Assembly (NCBI RefSeq): GCF_014695975.1
Contig: NZ_JACJPI010000090.1
Location: forward strand, 124,001-188,000
Reading direction: 5' to 3'
DNA length: 64,000 bases
Source: Leptolyngbya sp. FACHB-321
GTDB lineage: Bacteria; Cyanobacteriota; Cyanobacteriia; Leptolyngbyales; Leptolyngbyaceae
The position numbers were made by a program, and so were the translations under genes. Of this stretch, positions 1-64,000 are shown in pieces. Position 1 is the stretch's first letter. The number at the start of each line of letters is the position of its first letter. Under the pieces are notes generated by a model. It saw only the letters and a program-made list of their open reading frames with translations, was not told where the DNA came from and searched no databases.

Positions 1-1775
1 TTCGCTTTGATGCGGTTATAGAGGGTGATGATGTGCAGCACATCTAAATGCTGGCGCTTATACTCATGAATCCGCTTTGCCTGGATGTCGAAAAGCGACG
101 TGGGATCAACATCTATGCCGTTGACCTGCTTGATGTAAGTGGCAAGGTCCTGCTTAATCGCCAATTTGATGTCTCGCCACTGCTGGCGAAAATCAGCATC
201 CTCAACAAACGCTTCGAGCTTGCGAAGGTCGTCGAGGTGTTTGATCCAGCCATCGCCAATTTTGCTGGTGATGAGGTTGGTCAGACGAGGATTACTCAAC
301 ACCATAAAGCGGCGTGGCGTGACTCCGTTCGTCTTGTTGCTAAATTTTTCGGGATAGAGTTCGTAGAAGTCGCGTAGCACGTCCTGCTTAAGGAGTTCGC
401 TGTGCAGGGCGGCGACTCCATTGATGGCATGACTGCCCACACACGCCAGATGCGCCATACGGACGTAGCGTTCGCCTGCTTCATCAATCAGCGACATCCG
501 GCTCAGGCGCGCGTCGTCATTGGGAAACTTACGGCGAATGTCGTCCAGAAACTGGCTGTTGATTTCGTAGATGATCTCCAGATGGCGCGGCAGGAGAGTG
601 CTAAATAGCCCCATGCCCCAGCGCTCTAATGCTTCTGGCAGCAGCGTGTGGTTGGTGTAAGAGAGCGTCTTTTGCGTGATGCGCCATGCAGTATCCCACT
701 CAATGCCGTGTTCGTCCATGAGCAGGCGCATGAGTTCGGCAACGGCGATCGCAGGGTGCGTATCATTTAACTGCACCGCAAACTTCTCGTGGAACTGCTC
801 CAGCGGAATGCCCTGACGAATGAGGATCAACATCATGTCTTGCAGAGAGCAGGACACGAAGAAGATCTGCTGAGCAAGGCGTAGCTTCTTACCCTGAGCC
901 GATTCGTCGTTGGGGTAGAGTACTTTCGTGAGCGTTTCGGAAACGGTTTTCTGCTGCACCGCGCGGAAATAATCGCCAGAGTTGAAGGCGGCAAAGTCAA
1001 ACGATTCGGCGGCGGCGGCGCTCCAGAGACGGAGGGTGGTGGCAGTGTTGGTCTTGTAGCCCAGGATTGGCGTGTCGTAGGGAATGCCCATCACGACTTC
1101 GTGGGGAATCCAGCGGGTACGATTGCGCCCATGTTCGTCGGTGTAGCGTTCGGTATGACCACCCAGCTTCACTTCGACTGCCCATTCGGGACGAGAAATT
1201 TCCCAGGGATTGCCATAGCGCAGCCATTTGTCGGTGCTTTCAATTTGCCAACCGTCGCGGATGTCCTGGTCAAAGATGCCAAACTCGTACCGAATGCCAT
1301 AGCCGATCGAGGGAATATCGAGTGATGCCATGGAGTCGAGGTAGCACGCCGCTAACCGTCCCAGACCACCGTTGCCCAGTCCAGGCTCTTCTTCTTGCTG
1401 GAGCAGCGCGTCAAAATCAAGACCGAGTTCGGTAATTGCTTGCTTGGCTTCGTCGTAGATGCCCAGGCTAATCAGGTTATTGCCCAGGTGGGGACCCATA
1501 AGAAACTCGGCAGAGAGGTAGGCAACGGTGCGTACGCCTTGATGGGTATGAGTTTCGGCAGTAGTGAGCCAGCGTCGCAACAGCCGATCGCGCACAGTGT
1601 ATGCCAGCGCCATGTAGTAATCGTTTTGGGTGGCAATGTTGGCGAACTTGCCCTGAATGTAGAACAGATTGTCTTGAAAGGCGCGTTTGAGCGTTTCGAC
1701 GCTGAGTCCAGTGCGATCGTCCTCGACGACGACAGTTGGCACGCACTCGATCGGTTGATTCGGTACAGTCTGCAT
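1..1775 (-). CDS. glgP: Glycogen/starch phosphorylase, N-terminal 591 residues (3' end outside window)
   Basis: This enzyme releases glucose-1-phosphate from glycogen by phosphorolysis in the cytosol. The translation carries family blocks in order: VAYLSAEFLMGP (about residues 84-95), EEPGLGNGGLGRLAACYLDS (129-148), QLNDTHPAIAVAELMR, SYTNHTLLPEALERW and KTNGVTPRRF. The reading frame stays open to base 1, so the remaining C-terminal part, which holds the pyridoxal-phosphate lysine, lies outside the window. The start is the ATG at 1775, preceded by GAAGGAAT. The transaldolase gene lies 21 bases upstream on the same strand, so the two probably share a transcript that links glycogen breakdown to the pentose phosphate pathway. 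Confidence 0.95.
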   Translation of the reverse strand, partial: MQTVPNQPIECVPTVVVEDDRTGLSVETLKRAFQDNLFYIQGKFANIATQNDYYMALAYTVRDRLLRRWLTTAETHTHQGVRTVAYLSAEFLMGPHLGNNLISLGIYDEAKQAITELGLDFDALLQQEEEPGLGNGGLGRLAACYLDSMASLDIPSIGYGIRYEFGIFDQDIRDGWQIESTDKWLRYGNPWEISRPEWAVEVKLGGHTERYTDEHGRNRTRWIPHEVVMGIPYDTPILGYKTNTATTLRLWSAAAAESFDFAAFNSGDYFRAVQQKTVSETLTKVLYPNDESAQGKKLRLAQQIFFVSCSLQDMMLILIRQGIPLEQFHEKFAVQLNDTHPAIAVAELMRLLMDEHGIEWDTAWRITQKTLSYTNHTLLPEALERWGMGLFSTLLPRHLEIIYEINSQFLDDIRRKFPNDDARLSRMSLIDEAGERYVRMAHLACVGSHAINGVAALHSELLKQDVLRDFYELYPEKFSNKTNGVTPRRFMVLSNPRLTNLITSKIGDGWIKHLDDLRKLEAFVEDADFRQQWRDIKLAIKQDLATYIKQVNGIDVDPTSLFDIQAKRIHEYKRQHLDVLHIITLYNRIKA

Positions 1776-1796
1776 AGTTGTGAATTCCTTCAAAAT

Positions 1797-2972
1797 TTAC
1801 GCTTCAGCCAGGTGGAACGCGGCTCCCAGCCCTGCGCCCATTTCTGCTGGTGTAATCTTGCCGTCGTGGTTGATATCGATCGCATCGAAAACGGCATCCG
1901 TGCCCATCCATTCTTCGCGGGTGATGAAGCCATCCCCATCCAGATCGTAAGCGTGGAAGATATCTTCAGCCGCGTGCAACACAAATTCTTCGCCCTCCAG
2001 CGCTGCCAGCCGCTTTTCAAGCAATTTTTCGAGGGCGACTAGTGCTTTGGTAAAGCCTGTGATGCCTTCGTCGAGCTTTTGCGTTGCCATTGGGTCTTCA
2101 GCGTGGAGTTGGTCAAAGGTGGCTTTGTCGATCGTGAGCTTTTCCAGTTCTAAGCCAGCCGCTTTAGCAGGATCAAGCTTACGGGGCAGTTCCGCTTCAG
2201 TCGTTTGTAGCTCTTTAAGCAGGGCGGGCGAGATGGTGAGCAAATCGCAGCCTGCCAGTTCGGTAATTTCGCCAAGGTTGCGGAAGCTGGCTCCCATGAC
2301 TTCAGTTTTATAGCCAAACTTTTTGTAGTAATTATAGATCTGGGTTACAGACAACACGCCAGGATCTTCAGTCGCGGCATAGTCTTTGCCAGTGTTGGCT
2401 TTGTACCAATCAAGAATGCGTCCGACAAACGGCGAGATGAGAGTGATCCCTGCGTCAGCGCAAGCGATCGCCTGATGGATGCCAAACAACAGCGTGAGAT
2501 TGCAGTGAATGCCTTCTTTTTCGAGCGTTTCAGCCGCTTTGATGCCTTCCCAGGTAGACGCGATTTTAATCAACACGCGATCGCGCGCTACGCCTGCGGC
2601 TTCGTATTGAGCAATCAGGTCACGACCTTTGGCGATCGTCGCTTCGGTATCGTAGGAGAGCCGAGCATCCACTTCGGTTGACACGCGACCGGGAATAATT
2701 TTGAGAATGCGGAGACCAAAGGCAACGGCGAGGCGATCGAACGCCAGGGTCAAAATCGTTTCGTTGGGGGCATCGGCACCCGCATCTCGCTTTGCCCGTA
2801 GCAAGGTTTCATCCACAATTTCCTGATACTGGGGCATCTGTGCCGCTGCCGTAATCAGTGAGGGGTTGGTCGTGGCATCGCGTGGCTTGAAGGTTTCGAT
2901 CGCCTGAATATCGCCCGTATCTGCGACGACAACCGTCATCTCCCGCAGTTGCTCGAGTAGGTTCGTTGCCAT
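1797..2972 (-). CDS. tal: Transaldolase with C-terminal EF-hand pair
   Basis: Transaldolase moves a dihydroxyacetone unit between sugar phosphates in the pentose phosphate pathway. Residues 1 to about 330 match the bacterial TalB type, with TTNPSLI near residue 34 and the Schiff-base lysine in [12 protein letters not shown] (K136). The last 60 residues form an EF-hand pair with two canonical calcium loops, [12 protein letters not shown] and [12 protein letters not shown]. Total length is 391, against about 320 for stand-alone TalB. EF-hand transaldolases are known in cyanobacteria, but calcium control of the enzyme is inference. The start is ATG with AGGAG eight bases upstream. The gene precedes glgP on the same strand. 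Confidence 0.95.
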
Positions 2973-3293
2973 TGGTTACTCCTGATCGGTTTTTGGTCGA
3001 GTTGGCATTGTCTGAGTGCAAGACTCCGAGTGCGATCCACAGCTATGCACAGGCTACACCATCACGCTAGCGAGCGACTTAATCATACTAATGGTACTGG
3101 ATGTAAAAACGGAGAGTAGCATCCAAAAACCCTGGTCTATTGTTTTGCTGGCTACTGACCAGAGGTTGAATGCTAATAGATTTCTTAAGGTTTGCCGACA
3201 GTTTGGCAATGGAACACCGCACCGCTAACTGTTATATCCCTGCGGGTCGCGTGGGCACTCTAAACACGTCAAATCTTTGAGAGAAAAAGACCG
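2973..3293. other. Intergenic, divergent promoters of tal and a small helical protein
   Basis: The 321 bases separate two divergent genes and should hold both promoters. I see no convincing coding region, RNA gene or strong hairpin. Confidence 0.5.
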
Positions 3294-3764
3294 ATGACCA
3301 ACCGCATTAGTGCTGCGCTGACCCAAAGTGATCGTGAAGCCGTGATGGATGCCATTACCACTATTAAAACCAGACTACCGTTCTTGATTGATCTCACAGC
3401 CGAGGAGTGTAAAGCACTGCCCAAGATGGGCGATAAGAGTCGCGCATTTGTGAGCAAGGCGCTAGAGGTTGCCACGCAGAACCCGGACTTTTTGCCGCGC
3501 TCGTTTGACCTGGAGGAAATGCGGAAGGATGTGCAGTTGTTTGAGGCGATGTACCCGATTGTGATAGCGCTGGCACAACTGCAAGAACTGGTGGATGATA
3601 CGACCACAGCAGCCGGTAGTGAAGCGATGGCAGCAGCATTGCAGGTCTACAGCTACGCGAAGGCAAGTGGACAGGGTGCTGGCTTAGAAGGGCTGGTGGA
3701 AGAATTGGGTCAGCGTTTTGCCCGCAAGACACGCAAGCCAAAGCCACAAACTGCAAACGTCTAG
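3294..3764 (+). CDS. Uncharacterised small helical protein (156 aa)
   Basis: A 156-residue soluble protein with no signal peptide or membrane segment. It looks almost entirely alpha-helical, with acidic and hydrophobic helices such as QLFEAMYPIVIALAQLQELV around residues 82-101. The C-terminus is basic (ARKTRKPKPQT). The ATG at 3294 follows a GAGAGAAA purine run. I recognise a conserved bacterial hypothetical type but cannot name a domain, and no function can be inferred from its neighbours. The gene stands alone between the divergent tal gene and the repeat region downstream, and its codon use matches the housekeeping genes. Confidence 0.75.
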   Translation: MTNRISAALTQSDREAVMDAITTIKTRLPFLIDLTAEECKALPKMGDKSRAFVSKALEVATQNPDFLPRSFDLEEMRKDVQLFEAMYPIVIALAQLQELVDDTTTAAGSEAMAAALQVYSYAKASGQGAGLEGLVEELGQRFARKTRKPKPQTANV

Positions 3765-3775
3765 TGTCAGGCTCC

Positions 3776-3843
3776 AGAAACCGGGTTTCTCCTTCAAGTT
3801 GCTTTGCGATGGCGATCGCTTGCGCCCCAGAAATCCGGTTTCT
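3776..3843. repeat. Two copies of an AGAAACCGGGTTTCT-type palindrome
   Basis: AGAAACCGGGTTTCT lies at 3776-3790 and AGAAATCCGGTTTCT at 3829-3843, 38 bases apart. Each is a near-perfect inverted repeat. Such short palindromes are common dispersed intergenic repeats in cyanobacteria. Here they directly precede the 21-bp tandem array. Confidence 0.7.
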
Positions 3844-3866
3844 TGCCTGCTTGAATCTGACCATTG

Positions 3867-4153
3867 GAGCAAAAAGGTCGGCGCTTCGAGCAAAAAGGTC
3901 GGCACTTCGAGTTCGGAACTGCAACGATCGAGCAAAAAGCTCGGTGCTTCGAGTAAAAAGCTCGGTGCTTTGAGTTCGGAACTGCAATTGTCGAGCAAAA
4001 AGGTCGGCACTTCGAGTAAAAAGCTCGGTGCTTCGAGTAAAAAGCTCGGCGCTTCGAGTTCTGAACTGCAACGTTGGAGCAAAAAGCTCGGTGCTTGGAG
4101 TAAAAAGCTCGGCGCTTCGAGTTCTGAACTGCAACGATCGAGCAAAAAGCTCG
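3867..4153. repeat. 21-bp tandem repeat array, two alternating unit types, 13 full copies plus a partial
   Basis: Thirteen complete 21-bp units run without a gap, followed by a partial fourteenth. Type A reads gagYaaaaagSTCGGYRCTTc and type B reads gagttcKgaactgcaacgatc. The order is A A B A A B A A A B A A B and partial A. Because 21 bp is seven codons, each frame repeats with a seven-residue period. The plus frame open from 3718 to 4167 encodes SKKLGAS and SSELQRS heptads, and the minus strand is also open (APSFLLE-type heptads). The only in-frame start overlaps the end of the upstream gene and there is no ribosome binding site, so translation is doubtful. It could be a minisatellite, a protein-binding array or a small heptad-repeat protein. 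Confidence 0.9.
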
Positions 4154-4301
4154 AAATAGATCCCTAACTTCTTTGAATAGCCCTGATTGTGCTGGTTAAG
4201 CCAGATACAGACGTTAGGTATCTCGGCTAGAGCCTGTAGGTTGAAGGTTAAGGTGGGAACACTGAGCGCTTAGGATCGGGAATTTAATAAATCCGCAAAC
4301 T

Positions 4302-4366
4302 GTACGGGCGGGTTTAGCAGACCAAACTGCATCCTGCAATGATTTGACAGCAAAACCCGCCCCTAC
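4302..4366. repeat. Imperfect inverted repeat GTACGGGCGGGTTT / AAACCCGCCCCTAC
   Basis: Arms of 14 bases at 4302-4315 and 4353-4366 pair with one mismatch around a 37-base loop. This is a common cyanobacterial GTAGGGGCGGGTTT-type intergenic palindrome, possibly a small non-autonomous element. The rest of 4154-4451 shows nothing I can name. Confidence 0.6.
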
Positions 4367-4451
4367 CAAAGATCGAACTTATTTAATTTCCATTCCTTAT
4401 CATGTGTTGATCGATCGCTCCCCTCCATTAATCTCACTTTGAACGCCCCTC

Positions 4452-7187
4452 ATGCCAGCTACAACTGCAAGCCTCCAAAAATTTGTTCAGTACTGCCAGC
4501 AGCATCTTAAAGGCGATGAAAAAGGCGAGTCGTAAAACTTTCTCGATCGCTTCTTTCAGGCGTTTGGACATGAAGGCGTAAAAGAAGCGGGGGCAACGCT
4601 AGAGCAACGGGTAAAAAAGGGCAGCAAAAAAGGCAATACGGGCTTTGCCGATCTGGCATGGCAGCCCCACTTGCTGATTGAGATGAAGAAGCGGGGTGAA
4701 GACCTCAACAAGCATTACGCGCAAGCCGTCACGTACTGGATGCAGCTACAGTGCCCCAGCTATGTGATGCTGTGCAACTTTGATGAATTTTGGATCTACG
4801 ACTTTCGTAAGCAGTCCGAAGAGCCGATCGAGAAGATTGCGCTAGCACATTTGCCCGATCGCATCGGGGCGTTCACGTTCATGAATCCAGAGTTGGAGCG
4901 TGCGCCCGTCTTTAACAACAATCTAGTGTCGGTGACGGAGAAAGCCGCCGGACGCATGGGCGAATTGCTGACGATGCTGACGAAACGATCGCGCGATGCG
5001 GTTGATCCGAAGACGGCACAGCGGTTTGTGCTGCAATGCGTGCTGGCAATGTTTGCTGAAGACCGGGATCTGTTGCCAAAGGATCTCTTTATTAGTCTGG
5101 TGCGCGAGTGTTTAGACCGTACTCGCCAGGGCAAACCCTCAAACACCTACGATATTCTGGGCAACCTGTTTCAGGAGATGAATCGACCGGGCATTGCTCC
5201 CGCAGGACGCTATCAGGGCGTGGACTACTTCAACGGTGGCTTGTTTCGGGAGGTGCATCCCCTGGAACTGACTGGGAAAGAACTAGAGCTACTGGAAGCC
5301 GCCGCCTCACAAGACTGGAAAGCAGTGCGCCCGTCCATCTTTGGCAACATCTTTGAGTCGGCGATCGGCAAAAGCGACAGCAAAGAACGTCATGCCCACG
5401 GCATTCATTTCACCTCTGAAGAAGACATTCTCAAGATCGTTCGCCCCACGATCACGCGCTATTGGGAAGAAAAAATCGCTAGCGCGACGACACTAGGCGA
5501 ACTCTCCACGTTGCAGACCGAGTTGCGTAACTACAAGGTGCTTGATCCTGCCTGTGGGTCGGGCAACTTCCTTTACATGGCGTATCTAGAGCTAAAACGG
5601 CTAGAGCGCGTACTGCAAGACAAGATTGATGCTCGTGGACGATCGGAGCGCGGACAGGGACAGATGAGCATTGGCTTTGTCACCCCGCAGCAGTTTTACG
5701 GCATGGACACAAATGCGTTTGCGGTGGAGTTAGCACGAGTGACGCTGATGATTGCCCGTAAAGTAGCGATCGACCTGTGCGATATTCACGACCAGCCCCC
5801 TCTACCGTTAGATACGCTGGATGAAAATATTGTTTGCAAAGATGCGCTGTTTACCGAGTGGGTGAAAGCGGACGCAATTATTGGCAATCCACCGTTTTTG
5901 GGTGGTTATCGAATGCGGCAAGAACTAGGAGACGAACAGACTGAGCACATTTTCGGAAAGTTTTCTGAAGTAAAAGATCAGGTAGATATTAGTAGTTACT
6001 GGTTTCACCTCGCTCACGATAATTTGGATGAGGCAGGTAGAGCAGGCTTTGTTGCTACAAATACTATTTGTCAAGGAAAGTCGCGCAGAGCATCACTAGA
6101 TTACATTACTCAAAACAGCGGACGTATTCATGACGCTATTTCAACTCAGGTCTGGTCAGGTGAAGCTAAAGTTCATGTCAGTATTGTTAATTGGTGCTAT
6201 CAAAAAGTACATAACTTCTACTTAAACGGTGAGGCTGTTCTATCCATAAACTCTTCACTAAATGCAGAGATTGATGTTTCAGGAGCATTAAGGTTAGGAG
6301 CAAATATAAATCATTGTTTTCAGGGTGTAATGCCAACAGGGAAAGGATTCATAGTAGCGCCTGAAAAGGCTCAGGAATGGATAAAAGCTAAACCTGAGAA
6401 TCAAGAAGTAGTCAAACCGTTCTTAGATGCAGGAGATTTAGCGAAATCTCCAAATGGGATTCCTACTCGTTGGATTATTGACTTTAGCAACATGGATATT
6501 GAAGAGGCAAGCGATTATAAACGACCTTTTGAGCACGTTAAAATCACTGTCAAACCAGAAAGAGATACTAACCGCGAACCCATTTTGAGAGAGAAGTGGT
6601 GGAGATTTAAGCGCACTCATGCAGCAATGAGAAATTCTATCGCTCCGTTACAAACCTGTTTCAGCATACCTGCTCACTCTAAGTGGTTTATCTTTCTACC
6701 TACTAGCGCAAGCTGGCTCCCCAACAATTCAACCAAAGTAGTTTCCTCCGAAGACTTCTACATTCTTGGCATTCTTACCTCAAACGTTCATCGCACCTGG
6801 GTAAAAGCACAAAGTTCCACGCTGAAAGGCGATACTCGCTACACTCACAACACCTGTTTTGAAACCTTTCCCTTTCCCCAAACCCCAGCCTCCACTCTCA
6901 TCACCGCCATCCGCACCACCGCTCAAGATCTCCACAACTACCGCAGCACCCAAATGGAGAAAAAACAGTGGGGCATCACCAAGCTCTACAACGAATACTT
7001 CCACGAACCCACCAGCCAACTCCACAAACTCCACGCTAAGCTTGATACCCTTGTCCTGCAAGCCTACCGCTTCAGCCCAGACGATGATCTGCTCGAAAAA
7101 CTGCTGACGTTAAACTTAGAACTAGCCGCAAAAGAAAAGCAGGGAGAAGCGATCGTTGGTCCCTGGGCACCGACACAATTCAGCTAA
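4452..7187 (+). pseudogene. Type IIG-like restriction-modification enzyme, interrupted by an in-frame TAA at codon 28
   Basis: The family combines a nuclease, an adenine methyltransferase and a target recognition domain in one chain. From ATG 4452 the frame reads into a GDEKGES block, meets TAA at 4533-4535, then continues in the same frame with NFLDRFFQAFGHEG, so a glutamine codon CAA probably became TAA. The nuclease region follows (FADLAW, then LLIEMKKRG, a D..ExK pattern). Methyltransferase motif I is VLDPACGSGNF (about residues 363-373) and motif IV is NPPF (479-482). The recognition domain follows, about 560-800. Without readthrough, the only restarts are a TTG or ATG near 4671-4683 that lose the nuclease aspartate, leaving perhaps a methylase only. 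A sequencing error is also possible. Base composition shifts inside the gene. Confidence 0.85.
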
Positions 7188-7251
7188 CTATCCATAACGC
7201 CTTTTTGGACCGTAACTTTTACAAGCGACAGCAGCGAGGTGAAGAACCCTA

Positions 7252-7458
7252 ATGAAAATCCAGTATTTTTCTGAAACAGATACGCTAGCGATCGAGTTAA
7301 CAACAAAGCTGATCGCTTCAACAGATACCATCACTGATGATTTGATTTTGGACTATGACAGTGATGGCAAAGTGGTTGCCATTACCCTAGATAACTGTTC
7401 TCGCAATGTAGAAACAATTAATTTACAAGCATTAGGAGTACCTCTTTTAGCTGCATAA
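7252..7458 (+). CDS. DUF2283 family small protein
   Basis: A 68-residue protein with the DUF2283 pattern: MKIQYFSETDTLAIEL at the N-terminus, a central LILDYDSDGKVVAITLDN block, and a hydrophobic end. Proteins of this family are small beta-rich cytosolic proteins of unknown function, often found in accessory DNA beside toxin-like or mobile genes. The start ATG follows GAGGTGAAG. It lies 64 bases after the interrupted restriction-modification gene and 8 bases before a fragment resembling that gene's 3' end, so it appears to sit inside a rearranged module. Confidence 0.8.
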   Translation: MKIQYFSETDTLAIELTTKLIASTDTITDDLILDYDSDGKVVAITLDNCSRNVETINLQALGVPLLAA

Positions 7459-7466
7459 ACTGCCCA

Positions 7467-7540
7467 ACGAACTACCAGCCAACTTTACAATCTCCAAGCC
7501 AAACTTGAAGCGATCGTCCTGCAAGCCTAAGCTTCAACAG
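7467..7540 (+). pseudogene. Degenerate fragment of a second methyltransferase 3' end
   Basis: This stretch aligns to bases near 7000-7075 of the upstream restriction-modification gene at roughly three quarters identity, with single-base gaps. One frame reads TSQLYNLQAKLEAIVLQA followed by TAA. The intact copy reads TSQLHKLHAKLDTLVLQA followed by tyrosine. It is too short and out of frame to be functional. It looks like the remnant of a divergent paralogue or a duplicated edge left by an insertion that brought in the DUF2283 gene. Confidence 0.65.
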
Positions 7541-7573
7541 ATGCCATCACTATCGTTCTCATTGCACCGTGAG

Positions 7574-8470
7574 ATGACCCACCAGAAGCTATCCCGCAAC
7601 GCCTTCTTAGATTTTGATAATGAAACCGTCATTGCCTGGCTTTTTCTAGCGCCTGCCCTGCTGTTGTTGGGAATCTTCGTGCTGTATCCGATCGCCTACC
7701 TGTGTTACCTCAGCTTTACCGCAGGCAGTTTTACCAGGGCTGGCGTTCACTGGGTTGGCTTGCAAAACTATTGGCGCTTGTTTCTGACTCCCGATTTTTG
7801 GCAAGTCGTGGGCAATACGATCGTTTTTACCGTCGCCACTGTGCTTCCTAGCTTGCTGCTGCCGCTGGGTCTGGCAGTATTGCTCGATCGGGCGATCGTC
7901 CTGCGCGATCTCTTACGAGTGGCATACTTTTTGCCGTCGATTACCTCGCTCGTTGCGGTCGGTCTGGGATGGCGATGGCTGTTTCAAACAGAGGGACCGG
8001 TCAATCAATGGCTGGCATTACTTGGTATCGACCCCATTCCCTGGTTGAGCAGCACTGTCTGGGCAATGCCTGTGCTGATCTTGTTAAGCATCTGGAAGCA
8101 AATCGGCTTCAATCTGGTCGTCTTCCTGGCAGGGCTGCAAACCATTCCTATCAGCCGCTACGAGGCTGCCACGCTAGATGGAGCCAACGCCTGGCAGCAG
8201 TTTTGGCACATTACATTGCCGGGGCTGCGACCCACGCTAATCTTTGCCGCAGTGACAACAGCCATCTTTACCCTGCGAAGCTTTGAGCCAGTCTACGTCA
8301 TCACGGGTGGCGGACCGCTCAACGCCACAAATCTGCTGGTGTATTACATCTACGAGCAGGCATTCGCTCAATTTGACTTCGGTTATGCTGCCGCTGCCGC
8401 CACGCTGCTGCTTGGAGCAACGTTAGTACTGGTGTCTGTCCAGCTAAGGGCATCGCGCGAGACAGATTAA
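7574..8470 (+). CDS. Sugar ABC transporter permease, MalF/UgpA type (orphan)
   Basis: An inner-membrane permease of the carbohydrate-uptake ABC family, 298 residues, with six predicted membrane segments (first AWLFLAPALLLLGIFVLYPI). The EAA loop that docks the ATPase reads YEAATLDGANAWQQFWHITLPG (about residues 195-216). The C-terminal GGGPLNATNLLVYYIYEQAF is typical of the family. I place the start at ATG 7574. An upstream ATG at 7541 or a TTG at 7505 would add residues translated from the methylase fragment, which is unlikely. No partner permease, binding protein or ATPase lies nearby, so these must be elsewhere on the chromosome. The substrate is unknown. Confidence 0.85.
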   Translation: MTHQKLSRNAFLDFDNETVIAWLFLAPALLLLGIFVLYPIAYLCYLSFTAGSFTRAGVHWVGLQNYWRLFLTPDFWQVVGNTIVFTVATVLPSLLLPLGLAVLLDRAIVLRDLLRVAYFLPSITSLVAVGLGWRWLFQTEGPVNQWLALLGIDPIPWLSSTVWAMPVLILLSIWKQIGFNLVVFLAGLQTIPISRYEAATLDGANAWQQFWHITLPGLRPTLIFAAVTTAIFTLRSFEPVYVITGGGPLNATNLLVYYIYEQAFAQFDFGYAAAAATLLLGATLVLVSVQLRASRETD

Positions 8471-8570
8471 AAGTTGGGTACTGTGAAAGATACTTTTTGG
8501 CATAGAAGGATTGTCTCTATCTTGGGACAACCCCTCTACCCTTTCTAGCACTACTGAAGCTACCCAACTT
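8471..8570. repeat. Candidate 100-bp MITE with 10-bp terminal inverted repeats
   Basis: AAGTTGGGTA at 8471-8480 is perfectly inverted as TACCCAACTT at 8561-8570. The ends lie directly after the permease stop and over the last two bases of rsfS. No clear target duplication is visible. It could also be a folded 3' region shared by the convergent genes. Confidence 0.35.
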
Positions 8571-9024
8571 AGACGGAGGGAGAAACATGTGCCCGCTGGT
8601 CGATCGCAGCAAAGTCCACTCGCTCTGCATGCCCCCAAAACGCCTCGAGGTTATAAAATTCCCGCTCTTGCGGCATCAAAATATGGACAATGACATCGCC
8701 ATAATCTTGCAGCGTCCAGCTTCCTTCTGACTGCCCTTCTGTACGAGTGGGAAGGCGGTGCAATTCCTCTTCAACCTTGTCCTTAATGGAACCCGCGATC
8801 GCCCGCACTTGTGCCTTCGAGAAGCCCGTCACAATAACAAAATAGTCTGCCAGCGTGGAAATATGTGCCACTCGTAGAAGCGTAATATCGGCACCTTTGC
8901 GATCGTCAGCAGCACTAGCAGCCGCAATCGCGAGTTGCAGGCTTGGATCTTGAGCGATCGTTGCAGCGTCAACAACGGTTGTTAAAGCAGCATCTAAGGA
9001 AGATTCTTGAGCGTAATTTGGCAT
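8569..9024 (-). CDS. rsfS: Ribosome silencing factor RsfS
   Basis: RsfS binds ribosomal protein uL14 and blocks subunit joining when nutrients are short. The 151-residue protein has the family core: KGADITLLRVAHISTLADYF (about residues 43-62), VIVTGFSKAQVRAIAGSI, GSWTLQDYGDVIVHIL and REFYNLEAFWGHAERV. The N-terminal 40 residues are an alanine-rich extension. GGAG precedes the ATG. It lies 82 bases downstream of yqeK on the same strand, a gene pair conserved in many bacteria, which supports both assignments. Confidence 0.92.
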   Translation of the reverse strand: MPNYAQESSLDAALTTVVDAATIAQDPSLQLAIAAASAADDRKGADITLLRVAHISTLADYFVIVTGFSKAQVRAIAGSIKDKVEEELHRLPTRTEGQSEGSWTLQDYGDVIVHILMPQEREFYNLEAFWGHAERVDFAAIDQRAHVSPSV

Positions 9025-9106
9025 TTAGTCTCCAGTTCTATAAAGTAGTTTTAGGCGTCAAGTAGTGGGTGAGAACGAGCCTTCCAACAGCCCCAGGCCG
9101 GAACAA

Positions 9107-9973
9107 TTAAGGTGTGCGCGAGACAGGCAACTTCTTGTCAAATGGCTTTTTGTCAGTCAGTGCCAACGCCCAGTTGCGGGTTAGCACCATACGAGGATGA
9201 ATTTGTTGAGAACGAGCTAGCAAGTGACGCAGGGACTCGTCGCAGGTTTGCCAAACGGCATGATGGAGATCTTGCTGGCTAAGACGCCGTAAGGCTTCTA
9301 GCTCCAGACTATCGCCCCGCCCTGGCTCCAGACTATCGGCTAGGAAAACGATACAGCTTAACGCACTCATGCCGGGGCACCCCAGCGTATGATGGCGAAT
9401 CGCATCCAGCACTGCGTCATCGCCAATGCCAAATTCATCTCTAGCGACGATCGCCCCGACCGCAGCATGAAGCAAATGTGGATTGGCTAGCTCTACGGGA
9501 TCGAGCGTTAGACCCTCCGCTTGTGCCATCTGGAGCAGACGCTGCGGCTTAAAGAACTTTGCCAAATCGTGCGTTAAGCCTGCTAAAGCCGCCTGAGCAA
9601 CATCAACCTGATGCCGTTTAGCTAACTCGGCTGACATCTGCTCAACCCGCAAAATGTGCTGCAGGCGACTGTTCGGCACATTCTTTTGCAACCAGGTAAG
9701 AATGCGCTCGCGTAAAACTGATCGTTCTGAAACCTCTTGATCTAAACCCGCAACTCCTGCAGCTAGAAGATCTGAGGCAGCGCCACATGCATCGCTGGGA
9801 TGAGGTAGCGGGCGTGCTGACGCTGGGCGCTCAGGTAGAGAAGGGCGATGAACACTAGAAAGGGCAACCAATGATGCGTTATCTGAAGTCAGCTTGGCAG
9901 GCTGCTTAATAGGCTTCAGATGCTTTACACCTGCTGCTATAGGGGAATCCAGGTTGGGATCGGATTCACGCAT
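9107..9973 (-). CDS. yqeK: HD-domain hydrolase YqeK (Ap4A hydrolase-like) with N-terminal extension
   Basis: YqeK-family HD hydrolases cleave diadenosine tetraphosphate symmetrically. Metal-binding residues are visible: H106 in RLQHILRV, H135-D136 in LTHDLAKFF, H169 in LLHAAVGA, HH at 194-195, and D213 in VFLADSLEPGR. The HD domain spans about residues 90-270. The first 85 residues are a low-complexity, proline/alanine/serine-rich extension not usual for the family, so the true start might be further in, although GGAG lies 12 bases before this ATG. The gene precedes rsfS. Confidence 0.88.
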   Translation of the reverse strand: MRESDPNLDSPIAAGVKHLKPIKQPAKLTSDNASLVALSSVHRPSLPERPASARPLPHPSDACGAASDLLAAGVAGLDQEVSERSVLRERILTWLQKNVPNSRLQHILRVEQMSAELAKRHQVDVAQAALAGLTHDLAKFFKPQRLLQMAQAEGLTLDPVELANPHLLHAAVGAIVARDEFGIGDDAVLDAIRHHTLGCPGMSALSCIVFLADSLEPGRGDSLELEALRRLSQQDLHHAVWQTCDESLRHLLARSQQIHPRMVLTRNWALALTDKKPFDKKLPVSRTP

Positions 9974-10322
9974 GCGGGTGAGAAGCTCCTAGTTTGCACC
10001 GAGAGAATTCATACCAAGAGAGAAGGTGGCTACAGACGATCGTAATCGAGGTCAAAACGGTTTAGGTAGGGAAGAAATTTAGCTGACTTTATTCTAGCTC
10101 AACCCCTCCGGTTGACCTCACACCTAACATAGAACGCAACTTTTCTTTCAATTCCTACGCTTCAAGTTGTGCTTCACGGCCAGACTAACGCTAGAAGTTC
10201 TCATCTTGTATAAATGGTAAGCGGTGGTTTGAGCGAGCGACCATCAGCGTAGTTAGTCTGAGATGTACCGTAGCTTGTATCTCAGAGGCAAACTGAACGT
10301 TGAATACTGCGAACTCAAGCAG
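9974..10322. other. Intergenic between the PilT-like gene and yqeK
   Basis: These 349 bases lie downstream of the PilT-like gene and upstream of yqeK, both on the minus strand. They should hold the yqeK promoter. I see no gene or strong hairpin; an open frame from 10263 runs antisense to the PilT-like gene and looks spurious. Confidence 0.4.
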
Positions 10323-11831
10323 TTAAGTCATTTGGTGATTGAAATAATCCGAGGTCGTGAGACCCGATCGGCTCGAGCGGCGCGTGTAGTTTTTCAGCAT
10401 ATAGTTCAGATCATCTGGAAAGAGGGAGGCAGCAAGTGCATCATGAGGCGTAATGACACCACCTTCATAAAGGTCAAAAAGCGCCTGGTTGAGCGTTTGG
10501 CTACCGTCCTTACCTTCTTCCATCAACTGATAAATTTCGTCGGTAGCACCCTTCTGTAAATAGTCTCGAACAGTGTCCGTGTTGATCATGATTTCTAGTG
10601 CAGCCGTGCGTCCACCGTGGACAGTCGGCACCAACGCTTGCGCGATTACAGCACGGAGGGCATCGACAATCTGAATCCGCACAGTTTCTTGCTCTTCAGG
10701 AGAGTAGAAGTTGAGCAGGCGCTTGAAGGCGTTGACAGAACCTTTTGTATGCAGAGTACCCAAAACCAGGTGCCCTGTAAGAGAGGCGCGAATGGCAGTA
10801 TCTACCGTTTCACGATCGCGCATTTCACCAATCAAAATGATGTCTGGGTCTTGCCGTAGAGCGCCGCGCAATGCATCTTTAAATTCTTGAGTATGCAGTC
10901 CCACTTCGCGCTGTGTCACCAACGACTCATTGGACGTGTGAACGTACTCAATCGGGTCTTCGATCGTCACAATTTTGCGGGGCAGCGTTTCATTCACATG
11001 GCGCAGCATTGCTGCCAGCGAGGTAGATTTACCAGAGTTCACCGAACCTGTCACCAAAATCAACCCTTGCCGCTCTTCTGCCAGCACGCGCAAAATATCT
11101 GGCAATCCGAGCTTCCGCAGCGTTGGCACATCCAGCGAAATCAACCGCAGCACCATCGCGCCGCCCATAATCGACTGAGAGCAGTTGACCCGACACCGCA
11201 CCATCCCATCATAAAGAATGGCAGTGTCCAGCTCTTGCCGTTCCTTAAATTGCTCTTGTTGGACTGGTAGCAAGACTTCTTGCAAAAATTCTTCAAACTG
11301 ACGCGAAGTAACTTTACCGTACGTCTCCTGCTTGACCATCTTGCCCTGAATACGGAAGCGCACAGGCTCACCGACCTGGAGGTGAATATCAGATGCACGT
11401 TGTTTGTAAGCATCTTCAACCATGACTTGCACAGTGCCCTGACGTTGCACCGCTTGATCAGGACCATCCAGCGCGATCGCGTTGAGACTCATTGCCTCAG
11501 TACCCTGGGCAGTCGGTCCACAGTTAATGCGACCCTGCATAAAGCCAGGAATACGTACATCCATATCAAGCTTACGCACTTCCAGGTAATGCTTGAGCTG
11601 CTGGGGGGTCAACACTTCTTGGAGGTAGTGCCGAAACTGCTCTGGTGCTAGCGGAGCAAGATGCTCCTGAGGAAGTAACTTCCCGCTCATTCGATAGAAC
11701 GGAGGGCGACCTGGCTGAAGATATAATGCTGTTGCACCTCGATTGTGTGCGTCTTGGATGACAAACCGAATCGATGTCGGTGCGTCAGGCTTCGATCCAG
11801 CAGAACCAGTAGAAGCGTTAATAGCAGTCAT
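10323..11831 (-). CDS. PilT-family secretion ATPase with duplicated N-terminal domain
   Basis: A type IV pilus retraction-type ATPase, hexameric at the inner membrane base of the pilus. Walker A reads GSVNSGKST (about residues 262-270), then the Asp box IVTIEDPIEYVH, Walker B IILIGEMRD and the His box GHLVLGTLHT. Before the ATPase core, the PilT N-terminal PAS-like domain occurs twice. Copy one (about 20-124) has lost the SDIHL block and copy two (about 132-235) keeps ASDIHLQVGEPVRFRI. The C-terminal position of the PilT AIRNLIRE motif reads TVRDYLQKGATDEI, so retraction activity is uncertain. I choose ATG 11831, with GGAAG upstream, over a GTG at 11888. No other pilus gene is nearby. Confidence 0.88.
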   Translation of the reverse strand: MTAINASTGSAGSKPDAPTSIRFVIQDAHNRGATALYLQPGRPPFYRMSGKLLPQEHLAPLAPEQFRHYLQEVLTPQQLKHYLEVRKLDMDVRIPGFMQGRINCGPTAQGTEAMSLNAIALDGPDQAVQRQGTVQVMVEDAYKQRASDIHLQVGEPVRFRIQGKMVKQETYGKVTSRQFEEFLQEVLLPVQQEQFKERQELDTAILYDGMVRCRVNCSQSIMGGAMVLRLISLDVPTLRKLGLPDILRVLAEERQGLILVTGSVNSGKSTSLAAMLRHVNETLPRKIVTIEDPIEYVHTSNESLVTQREVGLHTQEFKDALRGALRQDPDIILIGEMRDRETVDTAIRASLTGHLVLGTLHTKGSVNAFKRLLNFYSPEEQETVRIQIVDALRAVIAQALVPTVHGGRTAALEIMINTDTVRDYLQKGATDEIYQLMEEGKDGSQTLNQALFDLYEGGVITPHDALAASLFPDDLNYMLKNYTRRSSRSGLTTSDYFNHQMT

Positions 11832-12330
11832 AACAAGTAGCTTCCAAAGCGAGGAGACAGTAAGCGTAAAAACCAGGACGATCCGCACTAAAACGTTGTG
11901 TCAGACCAAAGGTGAAGCATGATTAGTAAACAGACAGCACTAGGAGCATGACCATACGGGGAGGCGCAAGACAAGGAATTAGCTCAATAGAAATAGGCTT
12001 AAGCTTAATCAAAATATGATCGCCCTTTGATATTAAGACAATTGGTTTTTGTGCATCCAAGCAATCAGCAAACAAGATCATTTAACCGGACTAAACAGAG
12101 TTTCTGCAACTAAAGGAAGCAGAGAACCCTAAATTAGACTTCTTAAACTAGCACTTTCAGATGGTCAATAGGGTTTATCAATCTAGCCGTAAGGAGCTAG
12201 CCTCGATCTACACCTGCAACTTAATCTACCCCGCCAAGGTTGAGCGCTATCATATAAATTTTTAGTGAAGATTTGACGAAAGCCTTTATCGTCACAGGCA
12301 ATCACCATTACTTGACTTAGCTACGTTCTG
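11832..12330. other. Intergenic upstream of the PilT-like gene
   Basis: These 499 bases contain the promoter of the PilT-like gene and the 3' region of ispF. AT-rich stretches occur at 12000-12080 and 12240-12270. No gene, tRNA-like fold or clear terminator was recognised. Confidence 0.4.
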
Positions 12331-12813
12331 TCACTGCTGCACCAACAGCACAACTGCATAAGCGGCAATGCCTTCTTCGCGTCCAGTTGCATCCAGAGTT
12401 TCATTAGTCGTAGCTTTGATGCCAACTTGATTGGGTTGCAGATTCAGAGCTGTTGCAAGGCGATCGCGCATCGCCTTAATATGTGGCTTTAATTTCGGGC
12501 GCTCTGCCACGATTACGGAGTCAACATTGCCGATCGCCCAGCCATTGTCCTGAATCAAGCGATCAACCTGGGTTAGCATTGCCACACTGTCTGCACCTGC
12601 CCATTTAGGATCAGTGGGTGGAAAGTAGTGACCAATATCGCCTAGGCTCAAGGCACCGAGCATGGCATCCATGATGGCGTGAGTCAGCACATCGGCATCG
12701 CTATGACCTAACAACCCGAGTTCATGCTCAATGCTCACGCCCCCCAGGATAAGCGGGCGATCGCTAACCAAGCGATGAATGTCGTATCCATTGCCAATCC
12801 GAATGTTAGTCAT
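12331..12813 (-). CDS. ispF: 2-C-methyl-D-erythritol 2,4-cyclodiphosphate synthase
   Basis: IspF makes the cyclic diphosphate intermediate of the MEP isoprenoid pathway, which feeds carotenoids, chlorophyll phytol and quinones. The metal-binding GYDIHRL is at residues 9-15, followed by [38 protein letters not shown], and the C-terminal [24 protein letters not shown]. Starting at the ATG at 12813 (MTNIRIG) gives 160 residues, the normal trimer subunit length. An upstream start at 12915 would add 34 residues unlike the family and is rejected. Confidence 0.95.
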
Positions 12814-12960
12814 CAGCTTGCGGCGAGCGGCTTTCTGATTATATGCGGACAAGCAGCAATCAACGGCATACCAGCACTGTGAGCCACCAATTTTGAAGGC
12901 TCGACCTTGAGGCATTGCCTTAAAGAGAACCCACAGCGCTCAAGAGTCCGACTGCTTCTG

Positions 12961-13587
12961 CTATGCAATGGGCACCAGATCTGCGTAGTCGGAGGCTAGA
13001 TCAGCTTCAGTCAGGCTATCGGTTACGTCTTGTGGTGTCCAGAGGAGTTCAAAGACTAGCAGGAAGCGCGATCGCAGCAGGGTAATATCTTCCAATACAT
13101 CACGCAGAAGGGAGGTCGAATAAATCTCGTTAAAAAGAGGCGCATCATCCGCTGTACCAAGCAGCAGCGTCACCACGATATAAGCTGGCTGTTCGCTAGA
13201 GGGGGGTGCTACGGGCGCTTTTTGGCTCACAACTCCATTGACATTCGTTAGAGTCTCAGCACTAAATTTACTGCGCTCTTGGATTGAATACTGATTAAAC
13301 AACGCTTCTGCTTGTTCGCGGCTATCTACCGTCTGCGACCCTGCTAAAACATGTGTCCAGAAATCAGCGTTTTCTAGCAGTGTACTGGCTGTCTCTTGCA
13401 ACAGTTCAAACAGCCCTTCTGCCGTAGCAGTATTTGCCCGTAATGCAATGTCGGAGAGTTTTGTCTGGAGGCGTTTTGCCCGCGATCGCAGCGCTACTTG
13501 AAGACGACTCACTGTCACAATATCATTTGTCAGTTCTGAATCATCAGCGCCGTCACTGTCTGACATTGCTTGCAAATCTTGTTCCAT
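12961..13587 (-). CDS. DUF1517-domain protein, soluble short paralogue
   Basis: A 208-residue protein with the DUF1517 core: NDIVTVSRLQVALRSRAKRLQTKL, SREQAEALFNQYSIQERSKFSAETLTNVNG and PAYIVVTLLLGT, ending in an FELLWTPQDVTDSLTEADL block. It lacks the signal, serine-rich and membrane parts of its upstream neighbour, so it should be cytosolic. The closeness of the two cores points to tandem duplication followed by loss of the N-terminal anchor. DUF1517 proteins are found in cyanobacteria and plastids, and their function is not established. Confidence 0.82.
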   Translation of the reverse strand: MEQDLQAMSDSDGADDSELTNDIVTVSRLQVALRSRAKRLQTKLSDIALRANTATAEGLFELLQETASTLLENADFWTHVLAGSQTVDSREQAEALFNQYSIQERSKFSAETLTNVNGVVSQKAPVAPPSSEQPAYIVVTLLLGTADDAPLFNEIYSTSLLRDVLEDITLLRSRFLLVFELLWTPQDVTDSLTEADLASDYADLVPIA

Positions 13588-13799
13588 AGCACCCTATTTT
13601 TAACCCCATTCTCAAAAAGACTGACTACAAAGATGCCACTTGAACGCGTTTGAATCGTTTGTTTTTAACGAAGTATGCGATGGAAGGATAGACGATCATA
13701 ACATTAGGTTGCTCAAGACCAGACGCCCTCTAATCATTCTCCCACAATCCTTGCATCGCCCTAGTGTCAAACCATTCCTGCTTTGCTCATGCAGTGAAT

Positions 13800-14891
13800 C
13801 TAAAGCTGAACCATCTCTGTATACTCCGTGAGCAATTCGTCGTAGGTGAGGCTATCAGATGACTCTTGTGGACTCCACAACAACTCAAACGCCATGAGGT
13901 TATCAGATGGCAGTGACGCTAGCTGTTCTAAGGCACTAGTTAGCTCTGCCTCGGTGCGAATCCGTTCAAAAAGCTGTTGATCGTGGGTTGTGCCAACTAA
14001 TAACGTCACCACGATATATGCTGCTGGATCTTCATCTGGATTCGGCTTGAACCCATCGCGTTTGTTGACTCTGCCACCTACATTGGTTAGCGTCTCAACA
14101 CTAAACTTACTACGTTCGGCGATCGAGCTTTTTTGAAAAAGGGCTTCTGCTTCCTCCCGACTTTTGACCGTTTGTGAGTCTGCCAACACGTGTGACCAGT
14201 TTTCTGGCATCCGTAACAGCGCTAAAGACGCTTCTTGAACCAGTTGTAGCAGTCCTTCTGGTGTGTCAGTATCAACCTCCAGGCTGAGGTCAGTCAGCTC
14301 AGACTGAATATCCCTTGCCACTGCCAGCAGTGCAACCTGAATTTTGCTAACGGTGACAATATCATTGTCACGTTCGTTCGCACCAGTGCTGCCCCGCATG
14401 GCTTTCACCACCAGAAACACAAGACCAAAGATGACCGCTGCCGAAACGCCTAGAAAGATGAGTCCAACAATCCAGCCAAGCCCAGAGTCATCAGTCGAGG
14501 CTTGCCCACTACTGGAGCTACCACTACGGTAACCATCGTTACGGTACGGGTCATTATAGACGCCAGGACCGACTGGCACGGGCACAATGACAGTGCCACC
14601 GCCACCATAGTTACGCTGGTAGGACGGGCTTCGATCGAATCCAGACGATCGTGAAGGGGATGAGCTTGAACCAGACGATCGTGAAGGGGATGAGCTTGAA
14701 CCAGACGATCGCGATGGGGACGAACGGAAGGAGCCACCACCACTGCGACCACCACTGCTGCGGGCAGAGGCTTCAGCATCGAAGGTCAAACGTGCGTTGG
14801 TTGTATCAGTGGAAGGGTGCAAAGTGATTGTGCTTGCCAGCAGTGTTCCGACAGCAATGGCACAATAGCGCTGAAGTTGTGAGTGTCTCAT
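13800..14891 (-). CDS. DUF1517-domain membrane protein with Ser-rich repeat region
   Basis: A 363-residue protein. It has an N-terminal hydrophobic signal (AIAVGTLLASTITL, about residues 11-24), then a glycine/serine/arginine-rich linker with a ten-residue repeat (SRSSGSSSSP, about 60-83). The membrane segment is WIVGLIFLGVSAAVIFGLVFLV (about 140-161), and the DUF1517 domain follows from about 175 to the end. The domain probably faces the opposite side of the membrane from the serine-rich part. It shares phrases such as EAEALFQKSSIAERSKFSVETLTNVGG with the shorter gene 212 bases downstream. Function is unknown. Confidence 0.85.
   Translation of the reverse strand: MRHSQLQRYCAIAVGTLLASTITLHPSTDTTNARLTFDAEASARSSGGRSGGGSFRSSPSRSSGSSSSPSRSSGSSSSPSRSSGFDRSPSYQRNYGGGGTVIVPVPVGPGVYNDPYRNDGYRSGSSSSGQASTDDSGLGWIVGLIFLGVSAAVIFGLVFLVVKAMRGSTGANERDNDIVTVSKIQVALLAVARDIQSELTDLSLEVDTDTPEGLLQLVQEASLALLRMPENWSHVLADSQTVKSREEAEALFQKSSIAERSKFSVETLTNVGGRVNKRDGFKPNPDEDPAAYIVVTLLVGTTHDQQLFERIRTEAELTSALEQLASLPSDNLMAFELLWSPQESSDSLTYDELLTEYTEMVQL
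14641..14729. repeat. 30-bp tandem repeat inside the DUF1517 gene
   Basis: Two identical 30-bp units (14641-14670, 14671-14700) and a third diverged unit encode the ten-residue Ser/Arg/Pro repeat in the linker. Each unit contains a CGATCG core. Exact identity of the first two suggests recent expansion. Confidence 0.85.
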
Positions 14892-14982
14892 AGATTGAAG
14901 TTGCGGCTGTAAAGCTGACCTCTGACGTTAAAGCTACCCTGCGTACTATTTTAAGCAATCAGGCTTGAGGCTGCCCTGACAG

Positions 14983-15687
14983 TCATGATTCTTGACTGGG
15001 CTGCGCTTCAAGCCACTGGGCATAAAGGTCAGGGCGACGATCACGGGTACGCTCAAGCTGTTGCTTTTTGCGCCACTGGGCGATCGCCTGGTGATTACCA
15101 GAAAGCAACACGTCGGGTACTGCCCATTCCCGAAAGATAGGAGGACGTGTGTATTGCGGATAATCGAGCAAACCATCCTCAAAGCTTTCTGCCTTCAGCG
15201 ATTCTGCTTTGCCCACCGTACCTGGCAGCAAGCGGATAACACCGTTCAGCAATGCCAACGCTGGGATCTCGCCACAGGTGAGCACAAAATCACCAAGAGA
15301 GACTTCTCGCGTTGCCAGATGCAGCACGCGCTCATCCACCCCTTCATAGTGCCCACAGATGATTACGATCTGATCGTGGTCGATCGCCAACTGCTGGAAC
15401 ATTGCCTGATGCATTGGCTCACCTTGAGGCGTCATCAAAAGCACTGCCCGTCGCGGCAAAACTGGTAACGACTCCACTGCTGCAAAGATCGGTTCTGGCT
15501 TCATCAACATCCCCACACCGCCACCGTAGGGTTCATCGTCTACCCGATGGTGTTTATCGCTTGTAAAGTCGCGTGGATTTGTGCAGTGAACAGCCGCAAT
15601 CTGTCTGGTCAGCGCTTTGCCCAGCAAGCCCGAACCAAGAGGAGAGGTAAAAAAGTCGGGAAACAAGGTGACAAGATCGAAGCGCAT
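14983..15687 (-). CDS. trmD: tRNA (guanine37-N1)-methyltransferase TrmD
   Basis: TrmD methylates G37 of tRNAs that read CNN codons and prevents +1 frameshifting. The 234-residue protein starts MRFDLVTLFPDFF and has DEPYGGGVGMLMKPEPI, IICGHYEGVDERV, and the trefoil-knot SAM-binding block SLGDFVLTCGEIPALALLNG. The C-terminal domain ends in RTRDRRPDLYAQW. Length and order are standard. It is transcribed alone on the minus strand between the DUF1517 gene and the divergent cphB. Confidence 0.96.
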   Translation of the reverse strand: MRFDLVTLFPDFFTSPLGSGLLGKALTRQIAAVHCTNPRDFTSDKHHRVDDEPYGGGVGMLMKPEPIFAAVESLPVLPRRAVLLMTPQGEPMHQAMFQQLAIDHDQIVIICGHYEGVDERVLHLATREVSLGDFVLTCGEIPALALLNGVIRLLPGTVGKAESLKAESFEDGLLDYPQYTRPPIFREWAVPDVLLSGNHQAIAQWRKKQQLERTRDRRPDLYAQWLEAQPSQES

Positions 15688-16138
15688 TCCGGTTGAACTT
15701 TAAACTGTGAGCGTTGAACTGTAGACTAAAAGCACTCGACAGCCTAACACGCTTGAGCGATCGCAGAGCCACGTCTAACCTTAGTAACAGCTTTGGCGGC
15801 GTTGCCTAGCGATCCCCACTGCTAGCCTATGTCACAACTCTCTAGCATTACAATTCTCTAGCGTATGATGCCTAGGGGAACCTGATGCCGCAAGCATAGG
15901 TTAAGCAGGGATCACGCGATCGTATCTGTATCTAACGTCTTTATCCAAGTCCGTCTAATCGCTTTTGCCAAGCAAACACTATTATGAGGACAATGAGCGG
16001 TCAGGCGGCAACATGAACAATAGCAGCGTCCACACCTCAGTGATGAAACTATGGGAGCGCTGGTTTCCCACTGCCCCCGTTCCCAGTACATTTGACGTTG
16101 TAGCGTCACAAGTCGATTTTCAGCCCCTTGGAGAGAAT
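15688..16138. other. Divergent region between trmD and cphB
   Basis: This 451-base stretch holds the trmD promoter and the cphB leader. The cphB frame is open upstream from 15965 (with an ATG at 16013), so an N-terminally extended cyanophycinase is possible but unlikely. No RNA gene or operator was recognised. Confidence 0.4.
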
Positions 16139-16969
16139 ATGCCCCAGTCTACGAAAACTGCCATTATGGTGATTGGAGGGGCAGAGGATAAAATTCACGG
16201 GAAGGAGATTCTGCACAACTTCTTTGGTCGCTCGGGGGCGGCAGAGGCTCGTATTGCTATTATTCCATCTGCGTCTCGTGAACCTGCCATTATTGGCGAA
16301 CGCTACCTCACTATTTTTGGCGAGATGGGCGCTAAAGGGATAGAGGTGCTGGATATACGTGATCGCGAACAGTGTAACGATGCTCTGATGCAGAGCTATG
16401 TCGAAAACTGTACAGGCGTTTTTATGACTGGGGGCGACCAGTTACGTTTATGTGGGCTACTGGCTGATACACCGCTTATGAGAACGGTACGTCAACGCGC
16501 GCAGAAAGGCGAAATCACACTGGCGGGCACCAGTGCAGGCGCAGCAGTCATGGGTCACTATATGATTGCTGGAGGAGGCAGTGGAGAATCGCCCAATCGA
16601 TCGCTCGTTGATATGACAACGGGGCTAGGCATTATTCCCGAAGTCATTGTGGATCAACACTTTCACAACCGCAACCGCATGGCTCGCTTGATGAGCGCGA
16701 TCGCTGCGTATCCCGATCGTCTGGGTATCGGCATTGATGAAGATACCTGCACGTTGTTTGAGGGCGATGGCACGCTGCAAGTGATTGGCAAAGGTACTGT
16801 GACTATTCTCGACCCAGCAGAACTGTCCTACACTAATCAGGAAAAGGTTGGTGCGACTGACCCTCTTAGCATTGGCAACCTGCGCTTACACATCTTGAGC
16901 CACAGCGATCGCTACGACCTCCGTAAACGAGTGCCATCGTTTGCTGCCTATCGTATGGCGCAGGAATAG
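16139..16969 (+). CDS. cphB: Cyanophycinase
   Basis: A serine-type exopeptidase that cuts cyanophycin (multi-L-arginyl-poly-L-aspartate) to beta-Asp-Arg dipeptides in the cytosol. The nucleophile lies in GTSAGAAVMG with serine at residue 132. IMVIGGAEDKIHGKEIL near the N-terminus and VFMTGGDQLRL are family blocks. Starting at ATG 16139, with GGAGAG just upstream, gives 276 residues, close to the roughly 271 of known CphB. Upstream in-frame starts would add 42 or more unrelated residues. cphA follows 308 bases downstream in the same direction, so storage and breakdown genes are adjacent. Confidence 0.93.
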   Translation: MPQSTKTAIMVIGGAEDKIHGKEILHNFFGRSGAAEARIAIIPSASREPAIIGERYLTIFGEMGAKGIEVLDIRDREQCNDALMQSYVENCTGVFMTGGDQLRLCGLLADTPLMRTVRQRAQKGEITLAGTSAGAAVMGHYMIAGGGSGESPNRSLVDMTTGLGIIPEVIVDQHFHNRNRMARLMSAIAAYPDRLGIGIDEDTCTLFEGDGTLQVIGKGTVTILDPAELSYTNQEKVGATDPLSIGNLRLHILSHSDRYDLRKRVPSFAAYRMAQE

Positions 16970-17277
16970 TCTGCGGCTCTGGCTTCAATTTACAGAAGGT
17001 GTACTCTGAGGCTAAAGCGTTCTTTTATAAACAAGCAATCAACGAACGTATCTTTTTCAACCATTAGCCTTTAGTTTGTAATCCCTGACAGCATGGACAT
17101 TCTGGACGAGGCAAACCACCTTTTCGACTTAGAAATGTTTACAGTGAACAGTCTGAGGGGTTTTAAGAGTTTGAAACTGAGAGAGTGCTCCTTTTGGTTG
17201 TCTTTTTAGCGATAACAAAAGTTAAAAGCTGATATTTTGTTGCCCAGCCTTGGCGTTCCTCCTAAAGAATCAGTGTC
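16970..17277. other. cphB-cphA intergenic region
   Basis: These 308 bases are T-rich toward the end. The spacing is long enough for cphA to have its own promoter. No NtcA-type GTA-N8-TAC dyad, hairpin or gene was found by eye. Confidence 0.4.
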
Positions 17278-20001
17278 ATGAAAATACTCAAAGTACAGAC
17301 GCTACGCGGTCCCAACTATTGGAGCATTCGCCGTCCAAAACTCGTTGTCATGCGTCTGGATCTGGAGGAGCTTGCAGATAAGCCCTCCAATGTAATTCCT
17401 GGCTTCTATGAAGGACTGACAGAGGCATTGCCTAGTTTGGTCGAGCACTTTTGTTCGCCAGGTTGCCGGGGTGGCTTTCTAAGCCGTGTCCGTGAAGGCA
17501 CCATGATGGGGCACATCGTTGAACACGTGGCTTTGGAGCTACAAGAGCTAGCAGGCATGGTGGTGGGCTTTGGCCGCACCCGCGAAACGGCTGACCTGGG
17601 AACGTATCAGGTTGTCTTTGAATATCAGGATGAACAGGCGGGGCGCTATGCTGCCAGGGCGGCTGTGCGTCTTTGCCAAAGCATCATCGAAACGGGCCAC
17701 TACCCTCAAGAGGAGCTAGCGCAAGATTTGCAAGACTTGCGATCGCTCCAGGCTGAAGCGTCACTGGGACCCAGTACCGAAACGCTGATCAAAGAAGCAG
17801 AGGCGCGCGGCATTCCCTGGGTGCAACTGAGCGCCCGCGCCATGATTCAGTTTGGCTATGGCGTACATCAGAAGCGGATTCAGGCAACGTTAAGCAATCG
17901 CACGGGCATTCTGGCGGTTGAGCTTGCCTCGGATAAAGAAGGCACCAAGCAAATTTTGCGCGAAGCAGGTGTACCAGTGCCGCGCGGTACGGTCATTGGC
18001 TACTTGGATGAACTGGAGGGGGCGATCGCGGATGTCGGCGGCTACCCGATCGTGATCAAGCCTTTGGATGGCAATCATGGACGTGGGATTACCATCAACA
18101 TTATGTCCTGGGAACAGGCAGAAGCCGCCTATGACGCTGCCAAAGAAGTTTCTAGGGAAGTGATTGTCGAGCGCTTTTATCAGGGACGAGATCACCGCGT
18201 ACTGGTTATCAACGGTAAGGTGGTTGCAGTAGCGGAACGGGTGCCAGCGCATGTAGTGGGTGATGGTTCCTCAACAATCAAAGCACTCATTGACCAAACG
18301 AATGAAGATCCGCTTCGGGGTGAAGGGCACGAAAACGTCTTGACGAAACTGGAGGTCGATCGCACGACCTGGCAGCTATTAGAGCAACAGGGCTACGACC
18401 TCGAGACAGTGCTGCCAGAGGGCGAAATTTTCTATCTGCGAGCGACTGCTAATTTGAGCACGGGCGGCATTGCGGTCGATCGCACCGACGATATGCACCC
18501 CGAAAACATCTGGCTGGCACAGCGCGTTGCCAAAATTATCGGACTAGATATTGCAGGAATCGATGTCGTCACGCCTGATATTTCACGTCCCCTACGCGAA
18601 GTGGATGGTGTGATTGTCGAAGTCAACGCCGCTCCTGGGTTCCGGATGCACGTTAGCCCCAGTCGAGGGATTCCCCGCAATGTAGCTGAGCCAGTGTTAA
18701 GTATGCTGTTTCCGCCCGGTGCACCCAGTCGTGTGCCGATCATTGCGCTCACAGGCACAAATGGGAAGACGACTACAACGCGCTTGACGGCGCACATCTT
18801 CAAGCAAACAGGGCAAGTTGTAGGCTACACCACGACCGACGGCACCTACATTGGCGATTATTTAGTAGAACCTGGCGACAATACGGGACCCCAAAGCGCT
18901 CAACTGATTTTGCAAGATCCAACGGTGGAAGTCGCTGTACTTGAAAGCGCTAGAGGTGGCATTCTCCGTTCTGGGCTGGCGTTTACAGCATGTGATGTCG
19001 GTGTAGTGCTAAATGTCGCTGCCGATCACCTGGGTCTTGGCGACATTAACTCGATCGAACAAATGGCACAGGTCAAAGGTGTCGTCGCTGAAACAGTGAT
19101 CCCAGGTGGCTACGTGGTGCTGAATGCGGATGATCCCCTGGTTGCTGCGATGGCAGATCGGGTCAAGGGTCAAATCGCTTACTTCTCCATGAATCCTGAT
19201 AGTCCACTGATTCGATCGCACACCCAGCAAGGGGGGCTAGCGGCTGTTTACGAAAATGGCTATTTGTCCATTCTTAAAGGCGACTGGACGCTGCGGATTG
19301 AGCAGGCAGTGAATGTGCCCTTGACCCTGGCAGGGCGAGCGCCGTTCATGATTGCCAATGCGCTAGCAGCAAGTTTGGCAGCCTTCGCCCAGGGTGTCCG
19401 TATTGAGGACATTCGTGAAGCGCTGATGACCTTCCAGGCTTCGACCGAGCAAACACCGGGACGAATGAATCTGGTGAATCTGGGTCGATACCATGCGCTG
19501 GTCGATTATGCTCATAACGCCCACAGCTACGAAGCCTTAGGCGGCTTTGTGAAAAACTGGCCCGGTGAGCGTATTGGTGTGGTCGGCGGTCCGGGCGATC
19601 GCCGCGACGAAGACTTTGTGACTCTGGGTAAGCTGTCGGCACAGATGTTCGATCGCATCATCATCAAAGAAGATGACGACACACGGGGTCGACCACGCGG
19701 AGATGCCGCCAGCTTAATTACTGAAGGGATTGTGCAAGTAAAACCAGATGCTCGGTACGAAACCATCCTCGACGAAGTGACCGCTATTCACACGGCTTTG
19801 GATGCTGCTTCGCTTAATGGGTTGGTCGTCATCCTACCCGAAAGCGTCACTCGCGCCATTAGCCTGATCAACGCTCGTCGCCCGGAGGAAAAACCCTCGC
19901 CATCACCTGTAGCTGTGAAGTCAGCGGAGAATGGTCAATCGCAAGCAGTTTCAGAAGCTAACCCTGAAGGATCTGTAGAATACGTCAACTTTAGTCGCTA
20001 G
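17278..20001 (+). CDS. cphA: Cyanophycin synthetase
   Basis: CphA polymerises aspartate and arginine into cyanophycin, the cell's nitrogen store, using ATP at two sites. The 907-residue chain has an N-terminal domain (MKILKVQTLRGPNYWSI) and an ATP-grasp domain at about 215-475 (GGYPIVIKPLDGNHGRGITIN). The Mur-ligase-like domain begins at the P-loop GTNGKTTTTR (about 493-502), with LVDYAHNAHSYEALGGFVKN in its C-terminal part. A 40-residue tail rich in Ser, Pro and Glu makes it slightly longer than the usual 870-880. It lies downstream of cphB on the same strand. Confidence 0.97.
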   Translation: MKILKVQTLRGPNYWSIRRPKLVVMRLDLEELADKPSNVIPGFYEGLTEALPSLVEHFCSPGCRGGFLSRVREGTMMGHIVEHVALELQELAGMVVGFGRTRETADLGTYQVVFEYQDEQAGRYAARAAVRLCQSIIETGHYPQEELAQDLQDLRSLQAEASLGPSTETLIKEAEARGIPWVQLSARAMIQFGYGVHQKRIQATLSNRTGILAVELASDKEGTKQILREAGVPVPRGTVIGYLDELEGAIADVGGYPIVIKPLDGNHGRGITINIMSWEQAEAAYDAAKEVSREVIVERFYQGRDHRVLVINGKVVAVAERVPAHVVGDGSSTIKALIDQTNEDPLRGEGHENVLTKLEVDRTTWQLLEQQGYDLETVLPEGEIFYLRATANLSTGGIAVDRTDDMHPENIWLAQRVAKIIGLDIAGIDVVTPDISRPLREVDGVIVEVNAAPGFRMHVSPSRGIPRNVAEPVLSMLFPPGAPSRVPIIALTGTNGKTTTTRLTAHIFKQTGQVVGYTTTDGTYIGDYLVEPGDNTGPQSAQLILQDPTVEVAVLESARGGILRSGLAFTACDVGVVLNVAADHLGLGDINSIEQMAQVKGVVAETVIPGGYVVLNADDPLVAAMADRVKGQIAYFSMNPDSPLIRSHTQQGGLAAVYENGYLSILKGDWTLRIEQAVNVPLTLAGRAPFMIANALAASLAAFAQGVRIEDIREALMTFQASTEQTPGRMNLVNLGRYHALVDYAHNAHSYEALGGFVKNWPGERIGVVGGPGDRRDEDFVTLGKLSAQMFDRIIIKEDDDTRGRPRGDAASLITEGIVQVKPDARYETILDEVTAIHTALDAASLNGLVVILPESVTRAISLINARRPEEKPSPSPVAVKSAENGQSQAVSEANPEGSVEYVNFSR

Positions 20002-20033
20002 CACTTGGTATGAAGGAGCCATAGCTGTGGTGA

Positions 20034-20061
20034 GGGAGCATAGAATTTAACTAACGCTCCC
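20034..20061 (+). terminator. Possible hairpin after cphA
   Basis: GGGAGC and GCTCCC arms are extended by TAG/CTA around an AATTTAA loop, with bulges. There is no U-run, so intrinsic termination is uncertain. Confidence 0.3.
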
Positions 20062-20235
20062 TTAGAGGGTCGATCGCTGTTTTCCCGAATATCTGCATTT
20101 CAGCTGATGGGCAGATCATGCTGGAGTACTGCACAGAGCTACCTATAGAAAATCGCGTCAGAAAATCATTCTCTGGAAAGCTTCAAGCAGACAAACTAGC
20201 ATCTCATTCGCAGGCAAGAAGTAATTGCTAACCCT

Positions 20236-21174
20236 TTAATACTCTTCAAAAGAATCTAATCTCCCTTGCTTCGGTTCATTAGATAAGTTTGCAGCTCTTA
20301 GCTCAAGAACTTTTAATAATGTATGCCTGGTAGAAATTAGATTATTATCTACATCATATTTTGAAACAACTCCTACTATCGCTAATACTGAATCTCCAGG
20401 GGCAAGGACAAACTCTCTATTTCTAAATCTTTCTAACCATTCAAAGTCATTAATTTTCACATCAATTGAGCCTTTTCCATCCTTAAACTCCCATTGGGAG
20501 GAGCCAAGATAATCAGGCTTTTTAACTTTTAATAACATTGTGATCTCATTAGCAAGAGTCTCTTTGGTCAATATATCCTCAATGACTCCTGGAGTAAGGT
20601 CTAAACCAAGATTAAAAGGTGTTTTACTATTATCTCTACCGATATATTCAACACTATCTTTACCTTCTGTTAAATACGCAACAGCTGACTGCATTTTCTG
20701 AATGCCGAAAAGCAAGTCTTTTTTCGGAACAGGTGTGTAAATAGGCAATTCAGGTGTTGGCTTCTTTTCTGATAGAATACCAAAAATTTTCATCTGAACT
20801 TCTGTTAAGCCGACATCAGTTAATGCAGCTTTATTTCTTGTAAAATCTATAAGAGCAAACTTGCTTTCACCCAGATATTCTTCAAGCTTATGAGAATCTA
20901 AGCCCAAACTGGGAGTATTCTGAGGGAACTTAAAGGTACTTCTAATCCAAGCAATAAGAGAGCCTTTTTGGATATCCTCCAAAAGCAAGATAGGTTCAAC
21001 ATCTACTTGAATAGAACTGACCAGTCTTCTGTCTATGTCTTGGCAAACTTTGATAAGCTCAGCCATAGCGACAAAAACGCGAGAAGGATCTCCCTCCCTC
21101 TCATCAAAGTTAATCTTTAAGCCGAATGAGGCTCTAGACCTAGTAATCAGCCCAGCTTCTGTAAGTGCAACCAC
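20236..21174 (-). CDS. Uncharacterised protein in an AT-rich defence-like island (312 aa)
   Basis: I do not recognise a named domain. The 312 residues look cytosolic and alpha/beta. The N-terminal half contains FGLKINFDEREGDPSRVFVAMAELI and a DVEPILLLEDIQKGSLIAWIR block, and the C-terminal half is beta-rich (DFEWLERFRNREFVLAPGDSVLAIVG). The only start in frame is GTG at 21174, immediately preceded by TAG. Upstream of that TAG the same frame reads MLGNT, so the gene may have lost its first codons through a nonsense change. It lies 285 bases downstream of the GmrSD-like gene on the same strand with the same AT-rich composition, so co-acquisition is likely. Confidence 0.65.
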   Translation of the reverse strand: MVALTEAGLITRSRASFGLKINFDEREGDPSRVFVAMAELIKVCQDIDRRLVSSIQVDVEPILLLEDIQKGSLIAWIRSTFKFPQNTPSLGLDSHKLEEYLGESKFALIDFTRNKAALTDVGLTEVQMKIFGILSEKKPTPELPIYTPVPKKDLLFGIQKMQSAVAYLTEGKDSVEYIGRDNSKTPFNLGLDLTPGVIEDILTKETLANEITMLLKVKKPDYLGSSQWEFKDGKGSIDVKINDFEWLERFRNREFVLAPGDSVLAIVGVVSKYDVDNNLISTRHTLLKVLELRAANLSNEPKQGRLDSFEEY

Positions 21175-21459
21175 CTATGTATTTCCAAGCATTATAAGGT
21201 TCGGGAAAGTTCGGTCATGGCTTTAAGCGATCGAGAGGCTGGCAATAAATAAACTCATCCTATCAGTCAATATCGGTACAGTGCGATCGTTGTTTTGCCA
21301 GCACCATGCGATTGTTTAGCATCGAAGCTTTCAGCAGCAGAGGTTTAAGCGATCGTACCCAAAGGACAGACTATTGTAGAAGGCATATGAATGTAGAAAT
21401 CACTATTTTCTATTGTTAATAATCGTCCCACTCAGCAAAGAAAAAGCATATTTGAGAGT

Positions 21460-23118
21460 TTACAAAGCCCAAATACTTTCAGCCATGCTTATCAAAGCTT
21501 TGTGTCTTCCTTGGAGAGAAGAAATATCCCAGTCTGGGTAATCACAGAGATCTTTGGTTATATCAAACGAAACCTTCTTATTACTTTTTCCGTAAACTTC
21601 TTTCTTTTTGTCAAATGAACTATTCTGAGCCTCGGAGTTTTTGGCACCACTAATTAATGCTAGATTGCCCAGCTTATGTAGCCATTCAGCGTGTTCTTTG
21701 TCTGTAAATCTTGCCTGCCAATAATCATTAAGACTGCGCTGAGGTAGAACGTGTTCGATAGTAATTCGTCCGTGATAGGTCTTATATACACTATCATCTT
21801 GCATCTCCTGATCCATTCTCAAAAGTACAGCTTTTAGAAAATTGACTCTGTTAGGAGATGGCTCATATATATCGTCGTCAAGAGAAGATATAAAGCCTAA
21901 ATTGTCAGCATGATCTTTAATAACATCAATTATTTCTTGAAACGTCTTTCCAGTATTAATAGCCACTAAAGCTGAGAAGCAAACTATTTCTCGCTTACTT
22001 CTCACCTGTTTCTTAAACCATCCATGCATGTAGCACTTCTCAAAAATTTGAACAAATTCCTTGAACTGTTTTTTGCTAATGCTGTTATCCTTGTCCATCC
22101 GATTGATAAAAGCCAAAATGGGCGGCACCCATTCATCTGAAAGCCGGGACAGAGAAGAAAAAACTTTGAATAATCCCATATCTTCAAATTCTAAGTCTTT
22201 AATTCTTTGATAATTACCTGCAGCCTTAAGAAGATCAACAGTAAATTTTATCGCTTGATTTGAATACACGCTTTTCAAAAGATCTGCATACTCATCCACC
22301 AAATTTTTAACTGCTCTATCTCGATCTTTCTTTTGAGATAATCTATTTAGCATTAAAAATTTATCCATATTTTCAACGCCAATGGTGTCCTCAATTCTGT
22401 CCCAATATTCCTCTACTTTTTCATGCCCTTCACCAGAATCTTCTGCTATTTCAAAAAGACTATTTTTGATTAGATCAGAGCCAGCTAAAGGCATTCCTCT
22501 TGTATTGAGAACATTAAACAGTCTGAATGAGGAGGTAAAATTATCTGTTTGAACGAAAACGACATAAACACGCTCTAATATATATCTTGCAAGACTGCAA
22601 AGAACAGCTTCGTCATCCGCTTTTGATAACAGATATTCCTCAATTGTTTTAAAGTTTTCTATAAAAAGTTTTTGAGTAGATGTTGGAGAATCAGGAAGAA
22701 AACTAGAATTCCCTTGCAAGATGTAATTGTAATAAAGGTCAAACTCCTTACTTCTAACTTTCAATCTAGGCTCTTGAGGCTTATCAGAGAAGTCATCAAT
22801 AGGCAGAACTCTTTTTTGCAGATTTTCTTTAGCTCTTTTATTTTGACTAATCAAATCTTTCATTTTGGCAAAAATAAGACTGAGTGTAGTTAGTCTCTGC
22901 TGCCCATCAACGATCTCATATGTATAATCACCTTTGTGTATACAAATCAAAGTTCCAATAAAATATTCTTCGTTTTCCTGACAAAAGCTATTGTATATGT
23001 CTTCTATTAATTGCTCTGTGTTACTCTTATCCCAGCTATATGGTCTTTGATAAGACGGAACAACGTACTTCTTGTTTTCTGTAAGAATATCGATAATCTT
23101 TGACTCTTTTGCCTCCAT
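21460..23118 (-). CDS. GmrSD-type DUF262/DUF1524 (HNH) restriction-like protein
   Basis: Single-chain GmrSD proteins are type IV restriction enzymes that use nucleotide hydrolysis to cut modified phage DNA. The N-terminal DUF262 (ParB-like) domain shows VPSYQRPYSW (about residues 20-29) and the DGQQRLTTL nucleotide-binding motif (71-79). The C-terminal DUF1524 HNH-like domain shows ITIEHVLPQ (about 450) and, later, LGNLALISGAKNSEAQNSSF. At 552 residues it is a complete fused enzyme and looks intact. Base composition is markedly AT-rich, lysine-codon rich and without HIP1 octamers, unlike the flanking alaS and cphA, which suggests transfer. The target is unknown. Confidence 0.85.
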   Translation of the reverse strand: MEAKESKIIDILTENKKYVVPSYQRPYSWDKSNTEQLIEDIYNSFCQENEEYFIGTLICIHKGDYTYEIVDGQQRLTTLSLIFAKMKDLISQNKRAKENLQKRVLPIDDFSDKPQEPRLKVRSKEFDLYYNYILQGNSSFLPDSPTSTQKLFIENFKTIEEYLLSKADDEAVLCSLARYILERVYVVFVQTDNFTSSFRLFNVLNTRGMPLAGSDLIKNSLFEIAEDSGEGHEKVEEYWDRIEDTIGVENMDKFLMLNRLSQKKDRDRAVKNLVDEYADLLKSVYSNQAIKFTVDLLKAAGNYQRIKDLEFEDMGLFKVFSSLSRLSDEWVPPILAFINRMDKDNSISKKQFKEFVQIFEKCYMHGWFKKQVRSKREIVCFSALVAINTGKTFQEIIDVIKDHADNLGFISSLDDDIYEPSPNRVNFLKAVLLRMDQEMQDDSVYKTYHGRITIEHVLPQRSLNDYWQARFTDKEHAEWLHKLGNLALISGAKNSEAQNSSFDKKKEVYGKSNKKVSFDITKDLCDYPDWDISSLQGRHKALISMAESIWAL

Positions 23119-23609
23119 TTTTCTGCCTCACATTAAGTTTGGGATGGTAATCAGAAAGAGTTCAATCGTCACAATGCTCTAATCTTAGTGCGGAAAAGCC
23201 TTTCTCAGTAGGCCTTTCAAGCGATGAACTAGATTTCTACAGTACAAATGTAACCTAGATTCTTTAAACATGACAGGTAGTAGTACTCTGCGCTCATCAT
23301 TTTCGTTAAATTCCCACTAACCTGTTGGCGCATAACTTTATATTAGATAGACTTTGTTCCTGCGCATTTACTTAAGTTAGAGAATTTAATTTAGACAGGC
23401 TCTTGTCGGCTAAATCTTTGACTGAGACAATTAGGCTGAGACATCGTACTCTAAAATCTGACCGCAGTGATTAGGCTATACTTTGCCTGCACATTAGCCA
23501 TGTGAAAGGGATAAAACCGGAAATTTAAGGTTTTTATCAGTGTGGTAAGGTCTTTGCTTCCCCTCCTATCTCTTGAATGGTTCTTCTTCCTGATCTTGAT
23601 TCGGCAGGA
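23119..23609. other. Intergenic between the defence island and the second repeat array
   Basis: These 491 bases are AT-rich like the GmrSD gene at first, then approach chromosomal composition. They should contain the GmrSD promoter. No gene or element end was identified. Confidence 0.4.
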
Positions 23610-23819
23610 GAGATCGCTACTTCCGTTCAAGCTGTCGTAACTAATGAAGAAGCGATCGTTACTTATGCTCAAGCGGTGGTAACTTCTGCACAAGCAATCG
23701 TTACTTATGCACAAGTTATCGTTACTTACGCTGGAGCGATCGTTAGTAATGATGAAGCTATGGTTACTAACGGTAAAGCTATGGTTACTAACGGTGAAGT
23801 TACCGTTAAGCACGTTTAG
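23610..23819. repeat. Second 21-bp tandem repeat array (nine full units)
   Basis: Nine 21-bp units and a partial tenth follow the pattern GCGATCGTTACTTATGCTCAA with variation. The frame open from ATG 23577 to 23819 (80 residues) encodes heptads AIVTYAQ, AVVTSAQ, AMVTNGK and similar. The minus strand is also open over the array, with heptads such as SNDRFFI. No ribosome binding site precedes the ATG. The sequence is unrelated to the array at 3867-4153, but the period is identical. It lies between the defence island and alaS. Whether it is a peptide gene or a structural DNA repeat is undecided. Confidence 0.88.
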
Positions 23820-23992
23820 GCAATCCAGCGTTCTGCCTGCGTATAAACCCGCTCTCCTGTTTCTCAGCAGTTGAGTTGCGGCTTCCGCTTCACTTTGTCA
23901 GGGCAGTTTGTCGGGATGTCAGGTGAAATGACAGAATCATGCGGCATCATTAAGATCAGCGAATAATTTCTTAGCAGATCCCACCACGTCTC

Positions 23993-26620
23993 ATGGCTAC
24001 TCCCTTCAGCGGCGCTCAAATTCGGCAAACCTTCCTCGACTTCTACGCAGACAAAGGGCACAAGATATTGCCCAGTGCTTCTCTAGTGCCAGAAGACCCG
24101 ACGGTGCTGCTGACGATCGCCGGGATGTTGCCGTTTAAGCCCATCTTTCTGGGGCAGCGTCCGGCTGAGTTTCCTCGCGCTACGACTTCGCAGAAATGCA
24201 TTCGCACCAACGACATTGAGAATGTAGGACGCACCGCACGGCACCACACCTTCTTTGAGATGTTGGGCAACTTCAGCTTTGGCGACTACTTTAAGTCGCA
24301 GGCGATCGCCTGGGCGTGGGAACTGTCTACTCAAGTCTACGGCTTACCGCCTGAACGTTTGGTCGTGAGCGTGTTTGAAGACGATGACGAAGCCTTTGCC
24401 ATCTGGCGAGATGAGATTGGCATTCCAGCGCATCGGATTCAGCGCATGGGCGAGAAAGATAACTTCTGGGTGTCGGGTCCTACGGGTCCATGTGGTCCGT
24501 GTTCTGAGATCTACTACGACTTTCATCCCGAAAAAGGTGATGAACACATTGATCTGGAAGACGACACTCGGTTTATCGAGTTCTACAACCTGGTGTTCAT
24601 GCAGTACAACCGGGATGCAGCAGGTAATCTGACACCGCTGGCAAACAAAAACATTGATACAGGCTTGGGACTGGAACGGATGGCGCAAATCCTCCAGAAG
24701 GTGCCCAACAACTATGAAACCGATCTGATTTTTCCCATTATTCAGAAGGCGGCGGCGATCGCTAAGCTCGACTACGCTACTGCTGACGCAACAACTCAGA
24801 TTGCGCTGAAAGTCATCGGCGATCACGTCCGTGCCGTGGTGCACATGATTGCCGATGGCATAGTGGCATCCAACGAAGGCAGAGGTTATGTGCTACGGCG
24901 GTTGATTCGGCGCGTCATTCGCTATGGTCGCTTGATTGGCATTGATGGTGAGTTTACACCCAAGGTTGCCGAAGCCGCGATCGCCCTGTCTGAGTCTGCT
25001 TATCCCAGCGTGCGCGCGATGGAGCGGACGATTAAAGTCGCCCTACAACGAGAAGAAATCAGCTTCTTGAAAACGCTCGATCGGGGTGAGAAGCTCCTGG
25101 CAGAGGTCATTGAGCAAATGGGCGCGGGTGGACAAATTTCTGGCAACGATGCCTTCACGCTTTATGACACCTTCGGCTTTCCGCTAGAGCTAACCGAAGA
25201 GATTGCGGCTGAGAAGGGGTTGACCGTTGATGCCAAAGGCTTTGAAGCTGAGATGGAGCAACAACGGCGGCGCTCGCAACTAGCGCATGAAACGATCGAC
25301 CTCACCGCTCTAGGCACACTGGATCATCTGGCAGACCATATTGAGCAAACCGAGTTTTTGGGCTATACCCAACCAGCAACCGACGCAGCAGTGCAGGTCT
25401 TAATGGTCAATGGCAAGCCCAGACAAACCGTTGAGGCTGGCACCGATGTACAGGTCGTGCTGGATAAAACGCCGTTTTATGCTGAGTCGGGTGGTCAGAT
25501 TGGCGATCGCGGCTATCTTTCTGGTGACGATGTCCTGGTGCGCATTGAGGATGTGCAAAAAGAATCTGCCTTCTTCGTCCACTACGGTCGCATTGAGCGG
25601 GGCACCTTGCATACAGGCGATGCCGTCACCGCGCAAATTGATCTTGCCTGCCGTCGTCGCGCCCAGGCACACCACACCGCTACCCATCTCTTACAATCGG
25701 CACTGAAAAAGCTGGTAGACGACAACATTTCTCAAGCGGGTTCGTTGGTGTCCTTCGATCGCCTCCGCTTTGACTTTCACTGCCCTCGCCCGCTTACACC
25801 CGACGAACTCCAACAGGTTGAAGATCAGGTCAACACCTGGGTTGCCGAAGCGCATCATGCTCAAACATCAATCCTACCGATCGCAGAAGCAAAAGCCAAA
25901 GGTGCGATCGCCATGTTTGGTGAAAAATACGGCAGCGAAGTCCGCGTACTGGACGTAGCAGGCGTATCAATGGAACTGTGCGGCGGCACCCACGTGAGCA
26001 ACACGGCTGAAATTGGTCTGTTCAAAATCGTCTCCGAAACAGGCGTAGCAGCCGGCGTTCGTCGCATTGAAGCCATTGCGGGACCTGCCGTGCTGGAGTA
26101 CCTGAATGTACGCGATGCCGTTGTGCGCGACTTGAGCGATCGCTTTAAGGTTAAGCCTGAAGAGATTGGCGATCGCATCACTACCCTGCAAACCGAACTC
26201 AAAACTACTCAAAAGCAACTCGAAACCGTCAAAGGTCAGCTTGCTCTTGCCAAAGCCGATAGCCTGCTGGCACAAGCCGAAGCTGTGGGTGAGTTCCACA
26301 TTCTGATCGCGCAACTCGATGGCGTTGACCCCGAATCGCTTAAAACGGCTGCGGAACAGCTTCAGCAAAAGCTGACCAACGGTGCGGTTGTGCTTGGCTC
26401 TGTGCCCGAACCCGATAAGGTTAGTCTCGTCGCTGCCTTTAGCCCTGCTGTAGTTAAAAAAGGCTTACAGGCTGGGAAACTAGTGGGCGCGATCGCCAAG
26501 CTCACAGGCGGCGGCGGCGGCGGACGACCCAACCTCGCTCAAGCAGGCGGACGTGATGCCAGCAAGTTACCTGAAGCACTCGAAGAAGCGAAGAACCAGT
26601 TACGCTCTGGACTGAGTTAG
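23993..26620 (+). CDS. alaS: Alanyl-tRNA synthetase
   Basis: Charges tRNA-Ala. The 875-residue class II enzyme has the N-terminal [20 protein letters not shown], the motif [32 protein letters not shown] and an editing domain with zinc ligands in [12 protein letters not shown] and [14 protein letters not shown] coiled-coil and C-Ala region ends in [15 protein letters not shown]. Length is typical. The start ATG matches the conserved N-terminus. Confidence 0.97.
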
Positions 26621-26661
26621 GTTAGTCGCTCACTATATTCCCCAGGCATTCTATAGCTGTC

Positions 26662-27261
26662 ATGACACCACAAATCCTGGAAAAACCGTCTTCAACCCAA
26701 GAGCAACGGCTTCTCTTGCCCGGTTGGCATAGCTGGCAAGAGTTCAAGGCGATTCAGACCCTGATGGAAGAAGTGCCTGGAGTACGGCTAACCTATCTGG
26801 ATGGGTTTATTGAACTTATGACGATCGGCGAACCTCACGAATTACTCAAAAAAGCAATCTCGATTCTGTTGGAAGTTTATTTCTTCGAGATGGGCATTGA
26901 ATTTGTACCTGTTGGCAGTGCAACTCGTGAAGTAGAAGGGCAAAAAGTTTCGTTTGAGCCAGATGAATCCTATTACATCGGTGGGAAGGGAAGTAAAGAG
27001 CATCCTGATCTTGCGATCGAAGTCATTATCACCAGCGGAAATATCAAGAAATTAGCGAAATACAAGCGGTTGGAAATCCCTGAAGTCTGGTTTTGGGAAG
27101 ACAATAGCCTCTCTCTTTACCGGTGGCGTGAGCAGGATTACGAAGCCATTTCTCGCAGTGAATTTTTGCCGAAGTTAAATATTGATTTGCTAGTGCGCTG
27201 TGTGCTGATGCCGTCTCGACTGGAAGCCAGAAACGAATTTCTTAAAGGGATTCAACGTTAA
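26662..27261 (+). CDS. Uma2-family (DUF820) PD-(D/E)XK endonuclease-like protein
   Basis: A 199-residue member of the Uma2 family, which is greatly expanded in cyanobacteria and has a restriction-endonuclease fold. The likely active-site pattern is EPDESYYIG followed by HPDLAIEVIITSG and a downstream KLAKYKRLEIPEVWFWE block. No helicase or methylase partner is adjacent, and the biological role of the family is not established. It starts 41 bases after alaS on the same strand and is followed by a dead ATPase fragment, so this is a small accessory patch. Confidence 0.85.
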   Translation: MTPQILEKPSSTQEQRLLLPGWHSWQEFKAIQTLMEEVPGVRLTYLDGFIELMTIGEPHELLKKAISILLEVYFFEMGIEFVPVGSATREVEGQKVSFEPDESYYIGGKGSKEHPDLAIEVIITSGNIKKLAKYKRLEIPEVWFWEDNSLSLYRWREQDYEAISRSEFLPKLNIDLLVRCVLMPSRLEARNEFLKGIQR

Positions 27262-27284
27262 CCGATTAATTTTGAAGTGGGATC

Positions 27285-27503
27285 ATGCTCAAGAAACTCA
27301 TCTTGGAAAACTGAAAAAGTTTTCGTTACGCAGAACCTCCCATTGACCCACTTACTGTATTGATTGGCACTAATGCTAGTGGAAAATTAAAGGCGATCAA
27401 AGCTTTAGAGTTTCTTCGGCTTTGAGGTCGAGGCTTTCACAAGCGACAAGGGGTTGAAAGCGTACCAGTCAATCCTTCTACCAAGCGCGATTCCCAAGCG
27501 TAG
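27285..27503 (+). pseudogene. Decayed AAA/SMC-like ATPase N-terminus
   Basis: The frame reads MLKKLILEN, a TGA where tryptophan is expected (27312-27314), then KSFRYAEPPIDPLTVLIGTNASGK. This is the start of a RecF/SMC-like AAA ATPase with Walker A GTNASGK, but the serine after the lysine is replaced by leucine. A second stop follows at 27423-27425. Nothing resembling the rest of the gene remains before the phosphate permease, so it is a non-functional remnant, perhaps of a defence-type ATPase. Confidence 0.75.
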
Positions 27504-27533
27504 AAGTCAAAGAAGCATTAAGAACGATCGCCC

Positions 27534-28910
27534 ATGCTAATTTTTACCAGCCTGCTCGCGTTCTACCTTGCCTGGAACTTGGGAGCCAATGACGTTGCCA
27601 ACTCAATGGGCACTTCCGTTGGCTCAAAGGCGGTCACGTTGCGACAAGCGTTGGTCATTGCAGGCATTCTAGAATTTGCGGGAGCAGTGTTGTTTGGGCG
27701 AGATGTATCGGCAACACTGGCAACGAAGATTGTGAATCCAGCGTTGTTCGCGCAGTCGCCACAGCTTTTGCTAGTGGGCATGGTATCTGTTTTGCTTACT
27801 TGCGGTCTATGGCTGAATCTTGCGACTTTAAAGGGGCTGCCTGTTTCTTCATCCCATGCAGTGGTCGGCGCGATCGCTGGATTTGCCTGCGTTGCAATTG
27901 GTTCTCAAGCCGTCGATTGGCGATCGATTGGCATCATCTCACTTACCTGGGTTGTCACTCCTGTCATCAGTGGAGCGATCGCAGCCCTCTTTTATAGCCA
28001 AATCAAACGCTGGATTCTTGACCAACCGGACGCGATCGCGCAGCTTAGAGAATGGATTCCCTGGCTGAGTGCTGCGTTGCTCAGTGCCTTTGGTGTGATT
28101 GTTCTACCCACTGTTGTGGAAAAGTTCGCCGTTGCGTTACCGTTGCCATCCCATACAATCTCGCTGGCAATTGGGGCGATCGGGGCAGTTGGGTTAACTT
28201 TTTTTAGCTGGAGGCATTTGGATGAGGCAGGAGGCAGGCTTCCCAAAACGTCAGCCGACGGGAGGCAGGAGGCAGAGGGAGCAAGAGGGGTAGAAGTACA
28301 ACTAATTGACGATAAAACCGATCAAAATCTTAGTCCTTCTCCCCCAGCCCCCCTTCTCCTTAGCCCCCCTTCTCCCCAGCACTCTCCCTTCTCAGCGACC
28401 GAATCACTGATGGCTCGCTTCCAACTTCTAAGCGCCTGCTTTGTTGCGTTTGCTCATGGGTCGAATGATGTGGGGAATGCAGTGGCTCCGCTGGCGGCGA
28501 TCGTCTACATCGTTCAAACAGGTACAGTTCCTTTAGAGAACTTTCAGGTGCCGTTGTGGATTCTGGTGCTGGGAGGTGCGGGCATTGTTGCAGGCCTGGC
28601 GGTGTGGGGCAAGAAGGTGATTGCAACGATCGGGGAAGGTATTATTCCGCTCCAGCCTAGTGGCGGCTTCTGTGCCGAACTTGCCACAGCAACAACCATT
28701 TTGTTGGCATCGCGATTGGGTTTGCCCGTGTCAACCTCTCACGCACTAGTGGGTGGAGTCATAGGAATTGGTTTGGTACAGGGAATGAAGTCGATTCGGT
28801 TGCAGACCTTAAGCTCGATCGGGCTTGCCTGGATTGTCACAGTTCCTGTTGCTGCTGGGCTAGGTGCACTCATCTTTAGCCTCAGCCGTTGGTTGCTGCC
28901 ATTTCATTAA
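27534..28910 (+). CDS. pit: PiT-family inorganic phosphate permease
   Basis: A low-affinity phosphate transporter of the inner membrane. Both signature repeats are present: WNLGANDVANSMGTSVGS (about residues 14-31) and FAHGSNDVGNAVAPLAAIV (about 305-323). SSSHAVVGAIAG and STSHALVGGVIG mark the two inverted halves. The central cytoplasmic loop (about 229-289) is a low-complexity insert made of GAGGCAG-type repeats and a CCC-rich stretch that resembles intergenic repeat DNA. It keeps the frame and lies between membrane halves, so the protein is probably functional. Ion specificity (H+ or Na+) cannot be told. Confidence 0.9.
   Translation: MLIFTSLLAFYLAWNLGANDVANSMGTSVGSKAVTLRQALVIAGILEFAGAVLFGRDVSATLATKIVNPALFAQSPQLLLVGMVSVLLTCGLWLNLATLKGLPVSSSHAVVGAIAGFACVAIGSQAVDWRSIGIISLTWVVTPVISGAIAALFYSQIKRWILDQPDAIAQLREWIPWLSAALLSAFGVIVLPTVVEKFAVALPLPSHTISLAIGAIGAVGLTFFSWRHLDEAGGRLPKTSADGRQEAEGARGVEVQLIDDKTDQNLSPSPPAPLLLSPPSPQHSPFSATESLMARFQLLSACFVAFAHGSNDVGNAVAPLAAIVYIVQTGTVPLENFQVPLWILVLGGAGIVAGLAVWGKKVIATIGEGIIPLQPSGGFCAELATATTILLASRLGLPVSTSHALVGGVIGIGLVQGMKSIRLQTLSSIGLAWIVTVPVAAGLGALIFSLSRWLLPFH
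28224..28395. repeat. Heptamer and C-rich low-complexity insert inside pit
   Basis: Four GAGGCAG heptamers in two pairs (from 28224 and about 28262) and a later run rich in CTTCTCCCC and AGCCCCCC match the style of short tandem repeats in intergenic regions of this same window. They encode the variable loop between the two halves of the permease. Confidence 0.7.
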
Positions 28911-29376
28911 ATTAAGCAGCGATCGTTCGGATTTGGGTCTATCCTTAATTGGATCTATGCTTAATCAGAGATCGCATCTCCGTTCAGCCACCTCTAGCGT
29001 TTAGCTGCGATCGCGTCCCTTATTCAAAAGACTGGACTTAACGCTGTGTTAAGTTACGCCTGGAACATATTCTCTGCAAGCTTGCTGAAAGGATTGATGG
29101 CAGTGCTAGTTGTCACCGAAAGCCCCTTTGATGGAAACAATCACTCAAGCGTTAAGCGTCAATGAGCCTGCCGACGATCGTTCTTACAACACACATCCTT
29201 ACCACGTTTAAATTTTTTCCTGTTTGAGTCATTGTTTTCCTCAATGGGGAGTACCGTGAGAACGGATGAATTACAGATGCTTTAGGAGGTTGGCAATCAA
29301 AAGGGGCATTCTGATCATTAAGATGCTGATCGACAAGTACTCGCAGTTAGGATTGGCAGGTTAGAGGAAACCATCC
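28911..29376. other. Intergenic upstream of the EamA fusion, with one perfect dyad
   Basis: The 466 bases contain ACTTAAC-GCTGT-GTTAAGT at 29036-29054, a perfect seven-base dyad that could bind a regulator. There is no U-run after it. No gene was recognised; a 23-codon frame near 29097 has no support. Confidence 0.45.
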
Positions 29377-31299
29377 ATGGGGCAACTGGGCGATTCTCCA
29401 ACGTCTGAAGGGCGCACGCCACAATCGAAACTATTTGATGACCAGTCAACAACTGAGGCAGAAAACGCTCGGGCAGTAAATACTGTCTTGCAAGCCGTTG
29501 CCCAGGATCTGACAGCGCTCCAGCAAGGGGTGATTGGTCAGCTTTCGCGGGATGTTGCCCGCCTGCAAGCCGAAAAAACGCGGCTCTTAACAGACATTGA
29601 TAAGCTGCAAGCCTATTATCAAACGCTGCAATCACGCCAACTAGAAGCGCTCTCGCAGCAGCAAATCGCACAGCAGCAGCTTTGGGCCAAGCAGTTAGCT
29701 CAGGTGTTAGCAAGCCATTTGCAAGCGCTGATGATCCAGCGGCTCAATCAGCTCGCCAGTACACCTCAGGCATCGACGGCTCCAGCAGCAGGCTTGCCTT
29801 TGACTGCTGTCAATGGTCATAGTGATCATGCTCAGCGCCTCTTAGCTTCTCTGGATGCTACTTTTAGCACGACCTTTAAGGCTTTACAGCAAGACCTCAA
29901 CAGCTATCAAAGTTCGCTATCGCAGCAACTGAACCGCATGCAGGGGCTGGAGCAGCAAGGCGAGGCAATTTTAGAAGCGCTGATCGATCGCCTGCGTGAA
30001 CAGCTTCAGGTGGAGGCTAGTCGCCCTCCTGCCGCATCGCCGCAGCCATACTATGGAAACGGCTACCCCAGAGAGAATGGCTATGCGAAAGAGGGACATT
30101 ATGCCGCACCTGTGGCAAATGATGGCATAGCGCAAACTCAGCCGTCGTATGCACCAACGGTGCCACCAAGTCCAGCTTACCCAGCGCCTAGTCAGCAGTA
30201 TGAGCCACCGAGCGCTCGCCCAATTCCATTAGAAGCACCGGGTGCACCGTTGCCACTGCCCGCTCGATCGAAAAAGGAACTTTCTAACTTTCAGCTAGGG
30301 TTGTTGCTGGTACTCCTATCGACAGCAGCACTGTCAATCCACAATGTGGTAGTGCGGATCATTGGCAGTGGAAGCTGGGAGCCGGTAGCGAAGGTATTCA
30401 CGCTGCATCCAGCGAGGGTGCTTGGTCTGTTTGATTTGGGCGGTTTTCTTCAGCTCAATCTAGGCAATTCATTGCTCATTTTGTGGCTGCGGATGCTGGT
30501 AGTGCTGCCGCTGATGGTGCCTGTAGCCATGTTTTTGTACCCCCCTGTCTGGCGAGATCTGAAGAAGTTTTTGTCAGCGCCCGATCGCCGCCCGCTCTTT
30601 ACCGTGATTGGCAGCGGCGTCTTTTTATTCTTATCTCAAGTATTTATTTACATGGCAATTGGCAAGATTGGTGCCGGTCCAGCAGTAACAATTTTGTTCA
30701 TGTATCCCATTGTGACGGTCCCGTTGGCGTGGTTTCTGTTTGGCGATCGTCCAACGCGCCTACGTTGGATTGTGATGTTCACAATTTTGCTGGGCGTGAT
30801 TTTTACCGCTCTACCTGGTCTGACATCAACAAGTGGCACTGTATCTGGTGGCGGTGCATTGACCGCGATCGCGTCTGGTATAGCGTTTGCGTTTTATTTA
30901 GTGTGTATGCAGCTTGGCTTCAAAAAGCTACATCCCATCCCAGTCACACTTATTCAGTTCTCAACTATTTTTGTGTTGTCAAGCGTTATCCTGACGTTGC
31001 CGCTGAACCTGGGCGTTCAAGTCGATAAGCCTGCTGGATTTTTGGTGGGGGGCATCATCTTGGGCGCTTTGACACTGGTTGGCTACTTAACCAATAATTT
31101 TGGTGTGCGCTATATGGGCGCGGCGCTAGCATCGATCGTGGCTTCTAGCGGTCCCGTTGTTACAGCCTTGCTGGCGTTTGTGTTGATCAACAACCCGCTA
31201 CTAGGGATGCAGCTCTTTGGTATTTTTCTCGTGACGCTTGGTGTAGGTGCTCTTAGCTTTGAGCGGATGCGGAGCCAACGTCAGGCAGCGGTAAAGTAG
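29377..31299 (+). CDS. EamA/DMT-family transporter with long N-terminal coiled coil
   Basis: The 640-residue protein has two parts. Residues 1 to about 220 are soluble and rich in Gln, Leu and Ala, with coiled-coil stretches (ALQQGVIGQLSRDVARLQAE and QQDLNSYQSSLSQQLNRMQG). Residues about 220-300 are a Pro/Tyr-rich linker. From about 305 the EamA transporter domain follows with about ten membrane segments (first FQLGLLLVLLSTAALSIHNVVV; GAGPAVTILFMYPIVTVPLAWFLFG is typical). Stand-alone EamA proteins have about 300 residues. The start ATG follows GAGGAAACC. Substrate is unknown. The fusion suggests a transporter tethered to or controlled by a cytosolic partner; this is inference. Confidence 0.82.
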   Translation: MGQLGDSPTSEGRTPQSKLFDDQSTTEAENARAVNTVLQAVAQDLTALQQGVIGQLSRDVARLQAEKTRLLTDIDKLQAYYQTLQSRQLEALSQQQIAQQQLWAKQLAQVLASHLQALMIQRLNQLASTPQASTAPAAGLPLTAVNGHSDHAQRLLASLDATFSTTFKALQQDLNSYQSSLSQQLNRMQGLEQQGEAILEALIDRLREQLQVEASRPPAASPQPYYGNGYPRENGYAKEGHYAAPVANDGIAQTQPSYAPTVPPSPAYPAPSQQYEPPSARPIPLEAPGAPLPLPARSKKELSNFQLGLLLVLLSTAALSIHNVVVRIIGSGSWEPVAKVFTLHPARVLGLFDLGGFLQLNLGNSLLILWLRMLVVLPLMVPVAMFLYPPVWRDLKKFLSAPDRRPLFTVIGSGVFLFLSQVFIYMAIGKIGAGPAVTILFMYPIVTVPLAWFLFGDRPTRLRWIVMFTILLGVIFTALPGLTSTSGTVSGGGALTAIASGIAFAFYLVCMQLGFKKLHPIPVTLIQFSTIFVLSSVILTLPLNLGVQVDKPAGFLVGGIILGALTLVGYLTNNFGVRYMGAALASIVASSGPVVTALLAFVLINNPLLGMQLFGIFLVTLGVGALSFERMRSQRQAAVK

Positions 31300-31324
31300 C
31301 GAAGTAGTTGCTTGAACGGGTTGC

Positions 31325-32899
31325 CTAAGCCTTTGAGTCGGGAAGACGATCGCGCCGCCAAAACTGAATCAATCTGTAAACCTGCGTGAGTTGGTAAGTT
31401 TTACCCTGTTGCAGTTTCGATACGAGAGTATCGCTTGGTCGTAGCAGAAAAACCTGGTGTCTAATATCGGGCGGCTCCAGTGTTGCCGCTTCGGTCGCTA
31501 GCCGCAGCCTGACATGATCACTAAGGCGATGGCTAAGGGAAAGGAGATTGCCTACTGAGCGATCGCTGACATTATCGCTGAGGAGTAGGGGTTGCGGTGC
31601 CTGGTTTACCATACGCGAGATCGGTGGCAGATAAGCATTGTCATATTTATGCCACCAGCTTTCGGCTGACCAACTGCTGGCACCTGAGATGATACCAAGC
31701 GCTACCAGGACGATCGTCACTTGTTGCCACTGCTGCGATCGTTTATGAGGCTGAGACATTTTTGTTGCCAGCACATAAGCAACCGCAAGCTGAATGCCCA
31801 GGTTGTAGGGAATCAGATAGCGAGGCACCGTCGATCGCAAACCACCTAGCAATAAATCCAGCAGCATCAGCGTGAAAGCATTCGCCCCAGCCAGCGTCAG
31901 GATAAAAAGCTTGACCCGCAGCGGCGCTTGACGACAGAACGTGTACAGCGCATAGCCCAGCAGACCAATCAGGGGTGGAATGATGTAGGTGAAGGGATTG
32001 TACCAACTAAAATCGACATCTAGAAAGAGGCGGCTAGTATTGAAAGCGGTCTCCAAAAGCCGCAAAAAGGGATTCGTCTTCACAGTTGCCCAGCCGGTTG
32101 TGGCATGAATCTTAGCCGCCTGATTCAGCATGACTAGTAACCAGGGCAAAAAAGCGAATAGCCCTGCCAGAGCAGCTAACAAGAAGGCGATCATCGCTTT
32201 GCTCAAACGCCATCCTTCCAGTACCGCAACGTAAAGTCCGTGCCCTAGCAACACCAGACCTGAAAGGGGAAAGGTGTAGAGTCCCAGCACAGTGGCAACG
32301 GCATAGAGGTGCCACCACAAACGCTTTTGCACGCGCATGGCTCGCAGCAACGTCGCACTAGAAAGTAGCGTCGTGACCGTCCATAGTACGAACTCCCTTG
32401 CCTCTTGAGCAAACAGGATATGGAAGGGAGAAACGGCAACCAGTGCGATCGCCAAGCCACTTATGAGCGCTGACTCAAACAACTCCAGGCACAGCCAGTA
32501 AAGACTGGGCAATACCAACAACCCCAAGAACGCAGACAAGCTTCTGATTGCTGTTACGGAACTGCCAAAGCACTGCATCCATCCTCTAGCTAGCAGATAA
32601 TACAGTGGCGGGTGCTGTGAATCTTCTACAACGAGCGACTCCACCGTATCCAGCCAGCTTTTTGCGGCATTAAGCTGCTGATAAAGTTGCAAATCAGCTT
32701 TCCCAATTTCATGCCCATCAAAAAGCTGTTGACGGACATCCGCTACTGTAAAGCCAGAAACTCTGAGAGAGGTAAACGCCTCATCGCGCCAATAGACCTT
32801 TTGGTCAAGGTGAGTACACCGAAAAAAGATGCCTAACGCCAGCACCATTGCCATGAGCCACTTTAACTGTGCTCGGGAGTTTTTCCAGTCTTGTATCAA
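31325..32899 (-). CDS. GT-C membrane glycosyltransferase (family 39/ArnT-like)
   Basis: A 524-residue polytopic protein with about eleven membrane segments. The first extracytoplasmic loop has VYWRDEAFTSLRVSGF, with the acidic residues expected for a lipid-phosphosugar-dependent GT-C enzyme, and later QHPPLYYLLARGW. The C-terminal about 100 residues are soluble. The family transfers sugars from polyprenyl phosphates to lipids or proteins on the periplasmic side; the acceptor is unknown. The longest frame begins at a TTG, and an ATG at 32854 is an alternative start. It converges on the EamA gene with 25 bases between. Confidence 0.82.
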   Translation of the reverse strand: MIQDWKNSRAQLKWLMAMVLALGIFFRCTHLDQKVYWRDEAFTSLRVSGFTVADVRQQLFDGHEIGKADLQLYQQLNAAKSWLDTVESLVVEDSQHPPLYYLLARGWMQCFGSSVTAIRSLSAFLGLLVLPSLYWLCLELFESALISGLAIALVAVSPFHILFAQEAREFVLWTVTTLLSSATLLRAMRVQKRLWWHLYAVATVLGLYTFPLSGLVLLGHGLYVAVLEGWRLSKAMIAFLLAALAGLFAFLPWLLVMLNQAAKIHATTGWATVKTNPFLRLLETAFNTSRLFLDVDFSWYNPFTYIIPPLIGLLGYALYTFCRQAPLRVKLFILTLAGANAFTLMLLDLLLGGLRSTVPRYLIPYNLGIQLAVAYVLATKMSQPHKRSQQWQQVTIVLVALGIISGASSWSAESWWHKYDNAYLPPISRMVNQAPQPLLLSDNVSDRSVGNLLSLSHRLSDHVRLRLATEAATLEPPDIRHQVFLLRPSDTLVSKLQQGKTYQLTQVYRLIQFWRRDRLPDSKA

Positions 32900-33189
32900 T
32901 TGACTTCACGCTACGAGAACGAAGGCGGCTCAATCGCTAAACAAAGCTGCCAAGAACACCGTAAATGAAAACGCTAGCAAACAACCAATATGGAGGCAAG
33001 CTGAAAGCTAAACCTGCGTCACCGAACGCTATTTTTTGAACAGATGGACAACACTATAAATGCGACTCTTTCTATAACCTGGCGTGTTAGGGAAACGGCA
33101 ATAGCCAAGTAGCCTCTTCTTAATTTAGGTCTTTCCTGTCCCTTTCTCTAGCTATAGACAGAGCAGAGCTCGTTGATCGCGATACATAG

Positions 33190-33203
33190 ACATAGATCTA
33201 TGT
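33190..33203. promoter_or_regulatory. Perfect 14-bp palindrome ACATAGATCTATGT
   Basis: A 14-base perfect palindrome about 260 bases before ndhF3. In studied cyanobacteria the ndhF3 operon is repressed by the LysR-type regulator NdhR/CcmR; that this is its site is inference from position and symmetry. Confidence 0.4.
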
Positions 33204-33225
33204 ACGACATAACAATCAACCCTTT

Positions 33226-33240
33226 TTAAGAATGTCTTAA
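33226..33240. promoter_or_regulatory. LysR-type dyad TTAAG-N5-CTTAA (T-N11-A)
   Basis: The inner bases give T-N11-A with dyad symmetry, the general LysR-type recognition pattern. It lies 23 bases from the palindrome at 33190 and 224 bases before ndhF3, so the pair could be the recognition and activation sites of NdhR/CcmR or CmpR. This is not a match to a specific published box. Confidence 0.45.
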
Positions 33241-33464
33241 TGCCATATGATTTGGATGAGAGCAATCAAGACACGATGTGCGCTCAAATTGTCCTCATCC
33301 TTGCCTGTAGCTTGCGTTCCTTAGATTTAAAAGTCTTAGTGGGCGTTTTAGGACAGTTCAGCGCGTTAGTAAAGGTTGCTTCTAGAGCGTTCAGTTGGTT
33401 CAGCCAGCCGTAGCGAACGTTCCTCTCTCGTCGCTCAGTTTTTTTGAACACTTGAAGTCATTTT

Positions 33465-35297
33465 ATGGACCTCCTCCTCCTCCAGAGTATCTGGTTGGTG
33501 CCTTGCTACGCCTTAGCTGGTGCTGCCCTATCTGTCCTTTGGTTTCCGTCGATCGCCCGTCGCACGGGACCACGCCCTGCCGGTTACACCAATGTGGTGA
33601 TGACGTTTTTAGCCTTTCTACATTCGCTGATAGCGCTACCAGCAACGTGGCATCAGCCGCCACAGCAATTTTTCTTTCCCTGGCTTAATGTTGCCAATCT
33701 CGATTTAACGCTACCGCTGGAGGCATCGTCCCTCAACATTGGTGCGATGGTTCTAGTGACTGGCTTAAATTTGCTGGCGCAAATCTATGCCATTGGCTAT
33801 ATGGAGATGGACTGGGGCTGGGCACGGTTTTTCTCGCTGCTGGCACTGTTTGAAGCGGGTTTATGTGCGCTGGCATTGTGCAATTCACTGTTCTTTAGCT
33901 ACATCATCCTGGAGATTTTGACGCTGGGAACCTACTTGCTGGTGGGGGTATGGTTTAACCAGTCGCTAGTAGTGACGGGTGCACGCGATGCCTTTCTCAC
34001 AAAGCGCGTGGGTGATTTGTTTCTGCTTATGGGTGTGGTAGCGCTGCTACCACTGGCAGGCACCTGGGATTTTACAGAGCTAGCTGTATGGGCACAGACG
34101 GCGGAGGTTGATCCAACTGTCATCACGCTGGTTGGACTAGCGTTGATTGCGGGGCCGATGGGCAAATGCGCTCAATTTCCACTGCATCTCTGGCTCGATG
34201 AGGCGATGGAGGGTCCGCTACCCAGTACGATTTTGCGTAACTCAGTGGTGGTTGCAACGGGAGCCTGGGTGCTGATCAAGCTAGAACCTGTGCTGGCATT
34301 GTCACCCGTCGTTATGGCTACACTGGTTTGGATTGGTGGCATTACCGCTGTTGGTGGTTCGTTGATTGCGATCGCCCAAATTGACCTCAAGCGCACTCTG
34401 TCTTACTCAGTCAGTGCTTACATGGGGTTGGTGTTTATTGCAGTTGGCACGGGGCAAAGCGAGGCAGCGTTGCTGTTGGTGCTCACTCATGCTGTGGCGA
34501 TCGCGCTGCTGGTCATGAGCCTTGGTGGAATTATCTGGAACAGCATTACGCAAGATATTACCCAACTGGGAGGACTTTGGTCGCGTCGTCCAGTCTCAGG
34601 TTTGGCATTTTTAGTTGGTACGACTGGCTTGATTGCCTTGCCGCCCTTCGGCAGCTTTTGGGCATTGCTGAAACTGGCAGATGGGTTATGGGCAACGCAA
34701 CCGTGGTTGGTCGGGTTGGTGCTGTTGGTGAATGGTCTTACAGCCTTTAGCCTCACACGGGTATTTAGCCGCATTTTTGGCGGACAGGCACACCCAATGG
34801 CACAGCGATCACCCGAAATCTCCTGGACGATGGCACTGCCAATGATGGTGCTACTCGGTGTTGTGTTGCATACGCCACTCGTGCTGCAAGCCTTATCGTT
34901 ACTACCAGTCTGGACAGATTTAAACAAAGACGTGGCATTGCTACTGCTGTGGTCAAGTGTTTTTGGATGCAGTCTTGGTGCCGTTGTCTATTTAGGAAGT
35001 GCGGTGCCGAAACCAGTTCAATTCCCCTGGAAGCCCCTTCAAGACTTGCTTTCCTATGACTTCTACACGGCTCAGATCTACCGCATGAGCATTGTACTTG
35101 GGGTCGATCTCGTATCGCGGCTGACCTCCTGGTTCGATCGCTACCTGGTCGATGGGTTCATTAACTTCCTGGGCATTGCCACACTGTTTGGTGGTGAAGG
35201 TTTGAAGTACAGCACATCAGGTCGGGGACAGTCCTATGCATTAACGATTGTGGTCGGTGCCGTTCTGGTTGGCTGTCTCGTTATGTGGTCGTCGTAG
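33465..35297 (+). CDS. ndhF3: NDH-1 subunit NdhF3 (inducible CO2-uptake complex)
   Basis: A 610-residue membrane protein of the antiporter-like NdhF/NuoL family in thylakoid NDH-1. About fifteen membrane segments are visible, with GPMGKCAQFPLHLWLDEAMEGP around residues 225-246, a conserved proton-channel block. It is assigned to the NdhF3 type because it is followed by ndhD, a CO2-hydration gene and a fasciclin-domain gene, the ndhF3-ndhD3-cupA-cupS order of NDH-1MS. The N-terminus is MDLLLLQSIWLVPCYAL. This complex couples cyclic electron flow to conversion of CO2 to bicarbonate and is induced by low CO2. Confidence 0.93.
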   Translation: MDLLLLQSIWLVPCYALAGAALSVLWFPSIARRTGPRPAGYTNVVMTFLAFLHSLIALPATWHQPPQQFFFPWLNVANLDLTLPLEASSLNIGAMVLVTGLNLLAQIYAIGYMEMDWGWARFFSLLALFEAGLCALALCNSLFFSYIILEILTLGTYLLVGVWFNQSLVVTGARDAFLTKRVGDLFLLMGVVALLPLAGTWDFTELAVWAQTAEVDPTVITLVGLALIAGPMGKCAQFPLHLWLDEAMEGPLPSTILRNSVVVATGAWVLIKLEPVLALSPVVMATLVWIGGITAVGGSLIAIAQIDLKRTLSYSVSAYMGLVFIAVGTGQSEAALLLVLTHAVAIALLVMSLGGIIWNSITQDITQLGGLWSRRPVSGLAFLVGTTGLIALPPFGSFWALLKLADGLWATQPWLVGLVLLVNGLTAFSLTRVFSRIFGGQAHPMAQRSPEISWTMALPMMVLLGVVLHTPLVLQALSLLPVWTDLNKDVALLLLWSSVFGCSLGAVVYLGSAVPKPVQFPWKPLQDLLSYDFYTAQIYRMSIVLGVDLVSRLTSWFDRYLVDGFINFLGIATLFGGEGLKYSTSGRGQSYALTIVVGAVLVGCLVMWSS

Positions 35298-35351
35298 GAG
35301 TCAGAAGAAGGGCTAAAAGTTTAGTCAGTAGTCGATAGCCGAAATCAACTT

Positions 35352-35372
35352 AAAACTCAAAACTCAAAACTT
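35352..35372. repeat. Heptamer repeat AAAACTC x3 before ndhD3
   Basis: AAAACTC AAAACTC AAAACTT occupy 35352-35372 in the ndhF3-ndhD3 spacer, 18 bases before the ATG. It belongs to the short tandem heptanucleotide class. Confidence 0.75.
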
Positions 35373-35390
35373 CTCACTCCTTACCCTCCT

Positions 35391-36896
35391 ATGCTTAGTA
35401 CTCTCATCTGGCTACCCGTTGCCGGTGCCATCCTCATCGGCTTTTGTCCCGAACAGCGATCGCGGTTAGTGGCGTTGGCGATCGCGAGCCTTAACCTTCT
35501 CTGGACAATCCTAGTGCTGACTCGGTTCGACATCGGCAATACAGGGCTTCAAATGCAGGAAGCGCTTTCCTGGTTAGAGCCACTGGGCTTGACGTATCGG
35601 CTTGGTGTCGATGGGTTGTCGATACCGTTGCTGGCGCTCAATAGCTTGCTGATCTGGATTGTGATTTTCGGTAGCAGTCAGCAAATGGAGCGATCGCGCT
35701 TATTCTATGGGCTGGCTCTCTTAGTCGGTGGTGGCATCGCAGGCGCATTTTTGGCTCAGAATTTGCTCCTGTTTGTGCTGTTCTACGAAGTTGAATTGAT
35801 TCCGCTTTACTTGATGATTGCTATTTGGGGCGGTTCCAAGCGCGACTACGCGGCGATGAAATTTCTCCTTTATACAGCCGTTTCAGGCGTGTTAATTTTG
35901 GTCGGCTTCCTGGGTTTAACCTGGCTCAGTGGAGCGCCGAGCTTTGACTATGCGGCGATCGATACGCAAGTTTTGCCGCTCAAAGCCCAGCTTATTCTGC
36001 TCACGATTCTGCTGATTGGCTTTGCAATCAAAACACCTTTAATTCCACTTCATACCTGGCTGCCCGATGCCTATGTTGAAGCGTCACCGCCCGTTGCGAT
36101 TCTGCTGGGTGGCATTCTGGCAAAGCTAGGAACCTACGGCATCATCCGGTTTGGTTTGCAGTTGTTTCCCGAAACCTGGGCGATCGTGGCACCGGGCTTG
36201 GCGATCGTAGGTGTAGTTACCGTACTGTATGGCTCCTTGACCGCAATTTCTCAAAAAGATATGAAGCGGATGGTGGCGTATAGCTCGATCGGTCATATGG
36301 GCTATGTTCTGGTCGCCTGTGCAGCGGGTACACCTCTAAGCCTGCTAGGAGCCGTTGGTCAAATGGTTAGCCACGGCTTAATTCTGGCAATCTTGTTCTA
36401 CCTGGTTGGCATTATTGAAGCGAAAGTGGGCACCCGTGAATTGGCTAAACTCAATGGTCTGCTGAACCCCATTCGCGGCTTGCCTCTGACCAGCGCCCTG
36501 CTCATTCTTAGCGGGATGGCAAGTGCTGGTATTCCGGGTCTAGTCGGTTTTATAGCAGAATTCCTGGTTTTTCAGGGAAGCTTCCCAGTCTTCCCCATAC
36601 CCACACTGCTTTGCATCATAGCCAGTGGTTTGACCGCTGTTTACTTTGTCATTCTGCTCAACCGCACCTGCTTTGGCAAATTAGACAACGCGACGGCATA
36701 CTACCCCAACGTAACCTGGACAGAACAAACACCTGCTCTAGTGCTGGCAGCATTGATCTTTTTCTTAGGCGTGCAACCAACCTGGCTATTACGTTGGAGC
36801 GAACCGACAACGAAGGCGCTGGTCGCAACATTGCCCATCAGTAGCGATCAGCAAATAGCAATGGATAGCGAGCAGTTCATAGAGAGTAAGGAGTAG
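35391..36896 (+). CDS. ndhD3: NDH-1 subunit NdhD3
   Basis: A 501-residue NdhD/NuoM-family proton-pumping subunit. Conserved blocks are LLLFVLFYEVELIPLYLMIAIWGG (about residues 124-147, with the key glutamate), GFAIKTPLIPLHTWLPDAYVEASP (about 209-232) and KRMVAYSSIGHMGYVLV (about 289-305). It forms the distal membrane arm of the NDH-1MS complex with NdhF3 and CupA. It lies 93 bases after ndhF3 in the same operon. Ribosome binding is unclear because a CCCTCCT run directly precedes the ATG. Confidence 0.94.
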   Translation: MLSTLIWLPVAGAILIGFCPEQRSRLVALAIASLNLLWTILVLTRFDIGNTGLQMQEALSWLEPLGLTYRLGVDGLSIPLLALNSLLIWIVIFGSSQQMERSRLFYGLALLVGGGIAGAFLAQNLLLFVLFYEVELIPLYLMIAIWGGSKRDYAAMKFLLYTAVSGVLILVGFLGLTWLSGAPSFDYAAIDTQVLPLKAQLILLTILLIGFAIKTPLIPLHTWLPDAYVEASPPVAILLGGILAKLGTYGIIRFGLQLFPETWAIVAPGLAIVGVVTVLYGSLTAISQKDMKRMVAYSSIGHMGYVLVACAAGTPLSLLGAVGQMVSHGLILAILFYLVGIIEAKVGTRELAKLNGLLNPIRGLPLTSALLILSGMASAGIPGLVGFIAEFLVFQGSFPVFPIPTLLCIIASGLTAVYFVILLNRTCFGKLDNATAYYPNVTWTEQTPALVLAALIFFLGVQPTWLLRWSEPTTKALVATLPISSDQQIAMDSEQFIESKE

Positions 36897-37026
36897 GGAG
36901 CGAGGAAAGGTTAAAGGCTAAAAGTTTGGTCGCCACGGCTTCTCCCCCATCACCCTGCATCCCCTGCGTCCCCTATCCCCGCTGCTCCCCCTTCCTCCTC
37001 ATCCCACAACTCAAAACTTTCCCATC
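36897..37026. repeat. C-rich low-complexity spacer between ndhD3 and cupA
   Basis: A purine-rich start (GTAAGGAGTAGGGAGCGAGG) is followed by a CCC-rich run of imperfect CATCCCCTGCGTCCC-type repeats and then AACTCAAAACTT just before the cupA start. It has the same style as the other operon spacers. Confidence 0.65.
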
Positions 37027-38319
37027 ATGACCACTGCAACCCTTACCAAAACTCTCCTTCCGCCCTCTCAGCATGAATTCGCTGACATTGTGCATCGCCT
37101 AGAAGCGGGTGGCGCAATGCTGCCAGATACGCCGGAGAACCTGATGCAAATTATCGGGCTGTACAAGGCGTATGCAGTGCCGATGGATTTCTATTGGCGC
37201 GATTTACTCTATATTGCGGAGCGGGAGTTTCTGAATCCACTGCCGTTTTTCAAGTACTTCCTTCCGAAAGAATATCTGGAGTTGCACAACCACTACGCGG
37301 GCGATGATGCTGATTTGCGGGTTTGGCGGGGGCAGGCGACAGCACATCCCGAACTGCTGGCGTTTATGGAGAAAGGGGAAACCATCAAAATGCCTCGGCT
37401 GCTCCATCACCTCTGGCATGATCGCATCAATATGGAGTTTGCCGAAGAATGTATGCGATCGATGCTCTGGCATCGGGGCATGGGCGGACAGTTCGATCCA
37501 TATCTCGATAGCGAAGAATACAAGGCGAATGCCGATCGCGCGATTCGGGCATATTTCAAAGGCAATCCCGCTATGTTGGGCTTGTACAAACTGTTTCCCG
37601 ATTTGTTCTTAGAGCAGTGTCGGCAGATGTCGTACTACGCCAACTTGGGGCTGTTTTGGGAAGTGATGGCTCCCGTCTTTTTTGAAATGTCAGATCTCTA
37701 CGACGAGGGCAAAATTACCAGCGTCCCAGAGGCAATGAATTTTTTGGTGAATGGTATCTTTGCGATCGCGGGTCGCCCCATTTACCACCACGTTTATATC
37801 CGGGGTGAGTGCTACGAGATTGTTCCTAAGTCGAAAGGCTTTATGTGGCTCTACGAAGCAGCCTTACCCTATGTGGAAGCCGTGTTCTACCGTACCTCGC
37901 CGTTCCGAGGCACAAAGTCTTACAATGCTCAGGCAAAACAAGTACCCGGCGAGCAGAAGGACTTTCACTTTGGCATTCTCTACGCTGATGTGTTTCCAGT
38001 CGGTACAGCAGGCATTCCGCCAACGCTGTTGATGCAGGATATGCTGCACTTTTTACCACCGTATTTGGTGGACTACTACCGTCAATACTGCCGTGGCGAA
38101 GACGATATGTTGATCCAGTTAGGAATTAGCTTCCAGCGATCGATGTACTGCGTCACCTCAGCCGTCATCCAGGCATTGCGAACTGCCCTTCTCTATCCCC
38201 TCGATGACCCCAACCCCAAGCATCTCCAGGCAAATCGAGCGTTCTTTGAAGCACAACTCGATCGCTTCAAACGTCCAGAGGCACGGCTACGCGACATTCA
38301 GCAGCAGACCTATCGATAG
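37027..38319 (+). CDS. cupA: CO2 hydration protein CupA (ChpY)
   Basis: The 430-residue protein belongs to the cyanobacterial CO2-hydration family that associates with NdhD3/NdhF3. It is soluble with no clear membrane helix and rich in aromatic residues and histidine (PRLLHHLWHDRINMEFAEECMRSMLWHRGMGG around residues 122-153). A histidine-bound zinc is thought to make it carbonic-anhydrase-like. The operon position between ndhD3 and the fasciclin gene separates it from CupB of the constitutive complex, which lacks a CupS neighbour. The start ATG is preceded by repeat DNA, not by a clear ribosome binding site. Confidence 0.93.
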   Translation: MTTATLTKTLLPPSQHEFADIVHRLEAGGAMLPDTPENLMQIIGLYKAYAVPMDFYWRDLLYIAEREFLNPLPFFKYFLPKEYLELHNHYAGDDADLRVWRGQATAHPELLAFMEKGETIKMPRLLHHLWHDRINMEFAEECMRSMLWHRGMGGQFDPYLDSEEYKANADRAIRAYFKGNPAMLGLYKLFPDLFLEQCRQMSYYANLGLFWEVMAPVFFEMSDLYDEGKITSVPEAMNFLVNGIFAIAGRPIYHHVYIRGECYEIVPKSKGFMWLYEAALPYVEAVFYRTSPFRGTKSYNAQAKQVPGEQKDFHFGILYADVFPVGTAGIPPTLLMQDMLHFLPPYLVDYYRQYCRGEDDMLIQLGISFQRSMYCVTSAVIQALRTALLYPLDDPNPKHLQANRAFFEAQLDRFKRPEARLRDIQQQTYR

Positions 38320-38351
38320 GAGAAGAGTAAGGGGAGAGGAGTTGGTTTAGC

Positions 38352-38450
38352 GGTCAGCGGTCAGCAGTCAGCAGTCAGCTCTTTAGCCTTTCCCCTTTCC
38401 CCTTTCCCCTCCAGCCTTTTCCACTCCCTACTCCCTACTCCCCACTCATC
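38352..38450. repeat. STRR-like heptamer arrays before cupS
   Basis: Three successive heptamer families occur: GGTCAGC/AGTCAGC x4 (38352-38379), CCTTTCC x3 (from 38387) and CTCCCTA x2-3 (about 38427-38447). The last ends six bases before the cupS ATG. Short tandemly repeated repetitive heptanucleotides are a known cyanobacterial repeat class. Confidence 0.85.
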
Positions 38451-38453
38451 CCC

Positions 38454-38855
38454 ATGCCCGACATCGTTGATATTGCCGTCAATGCTGGTTCTTTCAAAAC
38501 GCTTGTCACAGCAGTGCAGGCGGCTGGATTAGTCGATGTATTACGCAGCCCTGGTCCTTTTACTGTGTTTGCACCAAACGATGAGGCGTTTGCTAAACTG
38601 CCGCCCGGAACCGTGCAGACGTTGGTACAGAACATTCCGCAGCTTTCCCGCATCCTGACCTATCACGTGGTTTCGGGAAAATTGATGCAGGCTGACTTGC
38701 AAACTGTGGATTCGCTCACGTCGGTTGAAGGTTCACCTATTCGCATCAATACGACCGATGGGTTTGAAGTCAAAAATGCTACAGTGGTTGCTGCTGATAT
38801 TGAAGCTGATAATGGCGTCATTCATGTCATTGATACGGTGATTTTAATGGGCTGA
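38454..38855 (+). CDS. cupS: Fasciclin-domain protein CupS of the NDH-1MS complex
   Basis: A 133-residue single fasciclin (FAS1) domain protein with no signal peptide, so probably on the cytosolic face of the thylakoid NDH-1MS complex. FAS1 blocks are clear: [20 protein letters not shown] (about residues 37-56), [16 protein letters not shown] and [14 protein letters not shown]. CupS is encoded after cupA in ndhF3/ndhD3/cupA operons and is a small subunit of that complex. A terminator follows about 120 bases downstream. Confidence 0.92.
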
Positions 38856-39417
38856 TGTAGAGCACGATCGAGTCTCTTCAACACGATCGCTGCCATACTT
38901 CAACTGCTCACATTCAAAGAAACGGAGCGACATCAGCTCCATTGTTATTGCCACTAGCTGCTTCTCCTATTCGCCAACCTTAGTGCTTTGCGCTGGGGTT
39001 GGTTTTTATATATGGAACCTAGGCACCGAATCAAGGCTGTCTCTATCTTTTACTTGTGATATGGCAGTCGAAGAGAACGTTAGGACAGGCACAAACATGA
39101 AACTTCCTTGAAGCAAGGGCTTTTATTTATCCTTCATCCTTTTGCTATGAGCGTTTCTTTTTCCATTGCAGAAGTTTCGCATATGATTATTGAACTTTTG
39201 CAGCAGACTGCGGAAATTATTGCTACCATGCTGCTGCTAGGGGTGCGTAGAAAGCGGTAGACACCTGGCAGAGAGAGCGAACAGTTCAACTACTCACGTT
39301 TTAAAGTCCCTAAAGTGCCTTCTCAAAAAAGTGCGCTGCTCAAAACGGTTTAGTTCACTGTTGAAAAGTTGCCACCGTTTCAGCAGTCTTTATCGTTGTG
39401 TGGGGTAAAAGGAAGAA
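38856..39417. other. Intergenic between cupS and the LCP gene
   Basis: After the terminator, a 37-codon frame (39147-39260, ending LLLGVRRKR) has a hydrophobic helix and a basic end but no ribosome binding site, so I do not call it a gene. The last 100 bases should hold the LCP promoter. Confidence 0.4.
38974..39007 (+). terminator. Intrinsic terminator of the ndhF3-cupS operon
   Basis: CCAACC (38974-38979) pairs with GGTTGG (38997-39002), with an inner AGTGC/GCGCT stem, followed by TTTTT. This is a standard rho-independent structure. Confidence 0.75.
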
Positions 39418-40821
39418 GTGAACGGTTCAAATCAGCGTCCTCTGCATTCAGTGAGGAAACCAAAGGCAGTTTTGAGGAAAATTCCAAAACAGAAGAAGCT
39501 GCGGTGGCTTTGGTTGGTGGCTGGGCTGGCGGGAGTGGCATTAGTATCAGCGACAGCAGGCGCAATTTTGGCAATGTCCTTTGCTAGCACTCCGTTAATG
39601 CAGCGTGAGTTGAGTCCAGAACAAGCGTCTGTTTTCTCAAAGGGCGATCGTATCTCGAAAAATAATCGCTTACAGTTGCCGGAGCTTACTCGCCCCGTCA
39701 ATATTTTGGTATTGGGGCTTAAAGTGCTGACGAGCGACGTTCAGGAACCGCCGGAGCACCTTAAAAAATTACGCTACCATGCACTCGTCAATTCATTTGA
39801 TGGCTTGACCGATACGATGCTGCTGCTCCGGTTCAATCCTGAAGCAAAAAAGTTAGTAGCACTTTCTATTCCAAGAGATACCCGTACTGAAATTCCAGGC
39901 TATGGTGTCGCCAAAATCAATGAAGCAAATGCAAACGGTGGTCCAGCGCTAAGTGCTAGAGCAACCAGTGAACTATTGGGAGGTGTAGGGGTCGATCGTT
40001 ACGTGTCGATCAATGTCCAGGGTGTGCAGGCATTAGTTGATGCACTGGGCGGCGTAACGGTTTATGTACCCAAAGACATGAAGTATAAGGATGAAAGCCA
40101 ACACCTTTACGTCAATCTTAAAGCAGGCAAACAGCATCTTAATGGTGATCAGGCACTGCAACTGTTGCGTTTTCGCTATGACGAATATGGTGACATTGGT
40201 CGCATTCAGCGGCAGCAATTAGTCATGCGTGCGTTGATAGAGCAAGCGCTGAGTCCAGCGACCCTGGCACGCTTGCCTCAAATCTTGTCAACCATCCAAA
40301 CCCATATTGATACTAATTTGAGCGTAGAAGAGTTGGTCGCGTTGGTTGGGTTTGCTGCTCGTACCAACCGCTCTCAAATGCAAATGCTCATGGTACCAGG
40401 TAATTTTAGCCAGCCCAACGAGTACAACGGTGTCAGCTATTGGCTACCCAGCCCGCAGCGCATTCAAACGTTAATGGCACAGCATTTCAACTTTGGTACA
40501 GACTCAACTGCACCACTTGCCAATGCTGCAAGAATCGTCATTCAAGATAGTACGCGCCAGCTCAATGCAGCTCCGGCTGTTTCCAAAAAGCTAGAGCAAG
40601 CGGGCTATGGCAACGTCAGCATCACAAAACCCAGCCGCGAACCACTGCAAGTGACTCGTATTGTTGCGCAACAGGGTGACTTCGCAGGTGCTGAAGCAGT
40701 TCGTCGATCGCTCGGGTTTGGTGAAGTTCGCATCGAAAGTACAGGTGAGCTTGATTCTGATGTCACCATCCAAATTGGTCAAGACTGGACACGTATACAG
40801 TCGCGATCGTCGCAGCAATAA
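39418..40821 (+). CDS. LytR-CpsA-Psr (LCP) family protein with LytR_C domain
   Basis: LCP proteins transfer polysaccharides from lipid carriers to the cell wall. The 467-residue chain has a basic N-terminus, one membrane anchor (WLWLVAGLAGVALVSATAGAIL, about residues 26-47) and the LCP domain (about 125-285) with LSIPRDTRTEIPGYGVAKINEA and the arginine-bearing LLRFRYDEYGDIGRIQRQQ. A C-terminal LytR_C domain contains VVSKKLEQAGYGNVSI-like repeats. The start is GTG with AAGGAAG nine bases upstream. It stands alone and converges on ndhJ. In cyanobacteria its role in wall or exopolysaccharide attachment is inferred. Confidence 0.9.
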   Translation: MNGSNQRPLHSVRKPKAVLRKIPKQKKLRWLWLVAGLAGVALVSATAGAILAMSFASTPLMQRELSPEQASVFSKGDRISKNNRLQLPELTRPVNILVLGLKVLTSDVQEPPEHLKKLRYHALVNSFDGLTDTMLLLRFNPEAKKLVALSIPRDTRTEIPGYGVAKINEANANGGPALSARATSELLGGVGVDRYVSINVQGVQALVDALGGVTVYVPKDMKYKDESQHLYVNLKAGKQHLNGDQALQLLRFRYDEYGDIGRIQRQQLVMRALIEQALSPATLARLPQILSTIQTHIDTNLSVEELVALVGFAARTNRSQMQMLMVPGNFSQPNEYNGVSYWLPSPQRIQTLMAQHFNFGTDSTAPLANAARIVIQDSTRQLNAAPAVSKKLEQAGYGNVSITKPSREPLQVTRIVAQQGDFAGAEAVRRSLGFGEVRIESTGELDSDVTIQIGQDWTRIQSRSSQQ

Positions 40822-40835
40822 GCACAAACAACAAT

Positions 40836-40869
40836 GAACCCTTGTTTAAACTGTGCTAAACAAGGGTTC
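40836..40869. terminator. Convergent-gene hairpin between the LCP gene and ndhJ
   Basis: Arms GAACCCTTGTTTA (40836-40848) and TAAACAAGGGTTC (40857-40869) pair perfectly over 13 bases with an eight-base loop. It lies between two convergent stop codons and probably ends both transcripts, though the U-run is weak on both strands. Confidence 0.7.
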
Positions 40870-40885
40870 TGGGAAGGTGCAGTCT

Positions 40886-41455
40886 TTAATAGGCATCCTG
40901 CAATTCGTAAAAATCAGGCGAAATATAATCTTTGCGAAGCGGCCAGCCCACCCAATCTTCTGGCATCAGAATGCGCTTCAGGTTTGGGTGCCCTTCATAG
41001 ATAATGCCGTACATATCGTATGATTCACGCTCTTGCCAGTCTGCTGTTTTCCAGATCCAGTAAACAGATGGCACACGGGGATTTTCACGTGGCAAGAACA
41101 CTTTAATACGCACTTCCTCTGGACGATCGGCGCGATCGCGTAGCTTGATGAGATGGTAAAAACTCACCAATTGATCGCCCGGACCCGCATCGTAAGCACC
41201 CTGACACTGCAAATAGTTGAAGCCGTAGGCATACAGCGCCGTAGAAAAGGGAATCAAAAACTCTGGTTCCACCTTCAGCATCTCTACACCAGAGGCATCC
41301 GCACCAAGTGACTCGTGCTCAAAACCGTTTTGCGTGAGCCATTTTGAGATTGTCCCTACAGAATCAACGGCTGCGGTTTCAGCTGGGACAATTTCAGCGT
41401 TAGTATCTGCCTGCGGCGCAGTTTCAGAGGTTGGCTTGGATTCTTCTTCAGGCAC
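40886..41455 (-). CDS. ndhJ: NDH-1 subunit NdhJ
   Basis: A hydrophilic arm subunit homologous to the NuoC 30-kDa protein, 189 residues. Family blocks are [35 protein letters not shown]-like (from about residue 122; here [10 protein letters not shown]) and [23 protein letters not shown] near the C-terminus. The start is GTG at 41455, overlapping the 3' end of ndhK by 8 bases, which indicates translational coupling. The first 35 residues are an acidic Ala/Glu/Thr-rich extension. Confidence 0.95.
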
Positions 41456-42194
41456 GATCGAGACCCTCCTTTTCGGCTGCTTTGAGCGCTGGTGGTACTG
41501 GTAGCCCCATCGCTTCTGCCAACTCTCTAGGCGGCATTTCGCGCGTACCTGACTGGATATACTGCCCTGTGAGAATCGGGTCTACCGCTTTCATCGTATG
41601 GGTAGTGCTGTAATAACGGTGGGTTTGTCGCAAGTCGCCGCGTTCTTGAATCGACTCGTTTGCAATCTTCTTCCGCAGTTTAATGATGGCATCAATGATT
41701 GCCTCGGGTCGCGGTGGGCAACCAGGAAGATACACATCGACTGGAATCAGCTTGTCAACACCGCGTACAGCCGTTGGGGAATCGACGCTAAACATTCCAC
41801 CCGTAATCGTACAAGCGCCCATAGCGATCACGTACTTAGGATCTGGCATCTGCTCATAAAGGCGCACTAACGCAGGAGCCATCTTCATAGTGATCGTTCC
41901 TGCGGTAATGATGAGGTCTGCTTGACGAGGACTCGAGCGTGGCACCAGACCAAAGCGGTCAAAGTCAAAGCGAGAGCCAATCAAGGCAGCAAATTCAATA
42001 AAGCAACACGCTGTGCCATAGAGCATCGGCCATAAACTAGACAGCCGCGCCCAATTGTAGAGGTCATCAACGGTTGTTAATACAACGTTTTCAGACAGAT
42101 CATGAGTGACGTTCGGTCGCTCGATCGGATTCATAATCAACTCAGACTGCCCAACAACAGCGCCTTTTGCTGCCGTTCTCGGATCTAAGACCAT
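41448..42194 (-). CDS. ndhK: NDH-1 subunit NdhK (4Fe-4S)
   Basis: The NuoB-like subunit that binds cluster N2. The 248 residues include the tandem cysteines in [11 protein letters not shown] and the other ligands in [14 protein letters not shown] and [14 protein letters not shown]. The N-terminus ([15 protein letters not shown]) and C-terminus are slightly longer than in bacteria, as usual for cyanobacteria. It overlaps ndhC upstream by 10 bases and ndhJ downstream by 8 bases, the conserved ndhC-ndhK-ndhJ operon. Confidence 0.97.
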
Positions 42195-42547
42195 TCCAGT
42201 GCTCCTTTACGCCAAGCGTAGACAAGACCAATGATGAGGATGCCAACAAAGATGAGCGCTTCAATAAAAGCCAACAAGCCCAACTGGTTGAACGCTACCG
42301 CCCACGGGTATAAAAACACAGTTTCTACATCAAAAATGACGTAAACCAACGCGAACATATAGTAACGAATGTTGAATTGAATCCAAGCGCCTCCGATCGG
42401 CTCCATACCGGATTCATAAGTCGTACGACGCTCTGGTCCACGACGACTGGGGCGAACCAGCTTGGAGGCTGTCAATGCGAGCAGCGGCACTAGGCTGCAC
42501 ACCAGCAAAAAGCCAAGCAGATACTCATAACCACTGAGGACAAACAT
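42185..42547 (-). CDS. ndhC: NDH-1 subunit NdhC
   Basis: A 120-residue membrane subunit (NuoA-like) with three helices: the first in [18 protein letters not shown], the second in [20 protein letters not shown] (with the conserved Asp-Val-Glu), and the third in [19 protein letters not shown]. It joins the peripheral and membrane arms of NDH-1. It is the first gene of the ndhCKJ operon, and the 271-base spacer upstream separates it from the divergent rubA. Confidence 0.96.
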
Positions 42548-42818
42548 AAATCACGACCCCTCAGGCTGTGTAAACAACGACGCTAGCGGTTTGTTACCTG
42601 CCTTCATATTATAGGGTTGGTGTCCATAAGATGTATCGAAAAGCCCCACCGAAGTCTATAGAGAATTAGGGGAGGAAGGTTAGATCATTCTCAGTCGTCT
42701 TGACTTTTGTGATGTCAGGATGCAGTAATTCCCAGTCATGTCATAATCATTTACAGAACTCTCAGAATTCTGTAACTTCGATTTCTCCTTGCCACCCTAA
42801 CCCTTGAATGCGAAAGCA

Positions 42819-43154
42819 ATGAGTACCGAAACGGCTGAACCAACGGCGTTAGACCGCTATGAATGTCAAGCGTGTGGCTACATCTATGAACCACTAAAGG
42901 GGGACGAGCGCCGTCAGGTTTCTGCAACCACTCCTTTTGAGGCGGTTCCGTCTAACTGGCGTTGTCCTGTTTGTGGGGCACCAAAATCGCGGTTTTCAAA
43001 CATTGGTGAGGTTGGCTCACCATCTGGGTTCAAAGAAAACCTGGGCTATGGGTTTGGGGTCAATACGCTGACACCTGGGCAAAAGAACATTTTGATCTTT
43101 GGTGCTCTGGCATTGGGCTTTCTCTTTTTTCTCAGCCTGTATGGGTTGCAGTGA
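42819..43154 (+). CDS. rubA: Membrane-anchored rubredoxin RubA
   Basis: RubA is needed for PSI and PSII assembly. The 111-residue protein has the two iron-binding motifs YECQACGYIYEP (about residues 15-26) and WRCPVCGAPKSRF (about 47-59), and a C-terminal membrane segment (NILIFGALALGFLFFLSLYGL) that anchors it in the thylakoid. I take ATG 42819; a TTG five codons earlier is less likely. It starts the conserved rubA-ycf48-psbEFLJ cluster. Confidence 0.95.
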   Translation: MSTETAEPTALDRYECQACGYIYEPLKGDERRQVSATTPFEAVPSNWRCPVCGAPKSRFSNIGEVGSPSGFKENLGYGFGVNTLTPGQKNILIFGALALGFLFFLSLYGLQ

Positions 43155-43245
43155 AAAGGAAAGCGTTTCAGAGCAAGCCCAATAGGTACAGTCTCAACAG
43201 ATTAGAAAAACCGCTTGATCGATATTGAGTAGAGATTTGAGTGCA

Positions 43246-44292
43246 ATGCGTTTAGTTATGGCATTTTTGAGGCGGGCGATCGCCCAGCAAGTTGTTTTAA
43301 GGCAGGCGGTTTTAGGTCGCATCGTTGGGCTGTTTGCGATCGCAATGCTGTGTTCAAGCTGCGGTGGTTATCTACCATCCATTAGCGGCACTCCATGGCA
43401 GCAAGTTTCCGTTCCTACTGAAGCAAACCTGCTGGATTTGAGCTTTGTTGATGCCAAACATGGTTGGCTGACAGGCACTAGCTCGACATTGATGGAAACA
43501 ACCGACGGTGGCAAGACCTGGGAACCTCGCACTCTGGAGTTAGATCAGGCATATCGCCTCAACTCGGTCAGCTTTTCGGGCGATGAGGGTTGGATTGCAG
43601 GACAACCCTCTCTTTTGCTGCATACGACAGATGGTGGAAAATCCTGGTCCAGGGTGCCCCTCAGTGCAAAGCTACCTGGCTCTCCAAATACAGTTCTGGC
43701 GCTCGGCCCTAAGGCGGCAGAGATGACGACGGACATTGGAGCCATTTATCGCACAGCTGATGGTGGTAAAAACTGGAAGGCAATGGTTGAAACAGCCGTT
43801 GGTGTTATTCGTAACATTTCGCGTGCGCCTGATGGTAAGTATGTTGCCGTCTCTTCACGCGGAAACTTTTATTCACTCTGGCAACCGGGTCAAGCTATTT
43901 GGGAGCCGCACGATCGCAACAGTTCTCGACGGCTTCAGAGCATGGGCTTTACACCTGATGGACGGCTCTGGATGATTGCACGAGGCGGGCAGATTCAGTT
44001 TCAAGCTCCTGATGCTCCTGATGAGTGGGAGAAACCAATCAGCCCAGAATTTTCTACCAGTTGGGGACTGTTAGACCTTGCTTTCCGCACTCCTAATGAG
44101 ATTTGGGTTTCGGGGGGGAGTGGTAATCTTTTACGGAGCGTTGACAGCGGCGAGACGTGGGAGAAGGATCGATCGATCGAAAACGTTCCATCTAACCTGT
44201 ACAAAATCCTGTTTCTCAGCGCCGATCGGGGTTTTATCATCGGTCAAAAGGGAACGTTGCTTCGATATAGCCCCTCAGAAGCGACAGCATGA
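43246..44292 (+). CDS. ycf48: Photosystem II assembly factor Ycf48 (HCF136)
   Basis: Ycf48 binds newly made D1 in early photosystem II assembly. The 348 residues include an N-terminal signal with a lipoprotein-like end (IAMLCSSCGG, probable acylated Cys39), then a seven-bladed propeller made of repeats such as TTDGGKTWEPR, TTDGGKSWSRV and TADGGKNWKAM, and SVDSGETWEKD near the end. The ATG at 43246 is chosen over an earlier GTG frame start at 43225. It lies 91 bases after rubA and 175 bases before psbE. Confidence 0.95.
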   Translation: MRLVMAFLRRAIAQQVVLRQAVLGRIVGLFAIAMLCSSCGGYLPSISGTPWQQVSVPTEANLLDLSFVDAKHGWLTGTSSTLMETTDGGKTWEPRTLELDQAYRLNSVSFSGDEGWIAGQPSLLLHTTDGGKSWSRVPLSAKLPGSPNTVLALGPKAAEMTTDIGAIYRTADGGKNWKAMVETAVGVIRNISRAPDGKYVAVSSRGNFYSLWQPGQAIWEPHDRNSSRRLQSMGFTPDGRLWMIARGGQIQFQAPDAPDEWEKPISPEFSTSWGLLDLAFRTPNEIWVSGGSGNLLRSVDSGETWEKDRSIENVPSNLYKILFLSADRGFIIGQKGTLLRYSPSEATA

Positions 44293-44467
44293 TTAGCAGG
44301 CTAATTATGGGTTAGCAGTAGAGCTAAGTTACAGCCTTTAGCTGCTCATATTTGGACTCTTTAACTGTTTTCTGGCTCAATCTTGCAAAGTTGCTTGTGA
44401 GTGGTTCAGTGGTTTCGTATGATGAAGAGAAAGTAAGCGTTTTATGATCATTACTGGAGGAATCTAA

Positions 44468-44716
44468 ATGGCTGGTACTACTGGAGAGCGCCCTTTTGGC
44501 GACATTATTACAAGTGTTCGTTATTGGGTGATTCATAGCATCACCATTCCAGCGTTGTTTATTGCTGGTTGGCTGTTTGTACAAACAGGTCTAGCTTACG
44601 ATGCGTTTGGCACACCGCGTCCAAACGAGTACTACCCCACACAAGTGCAATCAGCACCCATCATCAAAGATCGGTTTGATGCAAAACAAGAGATCGAAGA
44701 ATTTCTCGCTAAATAG
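44468..44716 (+). CDS. psbE: Cytochrome b559 alpha subunit
   Basis: An 82-residue single-helix photosystem II core subunit. [20 protein letters not shown] contains the haem-ligand histidine (residue 23), shared with PsbF. The lumenal end has [12 protein letters not shown] strong GGAGGAA lies just before the ATG. It is first of the psbE-psbF-psbL-psbJ operon. Confidence 0.99.
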
Positions 44717-44736
44717 TTTAAGGATTGCTCACAGTT

Positions 44737-44868
44737 ATGACTAGCAGAACAAACGAACCCGTTACATACCCTATTTTTACAGTGCGCTGGTTAGCTGTAC
44801 ACACGCTGGCTGTGCCTTCTGTTTTCTTCTTGGGCGCGATCGCTGCCATGCAGTTTACACAACGATAG
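44737..44868 (+). CDS. psbF: Cytochrome b559 beta subunit
   Basis: A 43-residue protein with [20 protein letters not shown] and the haem-ligand histidine at residue 22. The C-terminus AAMQFTQR is typical. It lies 20 bases after psbE. Confidence 0.99.
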
Positions 44869-44888
44869 ACACAACAAGGGGCAATATC

Positions 44889-45014
44889 ATGGCAATTAGA
44901 GGTAATACGAATCCAAACAAGCAGCCAGTTGAGTTAAACCGTACTTCGCTTTACCTTGGCTTGCTGATGATTTTTACACTTGGCATTCTTTTTTCTAGCT
45001 ACTTCTTTAACTAG
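44889..45014 (+). CDS. psbL: Photosystem II protein PsbL
   Basis: A 41-residue single-helix subunit, with [20 protein letters not shown] and the C-terminal SSYFFN end typical of PsbL, which lies at the PSII dimer interface. It starts 20 bases after psbF. Confidence 0.98.
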
Positions 45015-45081
45015 CTGCTCCTTGGTTTGGAGCAACGCTTTGCATCAGTTTGTTGAGTTTTCTTCTTAAGAGGTTAGTGTC

Positions 45082-45201
45082 GTGTCTAGTTCTGGAAAAA
45101 TTCCTTTGTGGATTGTGGCAACAGTGGCGGGGACGGGTATTCTTGTTGTCCTTGGTATTTTCTTTTATGGTGCTTACGCTGGTCTTGGTTCCTCTCTCTA
45201 G
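45082..45201 (+). CDS. psbJ: Photosystem II protein PsbJ
   Basis: A 39-residue single-helix protein with [20 protein letters not shown] and the [11 protein letters not shown] end characteristic of PsbJ. It begins with GTG, with AAGAGG upstream. It is the last gene of the operon, before a strong terminator. Confidence 0.97.
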
Positions 45202-45303
45202 GGACAGGGCTTGGTGCAGGTTTTGACTTAAGGCTTTAAGGTTCTGCCTCTTTTGCTAGACCTGCTGCTGCTAGACAATGAGCGCTTTGGGTTTCAAAAA
45301 GCT

Positions 45304-45355
45304 GTCCTACAAAAAATGTCTGTCCAATCAAGTGGACAGACATTTTTTGTAGGAC
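45304..45355. terminator. Bidirectional intrinsic terminator between psbJ and psaI, 22-bp perfect stem
   Basis: Two 22-base arms (45304-45325, 45334-45355) pair without mismatch around AATCAAGT. The inner stem TGTCTGTCC/GGACAGACA is flanked by AAAAAA and TTTTTT, so it can terminate transcription in both directions, fitting the convergent psbJ and psaI. Confidence 0.88.
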
Positions 45356-45389
45356 GGAAGCAGGGCTGCTGTAAGTCAATGATTACATA

Positions 45390-45410
45390 GGGCACAGCAT
45401 AGCTGTGCCC
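45390..45410. repeat. Palindrome GGGCACAGC-ATA-GCTGTGCCC
   Basis: Nine-base perfect arms around ATA, a frequent GGGCACAGC-type intergenic palindrome in cyanobacteria. It lies 35 bases beyond the psbJ terminator. Confidence 0.7.
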
Positions 45411-45474
45411 CACGCTAAGGTATGTCCAATTTCCAATTAAATTGGTACGAGTTTAAACCTGAACCAAGAGTCTC

Positions 45475-45603
45475 TTAGATACCGCTTGCGTCTTCACGCT
45501 CAATATAGAGAAAGAGAAGACCAAACACGACGGCAGGCAGTAGCCAGGTGACTACTGGAATGAGAATCCAGGGCAAAAAAGAAGCAGCGTATGAACCTGT
45601 CAT
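45475..45603 (-). CDS. psaI: Photosystem I subunit PsaI
   Basis: A 42-residue single-helix protein, [18 protein letters not shown] followed by [16 protein letters not shown], the PsaI pattern. PsaI stabilises PsaL in photosystem I trimers. AGGAAA precedes the ATG. It is commonly next to psaL, but here psaL is not adjacent: the gene is alone, convergent with psbEFLJ. Confidence 0.95.
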
Positions 45604-45815
45604 AACAAGTTTCCTATCTAGATTTAGATGGTTCCAGAACTGACTTTACTGCGAAAGGGGAACGAGTTTTGCACTTCTAACCATTCTTAACAAGCGAGAG
45701 TATACGGTTACTCACTTGCATCTGTTAAGAATTTTGGACAGTTAAAAAGCTTCTCACTTAACCCTAAGCACTTTTCAGGGTGTTCACTGTACGTTTAGCC
45801 TATTTTGACCCACTA

Positions 45816-48401
45816 CTATTCGTTAAAATCTTCCAGCGAGACGCTGGGCAGATCCGGTGGTACTACCAGACGATCGACCGTGACTTTATGACTTTCGCGT
45901 TGGGTATGCATCTCAACCGCGATCGCTTCTAAGCGAATTTCGACACTGCCGAACGGTACGGTCAAGGGTGTCATCGCTTCAAGATCGCCCAAGCCATTAG
46001 GTAGAAAATCGATCAGCCAACGAGGAGCATCCAGCAATGAGCGAGTTTGGCGATCAGTGACCCAGAGCTTAACGTAAATTCTAGGCAACAGGTTGGGCAG
46101 CTTAACGCGGATATTGATCGGCTTGCCAGAGACTAATTCTCCAGTAACAACTTCTAACGTTGGCGTTGGCACAGACTCCTCTGCTGGCAGAATGAGTGGG
46201 TTGGGCTGTTGGTCTGTCGTAGGTTGCATCGGTGGCATCGTCGGCTGGGGGTTGCTGCGACGGCGCTCATTTGGCAGTGGCTCATCGTCAACAACGATTT
46301 CGTCCGTTAGCGATCGAGCTTCAGCAACTGCTGGCACAGTTATGGCGTTCGGCGGTAGGCTACCGGGTGCCAGGTTAGCTTTAAGCAGTGCAGACAGCTC
46401 AGTATCAGAAGCAAGGGATGTGAGTCGCGTTAAAAATCGATCTTGAAGCTTGAGCGATTGAAACGCCATGTGAGTGGGTGACGGCAGATCCAGCGTTTTG
46501 TCAGTGCTGTTAATGTCAGCACGATCGAGTGCCTCAATAGAGGCTTCTTCCGCTGGTAGCGCATCATTTTTGGCGCTGTCTAAAGCTTCAGGGGTAGCTT
46601 CAGTATGATCGTCTGCAAGAATTGGAGCAGTTTCGGGCACGTCAACAGCATTTGTTTCAGCGGCTGTTACGCTTGCGTCGGAGGTGGAGGGGATTGGTGT
46701 AATAGTCTCAGCCATCGGTGCTTGCGGTTCTGAAGGCTGATTGGCAAGCTTAAAGGCAGGCAAATCGAGCGGTCTAGCATTTGCTTGCTCTGGGGTGGGT
46801 CGGTAAAGCTGAGGCGGTAGGGGCTGACCTGCTAGCGAAGGAAAACGTGGCGATCGCTCGTCTGTCGGTTCAATGACAGCCAAATCTAAGAAAGATAAAT
46901 CTAAGGGTGGGGATGCTTGCTCTTTTAACCGGGAAGACAGTTCCAGCGGTAGATCAATTCGCTCTTCATCGTCAATTTCAGTCGTCAGTGCTTCATGTAG
47001 TTTTGCCAGTTCGCCCACCAATGCAGTAGGGTCAACGGTAATGGAAAACGCCTGGGTAAGTAGCACGATCGATGCTTCTGGTTGATCTGGCAGCGCACCA
47101 CACAACAGCACCTCTCCCAACACCAAATGCGTTGCAAACGTATCGGGCAGCGAGAATGTGAACGTAAAGGGTAATGGGTAGCTAGCAGAAGGGAGCATCT
47201 GGTGATCGCTAACTAAAACCTGAAGGCTCTGAGGATCGCGCAAACAAAGCTGTAAGACTTGCGCGGTTGCACCAGCAAAGGTAGGCGAGGCTTCACTAGC
47301 CCACGGATCAACAACTGCAGCTAAATCATCTGGTTCCGCAACTGGCACGGAGGAGCGTGTTTTAGCCGGTGATAGCTGGATAGTTGACTGCGGCACGATC
47401 GCCACCTGTCCAGACACGGTGATTTCTTCTCCTCGCGTTGCCACAAAAGTTGATTCATCAAGCGTTAGCGAAAAAGCTTCGCCAGCCGCGAGTGTGTACA
47501 GCGTTGGTGTATATGTTGGCAAGGATTGTGATGCTACATCATCCGGCTGGGAAGGCGGCACAGAGCCGTTGGTCCAAGTAGCCGCAGAGTTTGATACAGG
47601 AGTAGTAAAGTCCTCACCGTTGTAAAGCGTACTCTCTCCTGCATGAGCAGGCTCTACAGGACTAGCAACGTCTATAGATGAGGAGGTAGACGTGAGCGTG
47701 GCGAGATCAAAGTCCTGAAGCACATCATCAACCAACTGCTCAGAGAGTTGCTCGGCAATCTGAAACAGCCGCTCCATCGAAGCACCAAGAATTTCAGATA
47801 CTTCTGGTGGCAGCGGTACCTGGCGATCGTTTGTTGCGGGCAATGGGTTAATAGCGGACTCCGATTGTAAAGACGACGCGATCGCTTGTTCCATTAGAGC
47901 ATCGTCGGTGAGATCAGTAGAGGCTGCAGGAACGTTCTCTGCTGCAACATTGCCTGTTGTCGCCTTTGCATCACCAACAGCAGAGGGCATAGTGACCGTT
48001 GTTAGAGCAGCAGGGGATGTCCAATCAGGATCCCAATCTTCTTCCACATCGTGTGCTACTACTTGCAGCGTTACAGCATGTGTTTGAGCACCTGCCATTA
48101 AGTCGGTCAGCAGATCTTTAGGAGAACATTGCAACTCCCACAAACCCGGCTCAAGGCGAGTGAAAGGGATGACTACCGTTAAACCCTCCTGGTTGGTTTG
48201 GCACAAGCGTTTTTGCACGCGCCGTGTTGGAGGTACTGCTTCTGTAGCAATATGTACGATGCGAGTTTCGATCGCCGCGTTGACATGACTGGAACGAGCC
48301 ACAATGCGATAGCGTCCCTCCAGGATTTCAACGTCGGGTGAATCCAGAGGAAGCCAGGAGCGATCGCCCTCTTTCTGCAACAAAAATTCCCAGTGTTCCA
48401 T
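45816..48401 (-). CDS. Large uncharacterised cyanobacterial protein with separated beta-rich domains
   Basis: From the ATG at 48401 (MEHWEFLLQKEGDRSWLPL) the product has 861 residues; an in-frame start at 48434 would add 11. There is no signal or membrane segment. Three folded-looking parts are an N-terminal beta-rich region (residues 1-130, with GLWELQC), a middle one (about 320-470, with PFTFTFSLPDTFATHLVLGEVLL) and a C-terminal one (about 750-861, with GKPINIRVKLPNLLPRIYVKLWVTDRQT). Long acidic, Pro/Ser/Ala-rich linkers join them. The layout resembles Ig-like sandwiches on flexible tethers. I recognise no named domain. Confidence 0.8.
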   Translation of the reverse strand: MEHWEFLLQKEGDRSWLPLDSPDVEILEGRYRIVARSSHVNAAIETRIVHIATEAVPPTRRVQKRLCQTNQEGLTVVIPFTRLEPGLWELQCSPKDLLTDLMAGAQTHAVTLQVVAHDVEEDWDPDWTSPAALTTVTMPSAVGDAKATTGNVAAENVPAASTDLTDDALMEQAIASSLQSESAINPLPATNDRQVPLPPEVSEILGASMERLFQIAEQLSEQLVDDVLQDFDLATLTSTSSSIDVASPVEPAHAGESTLYNGEDFTTPVSNSAATWTNGSVPPSQPDDVASQSLPTYTPTLYTLAAGEAFSLTLDESTFVATRGEEITVSGQVAIVPQSTIQLSPAKTRSSVPVAEPDDLAAVVDPWASEASPTFAGATAQVLQLCLRDPQSLQVLVSDHQMLPSASYPLPFTFTFSLPDTFATHLVLGEVLLCGALPDQPEASIVLLTQAFSITVDPTALVGELAKLHEALTTEIDDEERIDLPLELSSRLKEQASPPLDLSFLDLAVIEPTDERSPRFPSLAGQPLPPQLYRPTPEQANARPLDLPAFKLANQPSEPQAPMAETITPIPSTSDASVTAAETNAVDVPETAPILADDHTEATPEALDSAKNDALPAEEASIEALDRADINSTDKTLDLPSPTHMAFQSLKLQDRFLTRLTSLASDTELSALLKANLAPGSLPPNAITVPAVAEARSLTDEIVVDDEPLPNERRRSNPQPTMPPMQPTTDQQPNPLILPAEESVPTPTLEVVTGELVSGKPINIRVKLPNLLPRIYVKLWVTDRQTRSLLDAPRWLIDFLPNGLGDLEAMTPLTVPFGSVEIRLEAIAVEMHTQRESHKVTVDRLVVPPDLPSVSLEDFNE

Positions 48402-48605
48402 CTCACACCCGCGCCAAAGCTCTGCTAAACTCAACCACCGCCTAAACCATCTCTATAAAACGCTAGCTCTAGCGTTTGGGAGTTATTCTACTCCCGTTTA
48501 AATCTTTAGACGATACCTAAATATAGTGGACTGATCCAAAACTTTCACATCCTAGTTAAAACTGGTTTTTAATCTCTTCTCTATGACCAGCCCATAAGTC
48601 TCTGC

Positions 48606-49022
48606 TTAACCACCGATCAGGTGAATAACTAATTCACGGGTCTGACCATGCTGACGATGCTCCCAGAGGTAAATGCCTTGCCAGATGCCCAGAACCAGAC
48701 GACCGTTAGCGATCGGAATTTGCTCCGATGTCTTGGTTAGCGCTGTACGAATATGAGCAGGCATATCGTCGGGTCCTTCGGTGCTATGGATGTAGTTTTC
48801 CCACTCTGGCACCAGTTTGGCAAAGAAATTCTCTAAGTCTTTTAAGACATCAGGGTCAGCGTTTTCTTGAATTAACAAGCTAGCCGATGTGTGACGAAGA
48901 AAAAGGGTGCAAAGCCCGGTTTGAATTTGCGATTCAGCAACGATCGCCTGTACTTTCTGAGTCACCCTACAAAGTGATTTGCCCGTCGTTTGAAGCTTGA
49001 GTACCTGCTGGTGTTGGCGCAT
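48606..49022 (-). CDS. YjbQ/UPF0047 family protein
   Basis: A 138-residue member of the YjbQ (UPF0047) family, trimeric beta proteins of uncertain role; some show thiamine-phosphate synthase activity. FLRHTSASLLIQENADPDVLKDLENF and the C-terminal GIWQGIYLWEHR are the family signature, with the conserved histidine. It is preceded by the large uncharacterised gene's promoter region and followed by psaB's terminator side; no functional link is visible. Confidence 0.92.
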   Translation of the reverse strand: MRQHQQVLKLQTTGKSLCRVTQKVQAIVAESQIQTGLCTLFLRHTSASLLIQENADPDVLKDLENFFAKLVPEWENYIHSTEGPDDMPAHIRTALTKTSEQIPIANGRLVLGIWQGIYLWEHRQHGQTRELVIHLIGG

Positions 49023-49092
49023 GGGAGGTAAGAAGTAAGGAGGGTAGCTTGCTTCCGCTTCGCCTTGGGGTGAAGGGATCCTGCTTAAGCAA

Positions 49093-49121
49093 AAGTCCCC
49101 CGCCTTAACAGCGAGGGACTT
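49093..49121 (-). terminator. Terminator after psaB
   Basis: On the minus strand AAGTCCC-CGC pairs with GCG-GGGACTT (one central mismatch pair) and is followed by TTG. It is placed 41 bases after the psaB stop codon. Confidence 0.7.
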
Positions 49122-49161
49122 AAGTAGGGTGCTTTATAGCCCTAGCTTTGCTTGATGTGCG

Positions 49162-51390
49162 CTAGCCAAATTTAGCGGCTGTGGCAGAGATCAAGAAGGC
49201 AGCGTAGGTAAGAATGTAGCCGACCGTAAAGTGAGCTAAACCAACTACACGTCCTTGAACGATGGAAAGTGCAACAGGCTTGTCCTTCCAGCGAACCAGG
49301 TTCGCCAGTGGGGTACGCTCATGTGCCCAAACCAACGTTTCGATCAGCTCTTGCCAGTACCCTCTCCAGGAGATCAGGAACATGAAGCCCGTTGCCCAGA
49401 CCAGATGCCCAAAGAGGAACATCCAGGACCAAACGGATAGGTTATTCATGCCGTACGGGTTGTAACCATTGATGGTCGCACCGGAGTACAGCCAGAGGTA
49501 ATCGCGTAGCCAGCCCATAAGATAAGTTGAGCTTTCGTTGAACTGAGACACGTTTCCAGACCAGACAGCGAGATGCTTCCAGTGCCAGTAGAACGTTACC
49601 CAGCCAAGCGTATTCAGCATCCAGAACATCGCCAGGTAGAACGAATCCCACGCTGAGATGTCGCAGGTACCACCCCGTCCAGGACCATCGCAAGGGAACG
49701 CATAGCCGAAGTCTTTTTTGTCCGGCATCAGCTTAGAACCGCGTGCATCCAACGCACCCTTGACCAAAATCAGAGTGGTGGTGTGCAGACCCAGAGCGAT
49801 CGCATGGTGAACCAAGAAATCGCCAGGACCAATGGTGAGGAACAAGGAGTTTGTACCACTGTTGATAGCATCTAACCAGCCTGGGAGCCAAACATTACCG
49901 TAGTTGGGCCAGGCAGTCGTTGCAATACTATCGGGATTCGACAGCAGCGCATCCATGCCGTAAAGCACTTTTCCATGGGATGCCTGAATGAACTGTGCAA
50001 ACACAGGCTCAATCAAGATCTGCTTTTCAGGCGTACCGAAGGCAACGACCACATCGTTGTGAACGTACAGACCCAACGTATGGAAACCGAGGAACAGCGA
50101 AACCCAGCTCAGGTGAGAGATGATGGCTTCTTTATGCTGTAGAACTCGATCCAACACATTGCCCTTATTCTGGTCTGGATCGTAATCCCGTACCCAGAAG
50201 ATGGCTCCGTGAGCAAAGGCACCGACCATCAGGAACCCAGCAATGTACTGGTGATGGGTATATAGTGCTGCTTGCGTCGTGAAGTCCTTTGCCATGAAGG
50301 CATAAGGTGGCAACGCATACATATGCTGTGCGACCAGGGAGGTAACAACACCCAATGCAGCCAGGTGGATGCCCAACTGGAAATGCAACGAGTTGTTGTA
50401 GGTTTCGTACAGCCCCTGGTGAGGCAGATTGAACTGACCTTCACTACCAGATGACAACAGCCCTTTCTTGCTGTCCAGCATGTCCTTGATGCTGTGACCA
50501 ATACCAAAGTTGGTGCGGTACATGTGACCAGCAACAATAAACAGGACTGCGATCGCCAGATGGTGATGCGCCATGTCTGTCAACCAAAGCGATTCAGTCT
50601 GTGGATGAAAACCACCCAGGAAAGTCAGAATCGCTGTACCAGCACCTTGAGACGTGCTAAAGACGTGCCCAGGAGTGTCAGGGTTTTCAGCATATACGCC
50701 CCAGTTGCCGCTGAAGAAGGGAGCTAAACCAGCCGGATGTGGCGGTGTAGACAAGAAGTTATCCCAACCAACGTGCTGCCCACGAGCTTCAGGAATCGCT
50801 ACGTGGATCAAGTGACCAGCCCATGCGAGTGAGCTAACGCCAAACAAACCCGCGAGGTGATGGTTCAGCCGTGATTCTGCATTCTTAAACCAAGCCAGCG
50901 AAGGGCGGAACTTGGGTTGCAAATGCAGCCAGCCTGCAAACAGAAAGACACCAGACAGGAGGAGGAGAAAGATACACCCGTTATAGAGTTCACCGTTCGT
51001 CCGCATTCCGATCGTGTACCACCACTGGTAAACACCAGAGTAGGCAATATCAACCGGATAATTTACCCCACCTTGGGTGAACGCATCCACCGCTGGTTGA
51101 CCGAATTGAGGGTCCCAAATCGCATGAGCGATGGGACGGATGTTCAACGGATCTTTGATCCACTGTTCAAAGTTGCCTTGCCACGCTACGTGGAATAGGA
51201 GACTAGATGTCCACAGGAAGATGATTGCCAGGTGACCGAAGTGAGAGGCGAAAATCTTTTGGTAAAGATTCTCTTCTGTCATCCCGTCATGACTTTCAAA
51301 GTCGTGGGCAGTAGCGATCCCGTACCAAATCCGACGAGTGGTCGGGTCTTGAGCGAGGTCTTGGCTAAATTTGGGAAATTTAGTCGCCAT
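49162..51390 (-). CDS. psaB: Photosystem I core protein PsaB
   Basis: A 742-residue photosystem I reaction-centre subunit with eleven membrane helices, binding P700, the A0/A1 cofactors and, with PsaA, the FX cluster. The FX loop [20 protein letters not shown] carries both cysteines, and the N-terminus is [20 protein letters not shown]. It follows psaA by 24 bases as one transcript. Length is standard. Confidence 0.99.
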
Positions 51391-51414
51391 AGTTCTACTT
51401 CGTTCTCCTCGCGC

Positions 51415-53670
51415 TTATCCAAGTGCCAGTGTACGAGCCAGGAAGAATGCCCACGTTGTGACAATTCCTCCAAGGAGATAGTGTGCTACCCCTACAGCCC
51501 GACCCTGAATGATGCTCAATGCGCGGGGCTGAATTGCCGGGGCAACCTTCAGCTTGTTGTGCGCCCAAACAATCGATTCAATTAACTCCTGCCAGTAGCC
51601 ACGACCGCTAAACAGGAACATCAAGCTGAATGCCCAAACAAAGTGTGCACCCAGGAAGAGTAAGCCGTAAGCCGAAAGCGCTGAACCGTAGGAGGTAATT
51701 ACCTGCGTTGCTTGTGCCCAGAGGAAGTCCCGCAGCCAACCATTAATGGTGATTGCACTCTGAGCAAAGTTACCGCCTGTAATATTAGCCACCGTGCCAT
51801 CTGGATTAACCGTCCCCCACACATCTGACTGCATCTTCCAACTGAAGTGGAAAATCACGATCGACAGTGAGTTGTACATCCAGAACAGACCAAGGAAGAC
51901 ATGATCCCAACCAGAAACCTGGCAGGTGCCGCCCCGTCCAGGACCGTCGCAAGGGAAGCGGAAGCCCAAGTTTGCTTTATCTGGAATCAGACGCGAGCTA
52001 CGGGCATACAGCACACCTTTAAGCAGAATCAGCACTGTGACGTGAATGGTAAACGCATGGATATGGTGTACCAAGAAGTCTGCCGTGCCGAGAGCAATCG
52101 GCGCGATCGCCACCTTGCCAGCAACTGCTACCGTTTGACCGCCAAACACAAAACTAGCGGGAGCCAGCGCATTTGGAGCGGTTGTACCTGGAGCCAGCGT
52201 ATGTAGGTTTTGTACCCACTGCGCGAACACAGGCTGAAGTTGGATCGCTGTATCCGAGAACATATCTTGAGGACGACCTAAAGCCCGCATCGTGTCGTTA
52301 TGCACATACAGACCGAAGCTGTGGAAGCCCAAGAAGATACAAACCCAGTTCAGGTGCGAAATAATTGCATCCCGATGGCGAATCACGCGATCGAGCAGGT
52401 TGTTCTGATTCACCACGGGGTCGTAGTCGCGCACCATGAAGATGGCACCGTGAGCTGCTCCACCAACGATGAAGAAACCACCGAGCCACATGTGATGCGT
52501 AAACAGAGACAACTGCGTCGCGTAGTCCGTTGCCATGTAAGGGTATGGCGGCATGGAGTACATATGCTGAGCAACGATAATGCTCAGAGAGCCAACCATT
52601 GCCAGATTGATTGCCAATTGCGCATGCCAGGAAGTTGTCAGCACTTCATACAGACCTTTATGACCTTCGCCAGTAAAGGGACCTTTGTGCGCTTCCAAAA
52701 TTTCCTTAATGCTGTGTCCAATACCCCAGTTGGTGCGGTATTGATGCCCAGCGATGATGAACAGAACCGCGATCGCCAGATGATGGTGAGCTGTATCTGA
52801 CAGCCACAAACCACCTGTCACTGGGTTCAAGCCACCCTTAAAGGTCAGAAAGTCAGAATATTCTGCCCAATTGAGGGTAAAGAACGGAGTTAAGCCCTTT
52901 GCAAAACTGGGATATAAATCCGCCATCAGCTTCGAGTTCAAGATGAACTCATGGGGCAAGGGAATGTCTTTTGGAGCTACCCCTGCATCCAGTAGCTTGT
53001 TGATGGGAAGCGAGACGTGGATCTGATGACCCGCCCAACCCAGTGAACCGAGACCAAACAACCCAGATAGGTGGTGGTTCAGCATCGACTCCACATTCTG
53101 GAACCATTCCAGTTTGGGTGCCCGCTTGTGGTAGTGGAACCAGCCTGCAAACAGCATCAGACCTGCCATGACCAGACCGCCAATCGCGGTGACATAGAGC
53201 TGGAAGCTGTTGGTGAAGCCAGAGGCTCGCCACAGGTAGAAAAAGCCAGATGTAATTTGGATGCCGTGGAAACCACCGCCCACATCTGCATTCAAAATTT
53301 CTTGTCCGAAAATTGGCCAAACCACTTGTGCACTGGGTTTAATGCCAGTTGGGTTGCTCAACCAAGCCTCGTAGTTTGAAAACTTAGCGCCATGGAAATA
53401 CATACCGCTAAGCCAGATGAACACAACGGCAAGATGCCCGAAGTGAGCACTGAAAATTTTACGAGAAACGTCTTCTAAGTCACTAGTATGGCTATCAAAA
53501 TCATGAGCGTTGGCGTGGAGATTCCAAATCCAAGTTGTGGTTTTGGGACCTCTAGCCAGGGTGCGATCGAAATGACCAGGCTCTGACCACTTCTGAAAAG
53601 AAGTCGGCACTGGGTCCTTATCAACCGTAACCTTGACCTTCGCTTCGCGCTCCCGTGGAGTAATTGTCAT
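51415..53670 (-). CDS. psaA: Photosystem I core protein PsaA
   Basis: A 751-residue partner of PsaB. The FX motif [19 protein letters not shown] carries the two cluster cysteines, and helix and antenna histidines are abundant. The ATG at 53670 ([20 protein letters not shown]) follows GGAGAG; an in-frame start at 53694 would add eight residues that homologues lack. It is first of the psaA-psaB operon with a leader of about 250 bases. Confidence 0.99.
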
Positions 53671-54451
53671 TGAGACTCTCCTCTCTCTAGACAAGGAACG
53701 AGGAATCCCCCCTGCCAGAAGCTGCCCTGATGCTTGAAAACAGCATCCTGCTCTGGTGAGGAGCCATCAGCACCGATCGGAAAACAAGGTGTGAATCCTA
53801 AATGCACTGGATGGCATGAGGCTGCAATCAGCGATCGCAGTTCAAAGAACGGGGCACGCATTGCCATCAGAACCAGGGCGGTTCGCTCCGACAACACAAC
53901 TAGACTGGTAAGGGTTCTCATCGTGCCATTATAGGACCCGTGTTACGCCGAAATCAGACGCAATTAACAATAATTCAAACTCCTTCGACTGCGGCTGCAA
54001 ATGGACTTCAGAATCTGAGCTGTGCGAAAAAGTCAAGCGATACGGCAATTGTGTTCACGAAACTCAACAATCAGAAAACTTTAGTGATAAATCGTGGGAT
54101 CGCCCTTCAGAAGCGAGACAAAGATTGCACGCTCACTATATAGATCTGGATTGAGTTGGTTCGCTTAGATCTCATCTGTGCATTGGGTCAGTCGCTTCAT
54201 TGATTACTAACCTTGTTGCCTTACGGCTCTTTCTGTTAGCTCTGCAACGTTGCCTTCTCTGCTAAAAGCTCAGGTTTAGGTAATGTTTGTAAGCAATCAC
54301 TTCATTGGCTTGGCTTCTGTCACTCAACGTTATGTTCGTCTAGCCAAACTACGCACTCCCTTTAAGGGCGATGAAACTTTGCAGGGACGGTCTGGTCTTT
54401 TCCGCTATAGTTCCCTATGGGCAGCTTTTAGGAGTGGATTCTGTGTTGGGA
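53671..54451. other. Divergent region between psaA and the proline-rich secreted protein
   Basis: These 781 bases hold the psaAB leader and promoter and the promoter of the downstream plus-strand gene. Open frames (minus 53667-53921, plus 53940-54143, plus 54283-54534) have no family features or ribosome sites and look spurious. Confidence 0.45.
53928..53933 (-). promoter_or_regulatory. psaA: Candidate psaA -10 box TATAAT
   Basis: On the minus strand a perfect TATAAT lies 258 bases before the psaA ATG, with TGATTT 17 bases upstream as a weak -35. A long psaA leader is usual in cyanobacteria. The start site is inference. Confidence 0.4.
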
Positions 54452-56065
54452 ATGAAGCGCTGGCAGACCGTCGCCAAAGTTATGTTTGCATTCGTATCGA
54501 TCGCAGTCTTAATGGCAAGCGGGGGAAGCATTGATAAGGCGCATGCTGCTTTTTGGGGACGATCGCGCGCGCCAGAAGCTACTCCAACGACCATCAAGAC
54601 AACAGGGAAAATTGCAGAAGCTTCACCACCGAGTGCCCTACAGGAGTTGCGGCAGGCGTTGGATAATTACCAGCCCCAGGTTTCGTTTATTAGCCCGCGC
54701 CAAAACGAAGTACTGTCCGACAACACTGTTTCTGTCCGTTTCCTCGTCAAAGATTTGCCCATCTTTAAGAATGAGACCTTCGGTTTAGGTCCGCATCTGC
54801 ACGTGCTGCTAGACAATCGCGGCTACCAGGCAGTGTACGATATCAGCCAACCCCTCATCTTTGACAATCTAGAGCCTGGAACCCATACCATCCGAGCGTT
54901 TGCCTCTCGTCCCTGGCACGAAAGCTTTAAAAACGACGGTGCTTTCGTCCAAACGACCTTTCACGTTTTTACCAAAACTCAGGACAACAGCCCAAACCCT
55001 GCCTTACCACTGCTAACTTACAGCCGACCACAGGGAAGCTACGGCGCAGAACCGATTTTGCTAGATTTTTACCTGACAAATGTGCCCCTCCATCTAGTTG
55101 CTCAGGCAGATGCAACAGACGACATTGCCGACTGGCGGATTCGCTGCACGGTGAATGGAGACAGCTTTGTGATTGATCGCTGGCAACCGCTGTATCTCAA
55201 AGGCTTTAAGCCTGGTAAGAACTGGGTACAGCTTGAGTATTTGGATGATAAAGGCAACCCAGTGCCAAACGTGTTTAACAATACAGTGCGCCTGGTGGAT
55301 TACCAACCTAATGGTGACGATACCCTGTCTAAGTTAGTGCGTGGAGAGCTGTCTGCCGCCGAAGTGCGTGGCATTGTTGACCCCAACTACATTCCACCCG
55401 CGATCGACCTAGAACCCCTTCAAGACCCAACTCCGGCATTGCCGCCAGAACCAACGCCAGAATCAGAACTAGCTCCAGAGCCAACCTTAGAACCCCTTCA
55501 AGAACCAGAATCGACTCCAGAACCAACGCCATCACCCTTGGAGACTCCATCACCACCATTACCAAATCTAGAACCCTCCGATCGCCCCAGTCCGCCCGCC
55601 CCACCCCTTCCGCCCTCTGAACCATCTAGCGATGCCAGCCCGGAGCTAACGCCAACATCACTAGAACCGACTACTCCAACAGAGGCAGCCGAAAGGCAGG
55701 ACACGATCGCCCCTCCAGTCGTATCATCAGAACGTTCGCCAGAGGCTGAAACGGAGTCCATTCCAACCGTCCAACCGATCCCGATAGACAACACGAGCCT
55801 CCCGTCAGCAGCCGAACCTTCAAGTGGGCAAAAACGGTTGCGGCAAGTACAGCAGCAACTCAGCCGCTATCTGCCACGGCAGCGTCAGGTGATCGCGCCT
55901 CCTGACCCTGAATTGCCGAGCACTGAATTGCCAAGTACTGAACCAAACTCAATGCCCAGCGTTGCTGTCCCAGATCCTTTACCACCGACTCTGCCAGAAA
56001 TTATTGACGCAAATCCATCAGATGCACCCAATACGATCGCACCCGCACCATCTTTGCTAAAATAG
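54452..56065 (+). CDS. Secreted protein with conserved N-terminal domain and long proline-rich tail
   Basis: From ATG 54452 the product has 537 residues. The N-terminal signal (MKRWQTVAKVMFAFVSIAVL) ends in AHA-AFWG. Residues about 55-310 form a beta-rich domain with two related halves: QVSFISPRQNEVLSDNTVSV then GLGPHLHVLLDNRGYQAVYD, and later APILLDFYLTNVP-like then NGDSFVIDRWQPLYLKGFKPG. Residues 313-537 are about one third proline, with TPEPTPSPLETPSPPLPNLE-type repeats and probably disordered. It resembles a conserved cyanobacterial periplasmic protein of unknown role. The longer frame from 54371 is not supported. Confidence 0.75.
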   Translation: MKRWQTVAKVMFAFVSIAVLMASGGSIDKAHAAFWGRSRAPEATPTTIKTTGKIAEASPPSALQELRQALDNYQPQVSFISPRQNEVLSDNTVSVRFLVKDLPIFKNETFGLGPHLHVLLDNRGYQAVYDISQPLIFDNLEPGTHTIRAFASRPWHESFKNDGAFVQTTFHVFTKTQDNSPNPALPLLTYSRPQGSYGAEPILLDFYLTNVPLHLVAQADATDDIADWRIRCTVNGDSFVIDRWQPLYLKGFKPGKNWVQLEYLDDKGNPVPNVFNNTVRLVDYQPNGDDTLSKLVRGELSAAEVRGIVDPNYIPPAIDLEPLQDPTPALPPEPTPESELAPEPTLEPLQEPESTPEPTPSPLETPSPPLPNLEPSDRPSPPAPPLPPSEPSSDASPELTPTSLEPTTPTEAAERQDTIAPPVVSSERSPEAETESIPTVQPIPIDNTSLPSAAEPSSGQKRLRQVQQQLSRYLPRQRQVIAPPDPELPSTELPSTEPNSMPSVAVPDPLPPTLPEIIDANPSDAPNTIAPAPSLLK

Positions 56066-56370
56066 TACCAACGTACTTGTTAAGTAGGCAGGAAACAGGT
56101 AGACTCTATTCGCACGCTACCTTTTGGCGTATGCACAGATGAAATGATTTGCGGTAGTCTGAAAGTCAAGGCTGCTGTGAATTGGAGGCACTGAGCCTGT
56201 TTGGTGCGTCTGTTTGCAACTTGATAATGCAAGAGACGATCGCGTGATAAACGATCGTGCGAACCCTGGGCGATCGATCAGAGATAAGCCATTTGGGATG
56301 CCGTTCTTAGCAGAGCAAACACAGAGCATCGCTTCACAATCAATTTTCTAAGGTCAAGGGCTTGTCTCAG
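56066..56370. other. Convergent intergenic region
   Basis: The 305 bases lie between the proline-rich gene and the response-regulator pair. CGATCG cores are frequent around 56236-56276. No clear terminator or gene was recognised. Confidence 0.4.
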
Positions 56371-56778
56371 CTACTTCTCACTCTTTTGCAGCAGTGCCAT
56401 CACCTGGTCGATAAAGGCTCGGTAATCCACCACGGGTTTAGAAATATAGCCATCGGCACCGCTTTGTTGAAGCGAGTTCTCTCTGTCGCCAATCATGGCG
56501 TGTGCCGTTACCAAGATGATCGGAACAGAAGCAGTGCTAGGGTCGCTTTTCAGCAGTTGAGTCAGCCTAATGCCATCCACAGCTCGCCCCTGATACAAGC
56601 TATGCGACAGCGACACATCCATCAGCACCAGATCTGCCTGCCCCGCTTTGACAATCTTTACCACCTCATCCGCATCTTCGGTATGCGTCACCGCCAGACC
56701 GCCCAGCTTGGTCAAATAGCGCGAAAATACACGCACATTGCCCATATCATCTTCAACCAGCAAAACAGTTTTTGTCAT
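56371..56778 (-). CDS. CheY-like response regulator (tandem copy 1)
   Basis: A 135-residue single-domain receiver with phospho-acceptor D54 in LVLMDVSLSHS, acidic pair EDD at 9-11 and the switch lysine in GYISKPV. It resembles PatA/DivK-like output-free receivers. It starts six bases after the neighbouring copy at 56785, with GGAACC in between. The two copies share most of their sequence and arose by duplication. Their partner kinase is not adjacent. Confidence 0.92.
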   Translation of the reverse strand: MTKTVLLVEDDMGNVRVFSRYLTKLGGLAVTHTEDADEVVKIVKAGQADLVLMDVSLSHSLYQGRAVDGIRLTQLLKSDPSTASVPIILVTAHAMIGDRENSLQQSGADGYISKPVVDYRAFIDQVMALLQKSEK

Positions 56779-56784
56779 TGGTTC

Positions 56785-57183
56785 CTACTCGGTAGGCAAC
56801 AGCGCCACAATCTGATCAACAAACGCCTGATGATCCACAACGGGCTTAGAAATATAAGCATCGGCACCGCTTTGCTTCAAAAAGCTTTCGCGATCGCCCT
56901 CCATCGCGTGTGCCGTCACCAGAATAATAGGCAACTTCGCAGTCGTAGGATCAGCTTTCAACATTTGAGTAATCTTAATGCCATCCACCGCTTTGCCCAG
57001 GTAGACACTGCGCGACAGCGAGACATCCATCAAAATAATATCGGCTTCGTGGGCATGGGCGATCTGCATGACTTCTTCCACATTCTCCGTGTGTTTGACA
57101 GTCAAGCCGCCGCGCTTCGTCAAAATCTTAGAAAATACCCGTGCGTTAATCAGATCGTCTTCGACAATCAGAACGGTTCTCAT
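56785..57183 (-). CDS. CheY-like response regulator (tandem copy 2)
   Basis: A 132-residue single-domain receiver with D53 in IILMDVSLSRS and lysine in AYISKPV. ATG 57183 gives a standard N-terminus (MRTVLIVEDDLINARVFS); a longer frame to 57372 would add 63 residues without homology and overlap the divergent topoisomerase start. It is first of the pair and is divergent from the topoisomerase gene across 162 bases. Confidence 0.92.
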   Translation of the reverse strand: MRTVLIVEDDLINARVFSKILTKRGGLTVKHTENVEEVMQIAHAHEADIILMDVSLSRSVYLGKAVDGIKITQMLKADPTTAKLPIILVTAHAMEGDRESFLKQSGADAYISKPVVDHQAFVDQIVALLPTE

Positions 57184-57345
57184 TATATTTGCCTCGGAAC
57201 GTGACCCAGATGAAGCAGCTTTGTAATTCGCGTCGATTTTACTGTGAAATGGACACAGGGGCGTTGGGGCGTGACCCCATCGTAAGCGTCGCTTGCTGCA
57301 AACACCAGAAAAATTTATGAAATCAACGCTGAAGGAACGACGCTC

Positions 57346-59916
57346 ATGGCTGTAATTACCACTGCCCTGCACACAGAAATGCAGCAGTCCTATCTGGAAT
57401 ATGCCATGAGCGTCATTGTGGGACGCGCGCTGCCCGATGTACGCGATGGCTTAAAGCCAGTGCATCGACGGATTCTGTATGCCATGCACGAATTGGGTTT
57501 GACCCCCGATCGTCCCTATCGTAAATGCGCTCGCGTTGTAGGGGATGTACTCGGTAAGTACCATCCTCATGGCGATCAGGCAGTGTACGATGCCCTGGTG
57601 CGTCTGGTACAGGATTTTTCGAGCCGCTACCCGCTCTTAGGTGGGCATGGCAATTTTGGCTCAGTAGACAACGATCCCCCTGCTGCCATGCGGTATACCG
57701 AAACCCGACTGGCATCGATCGGCAACGAAGCACTGCTGACAGAGATTGGCGAGGCAACCGTTGATTTTGTTGGCAACTTTGACAACTCCCAACAGGAACC
57801 AACCGTTCTGCCTGCCCAACTGCCGATCTTGTTGCTTAACGGTAGTTCGGGCATTGCCGTTGGTATGGCGACCAACATTCCGCCCCACAACTTGGGAGAA
57901 ATCGTGGATGGGTTGGTGGCACTAATTGATCACCCCGATCTACCAAATGCCAAGCTCTTTGAACTGATCCCTGGACCCGACTTCCCGACAGGTGGCGAAA
58001 TTATTGGCACTGAAGGCATTCAGGAGGCATATGCCACAGGCAAAGGTAGCATTCCCGTACGGGGCGTGGCGCAGGTGGAAGAACTCCAGATTGGGCGCGG
58101 ACGACACCGACGCACGGCATTGATTGTCACCGAACTGCCGTACCAGGTAAACAAAGCTGCCTGGATTGAAAAGATGGCAGAGCTAGTCAATCAGGGACGG
58201 TTGGAAGGCATTGCGGATCTGCGCGACGAGAGCGATCGCGAAGGCATTCGGGTTGTCATTGAGCTACGGCGGGATGTGAGTCCCCAAAAAATTCTCAACA
58301 ATCTCTACCGTCAGACCGCCTTACAGTCAAACTTTGGCACCATTATGCTGGCACTTGCCGATGGGCAACCTCGCCAGATGCCACTGCGGGAACTACTCCA
58401 ACAGTTTTTGGGCTTTCGAGAAGAGACGCTCACCCGTCGTTATCGTCATGAATTGACTCAGGCAGAAACGCGCCTCCACATTGTGGAAGGACTTTTGCTA
58501 GCACTGACCAATTTGGATACGGTGATCGACATTCTGCGAAACGCACCTGATGGCAGCACTGCCAAAATGCAGTTTCGAGAACAGCTTGACCTGAGCGATC
58601 GCCAAGCCGATGCCATTCTCTCGATGCCGCTGCGACGGTTAATTGGCACCGAGCGGCAAAGCCTGCAAACCGAATTTGACGAGTTGACTGCCCGGATGCG
58701 AGAACTCCAACGCTTACTGGGCGATCGGCGCGAACTACTCAAGGTGCTGAAAAAAGATCTGCGCTCGTTGAAGAAGAAATATGCTGATCCACGACGCACC
58801 AGGATTATTGCCAACGGGAGTCGGGAATCGGGAGTCGGGAATCGGGAGTCGGGAGGTAAGAGTCAACAGTTAGAGTTGGGTGAGCAACTGACGATCGACA
58901 GCCCCCCCCTCGATACTGATGCGCCCCCCCATGAAGCCGAAGTTGAAGAAACAGTCGTTGAACTTACCCAGCGTGGTTACATTCGCCGCATTACCCCTAA
59001 GGTCTTTCAGCGTAGCCAGCAAAAAGCAGTAGACAAACCAACGCAGGTATTAGACGAAAGTGATGATTTTGTTGCCCAAACGGAGTTTGCGATCACCGGA
59101 CAAACGTTAGTAGTACTGACTCGCAGCGGCAAGGCGTATCCTCTCAGCATCAGTGATGTACCGCAAGTAGCAGGCAAGTCACGGGGAGTACCCTTAGTCA
59201 CATTGCTTCCACCCTCGGCGCAGAGTGATCCTGCCTCTGTTATTGGCTGTTTTGTGCTGCCCGAGACGCTAGAAGACACAGCGCTCTTGCTAGTAACGCA
59301 GCAAGGACGCATCAAACGGTTGCCTTTAGCAGAATTGGGTGAGTTAACAGGACGAGGACTCACCGTGCTGAAGCTAAAGCCAGACGACCAGCTAGCCTAC
59401 ATCAATTTGACAGAGGTCGGTGATCAGCTCGTGCTGGCAACGGCAGGTGGGCGGTTACTGCGGTTGGTCGTCAATGATGAGCAACTACCTTTACTGAGCC
59501 GAGTCGCGCAGGGCAATCTTGCTATTCGCCTGCGGAAGCAAGAAAAGCTAGTCGGTTACACGCTCATTTATCAAGGTGACGATCTGCTGCTGCTGTCCGA
59601 GCAGGGCTACGCCAAGCGACTGGCGATCGGCACACTCCGTCTCTCCACTGTTGGCGATCTGGGTACACAATCCGTTCGCTTTACTAACAAGACTGATGCA
59701 CTCGCTGGCATGGTAGCAGTGACCCCCGATACTGCCGCTACGCTACTAACCAGCACTCATCGTATGGCACGGCTAGTTGGTAGTGAGGTGCCATTAAAGG
59801 GGCGCGATGACCCGGGCGATCGCCTCTTGCAACTCGACTCAGACGAGCGCATTATGAGCCTGACGCTCCCCAAACTACCCCTCTCAGCGCTAGAGGAAGA
59901 CATTACAGAACTGTAA
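57346..59916 (+). CDS. Type IIA topoisomerase subunit A (GyrA/ParC family)
   Basis: An 856-residue DNA-cleaving subunit. The catalytic tyrosine is Y117 in AAMRYTETR. The quinolone-site helix reads [16 protein letters not shown], with glutamine at the usual serine site. Residues 1 to about 490 form the breakage-reunion core. Then comes a variable insert with five heptamer-coded copies (about 490-505), followed by beta-propeller blades ([14 protein letters not shown]-like, [15 protein letters not shown]). I do not see the GyrA box QRRGGKG, so it may be the ParC-like second subunit rather than true gyrase. GAAGGAACG lies before the ATG. Confidence 0.88.
58816..58856. repeat. Heptamer repeat GGGAGTC/GGGAATC inside the topoisomerase gene
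   Basis: Five heptamers (GGGAGTC, GGGAATC, GGGAGTC, GGGAATC, GGGAGTC) and a partial sixth run from 58816 in frame, encoding a Gly/Ser/Arg/Glu/Asn stretch between the catalytic core and C-terminal propeller. This is the intergenic STRR type found inside an essential-type gene. Confidence 0.85.
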
Positions 59917-60047
59917 TGAGCCATCAGCTTGAGGACACGATTGCCGTTCCAAGCGCATCTTGTATTTAGAGTGGAGTGTGGGCTAGCAGGTGCCAGGTAG
60001 AGTTGGTCTGGGTAAAAGCCGCTAGAGTACCAGATCGATCGTTACAG

Positions 60048-60743
60048 TTAGCTTTTAGGTGAGTCGGGGACATCTAGCCAATGAAGAAAGGCATTCGCCA
60101 CGATCGCTGCCTGCGTACGATCGCGCAAACCCAGCCGCGTCAAAATATGGGAAATGTGGTTGCGTACCGTTCCTTCTGAGAGAAAGAGGGCTTGAGCAAT
60201 TTCGCGGTTGCTGGCACCGACCGCAACCATACGTAAGACTTGGCGCTCTCTAAGCGTCAGATTGGTTAAACCGGGCGGGATGTCCAACTGCTGATCCACT
60301 GCAATAGTGGGTCCGGCAGCAATCATTTTCTCTAGAATGCCGGGTCCAAACTGTGTGTAGCCTCGATGGATCGAGCGGATCACCTCTGCCAGTTCCTCAG
60401 ACGGTGTATCTTTCAACAGATAGCCTTTTGCTCCCCAACGCAGCGCCTCAGCGACATATTTCACATCGTCAAAGGTCGTAAAAACCAGGATTTTCGCGCC
60501 GGAATATTGCTGGCAGATGATCCGGGTTGCTGTTACGCCATCCATCACCGGCATATGCAAATCCATTAGGATGACATCGGGCATCTGCTCCTGAGCGTGC
60601 AACACTGCAAGTTGTGCGATCGCCTGTTGCCCATTGCCCGCTTCACCAGCGACCTGCAAATCGGGTTTGATCTCAAGCAAGGTCTTCAAACCGCGGCGGA
60701 CAATTTCTTGATCTTCAACTAACAGGACGCGGATCATCGACAT
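60048..60743 (-). CDS. NarL/LuxR-type response regulator
   Basis: A 231-residue regulator with a receiver domain (D61 in VILMDLHMPVMDG) and a C-terminal LuxR helix-turn-helix (LTLRERQVLRMVAVGASNRE, about residues 163-182, then VRNHISHILTRLGL). It binds DNA as a dimer after phosphorylation. It lies 77 bases downstream of the histidine kinase gene on the same strand, so this is a two-component pair. The target genes are unknown. Confidence 0.94.
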   Translation of the reverse strand: MSMIRVLLVEDQEIVRRGLKTLLEIKPDLQVAGEAGNGQQAIAQLAVLHAQEQMPDVILMDLHMPVMDGVTATRIICQQYSGAKILVFTTFDDVKYVAEALRWGAKGYLLKDTPSEELAEVIRSIHRGYTQFGPGILEKMIAAGPTIAVDQQLDIPPGLTNLTLRERQVLRMVAVGASNREIAQALFLSEGTVRNHISHILTRLGLRDRTQAAIVANAFLHWLDVPDSPKS

Positions 60744-60820
60744 GGGTCACTGGAAGGAGAGGTCGGAACATAGCCTGCTTCCCACTATCTCGCTATTTGC
60801 CAACTTTTTGATTTTAGTTG

Positions 60821-61930
60821 TTAATTTTTAATTTTTGACGGTAGCAAAGCCGTTAAACGGCAACCTGCTCCCGGTTCACTGGTAATCTCCAATGTGCCAC
60901 CTAGCGCTTGAAGACGCTCTCGCATACCCTGAAGACCAAAGCCAGAAACAGCCGCATCGGCTTGAAAGCCCTTGCCATTATCTTGCAGGCTAATTACTAA
61001 ACCACCCTCCATCAATTGCAGTTGAATGGTCACGACTGTGGCATTGGCGTGCTTGCAAATATTAGTCAACCCTTCCTGCACCAGTCGATAGACCGCAGTG
61101 CTCACTGAATGAGACAGAGGCTGGGTGACATCAATCTCGCAAGCTGGCTGCACGCCAGTTGTGCGCTGAAAATCTTGTGTGAGGGCGGCGATCGCCTCTT
61201 CCAACAACTGCCCCTGCAATGGATCGGCACGAATGTCAGAAACCGATTGGCGCGTTGCCCGCAACGCATCCGAACCCAGTTGCTTCGCCTCAACTAAGGT
61301 TGTGAACGCTCGGTCTGGGTCTTGCTGCCACAGTGCTAACGCCGTTTCCATTTGGATATTGAGGGCAACGAGCGCATGACCCAACGAATCGTGAATGTCA
61401 CGGGCAATACGGTTGCGTTCCTCCAGGGTTGCCAGTTCTTCGATGCGCTGGTTGAGTGCCTGCTCTTGCTCTAAAGCGCGGCGTAGGTCTGCCTCAACCG
61501 CTTCCAACTGGTAATTGCGCTGCTGGAGTTGCACTTGTAGTTGACGCAGTGCCAGTTGATTTTCAACCCGTACCAGCACTTCTTCGACTTGAAACGGCTT
61601 GCTGATGTAGTCCACACCGCCAACAGAGAAGGCTTGCACCTTATCAAACACTTCATTGTTTGCACTGATAAAAATGACAGGAATATCCCGTGTGTTGGGA
61701 TTTGCCTTTAAGCGTTGACAAACCTCATAGCCGTTCATTTCAGGCATATTGATGTCGAGCAAAATCAGGTCAGGCGGCTGCCCCTGCACGCCCATTAACG
61801 CTGCCGCACCATTACGAACACTCCGCACATCGTAGGCTTGCTCAGTCAACATTGCCGACAGTAGGCGTAGGTTATCCGGTGTGTCGTCAACAATGAGGAG
61901 GTCGCCTTTTAAGGGTTGGCTGGGGTACAT
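60821..61930 (-). CDS. REC-HisKA_3 cytosolic histidine kinase
   Basis: A 369-residue kinase with no membrane segment. The N-terminal receiver (D59 in LILLDINMPEMNGYE) joins by a coiled coil to a HisKA_3 dimerisation domain, ERNRIARDIHDSLGHALVAL with phospho-histidine H180, then an ATPase domain with ADAAVSGFGLQGMRERLQAL (G-box). The HisKA_3 type pairs with NarL regulators, fitting the gene 77 bases downstream. The receiver suggests it is fed by another kinase. Confidence 0.93.
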   Translation of the reverse strand: MYPSQPLKGDLLIVDDTPDNLRLLSAMLTEQAYDVRSVRNGAAALMGVQGQPPDLILLDINMPEMNGYEVCQRLKANPNTRDIPVIFISANNEVFDKVQAFSVGGVDYISKPFQVEEVLVRVENQLALRQLQVQLQQRNYQLEAVEADLRRALEQEQALNQRIEELATLEERNRIARDIHDSLGHALVALNIQMETALALWQQDPDRAFTTLVEAKQLGSDALRATRQSVSDIRADPLQGQLLEEAIAALTQDFQRTTGVQPACEIDVTQPLSHSVSTAVYRLVQEGLTNICKHANATVVTIQLQLMEGGLVISLQDNGKGFQADAAVSGFGLQGMRERLQALGGTLEITSEPGAGCRLTALLPSKIKN

Positions 61931-62351
61931 GGTTCAGCTTTGGGGTGATGAGATGAGAACGCACAGCGCTTGCTCAGATTTTAGCTGGGGATGTTTGGCT
62001 CCAAACGTTACTTCTGCCATTGCACAGAAATTCTAACCCTGGCGACTTGCCATAATGTCCGTCTTTATGGTCATTCCATGTATTTAGAAGCATTTTATTA
62101 GCTGGAAAGGGGCAGCCCGATCGCTCCTACGTCTATAAGCCGCAAAAATAAAAGGGTAGAAGTTCCATGTGGTAGCGCGATCGCCATTACAGGAACTCTC
62201 GCCAGAAGCTGTGGCAGGTAGTCATAATAAAAGAATTTCTTTCCTTCAATTAGATTCGTGATCGAGTAGTCTGCCAGCAGACATTTCCACGCGATCGTTC
62301 ATATCCAGATGAAGTCGCTGTTTACTTGTGGCAAGAGGGTAACAAGCGTTC
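61931..62351. other. Divergent region between the two kinase genes
   Basis: The 421 bases hold the promoters of the REC-histidine kinase (minus) and the PAS kinase (plus). The first part is AT-rich; HIP1-like CGATCG cores recur after 62110. No gene was seen. Confidence 0.45.
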
Positions 62352-64000
62352 ATGATGCGAAGACAAATACTACTGACCATCGGCATTACCCTACTAGCAC
62401 TTACTGCCATTCTGTATGGCATTGCTGCTACGCTGCTAGCCAGTATGCCAAGCACTGACTATAAGCAAGGGCAGCCCGCTCAGTTTTTAGCTTGGTCAAC
62501 ATTTGGCGTGGGTCTGCTCTTCTCGGTCATTACCCTGCTGCTCGTCGATCGACTGGTGCTGTCACGACTCGCAGCCCTTAGCCGAGCGGTGCCTCACAGC
62601 AACCACTATAAGCAGTTCAAGCAGGTCGCTAACGGACAGGATGAATTAGCCGACCTGCCAGCTTATATCAATATCCTGTTGACCGAGCTAGACCAAGCAG
62701 AGCAGTTAAGGCAGCAGGCAGCGATGGCTCACCAGCAAAGCCAAGCAAAGCTTCAGAACCTGTTTGAGAACTCCCTGGTCGGTATTTTTCGAGTGCGGTT
62801 AGAAGACAGGCTGATTCTGGATGCTAATCAGTGTTTTGCCACCATGCTAGGGTACAACTCAGCCGCCGCTATCATTGGGCAGAAGCACTCAACCGATTTC
62901 TATCTTGACCCGATCGAGCAACAGCAGGCAGTGGCACAAATCTCCCTTCATGGCGGCATCCACAGCTTTGAAGCTCAATTTCGTCGCCAGGACGGATCGG
63001 TATTCTGGGGACTATTTTCTTGCCAGCTCGATCAAGCCTCTAGTTCTTTAGATGGCGTACTGGTAGATATTAGCCAGACTAAGCGTGCTGAAGCCGAACT
63101 GCAAGGGCTGCTTGCCGCCATGCCCGATATCATCCTTGTCTACAACCGCGAAGGGCGTTGCCTCAAACTTTTTTCCACCAACCACAGTTGGCTCGTTAAA
63201 CCGATCGAGGAACAGGTCGATCGCACCATCTACGAAAACCTGCCTCCTAAGCTTGCAGAGCTTTATCAACGCTATATCTCGGAAGCCTTAGAAACCCAAA
63301 GCAACCTCACTGTGGAATATAGCTTAGATGTTGCTGCCCAGCCGATGTGGTTCTCTGCTAGCGTTGCGCCCATTTCTAACGACTCTGTGGTGTGGGTTGT
63401 CCGTAACATTACCGCTCGTAAGCAGGCAGAAGAAGCCCTGTACGAAAGTGAAGCTACTAATCGCGCGCTGATTAATGCCATTCCCGATCTGCTGTTTCGC
63501 ATTCAGCAAGACGGAACATACCTGAATATCCAGCGCAGTAAACACTTTAGGGTAATTAATCCCGACCAACTCGCGATCGGTACAACTGTCAATAACTCCT
63601 TACCGCCAGCACTGGCAGAACAGCGAATGCATTATGTGCATCAAGCCCTCAATACTGGAGAACTGCAAATCTACGAGCAAGAGTTGGTTGTAGACGACGA
63701 ACTGAAGCATGAAGAAGTTCGCATTGTTCCATGCCAGGAGCATGAAGTCATGGCAATGGTACGCGATATCACCGCCCGCAAACATGGTGAAGAAGCCCTA
63801 CAGCGAAGCGTTGAAGCAGCTGAAACTGCCAATCGTGCCAAGAGCGTCTTTTTGGCAAACATGAGCCACGAACTCCGCACGCCCCTTAATGCCATCCTGG
63901 GCTTTACTCAATTGTTGATGCGTGGAGGTGCCCTTAACCCCAAACAAACAGAACAACTAGATACCATCAACCGTAGCGGCGAACATCTACTGACCCTGAT
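62352..64000 (+). CDS. Multi-PAS membrane histidine kinase (3' end outside window)
   Basis: The frame opens at ATG 62352 and stays open to the right edge (549 codons shown). Two membrane segments come first ([20 protein letters not shown], then [17 protein letters not shown]). HAMP-like sequence and three PAS domains follow, each starting near [30 protein letters not shown] and [15 protein letters not shown], and each ending in an ITARK or TKRAE linker. The HisKA phospho-histidine is in [20 protein letters not shown] (H506). The ATPase domain and any receiver lie beyond the window. Confidence 0.93.

Follow-up and report, generated by a model that had tools for sequence, protein, structure and literature searches.

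Two tandem arrays in a stretch of 64,000 nucleotides from Leptolyngbya sp. FACHB-321 (contig NZ_JACJPI010000090.1, positions 124,001 to 188,000; the whole stretch is referred to as the window) share a 21-bp period and have no unit sequence in common. The second of them, at 23610-23819, is open on both strands and translates into seven-residue repeats. The locus therefore raises the questions of whether the array is a gene, whether the common period is a coincidence, and what such an array might otherwise be for.

Structure and surroundings of the array

The array (23610-23819, forward strand) consists of ten 21-bp units: the nine clear ones counted in a preliminary description made from sequence alone, plus a degenerate tenth with TAG at its end. 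The last units (23757-23810) are position-specific and the best conserved. When the array is compared with itself, identity stands at 0.70 for lag 21 and 0.71 for lag 42, the mean across lags 1-69 being 0.25. At lag 7 it falls to 0.18 and at lag 14 to 0.17, so the repeat is genuinely one of 21 bp rather than an array of heptamers. In a single first-order Markov shuffle of the window, no region passed the threshold used at any period from 10 to 63. Elsewhere in the window there are short 7-bp tandem repeats of heptamer type (35347-35371, 38349-38447 and 58815-58855) and a 30-bp tandem repeat within a long ORF (14641-14720).

Upstream of the array, on the reverse strand, lies a GmrSD-type restriction gene (21460-23118; Pfam E-values 5.8e-39 and 3.3e-27), and downstream, on the forward strand, lies alaS, encoding alanyl-tRNA synthetase (23993-26620). 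The first 60 bp 3′ of the array (23811-23870, forward strand) form a conserved tail, common to the alaS copies of other genomes and to a second copy (L017) in the related genome G002. Both arrays had been described as bordering accessory or defence-type genes, which is half right here, with a restriction gene on one side and a tRNA synthetase gene on the other; the supposed tie to defence genes gives way to one with two small uncharacterised gene families, M and K. The window's other array (3867-4152, forward strand; period 21/63 bp), which is of the K-linked type, is indeed unrelated in sequence to that at 23610-23819.

Copies in related genomes

Matches to the array were found in 12 of the 58 genomes searched, FACHB-321 included, with three to 12 per genome within the genus. 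A DNA model built from 26 copies gave matches in all seven genomes of the genus and, across the class, in 20 of 291 genomes, and units of this family (AVVT) are also present in some other genera and families. The usual copy comprises variable units followed by the position-specific last units (translated SNDE, TNGK, TNGE and VTVK), beyond which the flanks diverge, except for the ~60-bp tail in one subgroup and stretches common to copies at the same gene. Two further full-length copies of the array, each with an in-frame TAA, are found in FACHB-321. Relatives also carry other 21-bp arrays (L054 and L051; heptads RALKTND and AVITNGA).

In all six genus genomes in which alaS was located, an array lies upstream of it in the same orientation, at a distance of roughly 0.1 to 2.4 kb; this array is inherited, while the surrounding genes were gained or lost. 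Comparison of the window copy (L001) with those of L012 and L009 revealed no gaps in the array, against two and five, respectively, in the adjoining flank. Between L001 and L012 the variable units are 67% identical and the flank 88%, indicating that the units evolve faster, while the reverse is seen between L001 and L009 (array 80%, flank 67%). At four loci (L006, L007, L009 and L017) the gene directly 5′ of the array is one that we take to be Uma2-like, and its presence in this position twice in one genome (L007 and L017) suggests that gene and array were duplicated together.

Spacing is kept more strictly than sequence. Among 69 of the 78 matches to the DNA model, which is blind to reading frame (the first 70, minus one opposite-strand duplicate), 65 have the length of the model without gaps and the other four are off by 6, 6, 1 and 1 bp; of 27 pairs of neighbours, 26 keep the same phase modulo 21. 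An alignment of 26 copies (A2), originally found by protein search, contains no gaps in 159 columns. The 21-bp spacing is thus strictly kept while the unit sequences turn over.

Coding capacity

Both strands are open, as the preliminary description had it: an 80-aa ORF spans the array on the forward strand (23577-23819), with heptads such as AIVTYAQ and AVVTSAQ, and a 120-aa ORF without a Pfam match runs on the opposite strand (23451-23813). Open frames arise easily in 21-bp repeats, because only seven codons recur in each frame, and neither ORF is judged to be a gene. Weak matches of the 80-aa ORF to a grass-antifreeze beta-roll in Pfam (E 0.17) and to PHROGs (best E 0.015) were under any cut-off and were taken to reflect repeat composition; the array translation had no match in phages.

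The proposal that the heptads are made as peptides is not borne out by the copies. No start or stop codon common to copies was found among those of relatives. In-frame stops are frequent, occurring in 16 of the 33 copies (out of 48) that were chosen for their 3′ cap, with only the last eight units of each tallied, and the units 3′ of these stops stay the best conserved. Nor are stops avoided, since in 13 nearest pairs from A2, which holds 26 of the 33 capped copies, eight changes made or removed a stop against 10.3 expected. For 59 arrays next to M genes, the least interrupted frame is on the sense strand in 32 cases and on the antisense strand in 27, which shows no strand preference. In the comparison of synonymous with nonsynonymous change that was suggested earlier as a check, the synonymous fraction of changed codons in the heptad frame, in the same 13 pairs, was 0.31 against 0.22 expected (z 3.7). 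This signal for the heptad frame is weak and is not explained away; it lies far short of what a protein under selection would show.

A small heptad-repeat protein that is translated, with many of its copies broken by now, would account for this synonymous excess, for a hydrophobic-hydrophobic-Thr pattern seen across several array families, and for the fact that, of the five rare indels and phase shifts, three are divisible by 3. Set against copies that share neither start nor stop, carry their best-conserved units after stops and show no preferred strand, such a protein is highly improbable, and the array at 23610-23819 is not convincingly coding. Open frames over arrays of this kind are accordingly a warning against gene annotation.

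Arrays adjoining M and K genes

Eleven array copies adjoin the same small gene, M, a member of a multicopy family of uncharacterised small proteins of about 130 aa that start MSRKKRT. M genes were found in 21 of the 58 genomes and, with another family member as query, in 63 of 291 genomes of the class, at 1-13 matches per genome holding the family; 18 of 20 genomes with AVVT arrays have them. From 117 matches 90 loci were fetched, 88 of which were used. The best upstream period (11-49 bp considered, within 600 bp) was 21 at 50 and 42 at 27 of these 88 (77 in total). Lag-21 identity was at least 0.55 upstream of M in 52 of 88 cases, against nine of 631 control regions upstream of long ORFs, and reached this value downstream of M in none of 63. 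Once 12 members that had initially been found by way of their own array were excluded, 65 of 76 loci still had a best upstream period of 21 or 42. FACHB-321 itself has four M genes, including one at G000:C87:19316-19714 that carries its own array and one (L276) without a clear array. The single M match in a plasmid collection (Kovacikia) has a lag-42 identity of 0.75 upstream.

M proteins that are >70% identical have a unit sequence in common, while for pairs <60% identical the similarity between units is no higher than that between column-permuted units; the period outlives the unit sequence. The M protein has no relative in Pfam, NCBIfam or PDB at a meaningful E-value, belongs to no recognisable DNA-binding family and matches no known type III toxin (Pfam, NCBIfam, PADLOC, PHROGs). 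A scan of viral contigs with one M protein identified no relatives.

The second family, K (LPKMGDK), likewise multicopy and uncharacterised, has proteins of about 155 aa and is present in 22 of the 58 genomes and 64 of the 291 genomes of the class (1-11 matches per genome holding the family). Its member in the window (3294-3764, forward strand; 156 aa) ends about 100 bp before the array at 3867-4152. Among the matches listed, the best downstream period was 21 or 42 at 24 of 30 K loci, with a lag-21 identity of at least 0.55 at 20; three other loci of these 30 have an array upstream instead. Both K genes met in blind stretches had arrays alongside. The window's K protein is predicted to be all-helical, and an AlphaFold2 model from this one sequence has six helices (mean pLDDT 74), a putative helical bundle for which no PDB fold was found at E 0.001 or better. 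Searches of Pfam, NCBIfam and PDB yielded no relative of the K protein at a meaningful E-value and no recognisable DNA-binding family, and a single-protein scan of viral contigs no relatives. The only plasmid match to K (L345; 49% identity), on pTs417 of the gammaproteobacterium Candidatus Thiodictyon syntrophicum, is without an adjoining 21-bp array. Other ORFs in this part of the window are one of 391 aa (1797-2972, reverse strand), possibly a transaldolase with C-terminal EF-hand motifs, and, beyond the array, one of 838 aa with an NPPF motif (4671-7187, forward strand) that may encode a DNA methyltransferase of restriction type.

Arrays of period 21 or 42 therefore have a preferred side, upstream of M and downstream of K. 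This was re-examined in 18 loci of each family taken from previously unused genomes (12 more of each being left out). The best period was 21 or 42 upstream of M at 10 of 18 loci (eight strong) and downstream at five of 18 (none strong), so that the M link holds in these genomes, more weakly than in the first set. For K the figures were 15 of 16 downstream (11 strong; two of the 18 loci had too little downstream sequence) and five of 18 upstream (two strong). The two families also co-occur: of the 63 and 64 genomes of the class (among 291) that hold M and K, 44 are common to both (Fisher p 7e-22, uncorrected for shared ancestry).

Solo arrays and the frequency of period 21

Copies of the same unit also stand alone, the alaS array among them. 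An M or K gene lay within 900 bp of two of 11 arrays found blind and of none of the nine arrays of the K-type set, and by gene search alone three of 19 K-type loci had an M or K gene; arrays are predicted by genes much better than genes are by arrays. The array at 23610-23819, located at alaS, is one such solo copy, from an M-linked array family. A 21/42-bp array with a lag-42 identity of 1.0 was also observed beside a PRTRC-system gene on a plasmid of Photobacterium toruni (L347, 2468-2731; NZ_CP101696.1), where the annotation gives a hypothetical protein on the opposite strand; the translated array is similar to the heptads of the array at 23610-23819.

Enrichment of period 21 over other periods was examined in two genomes. 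In 720 kb of the relative G002, eight of 20 arrays outside long ORFs have a base period of 21 or 42 (including L176, which also shows a strong heptamer sub-period), eight a period of 7 and four another period. In 720 kb of FACHB-321 outside the window (740 kb with L169, left out as it holds part of a known copy) there are three arrays outside long ORFs, whose periods are 16, 40 and 57, so that 21 is not represented; with a more sensitive autocorrelation, 400 kb of this genome yielded a single weak region of period 21. Random 600-bp windows from four sampled genomes, pooled, reach a lag-21 identity of at least 0.55 in 1.0% of cases, compared with 0.07% each for lags 20 and 22. The enrichment envisaged in the preliminary description is thus present in the relative and absent from the sampled part of the genome itself. 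Its broader point, that one period shared by two unrelated arrays is no mere coincidence, is supported: period 21 (or 42) is seen again in numerous array families that adjoin members of the two gene families. The shared period is meaningful, and 21 or 42 persists where unit sequence is no longer recognisable; the link to gene families explains why unrelated arrays of one genome share one period.

Relation to known repeats and systems

In ParR/parC, the direct repeats of StbA and plasmid iterons, tandem sites at helical spacing lie beside the gene for a small binding protein. The M and K loci, though not the array at alaS, resemble these in having helically spaced direct repeats beside a small gene; they differ in mostly lacking a plasmid setting and a recognised DNA-binding domain, array binding being only putative here. 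No homology of M or K to the known families of ParR, StbA or iteron type was found in Pfam, NCBIfam or PDB at a meaningful E-value. In type III toxin-antitoxin systems, repeats that act as RNA immediately precede the toxin gene, and a terminator separates the two. M-type arrays also lie upstream of a small gene, whereas their period is shorter, the K-type array is downstream, and the scans made gave no match to a toxin family. The heptamer repeats of cyanobacteria (STRR) have a 7-bp period, which the alaS array, with its low lag-7 identity (0.18), lacks.

TAACTGA repeats are likewise intergenic tandem repeats in cyanobacteria (PMC4679880, in the part available), and K arrays share with such heptamer repeats, besides intergenic position, a weak 7-bp sub-period. 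Much closer are the bacterial tandem repeats of Subirana and Messeguer (PMC8161180), which, in the portions of that article seen, have a constant size of 20-21 nt and variable sequence, occur also in Cyanobacteria, are mostly non-coding, form several families per genome and have no assigned function; two helical turns are noted there, and a polymerising protein or small RNAs are proposed. The present arrays agree in size (20-21 nt, or 40-42 as doubles), in their variable units and in being non-coding, the weak synonymous excess aside. The satellites are described in the same portions as species-specific, with an exception for close relatives, whereas AVVT units extend across a genus (7/7 genomes) and to a few genera. 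The array class is thus known, as constant-size satellites, and what is new is the tie to two uncharacterised gene families, together with the preferred side, the 42-bp variants and the solo copies of gene-linked families, as far as can be judged from those portions, in which the words ‘upstream’ and ‘small protein’ are absent. No literature tying such arrays to a gene family was found among titles and opening lines of abstracts or in the available parts of PMC8161180, PMC6749651 and PMC4679880; Subirana and Messeguer (2020, J. Bacteriol.) may name partners.

Possible function

We tentatively regard the array as a non-coding satellite of constant period, quite possibly a row of putative binding sites for the small protein encoded beside such arrays. 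As 21 bp corresponds to two helical turns, the units would face one way, and the sites would line up along a single side of the helix. Many molecules of the protein from the adjoining gene may then assemble side by side, and solo arrays with the same unit may be served in trans by a gene-linked copy, in this genome by the M gene at G000:C87. The purpose of such an assembly can only be guessed at, and might be nucleoid organisation, segregation or autoregulation. In favour of this reading are the strict spacing, the M and K links and their recurrence in new genomes, the co-occurrence of the two families, the M genes of 18 of 20 AVVT-array genomes and a period that outlasts unit sequence. Excess dyad symmetry over column-permuted units is also seen in 18 of 37 non-redundant M arrays and seven of nine K arrays. 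The alaS array itself has no dyad excess (z 0.4) and no adjoining M gene, and a 10.5-bp sub-period was not seen in M arrays. Further points against the reading are the many arrays without an M or K gene nearby, the M gene L276 and the Thiodictyon relative of K that have no such arrays, the fast change of variable units at alaS in one of two comparisons, and the absence of a recognisable DNA-binding family in either protein.

Several features could also be accommodated by an array that acts as RNA, a repeat transcript beside a small-protein gene that resembles a type III toxin-antitoxin or serves as an RNA sponge. The array is upstream of M on the sense side, and folding is better than that of column-permuted units in M arrays (mean z -1.5 to -1.6) and K arrays (-2.6 and -1.8). 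However, both strands of M arrays fold alike, as DNA with dyads would, folding in the AVVT family is only slightly better than in shuffled sequence (mean z -1.1), K arrays are downstream of their own gene and the window has no Rfam match. Known type III antitoxin repeats are also longer, and we consider this reading unlikely. The two-turn period, the dyad excess and the modest folding of both strands favour phased protein sites instead.

It is distinctly unlikely that the arrays are passive satellites, made and kept by slippage and unequal recombination, with dispensable small genes sitting where they are tolerated. Most arrays do lack an M or K gene nearby, and variable units at alaS turn over fast in one of the two comparisons, but passive repeats would not be expected to keep to one side of a gene (downstream of M in 0 of 63, upstream of K in three of the 30 listed) or to a period of 21 or 42, seldom other, that held in new genomes. 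Array and gene might instead be a mobile unit, with solo arrays as remnants or non-autonomous copies, as their dispersal (up to 13 M and 11 K matches per genome holding the family) and the recurrence of array, tail and upstream Uma2-like gene at a second place in G002 (L007, L017) would allow; given an alaS copy that is in place in six of six genomes, this is improbable.

If sites for the neighbouring protein are what the arrays provide, a further step, conceivable though doubtful, is that M and K are readers of 21-nt satellites. Together with the arrays they would form a two-component nucleoprotein scaffold of an undescribed kind, in which each array has its own unit and solo arrays are further anchor sites. 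In such a scaffold, members of two separate families of small proteins would line up next to one another on arrays with a phasing of two turns. Two co-occurring multicopy families with side-preferring arrays are, in any case, candidate partner proteins for satellites that have been without a function, and since they offer such candidates, the satellite question becomes open to simple binding and deletion tests.
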